Source: an uncultured Methylobacter sp. (GTDB lineage: Bacteria > Pseudomonadota > Gammaproteobacteria > Methylococcales > Methylomonadaceae). Taken from it: a stretch of DNA of 34,817 nucleotides. The notes under the pieces are model-generated. The model saw only the letters and a program-made list of their open reading frames with translations, did not search any database and was not told the origin of the DNA. Position 1 is the first letter of the stretch. The number at the start of each line of letters is the position of its first letter. The DNA lies in the NCBI GenBank assembly GCA_903832775.1, contig CAILCX010000212.1, positions 1-34,817 of the forward strand, written 5' to 3'. Positions 1 to 34,817 of this stretch are shown here, piece after piece. Made by a program: the position numbers and the translations under genes.

Positions 1-2
1 AT

Positions 3-425
3 AAAACAATTGCCACAGCAGAATCCTGCACCGGTGGCTGGATATCTCAAGTGATAACTGAAGTGCCAGGCAGTTCAGAATGGTTTGACAGAGGTTTTGT
101 TACATATAGTAACTCTGCAAAAGTACAAATGTTGAATGTCAATCCGCACACATTAGATGCTTACGGTGCGGTCAGTGCAGAGACGGCGGCAGAAATGGCG
201 GCGGGAGTTTTGTCGCACAGCAATGCTGATGTGGCGGTCGCCGTAACCGGTATAGCGGGACCGGAGGGTGGAGTACCAGAAAAACCGGTTGGCACCGTAT
301 TTATTGCCTGGGCGGATAAAAAGGCTGCCGTCAAAGTCATTAGAAAACAGTTTTCTGGGAACCGTCGGCAAATCAGGGCGCAAACAGTACAAAGCGCAAT
401 AGAGGGAATTTGGTTGTTTTTTTAA
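3..425 (+). CDS. pncC: CinA C-terminal / PncC nicotinamide-nucleotide amidase, 5' end missing
   Basis: The reading frame is already open at base 3, so the gene starts before the window; a GTG at 51 is internal. The 140 visible residues begin with KTIATAESCTGGWIS, the signature of the CinA C-terminal domain, followed by VPGSSEWFDRGFVTYSNSAK and GIAGPEGG. This domain hydrolyses nicotinamide mononucleotide to nicotinate mononucleotide in pyridine nucleotide salvage. Only about 10-20 residues would be missing from a stand-alone PncC of about 160 residues. I cannot tell whether an N-terminal CinA (COG1058) domain lies upstream. The stop is TAA, and the next gene converges on it from the minus strand. 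Confidence 0.92.
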   Translation, partial: KTIATAESCTGGWISQVITEVPGSSEWFDRGFVTYSNSAKVQMLNVNPHTLDAYGAVSAETAAEMAAGVLSHSNADVAVAVTGIAGPEGGVPEKPVGTVFIAWADKKAAVKVIRKQFSGNRRQIRAQTVQSAIEGIWLFF

Positions 426-522
426 AAATAAAAACCGGATTGTAAAATATAGGATGTTCAGTAAAGTGACCCAATAGAGTGATTGGTGGGATTCAAATTA
501 GATATTTTTTAATGATTGGAGT

Positions 523-957
523 TTATTTTCTCCAGCATGTATTTGCATCTAATGTTGCCCCGGATACACTTTTTTGCCCTAGCTGATTTATTGAAAGAGA
601 ACCGCATTCATCATCAGTCATACGGCCAGATGAATCAGGGGTTGCTGTTAAGGTGTAAGTCGTTGCTGTAAGCGTTGGGGCGCTAATATTATATAAAGTT
701 GTGCCGGATTCTGGTGAAACATACACTGGTAAAGTGATAGCTGTACCAGAGGAAGTCTGATGATACTTGTTGTTTTCAGTATAATTCCTTTCCAGAAATT
801 GCACGTTTTCCAAGAGTACTGCTTTGGCATCTGAACGATTAGCCTGGTTTATATAGCTGGTATAAGCAGGTAATGCAATAGCGGACAGAATACCCACTAT
901 TGCAACGGTAACCATTAGCTCAATTAGGGTGAATCCGTTATGTTTGTCGATTGTCAT
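523..957 (-). CDS. pilE: type IV pilin-like protein, PilE family
   Basis: The ATG at 957 is chosen because it gives a short leader before the prepilin peptidase site: G8, then F9-TLIELMV with Glu at mature position 5. A longer frame reaches 1032 but would overlap pilY1 and give an implausible leader; GGAAAA lies just before 957. The 144-residue protein has the hydrophobic N-terminal helix, residues about 9-30, and a C-terminal cysteine pair (C118, C141) that probably closes the D-region disulfide loop. It is the last gene of the minus-strand pilus operon, 20 bases after pilY1. In this position PilE-type proteins act as minor pilins rather than the main subunit, but the sequence cannot settle that. 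Confidence 0.88.
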   Translation of the reverse strand: MTIDKHNGFTLIELMVTVAIVGILSAIALPAYTSYINQANRSDAKAVLLENVQFLERNYTENNKYHQTSSGTAITLPVYVSPESGTTLYNISAPTLTATTYTLTATPDSSGRMTDDECGSLSINQLGQKSVSGATLDANTCWRK

Positions 958-976
958 GCTATTTTCCAAAAAATAT

Positions 977-3900
977 TTATTGAATTTGTTGCCAATACAG
1001 TCGATTAACCGTACCTGCAACAACCGGTGCACCTTTGTTTGATATAGATTGAATATTAGTAGTGGAGCCGGATAATTCTTTTACAGCGACTCCTGTACCC
1101 GTCTTCTCAAGCCAGGTAGCAGATTTGACCATGCCGACTTTAGACTGGACGCCAGATGCAGTAGAAGGGGCGCCATTACTGGTTAATTTATCATCATTGT
1201 CAAACTTCCCATCGTTATTAAAATCAAATGATGATATCGCGGTTGCGCCACCTGTACTCGAATCAATTTCCATTAACCAACTGTTTCCACCGGGTACACA
1301 AGGATCAGTTGATGGAATGATAGTTATGAAGATAACCCGGTCATATTTTAACAATGCCCCAGTAATAATCCGTTCCCCGGCAGCAACATTACTAGGTTGC
1401 AGTAGATTCATATACCAACCAAATTTTGTGGTGTAATCAACTGTGTTTGTAGATGTTGTTCGTAATTTAGAGCTAAATGCGGTTACTTCACTGGTGATGG
1501 TCTGCTGCACTAAACTGCTAAGCGTAACGGTTCCCGTAGTTGATGGTTTATCCCATATTGCATAGAAGCTTTGTACAGTTTGATCGGTTACATTTGTACT
1601 TGTCAGGTAACTGCCAGTGCCGAAATAAATTAGATTACCCCCATTAGAGTTCCCACCTATAGAAGGTTGAGCAGTGATGGGGTGTGTGTTACCAGCGCTG
1701 AATAATGCATGGCCACCATTACCAAGCCCCCAGCTAGCCGAAGTTACTCCGCTTAAGTCAAATTTCCACATATTGCCCTGTAAATCGCCCGCATAGACGA
1801 AATCCATTATATTGTCGTTATTACTGTCGTATAACCTTGGAGTCGATAAACCGTTTCCAGTCGCAGTGTTGGTAGGGATTTTTTTGATCAGTGTGCCGTC
1901 ACTGAGATTGACAATATACAGAAACGCTTGCTCTGATGTACTGTTGTAGCCATTGCCGAAAATGGCAGCCCATGTGCCATCATTTAGTCGTGCGACTTGC
2001 GGCTGACTGTAGGTCAGACCCAGTCCAGCAGAATCTATAGTGCCTGTTGACCCCGTATCAGTCGCCCCCCCCGAATATTCCCAAAGCACATGAGCATCGG
2101 TGAATGCATCGGGAGATGAAATGTTCAGCGCATAAATAGCCTTGCCGCCTTTGCCCAAACCACCTAGTAACACCGTTTTCCATCCCCCGGATAAGTATGC
2201 ATCACCAATTGTTGGAGAGCCGTCAACAAAATATTTATGCGAATAATCAGTTTCGGTCAAGCTGCTTAACTTCGCGTAAACTGCTGCTGGCACATAAGCG
2301 AACAATTCTTTCCCAGAATTTGCATTACCCGTATCAGCACGAAATGCATGCAGCATTCCGTCATTAGCACCATCGTAGACCATCGGTGGACGTAGGGTAG
2401 TACCTGTTTTTTTTCCTGCTACAAAAGCCGCATAAGTCGATTGCCCTGTGGCAGTTAACGGTAAAGACGTATAACCATAATCATCTGTATAAGAGAACAT
2501 TGGGTCAGAGTTGATGATGTCACCCAGTACTGTGGTAGTACGATTCCGGAAAATACCATTGGTAAATCGCACCTCTTTTGTGGGGTCTCCTCGCAGCCAA
2601 TTGAGACGGTTTTGACCATATGTGTCTATACCTAATGAGCCAACTCTGGTATTTAAAGCCAATTGTTGGGCATTTGACAAATTACCCCAAGTAAATTCCA
2701 CGCCTATTGAGCCATTGAAGGTTCTGATGTTTCTGGATGCTGCGGCCGGAATTAAGGTCGCTGCATCCCAGTTGGCGTCAGCGGCATCAAGTTTACCATC
2801 ACTGTTTAGATCCACTACCGTACCATTGCTACTTACAGCAAAGCTAAAAAGATGTCCACTCCAGTTTTTGCTGCTGAATTGGGCTTGGTAAAGTACTGTT
2901 CCAGTCTGGATGCTGGTGGAGTTAGCAGCAGCTGCGGCTGCAGACGCATTGGATGACACAATGGTTGAAAAAATACTTTTAAAAGCAGTTTGCAGAGCGA
3001 CCGGGTCTTCTACGCTAAAAAATTGGCCACGGCTGTTAATTGCCGCATGCCAGAGGTCATAGACATGGCCTGCAGGTTCGTTGCCGACAGTTGGGCTTTC
3101 GTTGATGGGTGGCCAGTATTTGGTTGCGGTAAAAGGTGGATTTCCTCCCAGCGCCGAATAATCTCCCGTGTAAGTGCTGCCACCCCATACCGGATTAGTT
3201 AATGTGGAGCCCAAGCCTAAACCGACGTTGAAATTTACCATGTGTTGCCAAGTTGCAGGATCGTTTTTCGGATTCCAATATTGCTGGGCGGTGGTGCCGG
3301 TAACATCGGTGATGTCAGGAGTGAGGTTATTGGTCAAGGTGCTAAGATCGGTTATCCAGTAAGTGAAGGCAATATCCGCAAGACTGTTGCTGTAACTCCA
3401 GCCTGACGGAGCCGCGCTGCTGGTATTTTTGTACGGATATTGCGCAGTATAGGCTGTTCCGTCAGGCATCGTGGCAATGGTCGTATCTACATTGCCGCCG
3501 AAATTGGTGCCGTTGTCGCTGTTCCAAAGGCCATCTGTGAACATGACATGATAGTTTTTTCGGCAGGATAGTACCGTGCCTGTCGTTGTGTAAGGGTCTT
3601 CGTCATAGGGTTCGCTATTCTTGTAGTATTCCCCAGCACGTGTTAGTACGCTACGTAGCGGGGTGGAGCCGTTCAGGTCAAAACGTTGTACCCAATTGTA
3701 AAAATCTGTTCTATGGGTTATTGTCGCTGAGCCGGTTTTAAGTGCATCCAAGGGACGCATGCGATTTTCGCTAGTGGTTGCGGTGTAGCCATTGCAAGTG
3801 GTGCCGAAAGTGGTGCAGCTTCCTGTGCTGCCGGAGGTGTTGACAGTCTGCCAAGCCAATCGAACATCATTGGTTGACAAACCGTTCACCGCAGTGATTG

Positions 3901-4765
3901 CTCCCGACATTGCCGACAACGCACGGGTTCTATAAAATGAAAACCAGTTGGCGAAGTTTTGTTGCTGCTGGACTTGCGTCCCCGCGAAAAGGTCCACCGG
4001 TGCAGTGGTCGAGCCGACATTGATCTTGATGTAACAATCTTCGTCCTCTTTTTGCTGTGCGGCAGTTCCGGTGCAACTGGCCGGCTGGGTTTGTGCCGGT
4101 TTTTGGCTCCAGAAAATATAATAATAAGCCGCTGTATTCGTCGGAATAGTGGTCGGAGCTTGTAGGGCAGCGGTGGCAAAATCAAGCGACGGATTTCGGG
4201 CGCGGTAGCATGGCTTTGTGCCACCTACGAGTGGGGGATAGCCGCCGATGGGGTAAACACCACTATCTGTAACAATGGCGCTTTGAAAGATGCAGTATGA
4301 GGTGCTCGTGTAGTTAGCGGCAGTGACGTCGGTCTGATAATAAAATGTGACTGAGTAGTTGTTGCTGAGGTTGATCGAGCCTTTGCCGGAGTCTAGCCCG
4401 TTGACATACGCGGTGGTGAAACTCGTTGTATAAGTCGTTCCGTCATTGCGGGTTGGGATGGGGTAGGTGAGGAACGGGCTATAATAAAGCGCGTTATAGT
4501 AATTGGATTTGTAACGGCGCTGGCTGAGTATGTTATTGCCGCTTGCACTATGGCCCAACGAATCCGGTACATGGGCGTGGCTCATGCTCAACGAGTTATC
4601 CAAAGTTATCACCATATTAGGTGTAACTTCCGTCGTCAAAAATAGCGGTGTATCCACTAAGTTCAATGGAGCAGAATGTATCGGCATACTAGCCAATATT
4701 ATAGCAATACCTGAAATGAAGGTTTGCAAGAGCTGTTTATGGGACGTTTTTGCTAAGGTAATCAT
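977..4765 (-). CDS. pilY1: PilY1-type pilus tip adhesin/assembly protein
   Basis: The product has 1262 residues and a signal peptide (hydrophobic residues about 11-30). Near the N-terminus DNSLS (56-60) fits the DxSxS metal-site motif of a von Willebrand A-like domain. From about residue 795 the PilY1 beta-propeller signature YDGANDGMLHAF appears. A calcium loop DSNNDNIMD lies at 980-988, with the DxNxDxxxD spacing of the Pseudomonas PilY1 site that controls pilus extension and retraction. Two more Asp-rich loops occur: DLNSDGKLDAAD (about 651-662) and FDFNNDGKFDNDD (about 1180-1192). PilY1 is exported, sits at the pilus tip with the minor pilins and opposes retraction. AGGTG precedes the ATG. 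The upstream neighbour is pilX, 32 bases away; the downstream neighbour is pilE. Confidence 0.93.
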   Translation of the reverse strand: MITLAKTSHKQLLQTFISGIAIILASMPIHSAPLNLVDTPLFLTTEVTPNMVITLDNSLSMSHAHVPDSLGHSASGNNILSQRRYKSNYYNALYYSPFLTYPIPTRNDGTTYTTSFTTAYVNGLDSGKGSINLSNNYSVTFYYQTDVTAANYTSTSYCIFQSAIVTDSGVYPIGGYPPLVGGTKPCYRARNPSLDFATAALQAPTTIPTNTAAYYYIFWSQKPAQTQPASCTGTAAQQKEDEDCYIKINVGSTTAPVDLFAGTQVQQQQNFANWFSFYRTRALSAMSGAITAVNGLSTNDVRLAWQTVNTSGSTGSCTTFGTTCNGYTATTSENRMRPLDALKTGSATITHRTDFYNWVQRFDLNGSTPLRSVLTRAGEYYKNSEPYDEDPYTTTGTVLSCRKNYHVMFTDGLWNSDNGTNFGGNVDTTIATMPDGTAYTAQYPYKNTSSAAPSGWSYSNSLADIAFTYWITDLSTLTNNLTPDITDVTGTTAQQYWNPKNDPATWQHMVNFNVGLGLGSTLTNPVWGGSTYTGDYSALGGNPPFTATKYWPPINESPTVGNEPAGHVYDLWHAAINSRGQFFSVEDPVALQTAFKSIFSTIVSSNASAAAAAANSTSIQTGTVLYQAQFSSKNWSGHLFSFAVSSNGTVVDLNSDGKLDAADANWDAATLIPAAASRNIRTFNGSIGVEFTWGNLSNAQQLALNTRVGSLGIDTYGQNRLNWLRGDPTKEVRFTNGIFRNRTTTVLGDIINSDPMFSYTDDYGYTSLPLTATGQSTYAAFVAGKKTGTTLRPPMVYDGANDGMLHAFRADTGNANSGKELFAYVPAAVYAKLSSLTETDYSHKYFVDGSPTIGDAYLSGGWKTVLLGGLGKGGKAIYALNISSPDAFTDAHVLWEYSGGATDTGSTGTIDSAGLGLTYSQPQVARLNDGTWAAIFGNGYNSTSEQAFLYIVNLSDGTLIKKIPTNTATGNGLSTPRLYDSNNDNIMDFVYAGDLQGNMWKFDLSGVTSASWGLGNGGHALFSAGNTHPITAQPSIGGNSNGGNLIYFGTGSYLTSTNVTDQTVQSFYAIWDKPSTTGTVTLSSLVQQTITSEVTAFSSKLRTTSTNTVDYTTKFGWYMNLLQPSNVAAGERIITGALLKYDRVIFITIIPSTDPCVPGGNSWLMEIDSSTGGATAISSFDFNNDGKFDNDDKLTSNGAPSTASGVQSKVGMVKSATWLEKTGTGVAVKELSGSTTNIQSISNKGAPVVAGTVNRLYWQQIQ

Positions 4766-4797
4766 TTTACACCTGTACTTATGTTAATACGCTTCAA

Positions 4798-5433
4798 TTA
4801 GGGAGCATAACTAAACATTGCCTGAAGGATCACAACTGCGTCACTGTCACCGCCAACGCCGCGAGCTGTTGCCCGGTATTTTTCTGTAGTACCGACATCA
4901 GGAAGTCTTTCCACAACATACATGGGCTGGGCAGCGATCTGATTAAGGGAATGAGTTGGTGTACGGGCTGTGTTGCTTGACCAGACATACTGCTGGGTAG
5001 TGCCGGAGCAGTCTGGAGCGCCTGTGCCGTTCCAGTAAGTGGCGCTGTTAGGCAAACAGGTATTTATTGCACGAAGTCCAGTTGCCGCAACTGTGCCGGA
5101 TGTGGTTGTTGCTGGGGCAGGGATTAATGCCCGTATAGTTTGGCCTGTGGCTAGGTTTTGTTCCACATGTTTAAGGGCTGCTTCGGCGGCCTGAAAAGCC
5201 AGGTCGCGGCTACGCGTATTACCAGACATGTGCTCTTCCAAGGTGCTCATCTGCGCAGAGTTAAGGCCCAGTAATGACAACATGATTAAAAAAACCAAAC
5301 CTATGAAAAGCGTGACGCCTTTTTGTTTTGTCCCGAGTTTATGTCTAGACAGCGTTGACTTTATTGATGTGATATTTGGACAGCTGGCTATCATTGGGAA
5401 GGAGTTTAGCGGATTATGGTTAGCTGTTTTCAT
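4798..5433 (-). CDS. pilX: PilX minor pilin-like protein
   Basis: The product has 211 residues. The N-terminal PilX domain is recognisable: KGVTLFIGLVFLIMLSLLGL at about 38-57, then QMSTLEEHMSGNTRSRDLAF and QAAEAAL. Unlike true pilins it lacks the Glu at +5, which is usual for PilX/GspK-like proteins. A leader of about 39 residues precedes the cleavage-like G39, which is long; M14 is an alternative start. The ATG overlaps the stop of pilW by four bases (ATGA), so translation is probably coupled. PilX helps form the priming complex under PilY1 at the pilus tip. Confidence 0.88.
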   Translation of the reverse strand: MKTANHNPLNSFPMIASCPNITSIKSTLSRHKLGTKQKGVTLFIGLVFLIMLSLLGLNSAQMSTLEEHMSGNTRSRDLAFQAAEAALKHVEQNLATGQTIRALIPAPATTTSGTVAATGLRAINTCLPNSATYWNGTGAPDCSGTTQQYVWSSNTARTPTHSLNQIAAQPMYVVERLPDVGTTEKYRATARGVGGDSDAVVILQAMFSYAP

Positions 5434-6569
5434 AGTCTATTTTTCACTGCAATAGTAGTGGTGAAAACTTTGCGTAATAAAAGGTCAGTAGGTGTTACTG
5501 TTTCGCCAGTACCGGTAATATCGCCGTCACCATTCATGTCTAATGAATATTGATGGGGTTCGGTGGTGATACCTTGTTCATCTTGCCTAGATACCATTAA
5601 TAGGCTGACTCGTATGCCTAATACCGTTAACCAGTTGGCCGAGGTTGTCAGTGTGTCCGCAGTTACATAGCTATCAACAGCACGGTCGGCATTAGTGTCT
5701 ATTCCATAAAGTAATTGCATGTTTTGTACACCCTCAATCAATTCTTCAGAAGTATTACTTGGGCTACCACCGGTTGCACCTAACGATTGCCTGAATAGGG
5801 CAGGTTCACCAGCGACATTAGTGCCTATGAAGTAAGTAACTGCTTTTAAGCGGTATATACGTGATCCTGCATCGAAGCTATCAATGGTTCCTGCCGGGGA
5901 GCCGAGAGCATAAGTTGAAGTTCCACTGCTGCTACCGTGCTGAATAATAGCGTTGCCACAACTGCCACTGGCAATTGTACATGTGTTGGTTTTTTGGAAG
6001 ACTACGGTGCGTGAACAATCGGGCTTGGCTGCAATCAGAATAGTACCTTGTTGTATGTCATGGTTAGCAGTAAGAGTTATCTGCGATGTTCCTGTATTAT
6101 GGGAAGAAACAATATATTGTTGACTGTTATCTGTATGTAACACAGTTAATGCATCGCCGCGCAATACATTGCCGATTACGCCGGTTACACCCGTTGGAAA
6201 AGTGCTCCAGTTGGTTCCGCTGGCAAAGTCATAGCCAACCAAGGGTTGACCGATCAAATTTTTGTCCCAGTCGGTAGAGGAGCTCAAAATGTTAATATCG
6301 CCAGACGCTGCAGGATTAAGTGGACATCCTGTAAAACGTGTCATGCGAATATCTTTGTCCATGATTTCAAAGGCGATGCGGGCACCTTCCTGCATTCGCG
6401 CTAAAGCATCTTGGCTGCGAAACCCCTGTCTACTGGCCAAGAAGATATAACCGATTCCTGCAATGATAATTAAACCAATAGTTAAGGAAATCATCATTTC
6501 AATTAATGTTACGCCCAGCATGTTTTTGTGTAGGCGTTTGAAACAACTTGAGCGTGATGTAATTTTCAT
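5430..6569 (-). CDS. pilW: PilW minor pilin-like protein
   Basis: The product has 379 residues, a normal size for PilW. The prepilin signature is G19-V20-TLIEMMISLTIGLIIIAG, with Glu24 at mature position 5, followed by a hydrophobic helix to about residue 42. The segment after it (SRQGFRSQDALARMQEGAR, then AFEIMDKDIR) is typical of PilW/GspJ proteins. The C-terminal part carries a DMNGDGDITGTGE stretch that may bind calcium. The gene overlaps pilV upstream and pilX downstream by four bases each, so the set is expressed as one unit. It is a minor pilin of the initiation complex in the inner membrane. Confidence 0.88.
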   Translation of the reverse strand: MKITSRSSCFKRLHKNMLGVTLIEMMISLTIGLIIIAGIGYIFLASRQGFRSQDALARMQEGARIAFEIMDKDIRMTRFTGCPLNPAASGDINILSSSTDWDKNLIGQPLVGYDFASGTNWSTFPTGVTGVIGNVLRGDALTVLHTDNSQQYIVSSHNTGTSQITLTANHDIQQGTILIAAKPDCSRTVVFQKTNTCTIASGSCGNAIIQHGSSSGTSTYALGSPAGTIDSFDAGSRIYRLKAVTYFIGTNVAGEPALFRQSLGATGGSPSNTSEELIEGVQNMQLLYGIDTNADRAVDSYVTADTLTTSANWLTVLGIRVSLLMVSRQDEQGITTEPHQYSLDMNGDGDITGTGETVTPTDLLLRKVFTTTIAVKNRL

Positions 6570-7033
6570 ATAACGCTTTGAGTGCTAAATACAGTTGGAG
6601 TTATTGTGCCGTCGCTGGCACCTTTGGCGACTTCGCTCCAGCGAATATTAATAGTGACATTGCCAGCACCATCTACACTGACCTGCCCATCACCAGAAGA
6701 AAGTGCTTGTTCAATGCTGGTTTTCCAGTCTCTTAATTCGTTATTCTGAATTGCAGTCCCCGTAATGCTGCTACTTGGGTCACTACCGCTGGCGGCATAA
6801 TTAACATTGAAACTTCCTGCTACAGCCAATGTTCGATTTAAACGCAGCCGCTCAAGAATATCTTGGGCTAATAATGTAGCTTCAGTACGCATAAATGCAG
6901 CATTGTTTGTTTTTGAAGAAAGTGAGATTAATCCAGCTTGACCAAGCAGGCCTAATGAAATGATGATCATGGTGACTAAAACTTCAATTAAACTGCTGCC
7001 GTTTTGTTGGGTATTTAAAAAGCATTTAGGCAT
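6566..7033 (-). CDS. pilV: PilV minor pilin-like protein
   Basis: The product has 155 residues. The prepilin peptidase site is G12-S13 followed by SLIEVLVTMIIISLGLLG, with Glu17 at mature position 5, a short leader that supports this start. The region TEATLLAQDILERLRLNR after the helix is diagnostic of PilV. The start codon lies inside the end of fimT (8-base overlap) and the stop overlaps the pilW start (ATGA). It acts with FimT, PilW, PilX and PilE as a pilus-priming pseudopilin. Confidence 0.9.
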   Translation of the reverse strand: MPKCFLNTQQNGSSLIEVLVTMIIISLGLLGQAGLISLSSKTNNAAFMRTEATLLAQDILERLRLNRTLAVAGSFNVNYAASGSDPSSSITGTAIQNNELRDWKTSIEQALSSGDGQVSVDGAGNVTINIRWSEVAKGASDGTITPTVFSTQSVI

Positions 7034-7640
7034 TGCAGGTTCCCTTGGTAAAGCGATTACGGCCGGTAGTTGAAATGTTAATTGTTCTTGCTATACCGCC
7101 CACACAAATTAAGATGTTTCCCGCTCCATTGCTCATTCCTGATGGAAGGTAGCTTATATAGTTTGTGAAAATGGTGTCTGGAGTGATAGCGGCATTGCTA
7201 CTTGATGGTTGTCCTACTTTTAATCGGGTATCAGCGTTGTCAACAGTACCTAAAGTGCCGGTGTCGACAAAAATTAGCCAGCCATTTTGCCAATTTGCTG
7301 AAGTGGAACAAGTCGGGTTTGTGGCAGTGATATCGGATTTGCATACTGTTACTTGCGCTCCACGTTTTATAGCTTCGGAGCGCGCCAAGTTAATCGAAGA
7401 GGCAAATTCGTTTGCAAGACTATTTGAACGGGTGTCGTTTATCATAGATTGGAAGCTCGGAGCGCCTATAGCGGCAACAATTCCCACTATTGAAACGGTA
7501 ACCATTAGCTCAACCAAGCTAAAGCCTGATTCATATAGTTTGTTTCGCTGTATGATAGGTTTTTTATTGGCATTGCTTAATGTTACTTGAGTGATGATTT
7601 CATGTGTTTTGTTTTTTAAATCAGTGATAAATTGTTTCAT
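7026..7640 (-). CDS. fimT: FimT/GspH-type pseudopilin
   Basis: With the ATG at 7640 the product has 204 residues; a TTG at 7694 would add 18. The prepilin signature G39-F40-SLVELMVTVSIVGIVAAI has Glu44 at mature position 5, followed by the GspH/FimT segment NEFASSINLARSEAIKRG. The leader of 39 residues is unusually long for a pseudopilin, and no ATG, GTG or TTG nearer to the cleavage site is in frame. Either the leader is genuinely long or the annotated N-terminus needs checking. No good Shine-Dalgarno is visible before 7640. This is the first gene of the pilus operon, so its promoter should lie in 7641-8026. Confidence 0.85.
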   Translation of the reverse strand: MKQFITDLKNKTHEIITQVTLSNANKKPIIQRNKLYESGFSLVELMVTVSIVGIVAAIGAPSFQSMINDTRSNSLANEFASSINLARSEAIKRGAQVTVCKSDITATNPTCSTSANWQNGWLIFVDTGTLGTVDNADTRLKVGQPSSSNAAITPDTIFTNYISYLPSGMSNGAGNILICVGGIARTINISTTGRNRFTKGTCNA

Positions 7641-7694
7641 AAAGTAATGAAAGAAATAGGTTTTTTGTTCATGAGGTAAGCTGCGTATGGGCAA

Positions 7695-8026
7695 ATAAAG
7701 GTAACTATAGTCAAGATGAATATGTTGAAAAAATGTTTATTGAGTTTGAACCTGATGTGTATTCCAGCGGTATGTGCATGGTTTTTCCGGTTTCCTTTTG
7801 GCAGGTTATTTTAACAACTAATCATTTATAAATGGGCATACCACATTATTTATAATGTCAGTATAGTTAGGGAATGAGTAACTTGCCACTTCTATTAATC
7901 TAATCTTAATCGACTATGGGAGTCTAAACTGATTCTATTGTTTAATAACGTGAAGTAATAAAAAATTTGATCGGCCATTGTAAATCTCTTAAGTCATGGA
8001 ACAATTAAACTAAAAAGGAGATAGCA
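7695..8026. other. divergent intergenic region between fimT and the small membrane genes
   Basis: About 330 bases lie between two divergent transcription units, so promoters for both must be here. I found no convincing sigma-70 pair or sigma-54 (TGGCAC-N5-TTGC) site on either strand. A 32-codon reading frame at 7716-7814 starts with a signal-peptide-like MNMLKKCLLSLNLMC but lacks a well-placed ribosome binding site, so it is not called as a gene. Confidence 0.5.
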
Positions 8027-8116
8027 ATGAAAAATGAAATAGAAGACGATAAGTTTGTTAATTACTTGTTGATTGGAATGATGGTTTTTGCATTTTTAGT
8101 TATGTTGGTCATGTGA
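8027..8116 (+). CDS. 29-residue single-span membrane peptide, unrecognised
   Basis: The ATG is preceded by AAGGAG at ideal spacing (AAGGAGATAGCA-ATG). The 29-residue product starts with an acidic, soluble MKNEIEDDKF and continues with one hydrophobic span (residues about 12-29, LLIGMMVFAFLVMLVM) that runs to the C-terminus. The strong ribosome binding site and the next two genes of similar character argue that it is translated. I do not recognise the family. Its small size recalls accessory subunits of membrane complexes, but nothing in the sequence identifies a partner. Confidence 0.6.
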   Translation: MKNEIEDDKFVNYLLIGMMVFAFLVMLVM

Positions 8117-8231
8117 GTCTTTGTTTTTTATTCTAATCAAACCATTTAGGGTAGCTTTTGTTTGCGGGTTTTTTTAAGAAAATCTCCAAACTAATTTTTT
8201 TGTTGATTAATTTATGAGGAGAGATAACGCT

Positions 8232-8489
8232 ATGACAAATCAAGACGAAAATAATATCGAAATAGTAAAACCAATAGCAGTCGAAGAACAGGAAGATGTT
8301 GTGGATAATGTTGCAGGTACCCTTAAATCTTTATTATTCGGTATCGGTGGCTTGATTTTGGTTTTATCCATCGCAGTAATGCTGCCGATGTTTTTGACTT
8401 ATTTATCTGAGGGTGACACGCGAGCACCGTCAGAGATTCACGCTACAGATTCGGTCAGAAAAAACAGTCAAAATTCCTATATGAAATGA
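8232..8489 (+). CDS. 85-residue single-span membrane protein, unrecognised
   Basis: The frame opens at 8214, but the ATG at 8232 has the better ribosome binding site (GAGGAGAGATAACGCT-ATG) and is preferred. The product has a strongly acidic N-terminal third (residues 1-30, rich in Glu and Asp), one membrane span at about 38-60 (LLFGIGGLILVLSIAVMLPM) and a polar tail of about 25 residues. It lies 115 bases after the 29-residue gene and 87 bases before the 52-residue gene on the same strand, suggesting one transcript. An AT-rich hairpin (8489-8506) follows the stop. I do not recognise the family. Confidence 0.7.
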   Translation: MTNQDENNIEIVKPIAVEEQEDVVDNVAGTLKSLLFGIGGLILVLSIAVMLPMFLTYLSEGDTRAPSEIHATDSVRKNSQNSYMK

Positions 8490-8576
8490 CCAATAAAAAT
8501 ATTGGTTGTGTGGCCTTTATTTAAAACCAAGTCATTTTTTTTGAGTCAAAATTAACTATTAGAGGAGGAAGAAACC

Positions 8577-8735
8577 ATGGGTCCTTATTATCGGAATACC
8601 TCACAGGGAATGGGTAGCTTTTTTGAGATGTTTTACGAACACCCAATTGTCATGGCAATAGTTGTGGCGGTTGTTGTGTTTACCGGTGTCTATATTTGGC
8701 GCAAGAAAAAGTCTGACGAAGTTTCGAGGTTGTAA
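8577..8735 (+). CDS. 52-residue single-span membrane protein, unrecognised
   Basis: AGAGGAGGAAGAAACC-ATG is a near-perfect Shine-Dalgarno arrangement. The 52-residue product is aromatic and Gly-rich at the N-terminus (MGPYYRNTSQGMGSFFEMFY). It has one span at about 23-40 (PIVMAIVVAVVVFTGVYI), then the positively charged WRKKK, which predicts a cytoplasmic C-terminus. It ends 26 bases before the stop of the convergent lytic transglycosylase gene. I do not recognise the family. Confidence 0.68.
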   Translation: MGPYYRNTSQGMGSFFEMFYEHPIVMAIVVAVVVFTGVYIWRKKKSDEVSRL

Positions 8736-8761
8736 ACTTTAAACAGTTCTAATCTAAGTGT

Positions 8762-9343
8762 TCAGTTAACGCCATTCTTGTTATACAAAGCCAACACGGT
8801 TTTGACATAATTTTGCGTTTCAGGATAGGGCGGGATTGAGTTATTGTGTCTAATGACTGCATTTTCGCCCGCATTATAAGCGGCAACCACCAAGTCAAGA
8901 TTGGAATCAAACAGTCTGATCAAGTCTTTCAAATAACGTGTGCCACCATCAATATTCTGATCGGGACTATTGCGATCAATAACACCATAACGTCTTGCCG
9001 TTTCAGGCATTAATTGCATCAATCCTACCGCTCCGGCTGAAGAAATTGCCGTAGCATTATAAGCGGATTCAGCCTGAATAACGGCGTGTACCAGTTTAGC
9101 ATCGACCTGATGACGATTGGCGGCTTCAGTGATAATGTCGGTAAATTTTCTTTTATTTGCGCCCATAAAGGGCAGGGCAGCATTGTAATTTAATGCCCGT
9201 GTACGGATGATGCGTTTATAAGAATTATTGGGTGGCTTATCGGTATAGTAGACATGGCCGTTATTATCGACAAACTTAAAAATGTCGGCCAGTGCCTCGG
9301 TGGAGAAAAGTAAACTGGTCAAAATAACGGCAATCTTATTCAT
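8762..9343 (-). CDS. lytic transglycosylase (SLT domain) with DUF4124 N-terminus
   Basis: The product has 193 residues. A signal peptide ends at about A19 (ALA-D). Residues 20-45 (DIFKFVDNNGHVYYTDKPP) match the DUF4124 domain found on many periplasmic proteins. The SLT catalytic domain covers about 68-190: catalytic Glu92 in IQAESAYNATAIS, then GAVGLMQLMPETARRYG, DGGTRYLKDL and AAYNAGE (154-160). It cleaves the MurNAc-GlcNAc bond of peptidoglycan to give 1,6-anhydro ends. An AGG lies before the ATG. The specific Slt/Mlt subfamily cannot be settled. It is convergent with the small membrane genes and 61 bases downstream of purT. Confidence 0.9.
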   Translation of the reverse strand: MNKIAVILTSLLFSTEALADIFKFVDNNGHVYYTDKPPNNSYKRIIRTRALNYNAALPFMGANKRKFTDIITEAANRHQVDAKLVHAVIQAESAYNATAISSAGAVGLMQLMPETARRYGVIDRNSPDQNIDGGTRYLKDLIRLFDSNLDLVVAAYNAGENAVIRHNNSIPPYPETQNYVKTVLALYNKNGVN

Positions 9344-9404
9344 CTTTGTGCCTATTCTCAGGTTTAAAAACAGTATTTAAATAACGTTAACAGTTATTTG
9401 GTTT

Positions 9405-10601
9405 TTATCCTTTTATGACAATCATGCTGGCGGCCTTTAGTGCCCGTGTTCTTGCTTCCTCGACTGTGTCCGCGGTCGCTAAAGCAACACCCATGCGTCT
9501 GTTTACAAACGCTTCCGGCTTGCCAAACAATCTGATTTCGCTGGTGGGAACTGTTAGCGCCTTTTCCAGACCTTCATAAACGACGTCTTTTGCATTAATT
9601 CCGCCAAGGATTACAGCGCTGGCTCCGGCGCTGTGATAGCCTGCGTAGACAGGTAAGCCTAAAATGGCTCTGGCGTGCAAGTCAAATTCAGTTTGATTTT
9701 GGGTAACCATGGTGACCATACCCGTATCATGCGGTCTGGGACTGACTTCGCTAAACCAGACGTCATCGCCATTAACAAAAAGTTCAACGCCGAATAAGCC
9801 CAAGCCACCGATTTCGTTGGTGATTTTAAATGCAATATCCTGTGAGGTTTTTAGAGCGGCAGGGCTCATAGCTTGCGGTTGCCAGCTTTCGCGGTAATCA
9901 CCGTTTTCCTGTACATGGCCTATAGGTGCGCAAAAATGAGTTTTGATTTCGCAGTGTTCATCTTTAGCACGAACCGTTAATAAGGTGATTTCAAAATCAA
10001 AATCGATTTTTGCTTCAACGATGACTTTGCCAGTATCAACCCGACCGCTGGATTTGGCGTAATCCCAGGCAGCTTCAAGCTGATCCGCGCTTTTAACCAT
10101 CGATTGACCTTTGCCAGAGGAGGACATGGTCGGCTTGATAAAACAGGGATAACCAATACCGTTGTCAACCGCAGTTTGTAGTTCGGCAAAACTTTCTGCG
10201 AACGCATACTTTGAGGTGGGGATTTTAAGTTGTTCGGCGGCCAGATTTCTGATTCCTTCGCGGTTCATGGTCAGTTGAATGGCTCTGGCGTTTGGCACTA
10301 CTGTGCAAAGTCCTTCCGCTTCAATGTCAAGTAGTGCTTGGGTTGCAATGGCTTCAATTTCAGGGATGATAAAGTCGGGTTTTTCCAGGGCGATCAGGTT
10401 TTTTACAGCGACCGTATCGGTCATATCTAGCACATGACTGCGATGCGCTACTTGATGGGCCGGTGCATTGGCGTAACGGTCTGCTGCTATGACTTCCACG
10501 CCATAACGCTGTAAGGCGATTGCCAATTCCTTACCCAATTCGCCACTGCCCAACAGCAGGGCTTTGGTTGCGTTGTTGGATAATGCGGTACCTATTTTCA
10601 T
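9405..10601 (-). CDS. purT: formate-dependent phosphoribosylglycinamide formyltransferase (PurT)
   Basis: The product has 398 residues, close to the 392 of E. coli PurT. It starts with the nucleotide-binding [20 protein letters not shown]. An ATP-grasp core follows, with [14 protein letters not shown] as the glycine-rich loop and [20 protein letters not shown] as the metal-binding segment, then PHDTGMVT. PurT makes formylglycinamide ribotide from GAR, ATP and formate in purine synthesis. Its use of formate would suit an organism with one-carbon metabolism, but that is only consistent, not proof. The start codon overlaps the stop of the upstream MutS-like gene by four bases (ATGA), so the two are translationally coupled. 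Confidence 0.96.
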
Positions 10602-12193
10602 TGTGAACCTGCCAGATAGTTATCTATATCTTCTTTGGAAAAACCGATTTTTTTAGCCACGCGATCGGCATGGCTGACTCGCGAAATACCCTCAATCAGT
10701 TTATAGGTAGGTGCGTCATTGGCAAACTCCACTTGTCTGGGTAAGCCGATGCGCTGAGCCACAAAATGATCGACCAGGTGATGATTGTGGGTGATTAAAA
10801 TCGTGCTGTTGCCTTTTCGATAAAAACCGTTAAGCACATTTGACGATGATTCCATTTTTTCTTCAAAGGTTGTGCCTTCGGATAATTCATCAAGCACCAC
10901 CAGGCTTTTAGGGCTTGATGCTAAAAATATATCTTTGGTTCTTTTTAATTCGGTGCCAAAACGACCTTCGCCGTCATCCAGATGACTAATATCAGGCGCT
11001 TGATAAAAAATACGATCGGCAACGGTGAGTCGTGCTGATTTAGCTGGAACATAGCAGCCAATCTGTGCCAACAGTTGAATTTGGGTGATGGTTTTGCAAA
11101 AAGCAGTCTTGCCGCCACTATTGGGGCCGGTTACCAATACCAGTTTGTCCTCATCCAGGACAAAATCATTGCCCACATAATCCGGATTTTGTTTGCCTAA
11201 AACCGGGTTTCTGGCGTCTTCCAGATTGATCTGGTGATGCGGTGCCTCAAGCAGTTCTGGCAGAACTTTATTGCCGCCGAAAGCTTCGGCAAATTTGATA
11301 AACGACAACAATTCATCCAATTGACCCAAAGCATCGATAGTTTCGGCTACGGCGGGTGATTTTTTAAACTCGTTTCTTAGCGGAATAATGCAACTGTCGC
11401 GATCAAAACCGCCGACGATCGGAAAATAAACCAGTAAAAGTGGCACAACAAAAATACTGGCTGTGGGAATAGCTTCAACTGAAACCTGAAACATGTCAGT
11501 TGGAAAAAAATGTGCCATTGCCCAGATTGCTCCAAAAAATAAGGATATCAATACCGGTTTGAATATGCGGGGTTTAAAAATGATCGCCGGTGAAAATGAA
11601 CCCTGGCGTTGTTCTTTGCACTGAATGCTGTTTTCGGTAATGTAAACCGGGCCTTCTATTAAAGAATAGGGGCGTGACTCAGCAAACGTTTTTATTTTGT
11701 CGAAAATGGCTTTTAGATATTCGCTTTTCGGCGTTTCGATAGCCTGAACTTCAGCAACCAGATCAAGTATGAAGCGGATGCCACGTTTATATTGCAGATA
11801 GCCGTAACCTTCAATTTCATAGTCTGCTCTGGCGGTTCCCATTGAGCCTAGAAATTCACCAAACAACAATAAATAAAAGTTTTTTTCGTTAGGTACAGCT
11901 TGATGTACCAGATATTCGAGCTGTTCTTTCAGCGCAGGATTCGCCTGTAGTTCTTCAATGGCTTGCTGTTTTGCTTTAATCTGCTCAAGATTATCCAGCG
12001 GTTGCGATAAAGATCTAAATAATGTCGCTTGTCCTGCCAGGGTGGAGGCGTGATTGCTGACCTCAAATAATTGATCGACTTCAATGGTGTTGAAGGAGCG
12101 TTCATCAAGGACGCCGGCATCGGTAGCTAAAGTTTTACTGGCTTTGATGGTCGGTAAGCTATCTTGCCAGCTTTCTAGTAGGGTTGGGTTCAT
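10598..12193 (-). CDS. membrane-anchored MutS-like ATPase
   Basis: The product has 531 residues. Its C-terminal half is a MutS ATPase domain: Walker A GPNSGGKT at 356-363, Walker B LVVLDE at 431-436, the SEGTTFEE segment and [11 protein letters not shown] at 467-477. It lacks the MutS mismatch-binding domain I. Two hydrophobic segments at about 212-230 and 243-262 ([19 protein letters not shown]) predict a membrane hairpin before the ATPase. This fits the poorly characterised membrane MutS-like family rather than MutS1 or the Smr-containing MutS2. Its job is not known from the sequence. It is the first gene of a pair with purT, with a four-base overlap. Confidence 0.82.
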
Positions 12194-12304
12194 CTGTTTA
12201 GCCTTTTGTGACCGGAATTATCGTTTACATACCGGTCAATGACATTTAAACAATTTAAATGCACTTACGTAATGGGAGGACGCGGTACATTGAAAAATTA
12301 ACTA

Positions 12305-13273
12305 CTAAAGTTTTTGTTCAAGCATACTAACTATAGCATCAACATGAAGTTCCGAATCATTTAAAGCTGCAATATAGCGATAGTCTTCGCCTCCGGACTC
12401 GAGGAATATTGACTTGTTTTCCATAGCTATTTCTTCCAGCGTTTCCAGGCAGTCGACAGCAAAACCGGGACAGACTACATCAATTTTCTTGATGCCCTTG
12501 GCTGGAAGCTCTTCCAGTGTGTTGACGCAATAAGGCTTTAGCCATTCCGCCTTACCAAAACGTGACTGAAAAACAAGCATCCATTGCTTTTGATCAAGCC
12601 CCAGCTTTTCAGCAATCAAGGCGCCGGTTTTGTGGCATTGATGAAAATAAGGGTCACCCCATTTGGTCAGTTGTTCTGGCAAACCATGAAAAGACATTAA
12701 TAATAGCTCATTTTTACCATGTTCCTGCCAATGCCGGTTTATGGATTCGGCAACGGCAGCAATATAGCGACTGTCCTGGTGATAATCACTGATAAAGTGG
12801 ATGTTGGGTAGGTGTCGCCACTGGTTGAGTTCTTTGACCATATCATCATAGATTGATGCTGTGGTGGTCGAAGAATATTGAGGATACAACGGCAGGATAA
12901 TTAAATTATCAATCCCTTCTTTTTTAAAAGCTTGTAATTGTTTTGCGATGGAGGGTTCACCATAACGCATTACATGTTGGGTTATGACGCCTTGAGAATT
13001 TAGCTTGTCGGCAACTTTTTCAGTTAATTGGCGGGTCAGAAAAATTAACGGTGAACCTTTTTTATGCCATATTTTTTTATAGGCTTTTAAAGATTTACTG
13101 GGACGAAATGGCAACACAATAAAATGCAAGATCATCCACCAAAGTGGGCGTGGCAGATTAACTACTCGCGGGTCCCACAGAAATTCTTTAAGAAAACGTC
13201 TGACTGCAGAAACTGTCGGTGCTGCAGGCGAGCCCAGATTGGCCAGCAGGACACCGGTTTTTTTGTGTGACAT
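12305..13273 (-). CDS. hemH: ferrochelatase
   Basis: The product has 322 residues, normal for a bacterial ferrochelatase. The N-terminus MSHKKTGVLLANLGSPAAPT is characteristic. The catalytic His196 is in SFHGLP (194-199), and the conserved acidic helix FAVDCLETLEEI (271-282) follows VVCPG. It inserts ferrous iron into protoporphyrin IX, the last step of heme synthesis, at the cytoplasmic face of the inner membrane. It lies 49 bases downstream of folE on the same strand and may share its transcript. Confidence 0.96.
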   Translation of the reverse strand: MSHKKTGVLLANLGSPAAPTVSAVRRFLKEFLWDPRVVNLPRPLWWMILHFIVLPFRPSKSLKAYKKIWHKKGSPLIFLTRQLTEKVADKLNSQGVITQHVMRYGEPSIAKQLQAFKKEGIDNLIILPLYPQYSSTTTASIYDDMVKELNQWRHLPNIHFISDYHQDSRYIAAVAESINRHWQEHGKNELLLMSFHGLPEQLTKWGDPYFHQCHKTGALIAEKLGLDQKQWMLVFQSRFGKAEWLKPYCVNTLEELPAKGIKKIDVVCPGFAVDCLETLEEIAMENKSIFLESGGEDYRYIAALNDSELHVDAIVSMLEQKL

Positions 13274-13322
13274 GTGTTCGACTCCGCTCGCTATGAGTAG
13301 TTTTTATATTATCAGGGTAGGT

Positions 13323-13865
13323 CTATCGATTGATCAGATTTAAAAATTCCGACCGGGTGCTGATCTCTTTACGAAAAATGCCGGTCATGACTGATGTTGT
13401 CATCACCGAATTTTGTTTTTCAACACCGCGCATCATCATGCACAAATGTTTGGCTTCAATAACTACGGCAACGCCTCTGGCACCGGTTGCTTTTTCTATC
13501 GCGTCAGCTATTTGTTTGGTCAGTACTTCCTGGATTTGCAGGCGGCGTGCATACATGTCAATAACGCGAGCTACTTTGGACAGTCCCATCACTTTACCCT
13601 GTGGTAAATAGCCTACGTGACATTTGCCGATAAACGGCAGTAAATGGTGTTCACATAAAGAATAGAGTTCGATGTCTTTTACAATGACCATGTCTTCAGT
13701 GTCCGCAGAAAAAATGGCACCGTTGAGCACTTCTTCCAGCGTTTTTTCGTAGCCGTTGTTTAAAAACTTGAAAGCCTTGGCCGCGCGTTTTGGCGTATCG
13801 ATTAGACCTTCGCGAGTTAAATCTTCACCGACTGCTTCGATAATCTTGGCAAAATGCTCTTCCAT
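13323..13865 (-). CDS. folE: GTP cyclohydrolase I
   Basis: The product has 180 residues. Zinc ligands are visible as C71 and H74 in [18 protein letters not shown] and C142 in [30 protein letters not shown] and the C-terminal [12 protein letters not shown] also match FolE. It converts GTP to dihydroneopterin triphosphate, the entry step to folate and tetrahydromethanopterin-type pterins. An AGGAAAG sequence precedes the ATG. It is the first gene of the folE-hemH pair and diverges from the YcbK-like gene. Confidence 0.96.
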
Positions 13866-14163
13866 TATTTCTTTCCTGGTTGTAAAAATAGCCTGCCAGT
13901 ATACAACATAGACCCTTTAATATTAAAGCTTTAGCGCTTCGTAAACCAAGGCGTCCGAATAAATAGCGCTTTAAAATTATGTTGCAAACCGCATCGTTTT
14001 CCTTGTAAAACCAAAACCTGGCACTTTAAGCAATTGAAATTATGTTAACTGCTAAGCACAATTGATTGTTGGGTGCGCTATTAAATACGACGGTTAAGTT
14101 TTGTTAAGATTAATTTAAGGTTAAATCATGAGAATAGCCTATCAGTATTAATACGTAGATTAT
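13866..14163. promoter_or_regulatory. divergent intergenic region with helically spaced TTAAG repeats
   Basis: About 300 bases separate folE (minus) from the YcbK-like gene (plus). Near its plus-strand end, GTTAAG at 14093 and GTTAAG at 14103 are one helical turn apart, followed by TTTAAG at 14114 and GTTAAA at 14120. That array resembles tandem sites for a response regulator or another cooperatively binding protein, about 40-70 bases before the start codon. No gene was seen here. Assignment to a particular regulator is not possible. Confidence 0.3.
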
Positions 14164-14883
14164 ATGAACCCAGCAGAATCGACTATGAATGAAAGTACCA
14201 TTATTTCATCAAGACGCAAGTTTCTAAAAAATATGGCTTATGGCTCTTTGCTGATGGCCGGTGGCATCGGAGTCGCAAACGCTAGAGCCAAACATAGTAA
14301 CGCCCATACAGTACTTACTCCACACTCAGTTCATCATAAAAAACATGTTCATGATACGCTGAATCAGCATGTTTCTTTTTTAAAGCCTTCGTCTAAGATC
14401 AACAGAACAAGCTTTTTCGATCGGCATTCGCCTTCGCATAAGATGCTGGCTTTCCATAACACTCATACGGGTGATCAGTTAAATCTGACCTATTTTGAGC
14501 AGGGGCGTTACATTACCGATGCTTTACACGAAATAAATCATTTGTTTCGAGACTATCATGACGGTACTGTCCATCCGATTGATCCAGCGTTGTTGGATCA
14601 ACTTTATGATTTAAAGCATACGCTTGAAGTTAGAAAACCGTTCCATATCGTTTCAGGTTATCGTTCTCCGGCGACCAATGCCGATTTGCGCAAACACAGC
14701 GATGGCGTCGCCAAAAACAGTTTGCACATGGAGGGCAGGGCGATTGATATTCGCATTGAAGGACTAGACACCCGACGAATCAGAAATGCTGCGCTGGCTA
14801 TGCAGCGTGGTGGTGTCGGTTATTATGAGCGATCTGATTTTGTGCATCTGGATACAGGTGACGTAAGAACTTGGGGTGGTTAG
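14164..14883 (+). CDS. Tat-exported YcbK/DUF882-type murein peptidase (M15 family)
   Basis: The product has 239 residues from the ATG at 14164; the ATG at 14185 (M8) is equally possible, as neither has a clear ribosome binding site. A twin-arginine signal SRRKFLK at 16-22 precedes the hydrophobic GSLLMAGGIGVANARA, so it is exported folded. The peptidase M15 core has HIVSGYRSPATNADLRKHS, zinc ligands H188 and D195 in HMEGRAIDIR, and H228 in DFVHLD near the C-terminus. E. coli MepK (YcbK) of this family cuts meso-DAP cross-links in peptidoglycan. The segment at 40-100 is His-rich and unlike the core, probably a linker. Confidence 0.87.
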   Translation: MNPAESTMNESTIISSRRKFLKNMAYGSLLMAGGIGVANARAKHSNAHTVLTPHSVHHKKHVHDTLNQHVSFLKPSSKINRTSFFDRHSPSHKMLAFHNTHTGDQLNLTYFEQGRYITDALHEINHLFRDYHDGTVHPIDPALLDQLYDLKHTLEVRKPFHIVSGYRSPATNADLRKHSDGVAKNSLHMEGRAIDIRIEGLDTRRIRNAALAMQRGGVGYYERSDFVHLDTGDVRTWGG

Positions 14884-14991
14884 TTCATATTCCCAAACTT
14901 TGATGTTAAATCGATTATTTGTGGCGAATAGTAAACTGACTGTCCTGATGCTAGAATCAACAGTTCTACAATTTAAACTTTTAGGAACAGC

Positions 14992-15282
14992 ATGAGCAAA
15001 ATCACTATAGAACACAATCCGAGTGAAGACAGATTAAAAGAGCTGGGTGTTTCCGGTTGGGAAATCTGGGAAAAAGAGATTTCAACGTTTCCAATTGACT
15101 TTGATGAAACTGAATGTGCTTATGTTTTAGAAGGAGAGATTTTGGTTACGCCAGCTGGTGGTAAGCCTGTACGAATCCTCCCAGGTGATTTGGTGTCGTT
15201 CCATGCGGGTCTCGATAGTCAATGGGAAGTCGTAAAGCCTTTACGTAAGCATTACAGCTACGATTATCCCAATGGTATTTAA
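14992..15282 (+). CDS. small cupin-domain protein (DUF861-type)
   Basis: The 96-residue product is a single cupin fold. SGWEIWEKEISTFPIDFDET leads into the core motif AYVLEGEILVTPAGGKPVRI and LPGDLVSFHAGLDSQWEV, which matches the cupin_3 (DUF861) family. TTTAGGAACAGC before the ATG supplies a ribosome binding site. Such stand-alone cupins are often of unknown substrate, so no reaction is proposed. The gene is followed by a strong hairpin terminator. Confidence 0.85.
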   Translation: MSKITIEHNPSEDRLKELGVSGWEIWEKEISTFPIDFDETECAYVLEGEILVTPAGGKPVRILPGDLVSFHAGLDSQWEVVKPLRKHYSYDYPNGI

Positions 15283-15342
15283 TCGTTTTTACGGGATAAT
15301 GCTCTATATAAAAATCCTGTGAAATAAAACATAGGATAATCT

Positions 15343-15387
15343 AAATTTAACCTGACAAATGCTTAGGTATTGTCGGGTTAAATTTTT
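15343..15387. terminator. bidirectional-type intrinsic terminator
   Basis: A 16-base stem (15343-15358 with 15370-15385, one mismatch) surrounds an 11-base loop and is followed by TTTTT on the plus strand. It lies between the convergent cupin gene and the unrecognised minus-strand gene. The A-rich left flank could also let it stop minus-strand transcription. Confidence 0.7.
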
Positions 15388-15414
15388 GAAGTATCTTTTG
15401 ATTGTAATCTCGGT

Positions 15415-15897
15415 TTAGGAATCTTTAAGGTCTTTAAAGATTAGCGTCGGTTGGTTGTTTATGAAAGTGTGTTCGTTAAATTCATCGATATAAATAGCAT
15501 TTAAAGTCACTTCTTCATACAGCCAATAATAAAAGTCGCCTTCAAAAACACTATATCTATGGCTATATTTGCACTGGATCGATTGCTTGTTCAATGAGCC
15601 AAGTATTTTAGCTGTATTATCAGGGTTAAGTTTGTCAAAATAACCCAGTTTGCTGTTTTCTACATCCAGTTCAAAACGATCCAATTTTATTTTTCCGCAT
15701 GTCAACTGCTCAGCTTTTATTTCCTTGTGACGTAAATTCCCGTCATGCTGATCAATTAGAATAGCCTTATTCATAAAGTAAAAAGCCGGTGGGAACTTAA
15801 TTGCAAAACAGTTGGGACTATTTGCGCGTTGTAAAATATGAGCGGCAGTCCGCTCAGATTTATCCCATTGTTTAATAATAAGTTGTAAAGCCAGCAT
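15415..15897 (-). CDS. hypothetical protein, unrecognised
   Basis: The frame opens with TTG at 15921, but that codon lies in the T-run of the ompA terminator. The ATG at 15897, with GGAT ten bases upstream, is therefore preferred and gives 160 residues. There is no signal peptide or membrane span. The protein is rich in aromatic and charged residues, for example YSVFEGDFYYWLYEEVTL in the C-terminal half. I do not recognise a family and see no catalytic motif. The ompA terminator lies directly upstream, so the gene probably depends on read-through or a promoter inside that region. Confidence 0.6.
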   Translation of the reverse strand: MLALQLIIKQWDKSERTAAHILQRANSPNCFAIKFPPAFYFMNKAILIDQHDGNLRHKEIKAEQLTCGKIKLDRFELDVENSKLGYFDKLNPDNTAKILGSLNKQSIQCKYSHRYSVFEGDFYYWLYEEVTLNAIYIDEFNEHTFINNQPTLIFKDLKDS

Positions 15898-15919
15898 GAT
15901 GTTATCCAGTATTTCGGGC

Positions 15920-15947
15920 AAAAAAAACCCGCTAATTAAAGCGGGCT
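15920..15947 (-). terminator. intrinsic terminator of the ompA-family gene
   Basis: Read on the minus strand, AGCCCGCTTTAATTAGCGGG is followed by eight T. Stem bases are 15940-15945 and 15928-15933. It starts 35 bases after the ompA-family stop codon. Confidence 0.85.
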
Positions 15948-15982
15948 CTTCATTTCAAGACTTTTAAATGGCTACAAGAGTT

Positions 15983-17065
15983 TTAATTCCCTTCTTTGCC
16001 ATGTAGAGGTTGTTGTGGTTTACCGTCAACTTCCAATTGTACGCGACGGTTGTTTGCGCGACCTTCTTCAGTATCATTGGAGTCTATAGGTTGAGTCCAG
16101 CCATAGCCACGGGTAGTCAGATTAGCTGAATGAGTTCCATCGACCAGATATTTTTTAACAGCCATAGCGCGACGTTCAGACAAACTCATATTATGTTTTA
16201 AACCGCCTGTTTTGCTGGTGTGTCCTTGAATTTCGATGACCAATTCAGGATGGCTTTTGATAACTTTTGCAGTATTGTCCAGATTTGCAAAGTATTGTGG
16301 TTTGATATTGTCTTTATCATTATCAAATTTGACATCAACAATCCAACAACCTTTTATGCTGACTTTAACGCCAGGTAAGGTATCAGGGCAGATATCGTTG
16401 CAATCGTTGACGCCGTCGTTATCGCCATCAAGAGTAGAGCAATCTGCTACAACAACTGGAGCTGGCGCAGCTACAGGAATTATGGCGGGCGCTTCTGCGG
16501 CAACTGCTTTAGGCTTTGGTCCCAGCGGAATAACAAAACCAAGGTTTACAACCATGTCATGAAATTCGTCGGTACCGGGCTGAAGATTAGCGTTGAAATT
16601 ATTGTTGTAGCGATAGCGAACATCACTGCGAACCAGGAAGTTATCATGAAGCTCGTAAGTGAAACCTGCACCTGCTTCGCCGATGAAGCCGGCACCGCTA
16701 TCACCATTATGGCTGGAGTTCATTCCACCTATACCGATGACGGTATAAGGTGAAAATACACCGCGAGAGATGAAATATTGAACGTCTGCGGTGCCACCGG
16801 TTAAATCCCAGTTTCCGTTTTGATTCGCGCCTTGTAGTCCTTGATAGAAGCCCTTCAATTCGACATTGAAGTGTTCGTTAAGGATCTTTCCAAAACCCAT
16901 GCCGCCGCCCCATCCACTATGGGAGTTGCGATCGCCATCTTGTAAAAGAAATGTGCCAAAGGGTGCGACATACCATCTATTGTCTTGGTATTTGTCAGCA
17001 TGTGCGTTTGATAAAAATCCCAGGCTTGTAAGAGCCAACAGGGCAAGTAATTGTTTTTTCCGCAT
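15983..17065 (-). CDS. OmpA-family outer membrane protein
   Basis: A GTG or longer start at 17104 is possible, but the ATG at 17065 is preceded by AAGGAG and gives a clean signal peptide (MRKKQLLALLALTSLGF to NAHA). The 360-residue product has an N-terminal eight-strand barrel-like region (about 23-190), then an Ala/Pro-rich hinge. A calcium-type linker DGDNDGVNDCNDICPD follows, resembling a thrombospondin type 3 repeat. The C-terminal OmpA peptidoglycan-binding domain has IEIQGHTSKTG, SLSERRA and GRANNRRVQLEV. It anchors the outer membrane to peptidoglycan and may form a small pore. A near-palindrome lies in its 5' region and a terminator follows it. Confidence 0.92.
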   Translation of the reverse strand: MRKKQLLALLALTSLGFLSNAHADKYQDNRWYVAPFGTFLLQDGDRNSHSGWGGGMGFGKILNEHFNVELKGFYQGLQGANQNGNWDLTGGTADVQYFISRGVFSPYTVIGIGGMNSSHNGDSGAGFIGEAGAGFTYELHDNFLVRSDVRYRYNNNFNANLQPGTDEFHDMVVNLGFVIPLGPKPKAVAAEAPAIIPVAAPAPVVVADCSTLDGDNDGVNDCNDICPDTLPGVKVSIKGCWIVDVKFDNDKDNIKPQYFANLDNTAKVIKSHPELVIEIQGHTSKTGGLKHNMSLSERRAMAVKKYLVDGTHSANLTTRGYGWTQPIDSNDTEEGRANNRRVQLEVDGKPQQPLHGKEGN

Positions 17066-17438
17066 AACATTCTCCTTACTTATTGATAGTAAACGGTACA
17101 ACATATACGTTGTATAAAACTAAATATGATTTTTAATTCTATCACCATATTCGGATTTAAAACATGTTCTTGCTTGTTTTTTAATCAGGAAAATAATTAT
17201 ACATTTAATGATAGATGAATGATTCGGTCGCTTTCGGTTTAGTTATACCTATATAAATAAGTGGGTTAGGATGCCTGCACGATTTTCTTGACGTGAGATT
17301 TTATACAATAAGTTTATGTTGCAGCCCTGCATATTTATTTGTTTTTAGGCGTCTTTAAAAATTAAAATTATAATCTTTGCATGTTTGGTTTTATTCGTTG
17401 TAAAACTGATTACAACTAATTTATAAAGGTGAAAGTTA
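17066..17438. promoter_or_regulatory. divergent intergenic region ompA / pilU
   Basis: About 370 AT-rich bases hold the promoters of two divergent genes. A near-perfect palindrome TACAACATATACGTTGTA (17097-17114, 16 of 18 bases symmetric) lies 32-49 bases before the ompA-family start, a plausible operator or mRNA 5' stem. No promoter hexamers could be assigned with confidence, and no further gene was seen. Confidence 0.35.
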
Positions 17439-18596
17439 ATGGAAAGAAGCGAAGCGATGGACTTTATGATTAAGTTGCTCAAACTTATGTTACATAAAGA
17501 GGGGTCTGATTTATTTATTACCGCCGGTTTTCCGCCGGCCATAAAGATAAAAGGCAAGATGACACCAATTTTGCAAAAACCCTTATCGGCTAGCGATGCG
17601 AAAGCACTGACGCATTGCATAATGAATCATAAACAGCTTAAAGAGTTTGAAGAAACCAATGAATGCAATTTTGCTATTGCTCCAGAAGGGTTATCGAGAT
17701 TTCGGGTTAATGCTTATGTACAGCAGGGTTCTCAAGGTTTGGTGATCAGGGTCATCGCTGCGGAATTGCCCAATTTTGATAAGCTAGGATTACCGCCTGT
17801 TTTAAAAGAAGTCATGATGGCTAAAAATGGTCTTATCATCATGGTGGGTGCTACAGGTTCGGGCAAATCGACTTCCATGGCCGCAATGATAGATCATCGC
17901 AATGCCAATAGTTACGGTCATATCATCACCTTGGAAGACCCCATTGAATATGTCCACGCCCATAAAAACTGCGTAGTCATGCAACGCGAAGTTGGTGTAG
18001 ACACCAAGACTTGGGAAGCCGGTTTACATAATACTTTACGTCAAGCGCCAGATGTTATTGTTTTAGGCGAGATTCGAAGTGCAGACATTATGACTTATGG
18101 GCTGGAGTTTTCTCAAACAGGGCATTTAGCGCTGGCTACCTTGCATGCGAACAATGCCAATCAAGCTATAGACAGGATATTAGGTTTCTTTCCGATGGAA
18201 GCCCAGGCAAAACTGATGCAGGACATCGCTGTTAATTTGCGCGCCATTATTTCCCAGCGTCTGGTTAAAACAGTTGATGGTGGGCGATGTGCGGCTATTG
18301 AAATCTTATTAAATACACCGTTAATTTCAGATTATATTGCAAAAGGTGAAGCTGCCAGCATCAAGCCACTCATGGCAAAATCTCGTGAATTGGGTATGCA
18401 AACTTTTGATCAGTCTTTATTGGAACTCTATAAGGCTGGCAAAATTGATTATGACGAAGCTTTAAGAAACGCTGATTCCCAAAATGAATTACGTCTACAG
18501 ATAAAACTCAGCTCTGGTGAAGATAGGTCTCACGGTGGACTTTCTTTGCAAGCAAAAGAACAAAGCGAGGAGGAAAATGATAATGATGCCGGTTGA
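17439..18596 (+). CDS. pilU: PilT/PilU-type pilus retraction ATPase, most like PilU
   Basis: The product has 385 residues. Walker A GATGSGKS is at 137-144, the Asp box ITLEDPIEYVHAH at 163-175, Walker B VIVLGEIRS at 206-214 and the His box GHLALATLHANN at 228-239. The N-terminal DLFITAGFPPAIKIKGKM and the acidic C-terminal extension after residue 350 fit PilU better than PilT. PilU works with PilT at the inner-membrane base of the pilus to power retraction under load. AAAGGTG precedes the ATG. It stands alone here without pilT and far from the minor pilin operon. Confidence 0.9.
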   Translation: MERSEAMDFMIKLLKLMLHKEGSDLFITAGFPPAIKIKGKMTPILQKPLSASDAKALTHCIMNHKQLKEFEETNECNFAIAPEGLSRFRVNAYVQQGSQGLVIRVIAAELPNFDKLGLPPVLKEVMMAKNGLIIMVGATGSGKSTSMAAMIDHRNANSYGHIITLEDPIEYVHAHKNCVVMQREVGVDTKTWEAGLHNTLRQAPDVIVLGEIRSADIMTYGLEFSQTGHLALATLHANNANQAIDRILGFFPMEAQAKLMQDIAVNLRAIISQRLVKTVDGGRCAAIEILLNTPLISDYIAKGEAASIKPLMAKSRELGMQTFDQSLLELYKAGKIDYDEALRNADSQNELRLQIKLSSGEDRSHGGLSLQAKEQSEEENDNDAG

Positions 18597-18636
18597 TTAT
18601 CGGGTTGATTGAAATCCACTGTTTATCATAAGTCGG

Positions 18637-18642
18637 TATAAT
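18637..18642 (+). promoter_or_regulatory. candidate -10 element for the PP-loop operon
   Basis: A consensus TATAAT lies 32 bases before the start codon at 18675. No good -35 hexamer is present at 16-18 bases; TTGAAA at 18609 is 22 bases away. A weak or activator-dependent promoter is possible. Confidence 0.3.
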
Positions 18643-18674
18643 AAGGAATAATTCTAAATATTTTTGTAAGTGAT

Positions 18675-19721
18675 ATGAGTAAACAAAGAAAAGCAGTGGC
18701 ATTAATTTCCGGTGGTCTCGATTCGATGCTGGCGGCAAAAACTATTATGGAGCAAGGTATCCATGTCGAAGGCATTAACTTCTTTACCGGTTTTTGCGTA
18801 GAAGGCCACACACATGCCATCAGGGCTAATAATAAAGCCAAGCCCAAACGCAATAATTCGCTTTGGGTTGCCGAACAGTTGGGCATGAAGCTGCATATTG
18901 TTGATGTCATAGAAGAATATAAAAATGTTCTGATTAATCCCAAACACGGCTACGGCGCACACATGAATCCTTGTCTGGATTGCAAGATTTTCATGGTGAG
19001 CAAGGCCAAGCAGTGGATAGCTGAAAATGATTTTGACTTTATTATCACCGGTGAAGTAATCGGTCAAAGGCCGATGTCTCAACGTAAAGCGACTATGCCG
19101 ATCGTGGCTAAAGAGTCGGGCGCCGATGATTTATTACTGAGACCTTTATGTGCCAAGAATTTGCCCGCAACGCTCCCTGAACGGGAAGGCTGGGTAGATA
19201 GAGAAAAGCTGCACGATTTTACCGGCCGTTCGCGGAAACCGCAGATTTCGATGGCTGAAAAATTCGGTTTTGACGATTATGCCCAACCGGCAGGCGGCTG
19301 TTGTTTTCTGACTGACGCCAGCTATTCGGCAAAACTGGTTGATTTATGGAAAGCGCGTGACGGCGATAGACAATATGACCTTGATGATGTCATGTTGTTA
19401 AAAGTCGGACGACACATCAGACCAGAGCAAAATTTCAAAGTCATCATTGCTCGTGAAGAGGGCGAAGGCCGCTTCATGCAAGGTTATAAAAAAGACTTTA
19501 CTACACTGACTTGCGTTAGTCATCCCGGTGCTTTGGCGCTTGTTGATGGTTCGCCTTCGGCTGAAGATTTGTTCCTGGCCGCCAGAATTACAGCCCGCTA
19601 TGGACAAGGTCGTGACGCAGAGCAAGTCGATGTATGTATCGCCGGAAAGGACGGCTCGGAAATGATTATTCAGGTAAAACCGTTTGGCGTGGAAGAAATT
19701 CCGAAAGAATGGTTTATATGA
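18675..19721 (+). CDS. PP-loop ATPase, MnmA/ThiI-like sulfur-transfer enzyme
   Basis: The product has 348 residues. The PP-loop SGGLDS is at 12-17, the ATP-pyrophosphatase signature of thiouridylases. CxxC at C100-C103 (NPCLDCKIF), IITGEVIGQRPMSQ and a second cysteine pair C209-C210 (PAGGCCFLTD) follow. Three spaced cysteines of this kind either carry persulfide or bind an iron-sulfur cluster in TtuA/TtcA-like enzymes, so a thiolation reaction on tRNA or a small molecule is likely. It is not orthodox MnmA: the order and C-terminal part (from about 240) differ. The stop overlaps the tusA start by four bases, implying that TusA supplies the sulfur. The substrate is unknown. Confidence 0.8.
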   Translation: MSKQRKAVALISGGLDSMLAAKTIMEQGIHVEGINFFTGFCVEGHTHAIRANNKAKPKRNNSLWVAEQLGMKLHIVDVIEEYKNVLINPKHGYGAHMNPCLDCKIFMVSKAKQWIAENDFDFIITGEVIGQRPMSQRKATMPIVAKESGADDLLLRPLCAKNLPATLPEREGWVDREKLHDFTGRSRKPQISMAEKFGFDDYAQPAGGCCFLTDASYSAKLVDLWKARDGDRQYDLDDVMLLKVGRHIRPEQNFKVIIAREEGEGRFMQGYKKDFTTLTCVSHPGALALVDGSPSAEDLFLAARITARYGQGRDAEQVDVCIAGKDGSEMIIQVKPFGVEEIPKEWFI

Positions 19722-19945
19722 ATAGAGAAACATTAAATGCGCGTCGACTGTTATGCCCGTTGCCGGTAATTCGTACGCAGGATAAAGTCAAACAGCTTAA
19801 AACGGGAGATCAGTTGGAAGTGATTTGTACTGATCCCGGCGTGATGCAGGACATACCGGCCTGGTGTCGTATCAATGGACATAAGGTGCTGGAAACTACT
19901 TCAGGCGATAATGAATACATTATAATTTTGGAAGTAGGCGCCTAG
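19718..19945 (+). CDS. tusA: TusA-family sulfur carrier protein
   Basis: The product has 75 residues, with the TusA CPxP motif at C13 (RRLLCPLPVIRTQDKV) and the second-half signature CTDPGVMQDIPAWCRINGH. The Cys carries a persulfide passed on to thiolation enzymes. The ATG overlaps the stop of the PP-loop gene (ATGA) and the TAG stop overlaps the GTG start of the next gene by one base. This tight coupling suggests it serves the PP-loop enzyme, though TusA paralogs have several partners. Confidence 0.92.
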   Translation: MNRETLNARRLLCPLPVIRTQDKVKQLKTGDQLEVICTDPGVMQDIPAWCRINGHKVLETTSGDNEYIIILEVGA

Positions 19946-21090
19946 TGGCTGAAGTTGTAGATGCCTTTAAAATGGATAAACTTAAAACCCGTGCCAGTTA
20001 TGTTGGAGCGGCTGTTAATATATTCCAGACACTGATTAAAATCGGTTTCGGGATTTTGGGGCAGTCTGCAGCGCTGGTGGCTGATGGTATTCATTCTCTG
20101 TCGGATTTATTGAGCGATCTTTTAGTGATTACCGCTGTTAGACTAGGTAGTCGTGAGGCGGATCATGATCATCCTTATGGCCATCGTCGTTTTGAAACCA
20201 TAGCAACAGTGATTCTGGGCGGCAGTTTAATCGCGATAGGCGGGGCAATTGCCTGGACGGTGATGGAACGTATGGCTCACCCTGAAAATCTACCGGTACC
20301 CAACAGTTTGTCACTGGGTGTCGCGGCGCTTTCGATTCTGGTTAACGAATGGCTCTATCAATATACCAAACGTATTGCTAAAACTACCCGCTCAAAATTA
20401 CTGTTGGCCAATGCCTGGCATCAGCGCAGTGATGCGATTTCGTCGTTGGTGGTTTTATTCGGTATTGGTGCGGTTATGCTCGGCTATCCTTTCGCTGACG
20501 CGGTTGCTGCCATCGTGGTTGCATTAATGGTGGCAAAAATCGGTTTGAATCTGATGCTTGAAAGCATTAAGGAATTGGTTGATACCTCTTTGCCGCCCAA
20601 GTTGGTTGCAGAGATCAGGGCAGCCATTCATGAGATTGATGGCGTTGAAGGAATTCATTTATTGCGTACACGACAAATGGGCGAGGATGCATTGATTGAT
20701 GCGCATATTGTCGTTGATCCTCGAATCACTGTTTCTGAAGGTCATATGATTAGTGACATCGTGAGGGATGATCTGATCAGGCGTTTTGATGACGTAATGG
20801 ATGTGCTGGTGCATGTCGATCCAGAAGATGACGAAAGTTTGCTTGATATTTCCAAACCACTGTCCCGCAGTGAAGTACAACGCTTATTGAATATTTATTT
20901 GTCGGATTTTCAGTCCTATATAGAAGATTTCAGAATTCATTATCTGGATGGACAGATTGAATTGGAAGTTATTTTTCCTTTTTCAGTGAGTGAACAGCCG
21001 CAACAGTTAGAAAAAATCAGAAAGCAATGCAAGCTGATGCGCATGGAAGTGAAAAAAATTGATAACGTATTTGTGTTTTTTAAAGTTTAA
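19945..21090 (+). CDS. cation diffusion facilitator (CDF) metal efflux transporter
   Basis: The product has 381 residues and starts with GTG, overlapping the tusA stop by one base. Six membrane spans fit residues about 18-200. The CDF signature ADGIHSLSD (46-54) supplies D47; the second half-site is H159 and D163 in AWHQRSD. The position four residues after D47 is Ser51 rather than Asp, so the metal preference may differ from YiiP-type zinc transporters. HDHPYGHRRFE (74-84) is a His-rich loop. The C-terminal cytoplasmic metal domain is followed by about 90 extra residues, making the protein longer than the usual 300. It exports divalent metal with proton exchange. Linkage to sulfur-transfer genes hints at iron or soft-metal handling, which is inference. 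Confidence 0.9.
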   Translation: MAEVVDAFKMDKLKTRASYVGAAVNIFQTLIKIGFGILGQSAALVADGIHSLSDLLSDLLVITAVRLGSREADHDHPYGHRRFETIATVILGGSLIAIGGAIAWTVMERMAHPENLPVPNSLSLGVAALSILVNEWLYQYTKRIAKTTRSKLLLANAWHQRSDAISSLVVLFGIGAVMLGYPFADAVAAIVVALMVAKIGLNLMLESIKELVDTSLPPKLVAEIRAAIHEIDGVEGIHLLRTRQMGEDALIDAHIVVDPRITVSEGHMISDIVRDDLIRRFDDVMDVLVHVDPEDDESLLDISKPLSRSEVQRLLNIYLSDFQSYIEDFRIHYLDGQIELEVIFPFSVSEQPQQLEKIRKQCKLMRMEVKKIDNVFVFFKV

Positions 21091-21101
21091 CGAGGTTTTA
21101 T

Positions 21102-22316
21102 ATGGCAGTAGGGCAGTGCAGTTTTCCGGTTATGCATCCAGTACCTGGCATCACGCTGGGTAGTGCGAATGCCGGCATTAAGCAAACCGTCAGGGATGAT
21201 GTTCTGGTGATACAAATGGCTGAGCAGTCAACTTGCGCCGCTGTTTTTACCCAGAATGCGTTTTGCGCCGCACCTGTTCATGTGGCCAAGGCAAATTTGC
21301 TTCATGCGCCGCGCTGGTTGTTGATTAATTCCGGCAACGCCAATGCAGGAACCGGCGAACAGGGAATGACGGATGCTTTGACTTCGTGTGCTTATCTCGC
21401 CGAAGTTGTTGGCGGTGTTGCAACTCAGGTTCTGCCTTTTTCGACCGGTGTCATAGGCCAGTCGCTAGCGATCGACAAGATTAAATCTGTTTTGCCGACA
21501 ATTATAAATAATCTGAGTCTTGATAATTGGACCAAGGCCGCGCAAGCCATTATGACTACAGATACTTTCCCTAAAGGCGTATCCAAAGTTATCGATATTG
21601 ACGGTCAAACCATCACCATCAATGGCATTTCAAAAGGTGCCGGTATGATTCAGCCGAATATGGCGACCATGCTGGGTTTTATCGCGACTGATGCAAAAAT
21701 CAACCAAAGCTTATTGCAGAACTGTCTGGCTTTAGCCGTTGAGCAATCCTTCAACCGCATCACGGTTGATGGTGATACTTCTACCAATGACGCTTGCGTA
21801 TTGATGGCCAGCGGTTGCTCGCTGGTTCCTGAAATTAAACAAGGCACCGAAACTTATCGTATTTTTTCGGATGCGGTGATGACTGTTTGCAAACAACTGG
21901 CAGAAGCCATTGTTAGAGATGGCGAGGGTGCAACCAAGTTGATGCGCATTGTGGTCGAGCAAGCAGCATCCGCGGAAGAAGCGGTGCGTGTCGGAAAAAC
22001 CATCGCTCACTCGCCGTTGGTAAAGACCGCTTTTTTTGCCAGTGATCCGAATTGGGGCCGCATACTCGCTGCCGTAGGGCGTGCCGGTGTCGAAAATATG
22101 GTCTTGGAACATGTTCAGTTGTATCTGGATGAGGTGTGCATTGTCAGAAACGGTGGTAGAGCCGATGATTACACCGAAGAAGCCGGACAGCAAGTTATGA
22201 ATCAGGAAGAAATTACCATAACCGTTAAACTGGGTCGTGGTTCAACTGTACAGGAAGTCCTGACCTGCGATTTATCTTATGAGTACGTAAAAATCAATGC
22301 GGAATATAGGACTTAG
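21102..22316 (+). CDS. argJ: bifunctional ornithine acetyltransferase / N-acetylglutamate synthase
   Basis: The product has 404 residues, normal for ArgJ. The self-cleavage site is Thr189 in GMIQPNMATMLGFIATDA; LLINSGNANAGTGEQGM, FSTGVIGQ and the C-terminal SDPNWGRILAAVGRAG also fit. It transfers the acetyl group from N-acetylornithine to glutamate in the cyclic arginine pathway. It follows the CDF gene by 11 bases, so it probably shares that transcript. ACGAGG supplies a ribosome binding site. Confidence 0.97.
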   Translation: MAVGQCSFPVMHPVPGITLGSANAGIKQTVRDDVLVIQMAEQSTCAAVFTQNAFCAAPVHVAKANLLHAPRWLLINSGNANAGTGEQGMTDALTSCAYLAEVVGGVATQVLPFSTGVIGQSLAIDKIKSVLPTIINNLSLDNWTKAAQAIMTTDTFPKGVSKVIDIDGQTITINGISKGAGMIQPNMATMLGFIATDAKINQSLLQNCLALAVEQSFNRITVDGDTSTNDACVLMASGCSLVPEIKQGTETYRIFSDAVMTVCKQLAEAIVRDGEGATKLMRIVVEQAASAEEAVRVGKTIAHSPLVKTAFFASDPNWGRILAAVGRAGVENMVLEHVQLYLDEVCIVRNGGRADDYTEEAGQQVMNQEEITITVKLGRGSTVQEVLTCDLSYEYVKINAEYRT

Positions 22317-22414
22317 AAGTAGGTGAAAGGTTCAAGGTTCAGGGCGAAAGGTTTTATTGTTCCCACGTTTCGGTTTAGGCATACGGTTTTGGATTTTTCA
22401 GCATCTACTAAGCA

Positions 22415-23338
22415 ATGACCATCCTCCAAGTTGCTGTAGGCGTTATAAAAAATTTCGAAGGGAAAATTCTAATTTCCCGACGTCATGAGTCTTCCCATCA
22501 AGGTGGTTTGTGGGAGTTTCCCGGCGGCAAGATTCGAGCATTGGAAACCCCAGAGTTTGCCTTGGCGAGGGAACTGAAAGAAGAACTGAATATTACCGTG
22601 ACCTTGGCAACGCCCTTGATTACGGTCAATCATCAATACCCTGATTTGGCCGTCCAGATTAAGGTTTTTTTGGTTGATCAGTTTTTAGGTGAAGCTCAAG
22701 GTTGTGAGGGTCAGGTAATCAAATGGGTAACACCTTCCGATTTTGAACAATATGACTTTCCAGCAGCCAATCAGCCGATTATTACTGCTGCCCGCTTGCC
22801 GCCTTATTATGCGATTTTAGATAACATCGAGCCGACCTTGTTACTGTCGAATTTGCAAAAAATATTGAACATAGGCGTCAAGTTGATCCAGGCACGCTTA
22901 AAAAATTTGCCAGCAGCCGACGTTACAAAGTTTATTGAACACGCTTATCCTTTATGTGAACAGCATCAGGCGTTGTTATTAATGAATTCTGCCGTTGACT
23001 ATGCTGGAACTGTTGATGGCCTGCATTTAACCGGACGTCATTTAATGGCCCTGGAACAGCGACCTGAAAATGTCAAATTGCTTGCCGCTTCCTGCCATAA
23101 TCTTGAGCAATTAAGGCACGCGCAAAACTTGGGAGTAGATTTTGTGGTATTGGGCCCGGTTATGGCAACCAAAACTCATCCCGGAGCTTCTTCGCTAGGC
23201 TGGACGGCATTTACCGAACTTGTTGCCAGAATTAATCTTCCTGTTTACGCCTTGGGAGGAATGACAACCGATTGTCTGCCGATTGCGAGGCAGAGTGGCG
23301 GACAGGGAATAGCTGCTGTCAGGGCATTTCTGGATTGA
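22415..23338 (+). CDS. MutT Nudix hydrolase fused to a ThiE-like domain
   Basis: The product has 307 residues in two domains. Residues 1-130 are a MutT Nudix hydrolase, with the Nudix box at 38-60 (GKIRALE, then ARELKEELNI); the usual Gly near its end is Asn59. MutT removes 8-oxo-dGTP from the nucleotide pool. Residues about 130-307 resemble thiamine phosphate synthase (TMP-TENI), with LGPVMATKTHPG and LPVYALGGMTTD near the C-terminus. This fusion is known in gammaproteobacteria, and the ThiE-like half may not make thiamine phosphate. The start has only a weak ribosome binding site. It lies 98 bases after argJ and 103 bases before the Ter cluster. Confidence 0.9.
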   Translation: MTILQVAVGVIKNFEGKILISRRHESSHQGGLWEFPGGKIRALETPEFALARELKEELNITVTLATPLITVNHQYPDLAVQIKVFLVDQFLGEAQGCEGQVIKWVTPSDFEQYDFPAANQPIITAARLPPYYAILDNIEPTLLLSNLQKILNIGVKLIQARLKNLPAADVTKFIEHAYPLCEQHQALLLMNSAVDYAGTVDGLHLTGRHLMALEQRPENVKLLAASCHNLEQLRHAQNLGVDFVVLGPVMATKTHPGASSLGWTAFTELVARINLPVYALGGMTTDCLPIARQSGGQGIAAVRAFLD

Positions 23339-23358
23339 CTCGAATTTACGAGTTACCT

Positions 23359-23398
23359 TTGCAAGTGCATTGTTAGCGGTTATCATTGCGCCGATAAC
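23359..23398 (+). promoter_or_regulatory. candidate promoter and operator of the Ter cluster
   Basis: TTGCAA (23359-23364) and TATCAT (23381-23386) are 16 bases apart, an acceptable sigma-70 pair 56-83 bases before the first terD-like start. An inverted repeat GTTATC (23379-23384) / GATAAC (23393-23398) covers the -10 element, a position suited to a repressor site. This is a pattern read by eye, not an established site. Confidence 0.35.
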
Positions 23399-23441
23399 TG
23401 ATCACGTATTTCGTTTGTTTCTATTTTAAGGAGGTTGCTTT

Positions 23442-24017
23442 ATGGCTGTTTCACTTACTAAAGGCGGTAACATCAGTCTGTCCAAGACCGATCCTACCCT
23501 TAAAAATCTGATTGTCGGTCTTGGCTGGGATGCTAGACCCACTGATGGCGCGGATTTTGATCTGGATGCCAGCGCCTTTATGGTCAAAGAAGACGGTAAG
23601 GTGAGATCCGACAGTGATTTTATTTTTTACAATCAAACCAAATCTACCTGCGGCTCGATAGAGCACACCGGCGATAACCGTACCGGTGCCGGTGATGGGG
23701 ATGATGAAGCCGTTATTGTGTTGCTCGATAAAATACCCGCAGATATTCAACGCGTGGTATTTGTTGTTACTATTCATGACGCAGAAGCACGTAAACAAAA
23801 TTTCGGTCAGGTATCAAAAGCTTATGTGCGGGTGGTTAATAAAGACTCAAATAGCGAAGTTGCACGTTATGATTTAAGCGAAGACGCTTCTATTGAAACC
23901 GCGATGGTGTTCGGTGAAATCTACAAGCATGGCGCTGAATGGAAATTTAAAGCGGTAGGTCAGGGTTATGCTGGCGGCTTGGCGGCTTTGGCCCGTCAAT
24001 ATGGAATTAATATTTAA
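23442..24017 (+). CDS. TerD-family stress protein, copy 1
   Basis: The product has 191 residues, full length for TerD. The N-terminal [34 protein letters not shown] and [12 protein letters not shown] are the conserved calcium-binding blocks of the family; [16 protein letters not shown], then [14 protein letters not shown] and [17 protein letters not shown] complete it. TerD proteins bind calcium and take part in resistance to tellurite and other stress, probably at the membrane with TerC. AAGGAGG before the ATG is strong. It is the first gene of the Ter cluster. Whether it is TerD or TerE by orthology cannot be decided here. Confidence 0.94.
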
Positions 24018-24055
24018 CATCATAAAAATACTTTAATAATAATCAGGAGAGAATC

Positions 24056-24631
24056 ATGGCAGTATCACTTAGCAAGGGCGGAAACGTTAACCTTAGTAAA
24101 GAAGTACCAGGTCTGAATAAAATCGCCGTTGGTTTAGGCTGGGATGCCCGTGCAACAGATGGCGCGGCGTTTGATTTGGACGCCAGTGTATTTTTGGTCA
24201 AACTGGATGGTAAAGTTCGTTCAGATAGCGATTTTTGTTTTTACAACAACAAAGTGGCAGGCGATGGTGCCGTTCAACATATGGGCGACAACACTACCGG
24301 CGTGGGCGATGGCGATGATGAAACGGTTAAGGTTGAATTATCAAAAGTTCCCTCAGAATTGGACAAAATCGTATTTTCCGTGACCATTCATGACGCCGAA
24401 GCGCGCAAACAGAATTTTGGCCAAGTCAGTCATGCTTTTATTCGTATTATCAACGAAGATGGCGGCGCAGAGATCGCGCGTTATGATTTAAGCGAAGACG
24501 CTTCAATCGAGACGGCCATGATTTTTGGCGAGATCTATCGTGTAGGTTCAGAGTGGAAGTTTAAAGCGGTTGGCCAAGGCTTTGCCGGTGGCCTTGGGCC
24601 TTTAGCCGGTTCTTTTGGCGTTAATGTTTAA
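24056..24631 (+). CDS. TerD-family stress protein, copy 2
   Basis: The product has 191 residues, the same length as copy 1 and closely similar throughout. It has the same blocks [46 protein letters not shown] and [14 protein letters not shown] 26-base stretch is identical in both genes (23865-23890 and 24479-24504) at the same codon positions, so they arose by tandem duplication. CAGGAGAGAATC precedes the ATG; nearly the same sequence precedes terB. Calcium ligands are retained in both copies. Confidence 0.94.
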
Positions 24632-24681
24632 TTACTTTGGTCGATACACCAAGTAATTAAAAAACTATTTTTGTCTTTACC

Positions 24682-24729
24682 AATACACAAAGGGCACGAA
24701 GAAATAAATCTTCGTGCCCTTTGTGTATT
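24682..24729. repeat. perfect 21-base inverted repeat (hairpin) between terD-like genes
   Basis: Arms 24682-24702 and 24709-24729 are exact reverse complements around a six-base AATAAA loop. The stem is GC-rich in its middle (AAAGGGCACGAAG). There is no T-run after it, so it is not a classic terminator. It may be a dispersed palindromic element or an mRNA processing/attenuation structure separating two terD-like genes from the third. Confidence 0.9.
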
Positions 24730-24808
24730 TGGAACTGATATTCTTTTAAGCTTTTTGTGGCCCCCTGTTTTTGGTAAGTCTGCAAAAAAAATCATTAAGG
24801 TAATCTGT

Positions 24809-25402
24809 ATGGCTATTAATTTACAAAAAGGGCAAAAAATCTCTTTGTCCAAAGAATCCGGCGGTTCGTTGAGCCAAGTTGTAATGGGACTGGGTTGGGA
24901 TGCTAAAAAAGTCCAGGTCAGTATGTTAAAAGGCATGTTCGGCGGCGGTAAAACTGATGCTATCGATTTGGATGCTTCTTGTGTACTGTTTGACGATCAA
25001 AACAAAGTAGTTGATATCATCTATTTTGGACAGTTAAAAAGCCGTGATGGCAGTATTGTGCATACCGGCGACAACCGTTCTGGTGCGGGTGACGGAGATG
25101 ATGAGCAAATCAAGGTTGATCTGAATAATGTTCCAGAAAAGGTTAAATCACTGGTGTTTACCGTTAACTCTTTTTCCGGTCAAACGTTTAACGAAGTTGA
25201 AAATGCCTATTGCCGTATCGTTGACAGCAGCAATAATTCAGAAGTTGCCCGTTATACTTTAAGTTCGCAGGGCACGCATACCGCGCAAATCATGGCAAAA
25301 GTGTATCGTCATAATGGCGAATGGAAAATGCACGCGATTGGTGAAAATGGTGTCGGTCGAACTATTGATGCCTTGTTGCCGCAAATAGTTATCCATTTGT
25401 AG
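24809..25402 (+). CDS. TerD-family protein, divergent third copy (TerZ-like)
   Basis: The frame opens at 24671, but that start lies in the large hairpin. The ATG at 24809 has AAGG nine bases upstream and gives the family N-terminus MAINLQKGQKISLSKESGG, 197 residues in all. The conserved GLGWDAKK is followed by an insert (VSMLKGMFGGGKTD) before AIDLDASCVLFDD, as in TerZ/TerA-like paralogs, then [12 protein letters not shown]. The calcium-binding acidic residues are kept. The ATP-grasp gene starts seven bases after the stop. Confidence 0.92.
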   Translation: MAINLQKGQKISLSKESGGSLSQVVMGLGWDAKKVQVSMLKGMFGGGKTDAIDLDASCVLFDDQNKVVDIIYFGQLKSRDGSIVHTGDNRSGAGDGDDEQIKVDLNNVPEKVKSLVFTVNSFSGQTFNEVENAYCRIVDSSNNSEVARYTLSSQGTHTAQIMAKVYRHNGEWKMHAIGENGVGRTIDALLPQIVIHL

Positions 25403-25408
25403 GCATCA

Positions 25409-26431
25409 ATGAGAATTTGGTTTAACAAAACATTTTCGACCATCCACGCAGTCTTCAGAAATCTTCATCAGTCAGTTCCGGCTGGTGAAGTCACCTTGAT
25501 TTGTACTCATACTTACGCCCACGCGGCGGCCTTTTTGGCGGCCGATGAAAGTTATCTGGAACCGGCTGAACTGACAGATTACGAGTACCTTGAATGGTGC
25601 GTGGCGTTTTGCAGAGAGCATAATGTTCAGTTATTTTGGCCCGGCAAAGCAGCGGCGTTAATTGCCAAACACCATGGCTTGTTTCAGGCAGTCGGTGTAC
25701 AGGTTGTTTCGGTCGCTGATTACGACACGCTGAGTTTGTTGCATAACAAAGCAGATTTTTATACGGCGTTGCCTGTTGAAGTTGCAAAAACTATGGATTT
25801 TATTGCCGTTAATAACCGTGAGGCATTTGATAATGCAGTCGTCGAGTTATCAACACAGCATAAAGTCATCTGTGTAAAACCCGCAGTTTCGGTGTTTGGT
25901 CTGGGTTTCCGGGTTTTGGATACGCAGCGAGACAGTATTACTCAGTTGCTTAAGGGTGTGGAGTATCAGATTCCCTTGCAAGAATTAAGACACGGCATGG
26001 TTAACACGGCTGAGTTTGATACTTTGCTGGTGATGGAACATCTGGGTGGACCTGAATGGAGCGTCGATTGTGCCGGGCGGCACGGCGAGTTGCTGAGTGC
26101 CGTACAACGCAAAAAATCGCAACTGGCTGGTGGCGGGCAAGCTATTGACAATAATGCCGAGATTGACGGCATGGTGAAAAGATTGACGTTACATTACCGT
26201 CTTAACGGCTTGTTTAATATCCAGTTTAAAGAAGGTGTGAACGGCGTGCGGTTACTAGAAATCAACCCCAGACCCTCCGGTGGCTTCGGCATGGCTTGTT
26301 TGGCAGGCGCAAACCTGGCGCATATTGCCTTGCGCAGTATCAAAGGTCAGGTATTTCAGATGCCGACCATTCGTTATGGACTGAGAGTGACCGAGATTAA
26401 TACGCCGGTGGTGCTGCGGGAAATAAGCTAA
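25409..26431 (+). CDS. ATP-grasp enzyme of the Ter biosynthetic module
   Basis: The product has 340 residues. An ATP-grasp fold is indicated by the glycine-containing KPAVSVFGLGF (about 157-167) and the metal-binding LLEINPRPSGG (282-292, E284 and N286). Such enzymes join a carboxylate to an amine or thiol via an acyl phosphate. Location directly after three terD-like genes and before PRTase, HAD, StiP and lyase genes matches the ATP-grasp type linked to Ter systems. It probably makes an amide bond in an unidentified metabolite. The substrate cannot be read from the sequence. Confidence 0.87.
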   Translation: MRIWFNKTFSTIHAVFRNLHQSVPAGEVTLICTHTYAHAAAFLAADESYLEPAELTDYEYLEWCVAFCREHNVQLFWPGKAAALIAKHHGLFQAVGVQVVSVADYDTLSLLHNKADFYTALPVEVAKTMDFIAVNNREAFDNAVVELSTQHKVICVKPAVSVFGLGFRVLDTQRDSITQLLKGVEYQIPLQELRHGMVNTAEFDTLLVMEHLGGPEWSVDCAGRHGELLSAVQRKKSQLAGGGQAIDNNAEIDGMVKRLTLHYRLNGLFNIQFKEGVNGVRLLEINPRPSGGFGMACLAGANLAHIALRSIKGQVFQMPTIRYGLRVTEINTPVVLREIS

Positions 26432-26435
26432 TTGA

Positions 26436-26513
26436 GTAGGATGGGAGGAGCGATAGCGAAACCCATCTTGATTCAACCAATGTTGATGGGTTTCGTTACA
26501 CCCTCCCTACACC
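26436..26513. repeat. imperfect palindromic element in the Ter cluster
   Basis: The only gap of the enzyme block (95 bases) is filled by an imperfect palindrome. Inner arms CGAAACCCATC (26457-26467) and GATGGGTTTCG (26485-26495) are exact. Outer arms around GTAGGATGGGAGG and CCCTCCCTAC pair with interruptions. The motif GAGCGATAGCGAAACCCATC has the look of a dispersed REP-like repeat found in many proteobacteria. Confidence 0.75.
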
Positions 26514-26526
26514 GCACTTTAATTAA

Positions 26527-27729
26527 ATGCCAAATATGACTAAGACAATAACCATAAAACTGGATACAGGAACTTTGCAGCTTGATTTGGAGCCCGGACG
26601 TGTTCCGCTCAATCGCCTGCTGGGTTTTGCGGCCAGAGTCAGTAGCAAACGCAAGTTTTTGTTGGTCAGCAAAGTTTTAGGCAAGCATTATCCGGTATCG
26701 CCCAAACTGATGAGCTGGTCTTACCGAGCCTTGGCCCGCATGGTTTTGGAACATGGAGCCGGTACCGGTTCGGTTTGGATTGGCATGGCGGAAACCGCAA
26801 CCGGTTTGGGTTACGGGGTGTTTGAAGCGGGGTGTCGCGAAGGTGTGGAACAGGCATTGTTCATTCAGACTACCCGTTATCATCTTGCGGGTCTTAAGCG
26901 ACTTGAGTTTGAAGAAGCGCACAGTCACGCGACCGATTTTTTCCTGTATTATCCAGAGCAGCCGAAGCATCGAGCACAATTTTTGTCAGCTAAAACGCTG
27001 GTTTTAATCGATGATGAAATTAGTACCGGGAAAACTTTTTTACGACTGATTAAAGCCTATCAGTTAGTTAATCCGGTGCTTGAAAAAGTTTTTATCGTCA
27101 GTCTGGTTAATTTTGCGCATCCGGATGATCGTGCAACTTTGGAGAACGAAGCGGGTGTGGCAGTTGAATGGGTGTGCTTCAGACAAGGTTTACTGCAATT
27201 TGAAGACAGCCGGAACATCGCCATAGACAGCATCACTGTTAATGTTTCCGGAAATGGCGCTTGCAAGAAAGCGTTGTTGGCGTGGCCGGGCCGGGTAGGT
27301 TTGGATGCGCCGATCAGTCTGGAAGACGATGTCATTGAGCAGCTTTATAACAGCGGTTTCAGTCGCGATAAAACGCGTCCGATTTTGGTTTTGGGTACTG
27401 GTGAATGCAACGCGCCCGCTTATCTGCTGGGGCGTGAATTGGAAAGGCAGGGCTTTAAGATTAAGGTACAGAGCACCACCCGCTCACCGATTCATCAGGG
27501 CAATGCTATTGTCAGTGTGTGCCAGTTTGAAGATAACTATGACGATGGCATTCCCAATTTTATTTACAATTTAAATCCGGACGATTATCGGGATATTATT
27601 CTTTGTCATGAAACGCCTTTAGGCGCTGCATTAACTAACCGGTTGCAGGCATGGCAAGCCCTTAGCGCACGATTTGAACTTCAACCAGACACGGCTAAAC
27701 ATGCAAAGCTACATTTTTTTAGACCTTGA
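26527..27729 (+). CDS. phosphoribosyltransferase with TRSP domain, Ter-associated
   Basis: The product has 400 residues. The PRPP-binding loop TLVLIDDEISTGKT lies at 157-170 in an N-terminal PRTase domain. The C-terminal part (about 270-400) starts with RPILVLGTGECNAPAYLLGR and contains QSTTRSPIHQGNA, the TRSP sequence that names that domain. PRTases attach or remove a base on ribose 5-phosphate, here presumably building a nucleoside-like product. The ATG lacks a clear ribosome binding site; M4 is an alternative. The last 29 bases overlap the start of the HAD gene. Confidence 0.9.
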   Translation: MPNMTKTITIKLDTGTLQLDLEPGRVPLNRLLGFAARVSSKRKFLLVSKVLGKHYPVSPKLMSWSYRALARMVLEHGAGTGSVWIGMAETATGLGYGVFEAGCREGVEQALFIQTTRYHLAGLKRLEFEEAHSHATDFFLYYPEQPKHRAQFLSAKTLVLIDDEISTGKTFLRLIKAYQLVNPVLEKVFIVSLVNFAHPDDRATLENEAGVAVEWVCFRQGLLQFEDSRNIAIDSITVNVSGNGACKKALLAWPGRVGLDAPISLEDDVIEQLYNSGFSRDKTRPILVLGTGECNAPAYLLGRELERQGFKIKVQSTTRSPIHQGNAIVSVCQFEDNYDDGIPNFIYNLNPDDYRDIILCHETPLGAALTNRLQAWQALSARFELQPDTAKHAKLHFFRP

Positions 27730-28462
27730 TGACACCTTGTTTCAGACGCTGAGAAAATGTGTTCCCGGCGTCAATGATCATAACCTTGAAGTGCGGGCGT
27801 ATTTACCTGATGGCACGGCCAATTCGTTTGCTACCCACAAGCAGCAATGGTTATGGCATTGGCTGGCCAAGGGCTTCAAGATTGTGCCGGTAACGGCGCG
27901 GGATGTTCATGCTTTTGAACGGGTCAATTTGCCGTTTCAGGAAGAAGTGGTGTTAAATCATGGCGCGGTGATTTTGGATAAACAGCGAGTGGTCGATAAA
28001 GTGTGGATGGAGCAGATCATGCAAGAATTGCCCATTTATCATGACAAATTACTGGAACTGTGGGCGGAAGTTGAGCTTTATGCAAAACGTAATTCGGGTT
28101 TTAAACCCAGGTTGGTCAACGATTTTGATATAACCTGGTATGGCGTTATTAAACACAGTGACGGCACCGAAGCGGTTTTAAAAACGCTCATGGATGAAGT
28201 AATCATAGAACATCCTCATATAATTGACGGCAGTTTGTATTGGCATTTGAATGGCAATAATCTCGCGCTATTGCCAAAAATAATCAACAAAGAAAGCGCG
28301 GTTAGTTATCTGCTGGACGGCTACAAACAGCATTCGGAAGTACTGACCTTTGGCGCCGGTGACAGTAAAACCGACGCGCCGTTTATGGCTTTGTGCGATT
28401 ATGCGTTAATTCCTAAAAATACCCAGCTGTATCAAACGCTGGCTATGGCCGAAATCAGTTAA
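27701..28462 (+). CDS. HAD-superfamily phosphatase, Ter-associated
   Basis: The ATG at 27701 gives 253 residues starting MQSYIFLDLDDTLFQT; a TTG at 27674 would add nine non-conserved residues. HAD motif I is DLDDT (D8, D10) and motif IV is GAGDSKTD (D221, D225), with an inserted cap between, as in Cof/sucrose-phosphatase-like members. It probably removes a phosphate from a sugar- or nucleotide-like intermediate. It overlaps the PRTase gene by 29 bases and abuts the next gene (TAA then ATG), so translation is coupled on both sides. Confidence 0.88.
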   Translation: MQSYIFLDLDDTLFQTLRKCVPGVNDHNLEVRAYLPDGTANSFATHKQQWLWHWLAKGFKIVPVTARDVHAFERVNLPFQEEVVLNHGAVILDKQRVVDKVWMEQIMQELPIYHDKLLELWAEVELYAKRNSGFKPRLVNDFDITWYGVIKHSDGTEAVLKTLMDEVIIEHPHIIDGSLYWHLNGNNLALLPKIINKESAVSYLLDGYKQHSEVLTFGAGDSKTDAPFMALCDYALIPKNTQLYQTLAMAEIS

Positions 28463-29557
28463 ATGACTATTTCTTTCAGCGGCAGTTACACGGCAGATGA
28501 TGTAGAGTTTTTGTTAAAACCTATGGTAATTCAAGATACGCCAATTCACGAGAAGGAAGCCCTGATTCAATCCGGTAAAAAACATTATTCGCAACTGTTG
28601 ACGCACGAGTCCTTGCCGCCGGAACATTATTTGCCGCTTTTTTATCAGGCGCTGGCGTTAAATCAGAAGCGCATGGCCGAACACTTGTTGATTCTGGCAA
28701 AAAGCATTCTGGCCAATCGTCCGGACGGAATTGTTCTGGTTTCGCTGGCGCGTGCAGGAACACCGGTTGGCGTGTTGCTTAAGCATGTATTGAAGCGCTA
28801 TTTCAACATCGAGGCCAGTCATTATTCCATTTCCATCATTCGGGATGTCGGGATCGACCAAAATGCCTTGCGCCATATTTTGCAAAACCATCAGCCAAAC
28901 TCCCTGGTGTTTGTCGACGGTTGGACCGGTAAGGGCGTTATTGCGCGGCAACTGGCGGCCAGCTTGCAGGCTTTTGCCATTAGCGAGGGCATCAGCATTC
29001 CGGCTGATTTGTATGTGTTGACTGATTTATCGGGCAGCGCAGCGGTTGCCGCAAGCTCAGAAGATTATTTGATTCCCTCGTGCATCTTGAATGCCACTGT
29101 ATCGGGCTTGGTGAGTCGGTCGATTTATGATCCAGACACCACCGCTGCAACTGATTTTCATGGTTGTGTCTATTACCGGGAGTTTGAACAACACGATTTA
29201 TCCCGCTATTTTATCGATACGATCTTGTTTTGCGTTGAACAGATCTGGCGTGGAGGATTTGCGACTTTTGAAGTTTGCTCTCAGGATCGGCTACAATTAC
29301 AGGAAATATCCCAGGCATTGTTGCAGTGGATTACCGAACATTATGAGATTGCTCAGCATAATTACATCAAACCCGGCATTGGCGAAGCGACGCGTGTTTT
29401 ATTGCGACGTGAAGCACGGGTGTTGTTGTTACAGGATATTGATTGTGAAGCCACGCTACATTTGCGCTGGCTGGCTAAAGCTCGCGCCATTCCAATCGAT
29501 ATTTTTCCAGAGCTGCCTTACCGGGCAGTGGCGCTAATTAAAGAGATGCAATTATGA
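28463..29557 (+). CDS. StiP/PRTase-type protein, Ter-associated
   Basis: The product has 364 residues. SLARAGTPVG (94-103), then SHYSISIIRD and FVDGWTGKG (150-158), resemble a PRTase fold with a PRPP-type loop. The layout matches the family labelled cysteine protease StiP in some databases, which comparative work reassigned to phosphoribosyltransferases in Ter operons. I see no strong case for protease activity. It starts directly after the HAD stop and overlaps the lyase start by four bases (ATGA). Confidence 0.83.
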   Translation: MTISFSGSYTADDVEFLLKPMVIQDTPIHEKEALIQSGKKHYSQLLTHESLPPEHYLPLFYQALALNQKRMAEHLLILAKSILANRPDGIVLVSLARAGTPVGVLLKHVLKRYFNIEASHYSISIIRDVGIDQNALRHILQNHQPNSLVFVDGWTGKGVIARQLAASLQAFAISEGISIPADLYVLTDLSGSAAVAASSEDYLIPSCILNATVSGLVSRSIYDPDTTAATDFHGCVYYREFEQHDLSRYFIDTILFCVEQIWRGGFATFEVCSQDRLQLQEISQALLQWITEHYEIAQHNYIKPGIGEATRVLLRREARVLLLQDIDCEATLHLRWLAKARAIPIDIFPELPYRAVALIKEMQL

Positions 29558-30489
29558 ATACAGCACCGAAAGTATTTTCACCGTGGTGTTTAGGCGCGTC
29601 TTTATATATGCCTGCACATCGGCTAGACCTGATGGATTGCGCCAATGGCGAAAAATTGTCTGACTTGCGTTCGATGATTTTTTGTACCGAAGATGCAGTA
29701 TTGCATACTGAAGTTGATAGCAGCTTGCGTCATTTGGGCCTTTGTTTACAGGGTTTTAGGGATACGCCGCAACGCTTTCGGTTTATTCGTGCGAGAAATC
29801 CTGAAATCCTGGCGCGTTTACTGGAATTGCCTGCTATCGAAAAAATCGATGGCTTTGTACTACCCAAATTTAATACAGACGTTTTTCACGCTTACTTCGA
29901 TCAATTGCAGGGCTCTCATTTCAAAGTCATGCCGACTCTGGAAACGCGCGATGTGTTTGATGTCGGTGCAATGCGCGAGTTACGTCAGGGTTTGGCTCAG
30001 GACGGTATTTTTGAGCAAATCTTAATGCTCAGAATAGGTGGTAACGACTTGCTTAATCTTTTAGGCATCAGACGCCCCAGGCAAATGACCTTATATGAAA
30101 CTCCGTTGGGTCATGTCATTGCGCAACTGGTCACTACGTTTAAGCCTTACGGCTTTTCCTTATCGGCACCTGTGTTTGAGTATCTGGAAGATACCACCAC
30201 CCTGCAAAAGGAGATAAGACTGGATCTGGCACATGGTCTTATTGGCAAGACCGCTATTCATCCCGCGCAGATTGCGCTCATTGAAGCCATGTACGGTGTT
30301 GAACGGGAAGAATACGAAATGGCACTCAGCCTGGGTAAAAGTTCGTCACCGGCGGTGTTCAGAATGCACGATGCGATGTGTGAAGTGGCAACGCATCAGC
30401 AATGGGGGCAAGATATTTTAAATAGATGGCAATGTTACGGTGATAGGCAGTCGCTTGCCTTGCCGGCGTATACCGAAATGTCTGTTTAA
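29554..30489 (+). CDS. HpcH/CitE-like C-C bond lyase, Ter-associated
   Basis: The product has 311 residues. HFKVMPTLETRDVFDVGAM, GGNDLLNLLGIRRPRQ and the C-terminal HGLIGKTAIHPAQI are the conserved blocks of the HpcH/HpaI/CitE TIM-barrel family, which bind a divalent metal and make or break a C-C bond next to an acyl group. In Ter clusters this lyase is thought to provide or modify a carbon unit of the metabolite. The start overlaps the StiP-like gene by four bases. Confidence 0.87.
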   Translation: MNTAPKVFSPWCLGASLYMPAHRLDLMDCANGEKLSDLRSMIFCTEDAVLHTEVDSSLRHLGLCLQGFRDTPQRFRFIRARNPEILARLLELPAIEKIDGFVLPKFNTDVFHAYFDQLQGSHFKVMPTLETRDVFDVGAMRELRQGLAQDGIFEQILMLRIGGNDLLNLLGIRRPRQMTLYETPLGHVIAQLVTTFKPYGFSLSAPVFEYLEDTTTLQKEIRLDLAHGLIGKTAIHPAQIALIEAMYGVEREEYEMALSLGKSSSPAVFRMHDAMCEVATHQQWGQDILNRWQCYGDRQSLALPAYTEMSV

Positions 30490-30545
30490 AAGGCAAAACT
30501 TTAAAAAAACCAATCACAACAATACTTAATCTTCAGGAGAGCACC

Positions 30546-30998
30546 ATGAGTTTCGATAATTTTCTTAGTCAATTAAAAAGCAAAGCCAATGAATTAAAAA
30601 CAGAGGCTTTAAAGTACAAAAACAAAGATTTTTTAAATGCAGCAATGGCGGGTTCCGCTCTGGTAGCCATGGCCGATGGCAGCGTTAGTTCGGAAGAAAA
30701 ACAAAAAATGATCAAATTTATCGAAAGCCACGATGCGCTGTCGATTTTTACCACCAGTGATGTGATCAAAGCTTTTCAGGATTTTGTCGGTCAGCTTGAG
30801 TTCGATAAAGACATCGGCGAAGCCAAAGCTTTTGAAGCCTTGGGCAAGATGAAGTCAAATGAACAAGCCTCGCGTTTGTTGGTTCGCATGATCATCGGCA
30901 TTGCCTCTTCGGATGGCAATTTTGATGATAGCGAAAAGAAGGTTGCTATCAGAATCGCCAATGAACTGGCGATAGATCCGGCTGAGTTTGAGTTGTAA
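30546..30998 (+). CDS. terB: TerB-family protein
   Basis: The product has 150 residues, the usual TerB size. The two acidic helix-turn regions ADGSVSSEEKQKM (about 43-55) and SSDGNFDDSEKK (about 122-133) are the metal-binding pseudo-repeats of the TerB fold. TerB is cytosolic and binds TerC at the membrane in better-studied systems. CAGGAGAGCACC before the ATG is like the ribosome binding site of terD-like copy 2. It is the last gene of the cluster. TerC is absent from the window. Confidence 0.92.
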   Translation: MSFDNFLSQLKSKANELKTEALKYKNKDFLNAAMAGSALVAMADGSVSSEEKQKMIKFIESHDALSIFTTSDVIKAFQDFVGQLEFDKDIGEAKAFEALGKMKSNEQASRLLVRMIIGIASSDGNFDDSEKKVAIRIANELAIDPAEFEL

Positions 30999-31010
30999 GG
31001 TAATTGGTCT

Positions 31011-31046
31011 CATAATCCGACAATTGAATCCGATTGTCGGATTATG
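31011..31046. terminator. hairpin after terB
   Basis: Arms 31011-31024 and 31033-31046 are exact 14-base reverse complements with an eight-base loop, 13 bases after the terB stop. There is no T-run, so it may be a 3' end-stabilising structure rather than an intrinsic terminator. Confidence 0.6.
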
Positions 31047-31117
31047 CTATCGCTGATCGGGTCTACGCTACTAGGCAAAGTGTCTTGTTAAAATAACCCT
31101 TCATACCTATACCCAAC

Positions 31118-31137
31118 CAAATCAAATCAAATCAAAT
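31118..31137 (+). repeat. four tandem CAAAT units
   Basis: Four uninterrupted CAAAT pentamers lie about 50 bases before the DUF1640 remnant. They are prone to slippage; no function is assigned. Confidence 0.85.
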
Positions 31138-31189
31138 GAGTACATAGCCAACCTCTGCTAAACTAACCAAATATAAGAGGAGTAATTTA

Positions 31190-31503
31190 ATGTCAACTAT
31201 CACCTTTGATACGCATGTGTTTTTTAACGAACTCAAAAGCGCTGGATTCAGTGATCAACAAGCCGAGGTTATTACCAAACTGCAAAAAACAGCGGCAGCC
31301 TCTACCCTTGACCAAGCGCGTCTTGACTATGTATGATCTGGATAACTTAGTCACGAATCATTCGCTTGATGCACGTCTGCGTGAATCAGAACTTGAAAGT
31401 GAAGTGAAGTTGGCGGAATCCAAGGCTGATTTAATTCGCTGGGTAGTCGGTGCAAACTGCACTTATTTCGGCGCTACTGATTAAATTAAGTTCGCTTATT
31501 TAG
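31190..31503 (+). pseudogene. DUF1640 (CCDC90-like coiled-coil) gene broken by two frameshifts
   Basis: AAGAGGAG before ATG 31190 starts MSTITFDTHVFFNELKSAGF and runs 48 residues to a stop at 31336. The homologous continuation (DLDNLVTNHSLDARLRESEL, then KADLIRWVVGA) is in the next frame from about 31332 to 31452. The C-terminal hydrophobic QTALISALLIKLSSLI is in the third frame, ending at TAG 31503. Read in order, the three pieces reproduce a DUF1640 protein: short N-terminal motif, coiled coil and terminal membrane helix. The second break also removed a few residues of the helix. The start and ribosome binding site are intact, so decay is recent or sequencing errors are involved. Confidence 0.8.
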
Positions 31504-31915
31504 CCATATAGGGTGAGAAACACTTTTTTTGTCCTCCGTTTTTATCGTTAAATGATGGTGGGCAAACGGTATAAATTTCCCCCGCTCTTCATAACTATTG
31601 AATTCTGGGTTACTAGGTTTGGCACATTAAGCAATTTTTTATAGGAGGGAATTATGTGTCTGTTTTTCGGACCTTAATAATACTGACATCTAAAGTAAGT
31701 TACAATTAAAGTAAGTTACAATTTATGCTTTGGCTCTAAATATTAAATGCTGGAATCTTAAAATAAGAGTCACAAACCAAAAGATTATCGCGCGTTCACT
31801 TTAAGCTGGTTTAGTCGCTATAAAGTTTGTTGCAGGTATTTACCCCATCCCAACCTTCATTACGATAGGCAAAACATTTAAAATCTCTATCTTTTAATAA
31901 AAACTGATTGATAAC
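31504..31915. other. intergenic stretch with a short direct repeat
   Basis: About 410 bases without a supported gene. A 16-base unit TAAAGTAAGTTACAAT occurs twice in tandem (31691-31706, 31707-31722). At 31654-31677 a seven-codon frame (MCLFFGP) follows AGGAGGG; it may be the stump of a lost gene. Nothing else was recognised on either strand. Confidence 0.6.
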
Positions 31916-32806
31916 ATGATTAAAAAAACTAGAGCATTATTATTCAGCTTCATAATTAGCTTTTTTGTAATGGGTGGATGGATTTTCTTTGAGTTATGGC
32001 AGAATAATAAATCTGTTGAGCCTCCAAACAGAATCGCAGTCGAAAGCAGTTTAAATAATGGGATATCTTGGCTAAACTCACATCGCTCAGAGATACTTAA
32101 CGATCCAAATTCAATGCTTTGGTGGATGGTGAAGGAGAGTGCCACCTTAACAGGAAACCCAATTCTTAACGGGTTATATGATGAATATAAGGTTCGTTAC
32201 CTGGATTCTATTCTTAATAACGTGTGGTCCCATATATTCTACAAAGATTCAATAGCACCTTTGAATCCATTGCTATTAAAAAATCTACCAGATTACAATC
32301 TTTTCTTTTTGTATGGAGCAAGTTGTAGTTCAAGTTTGGGCCGAGAGCCGGTAGTTACAGAGCAACTGTCAGCAAATTTTTGTGATGACCACTTATTTTC
32401 TCCTGCATGTGCAACTCATCAGTTGATGGGCTTTCGTTTTTTGCAGAGACGTAAGTGTGGTAATCAGACAAATACCTCTGAATCAATCGCTAGCCTTCAA
32501 AATCGCTTGACCTCGCAACTATCATGGGACTTTAGATTGGTAGATGTTTATTTACAAAGAGTTTTAATGCTCGTTGATTCTGGTGCGCATGAAAGAGTTA
32601 AACCTATATGGATCAGCCGTGTGCTTTCTGGGCAGGATTCAGATGGAGGATGGTCTGGATTTGAACCTTTAATCCCTCTATCTAAAGAACTTTCGCTTGG
32701 CTTCTCCGCTAGGGTAATGAGTGTAGATCGAAACCAATCCAACTTCCACACAACAGCACAGGGTGTGCTGTTAATGAGTCTGTTGCTTTCTGAAGTAAAG
32801 CAGTAA
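31916..32806 (+). CDS. hypothetical membrane-anchored or secreted protein, possible alpha/alpha-toroid
   Basis: The product has 296 residues. MIKKTRALLFSF and a hydrophobic segment to about residue 28 form an uncleaved anchor or signal peptide; the rest is outside the cytoplasm. QDSDGGW at 240-246 resembles the QW motif of squalene-cyclase/prenyltransferase toroids, and NNGISWLNSHR near 47-57 resembles the start of such a repeat, but only one clear motif is present. Four cysteines (137, 156, 165, 181) cluster in the middle and could form disulfides. The ribosome binding site is weak. I do not recognise a family. It lies in the decayed accessory stretch. Confidence 0.65.
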   Translation: MIKKTRALLFSFIISFFVMGGWIFFELWQNNKSVEPPNRIAVESSLNNGISWLNSHRSEILNDPNSMLWWMVKESATLTGNPILNGLYDEYKVRYLDSILNNVWSHIFYKDSIAPLNPLLLKNLPDYNLFFLYGASCSSSLGREPVVTEQLSANFCDDHLFSPACATHQLMGFRFLQRRKCGNQTNTSESIASLQNRLTSQLSWDFRLVDVYLQRVLMLVDSGAHERVKPIWISRVLSGQDSDGGWSGFEPLIPLSKELSLGFSARVMSVDRNQSNFHTTAQGVLLMSLLLSEVKQ

Positions 32807-33135
32807 AACTATGGCAGGCTTGGGTGTAAACGACAGCTTACAAATAGAATTCGCGTCCAATCTTCGAAATACTTCATGTGGACAAGGAAAGAGATTTTGA
32901 AATATTGCGTTTCTTGCAGGGATAAAAAAAGCCTAGAGAATATCTTGTCTATCGGTATACGATTTTAAAATTTACTACTAATTATTATATTTTTTACGAC
33001 TTAATGAACCCGGTAAGGAGCAATCCCTAGGGCGTCAATATCGTAGCGTATTGTGCCGCATGATTGGTCTATCTACCTTGTTAATTTTTCCACCACGCTC
33101 ACCCTCAACAAAACCAATGCCTGAACTATCTAAGT
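32807..33135. other. intergenic stretch, no gene recognised
   Basis: About 330 bases between the hypothetical gene and the antitoxin. The minus strand just beyond the antitoxin stop stays open in another frame (KLDLDSSGIGFVEGE and onward to about 33038), which may be a former extension of the antitoxin gene. Nothing else was supported. Confidence 0.5.
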
Positions 33136-33345
33136 CTAGCTTTTCCCAAGCAATTGCAACCCGCGTTCCAAGTTTCCGTGTCCTCTTTTTGCCCTAATTA
33201 AAAAACGGGTTTCAATATCGAGCTCGGCGAGCATTAACGAGGTCATCTCGTCGATTAAACGGTTAACGCTGGTTCCTCGCTGTTGGGCAACTTCTTTTAG
33301 CCGACGGTATTTGTCATCGGGTAGTCTAACGGTAAGTGCTGTCAT
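33136..33345 (-). CDS. ribbon-helix-helix antitoxin
   Basis: The product has 69 residues. MTALTVRLPDDKYRRLKEVA then QRGTSVNRLIDEMTS is a ribbon-helix-helix DNA-binding fold, and the C-terminal AELDIETRFLIRAKRG is the toxin-binding type tail. Its stop follows LLGKS; a one-base shift would read LLGKLDLDSS, closer to relatives that end in LDKLD, so the C-terminus may be frameshifted. It lies 14 bases downstream of the broken PIN gene on the same strand. It would repress its own promoter and neutralise the toxin. Confidence 0.82.
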   Translation of the reverse strand: MTALTVRLPDDKYRRLKEVAQQRGTSVNRLIDEMTSLMLAELDIETRFLIRAKRGHGNLERGLQLLGKS

Positions 33346-33359
33346 GATACTATTTTTTT

Positions 33360-33761
33360 TTAAAATGCTTCAGGTGACAGTACAGTCAAATGAGGAAAAT
33401 TCAATTCCATTCTGGATAGATCCCGAAGATTGCGAGTATCTATAAATTTTGCATTTCCGGCAACCGCTAATTCTATTAAATGGTTGTCACCCTCATCAGT
33501 TAGATTTGGCCGCCAATCATAATAAATACGTGTCCACTGACAAACGGAGAGAAAAATATCCAGAGTTCACTACACTCATCAGAATTCAGGCGGCTACGCT
33601 GAAATAGTTGCCCGCGCGAGTACATCTTCGTATTCATTAAATAATGACGTGCCCATCAAAGGTATAGCCTGCCCTTTTAAGCAGGCAGCAATTACCGCGT
33701 TAGCAGGGCCTTGGCTTAAACAGACAGCCAAAAATATGTTGGTATCGACTACAGTTTTCAT
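33360..33761 (-). pseudogene. PIN-domain toxin gene with internal frame disruption
   Basis: From ATG 33761 the frame reads MKTVVDTNIFLAVCLSQGP, with the first catalytic Asp of a PIN ribonuclease (D6), to LARATISA and a stop at 33594. About 15 codons (LFQRSRLNSDECSEL) then continue the protein in another frame. The original frame resumes with LDIFLSVCQWTRIYYDWRPN, LTDEGDNHLIELAVAGN (conserved acidic residues), DTRNLRDLSR and LSPEAF to TAA at 33360. The two shifts compensate, and total length (402 bases) is a multiple of three. Intact relatives are PIN-family toxins of about 135-140 residues. As read, no active toxin can be made. Confidence 0.8.
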
Positions 33762-33924
33762 ATGTCTTTGGTAACATAACTGCAACCACTAAAGTTGGCA
33801 ATGATAATGCCATGGATCTATTTATTACAAACTTATATTAAACAAGGATTCATAACGAAGCATTTCAACGCAATAATGCGGCTTATGTTAAGATAAATCC
33901 CCTGAATTTTTCACCGTCGCGCTG

Positions 33925-34817
33925 ATGACCAAGCTTCCCCCCACTCAATTAATCGATCGCTACGGCAGAATCGTTGATTATTTGAGGATTTCAATTACCG
34001 ATCGTTGTGATTTTCGCTGCGTGTATTGCATGGCAGAGGACATGACCTTTTTGCCGCGCGCTCAGATTTTATCGCTGGAAGAAATTTATACGTTGGCGCA
34101 AGCCTTTGTTGACTTGGGTGTTAAGAAAATTCGAATTACTGGCGGCGAGCCTTTGGTTAGAAAAGGTGCTTTGGAGCTATTGCAGGATATTGGCCGCCTT
34201 GAAGGTTTGAAAGAGATGGTTATAACAACCAACGGTTCTCAGCTTGAAACGATGGCCGTACCGTTAAAACTGGCCGGCGTTAAGCGTATTAATATCAGTC
34301 TGGATACCCTGGATGCCGACAAGTTTAAGACGATTACCCGAACCGGAGATTTACGGCAGGTGCTTAACGGTATTGAGTCTGCAAGAAACGCAGGGTTTGA
34401 GCGGATAAAAATCAATGCGGTTATTCTTAAAGACAGAAATCATCTCGAAGTGAATGATCTCGTTCAGTTTGCCGTTGATACCGGCATCGACATCAGTTTT
34501 ATCGAAGAAATGCCGTTGGGCATTGTCAGTCAGCATGATCGGGCTGAAGCTTATTATTCAAGCGCGTCGATAAAGGACGATTTGGCGCACAAGTTTGTTT
34601 TGGTCACGACGCCAGATAAAACCGGTGGGCCTTCAAATTATTTTACGATTCCCGGTACACAAACCCGAGTCGGTTTTATTTCTCCCCATAGCGACAATTT
34701 TTGCAGCAGTTGTAATCGGGTGCGTTTAACCGTTGAAGGACGATTGCTATTATGTCTGGGTAATGAACATTCGATCGATTTAAAACAAATTCTTCGCGCT
34801 AATCCGGGAAATAATGC
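33925..34817 (+). CDS. moaA: GTP 3',8-cyclase MoaA, 3' end missing
   Basis: The frame stays open from ATG 33925 to the window end, 297 codons and two bases, so about 30-40 residues are missing. The radical-SAM cluster is C28-x3-C32-x2-C35 in [24 protein letters not shown] follows. The second, C-terminal cluster appears as [18 protein letters not shown]. The GTP-binding residues near TRTGD are also seen. MoaA makes 3',8-cyclo-GTP, the first step of molybdenum cofactor synthesis. No Shine-Dalgarno is visible before the ATG, and there is no room for a Moco riboswitch in the short leader. Confidence 0.95.

Follow-up and report, generated by a model that had tools for sequence, protein, structure and literature searches.

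A Ter-linked five-enzyme module in an uncultured Methylobacter, with a TerC-family gene at another locus and two predicted PRPP transferases

A contig of an uncultured Methylobacter sp. (order Methylococcales), analysed here over its entire length of 34,817 nucleotides (the window; contig C212), carries a fresh example of the already published Ter-linked enzyme module, in which genes for three TerD-family proteins, an ATP-grasp enzyme, a PRTase_2-TRSP protein, a HAD phosphatase, a StiP-PELOTA protein, a C-C bond lyase and TerB follow one another on a single strand (Table 1). The TerC-family gene of this genome lies on a different contig, and structural models suggest that two of the module enzymes are PRPP transferases.

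An ORF check of the window placed all nine genes on the plus strand, in the shared direction and at the positions given in an earlier note on this DNA, with two starts corrected, that of the third TerD gene to ATG 24809 (not TTG 24671) and that of the HAD gene to ATG 27701. Pfam matches linked the TerD and TerB genes to the five-enzyme module, and the HMM comparison that the note had proposed assigned all five enzymes to Ter-associated families, the HAD through solved HAD phosphatases and a profile of its own; the identity with the Ter-linked module, the same five families beside TerD and TerB, thus holds. The cluster was also said to have no TerA or TerY triad, and neither TerA nor TerY was matched by Pfam among its nine genes. 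From the first TerD gene to terB, the spacings are 38, 177, 6, 95, -29, 0, -4 and 56 bases, so that the overlapping starts described for the whole enzyme block are found in the PRTase, HAD, StiP and lyase genes, which overlap or abut, and not in the ATP-grasp gene, which is followed by the 95-base gap. Conserved residues are intact in every module enzyme, with no departure from the alignments at columns conserved to at least 97%; the ATP-grasp protein retains all such residues across 36 aligned rows, its own among them.

Table 1. Genes and repeats of the cluster region (positions in the window)
Feature	Position	Strand	Details
TerD family protein 1	23442..24017	+	191 aa; Pfam TerD 292.6 bits
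TerD family protein 2	24056..24631	+	191 aa; Pfam TerD 274.5 bits
Second inverted repeat, TerD2-TerD3 region	24627-24661		11-base arms
Inverted repeat	24677..24734		26-base arms, 92% complementary; in 177-base TerD2-TerD3 gap; no T-run directly after
TerD family protein 3	24809..25402	+	197 aa, ATG start; Pfam TerD 193.7 bits, residues 47-235 of longer TTG-started ORF
ATP-grasp enzyme	25409..26431	+	340 aa; Pfam ATPgrasp_Ter 136.9 bits
Palindrome	26454..26498		14-base arms; in 95-base ATP-grasp-PRTase gap
PRTase_2-TRSP phosphoribosyltransferase (predicted)	26527..27729	+	400 aa; Pfam PRTase_2 197 bits, TRSP 60 bits
HAD phosphatase	27701..28462	+	253 aa; 29-base overlap with PRTase gene; 120.9 bits to PDB 6d3v/6d3w
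StiP (PRTase-fold domain and C-terminal PELOTA/L7Ae-like domain)	28463..29557	+	364 aa; Pfam StiP 330.7 bits, PELOTA_1 89.3 bits
CitE-like TIM-barrel C-C bond lyase	29554..30489	+	311 aa; Pfam C-C_Bond_Lyase 309.3 bits
TerB	30546..30998	+	150 aa; Pfam TerB 72.1 bits
Perfect inverted repeat	31011..31046		14-base arms; 12 bases 3' of terB; no T-run follows

The two gaps that contain palindromes may leave room for transcript ends or starts inside the cluster; the palindrome before the PRTase gene presumably resembles a dispersed repeat. Judged from its sequence, the perfect repeat behind terB is a candidate end of the unit, and a role in termination is a guess. Promoter and terminator scans gave numbers near chance (19 against 16.9 expected and 16 against 11.7 expected, respectively), and neither the window nor a set of 15 terC loci gave an Rfam riboswitch match that reached the gathering score. 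An assignment to a defence system was set aside, PADLOC having returned weak PRTase matches and nothing else. The upstream CDF transporter was considered as a substitute for TerC and rejected, and since no relatives of the CDF, argJ or nudix-thiE genes were found beside the module in loci L006-L022 (phmmer, E 1e-3; several loci with short flanks), these genes look like unrelated neighbours.

No TerC is encoded on contig C212, whose sequence extends 23 kb upstream of the cluster and 3.8 kb downstream, and to this extent the reported absence of TerC stands. The genome-wide search proposed at that time did find a terC gene: the sole TerC-family match of the genome is a DUF475-type protein on contig C67 (DUF475 377 bits, TerC 71 bits), 88% identical to its counterpart in a related Methylobacter, where the gene stands next to this cluster. 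Among 161 sampled genomes of the order, DUF475 was present in 45/45 genomes with StiP and in 32/116 without it (Fisher p 2.5e-19 by genome, and p 6.7e-5 by genus for 18/18 versus 13/29, neither value modelling relatedness). Proximity of DUF475 to StiP was observed in just 7 of these 45 genomes, and a local lack of TerC is therefore common and no mark of a reduced system. DUF475 also has further roles outside the StiP module, because 32 genomes carry it without StiP, and eight of ten such genomes tested have no TerD. The reading of the earlier note, a reduced and simpler Ter system working without any TerC, agrees with the content of contig C212, and TerC-free carriers of the module may exist, since a PF03741 search of 47 StiP genomes left six without a match (the isolate Clostridium sp. 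ZS2-4 and five that are MAGs by title). For the present genome, which encodes DUF475/TerC like every StiP genome sampled from the order, we consider this reading very improbable and reject it in view of the gene on contig C67.

The StiP model (pLDDT 95) has a PRPP-transferase fold. Against the PDB, VIA-align placed 8a0c_A first (Z 13.0), followed by 8a0m_D (Z 11.4) and PyrR (10.7); the lead of 8a0c_A was put at about 2 Z over PyrR and at only 0.7 over 8a0m_D, which was called a tie. Foldseek ranked purine PRTases first (1dqn, E 6e-5) and did not have 8a0c among its best 50, and a sequence search of the PDB with a StiP profile (A1) gave no PRTase. Among the invariant residues of StiP are those of the PRTase-like loops S94-R97-G99-P101 and D152-GWTGKG158. 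The model thus points to StiP as a PRPP transferase, one that may act like the transferases that place ribose-5-phosphate on a hydroxyl group. Pfam and RefSeq name the family a cysteine protease, by which the block would include a proteolytic step, and Cys235, the best cysteine column, lies near the invariant His233 in 41 of 53 sequences; no cysteine is invariant, the PRTase-like loops are, the model has a PRTase fold and a limited literature search for protease activity found no paper, so that we regard a protease as extremely improbable.

The PRTase_2-TRSP model (pLDDT 92) likewise argues for a PRPP transferase, and for one that looks adenine-type, the PRTase_2 domain having adenine PRTases as its nearest structural neighbours (Z 12.0, 172 aligned, 2.8 A). 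The HAD protein has a weak Pfam match only (Hydrolase_3, 23.1 bits, cut-off 20.9), and solved HAD phosphatases matched it with 120.9 bits and E 6e-34 (PDB 6d3v/6d3w) and 120.8 bits (6cj0); over 242 aligned columns it is 36% identical to this P. aeruginosa 'trehalose phosphatase'. We take PDB 6d3v to be the 'extrachromosomal' P. aeruginosa enzyme of PMC6838324. The HAD could accordingly be a true trehalose-6-phosphate phosphatase in a module that makes a trehalose-like protectant: the relative was deposited under that name, and passages of PMC6838324 describe the extrachromosomal enzyme as assayed for trehalose phosphatase activity. On plasmid pWTJH17, however, the counterpart of the P. aeruginosa phosphatase (94% identical) is part of a ter module, flanked by a PRTase and a StiP gene, and the annotation of this 19 kb stretch lists no trehalose synthase, which makes this alternative quite improbable in our view. 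The 80 loci surveyed had been picked for StiP, so that the contexts they show for such HADs are those of StiP loci.

The distribution of the enzymes suggests that the ATP-grasp step depends on the lyase. ATP-grasp occurs in 67/85 genomes with the C-C lyase and in 0/5 without it (p 7.7e-4), these five representing about four lineages and two of them holding lyase remnants. Two doubtful ATP-grasp positives were kept, one of 102 bits among unrelated genes (G150, the same genome as G018) and one of 65 bits on another contig (G214); dropping either from the positives leaves the lyase-minus class at 0/5. Short ATP-grasp remnants in two loci (L051, L053) were discarded as a candidate observation, none being found once the queries had been trimmed to the actual protein.

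PRTase_2 is strong in 57 of the 58 StiP genomes checked, and one Methylococcales genus (G111, G123) has StiP and PRTase_2 and no strong lyase or ATP-grasp match genome-wide; in G123, the genes for TerC, TerD, PRTase, HAD, StiP and TerB are grouped together. Phage ME3 carries PRTase, HAD and StiP consecutively with no lyase match, and the same order recurs on plasmids. PRTase_2-TRSP, StiP and HAD are thus likely the core of the pathway, a proposal that draws mainly on this single genus and on phage ME3. PRTase, HAD and StiP also occur in two Rhizobiales genomes (G210, G223) in which no TerD match was obtained, which would suit a core trio independent of Ter; this idea was rejected, as lyase remnants point to decay. 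Such remnants follow StiP in L070, L085 and the Bradyrhizobium plasmid L138, and because of them the Rhizobiales lyase-minus loci look like decaying modules. In L138 the lyase remnant is also annotated, and insertion sequences lie nearby.

The C-terminal domain of StiP raises the question of a different acceptor. PELOTA_1 matches L7Ae proteins (best E 4e-4), and K303, G305, E308, R311 and R315 are at least 97% conserved in 73 aligned sequences. The core trio might therefore modify RNA, with the L7Ae-like domain of StiP binding a structured RNA, StiP adding ribose-5-phosphate to a hydroxyl on that RNA and HAD trimming the phosphate. L7Ae-like domains can, however, serve other roles, no RNA target is known, and StiP has G at a position of the RNA-binding motif where these domains usually have N, so that we rate this as unlikely. 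A fuller version, to which we give the same low probability, makes a PRPP-dependent RNA ribosylation system the heart of the module in place of a small-molecule pathway: PRTase_2 would prepare or read the base, the lyase and ATP-grasp enzymes would decorate the product in richer versions, and TerD, TerB and TerC would link the system to stress from metals or phages.

The explanation that we favour, and which taken as a whole has in our judgement an even chance of being right, is that a Methylobacter-like methanotroph carries on its chromosome a Ter stress cluster with a five-enzyme ribosylation module, and that TerC acts in trans. PRTase_2-TRSP and StiP would be PRPP-dependent transferases of different kinds, the former placing ribose-5-phosphate on a presumably base-like acceptor and the latter perhaps on a hydroxyl group, with HAD taking off the 5-phosphate. 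A side group would be supplied or attached by the C-C lyase followed, in the order that we suppose, by the ATP-grasp ligase. The pathway would yield a small ribosylated molecule resembling a nucleoside, possibly sensed by the three TerD proteins and TerB, which are predicted ligand or metal sensors, and coupled to TerC, a DUF475-type membrane protein encoded at the other locus. In its favour stand the family assignments with their intact conserved residues, the TerC gene elsewhere in the genome, the co-occurrence of StiP and DUF475, the distribution of ATP-grasp, lyase and the trio, the folds of PRTase_2 and StiP and the precedent of a PRPP transferase paired with a HAD; against it stand the Foldseek rank of 8a0c, its tie with 8a0m_D, the lack of a PRTase match by sequence and the occurrence of DUF475 without StiP. 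Further points against it are the lyase remnants and the publication of the HAD relative as a trehalose-6-phosphate phosphatase.

The module itself was already known, and our analysis adds the ATP-grasp/lyase pattern, the reading of StiP and the relationship of the HAD as hypotheses to test. StiP can be tested as a PRPP transferase, not a protease, and the HAD as its partner phosphatase, for which a related crystal structure exists under another name. The trio offers a possible minimal set for reconstitution; the ATP-grasp reaction can be examined as a late step that would depend on the lyase, and terC as a putative partner at an unlinked locus.

The Ter-linked biosynthetic module of five enzymes is reportedly due to a 2012 study by Anantharaman, Iyer and Aravind. 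Passages in later papers citing that study present the genes as a cluster putatively involved in the biosynthesis of a nucleoside-like metabolite, with an unclear link to TerC. The window has the same five families beside TerD and TerB; it differs in that TerC, TerA and TerY are not part of the cluster, TerC being encoded elsewhere. On two enterobacterial ter plasmids (IncHI2A, IncHI1B), the order ATP-grasp, PRTase, HAD, StiP, lyase is the same, the HAD, annotated there as 'hypothetical', scoring 242 and 236 bits against the HAD profile; StiP relatives occur in 2567 plasmid records. These two plasmids carry TerB, TerC and TerD-family genes in divergent orientation, VWA genes and a TerY-C/PP2C/kinase set, whereas no TerC, VWA gene or TerY-C/PP2C/kinase set lies beside the cluster in the window. 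The P. aeruginosa phosphatase (6cj0, 6d3v, 6d3w) resembles the window HAD in sequence but was assigned to trehalose metabolism when published. In the Bcs3-type capsule polymerase, which has CriT and CrpP domains, the CriT O-ribosyl transferase works with a HAD phosphatase (PMC10299916). StiP differs from this polymerase in its L7Ae-like domain, in the lack of detectable sequence similarity and in the polymerase's position outside the Foldseek best 50, and the window enzymes are separate proteins whose nine-gene cluster encodes no polymerase partner. The StiP model aligns with 8a0c residues 639-964, within CriT (599-1036), and, as with the CriT/gPRT O-ribosyltransferases, a HAD phosphatase is at hand, its gene directly abutting stiP.

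Gene calling and Pfam profile searches recovered all nine genes at the positions and on the single strand that the earlier note had described (see the table), and each product matched its expected family, the HAD phosphatase only marginally (Hydrolase_3, 23.1 bits at a cut-off of 20.9). In a PDB sequence search, the window HAD matched a solved HAD phosphatase (E 6e-34). Corrected starts place the third TerD gene at 24809 and the HAD gene at 27701. The overlapping starts claimed for the enzyme block exist for PRTase, HAD, StiP and lyase, but overlap is confined to that run. In the aligned rows, the window StiP, lyase, PRTase, HAD, ATP-grasp, TerB and second TerD proteins retain all columns conserved at 97% or more; thus, the cluster shows no sign of decay.

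Coordinates of the Ter cluster in the window
Feature	Position	Strand	Basis
Nine-gene Ter cluster	23442-30998	+	Gene calling, Pfam

Directly upstream lies a fused Nudix and thiamine-phosphate-synthase gene (22415-23338). At 31190-31484, an ATG after AGGAG opens a 48-aa frame that ends in a stop, and an ORF of 92 aa carries on in a different frame; the arrangement resembles a short frameshifted gene, probably of the DUF1640 family. Near its start, another contig encodes a fourth protein with a TerD domain (L005, G000:C115:1-2017); it has a C-terminal extension and may be TerA-like or a TerD protein of several domains.

The claim that TerC is lacking holds for the window contig but not for the genome (3.86 Mb, 215 contigs, of which the window is one in full). 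Its one TerC-family match is a 338-aa protein on contig C67, scoring 376.7 bits against DUF475 and 70.7 bits against TerC. This protein is 87.7% identical to the copy of Candidatus Methylobacter titanis (L007), which stands divergently beside the same cluster, and 90.4% identical to the copy of M. tundripaludum, which lies 0.9 Mb away from its cluster. The closest loci (L006-L024) come from 19 genomes, and 17 of these have a TerC-family match.

The order Methylococcales was surveyed in 161 evenly drawn genomes of at least 85% completeness. StiP occurs in 45 of them and DUF475 in 77, and comparison of the two lists by hand placed all 45 StiP genomes among the 77 (Fisher p 2.5e-19 with genomes and 6.7e-5 with genera as units, uncorrected for shared descent). 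The two genes share a contig within about 7 kb in seven StiP genomes (G154, G111, G123, G137, G177, G056 and G080); a long distance or a contig boundary separates them in the remaining 38, among which are six genomes with no more than five contigs (G124, G047, G107, G153, G160 and G172). Joint acquisition explains part of the co-occurrence, since StiP carriers of genera g3 and g4 have DUF475 close to StiP. DUF475 without StiP was found in 32 genomes of the order, and TerD was absent from 8 of the 10 of this kind that were searched; DUF475 is therefore not a Ter-specific family. A further search with the TerC-family profile PF03741 covered 47 genomes with StiP, most of them from other orders (G172 and G018 are Methylococcales), and gave a match in 41 and none in 6.

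Neighbourhoods were compared in the best 80 named StiP loci of a longer list, which were scanned with profiles from their own gene clusters; fragments below 70% of the median length had been dropped from the profiles. In some genera the module is split, with TerD, ATP-grasp, PRTase and HAD in one place and StiP and lyase elsewhere (L129 in G133, L119 in G158), and in G173 TerC adjoins TerD and ATP-grasp (L122). Several loci of Betaproteobacteria and Chromatiales have an AIM24-family protein embedded in the Ter cluster (L037:6253-6969 and relatives), and in L008 such a protein separates ATP-grasp from PRTase. MT836648.1 (L139), an unannotated scaffold of 15 kb from faeces that was deposited as a phage, encodes relatives of StiP, PRTase_2 and, on the opposite strand, the lyase. 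In G172, StiP stands apart from any Ter context, and its gene lines up with those for an SCP2-domain protein, an ABC1-kinase and a radical SAM protein (L126:7349-11876).

Enzyme loss was followed in two sets. In the 45 StiP genomes of the order, the lyase is strong (>285 bits) in 42, with weak partial matches only in G111, G123 and G172, and ATP-grasp (>100 bits) in 39, being missing in those three and in G056, G080 and G157 (the contig that carries the G157 module is 4.9 kb long). The second set, 46 genomes from the named loci after removal of L006-L022 and 17 short or near-duplicate loci, has a strong lyase (>260 bits) in 44 genomes, with weaker matches in Bradyrhizobium G210 (46 bits) and Mesorhizobium G223 (57 bits), and ATP-grasp (at least 65 bits) in 29, two further matches in frames above 1000 aa (46 bits) not being counted. 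One genome, listed as G150 and G018 with the same coordinates, is in both sets, giving 90 in all. ATP-grasp occurs in 67 of the 85 genomes with lyase versus 0 of the 5 without (p 7.7e-4, a generous value because the latter represent about four lineages). Lyase remnants follow StiP in both Rhizobiales loci (L070, 6 of 72 queries; L085, 9 of 72; best E near 1e-4 each) and TerD gave no match in the two genomes, so these modules have probably decayed, and the remnants count against a simple reading of the 0/5 pattern. A lyase remnant also follows StiP in the Bradyrhizobium plasmid locus L138 (52 of 72 queries, E 3e-8). The cases clearly without a lyase come from the genus that includes G111 and G123, where L128 carries TerC, TerD, PRTase, HAD, StiP and TerB (L021 is similar), and from Acinetobacter phage ME3, with PRTase, HAD and StiP in a row, no match to the window lyase in its record and no ATP-grasp within the 17 kb searched; the available text of PMC7824862 already reports a Ter system in this phage, PRTase and HAD included. 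PRTase_2 is strong in 57 of the 58 genomes checked out of the 90; in G172 it is weak and 132 kb from StiP. The presence of HAD was judged within loci only.

AlphaFold models of PRTase_2-TRSP (pLDDT 92) and StiP (pLDDT 95) were compared with the PDB. Residues 23-222 of PRTase_2 resemble adenine PRTases (6fci_B, Z 12.0, 172 aligned, 2.8 A), and D162, D163, E164, G168 and T170 are kept in 33/33 aligned rows. For StiP, Foldseek ranked purine PRTases first (1dqn, E 6e-5), with 8a0c outside the best 50 rows. VIA-align placed two capsule-multienzyme chains on top, 8a0c_A (Z 13.0, 200 aligned, 3.7 A, 9% identity, chain 639-964) and 8a0m_D (Z 11.4, 228 aligned, 4.9 A), then PyrR (Z 10.7) and 6-oxopurine PRTases (Z 9-10). 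As rows within 1 Z count as ties, 8a0m_D ties with PyrR, whereas 8a0c_A leads it by about 2 Z. According to the accessible text of PMC10299916, CriT (residues 599-1036) moves ribofuranose-5-phosphate from PRPP onto a hydroxyl and the HAD domain CrpP then strips the phosphate; a second paper, as far as its available text goes, sets out the same two steps for glycan phosphoribosyltransferases. By analogy with this published logic, StiP and HAD could plausibly act as a CriT/CrpP-type pair, with transfer followed by phosphate removal. The Pfam name "cysteine protease" for StiP is unsupported, as no Cys is invariant in 53 sequences (best column 41/53). The C-terminal domain of StiP matches L7Ae-type RNA-binding proteins (best E 4e-4).

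The window HAD is 36% identical to 6d3v, whose printed stretch is 93.7% identical (224/239) to a HAD gene product of P. aeruginosa plasmid pWTJH17. That gene, annotated 'hypothetical protein', is flanked by PRTase and StiP genes within a ter module that also has ATP-grasp, lyase, TerD, TerB and TerC. In the plasmid ter module of P. aeruginosa, ATP-grasp and PRTase are separated by a gene for a trypsin-like peptidase (L134:5888-7027). The protein of 6cj0/6d3v is presumably the extrachromosomal trehalose-6-phosphate phosphatase. A P. aeruginosa enzyme of this name was tested, as the available part of PMC6838324 reports. In the part of the open-access literature that was covered, no paper was found tying trehalose-6-phosphate phosphatase to the plasmid ter module.

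Of 72,556 plasmid records, 2567 contain a StiP relative. The two enterobacterial ter plasmids examined share the order of the five enzymes, and a 2021 study (PMC8115787), in its accessible text, describes the module as a putative biosynthetic cluster with an unclear connection to the TerC complex; the window cluster therefore belongs to an already known Ter-linked module. New here are the pattern of TerC encoded in trans, the distribution of missing enzymes and the interpretation given to StiP and HAD.
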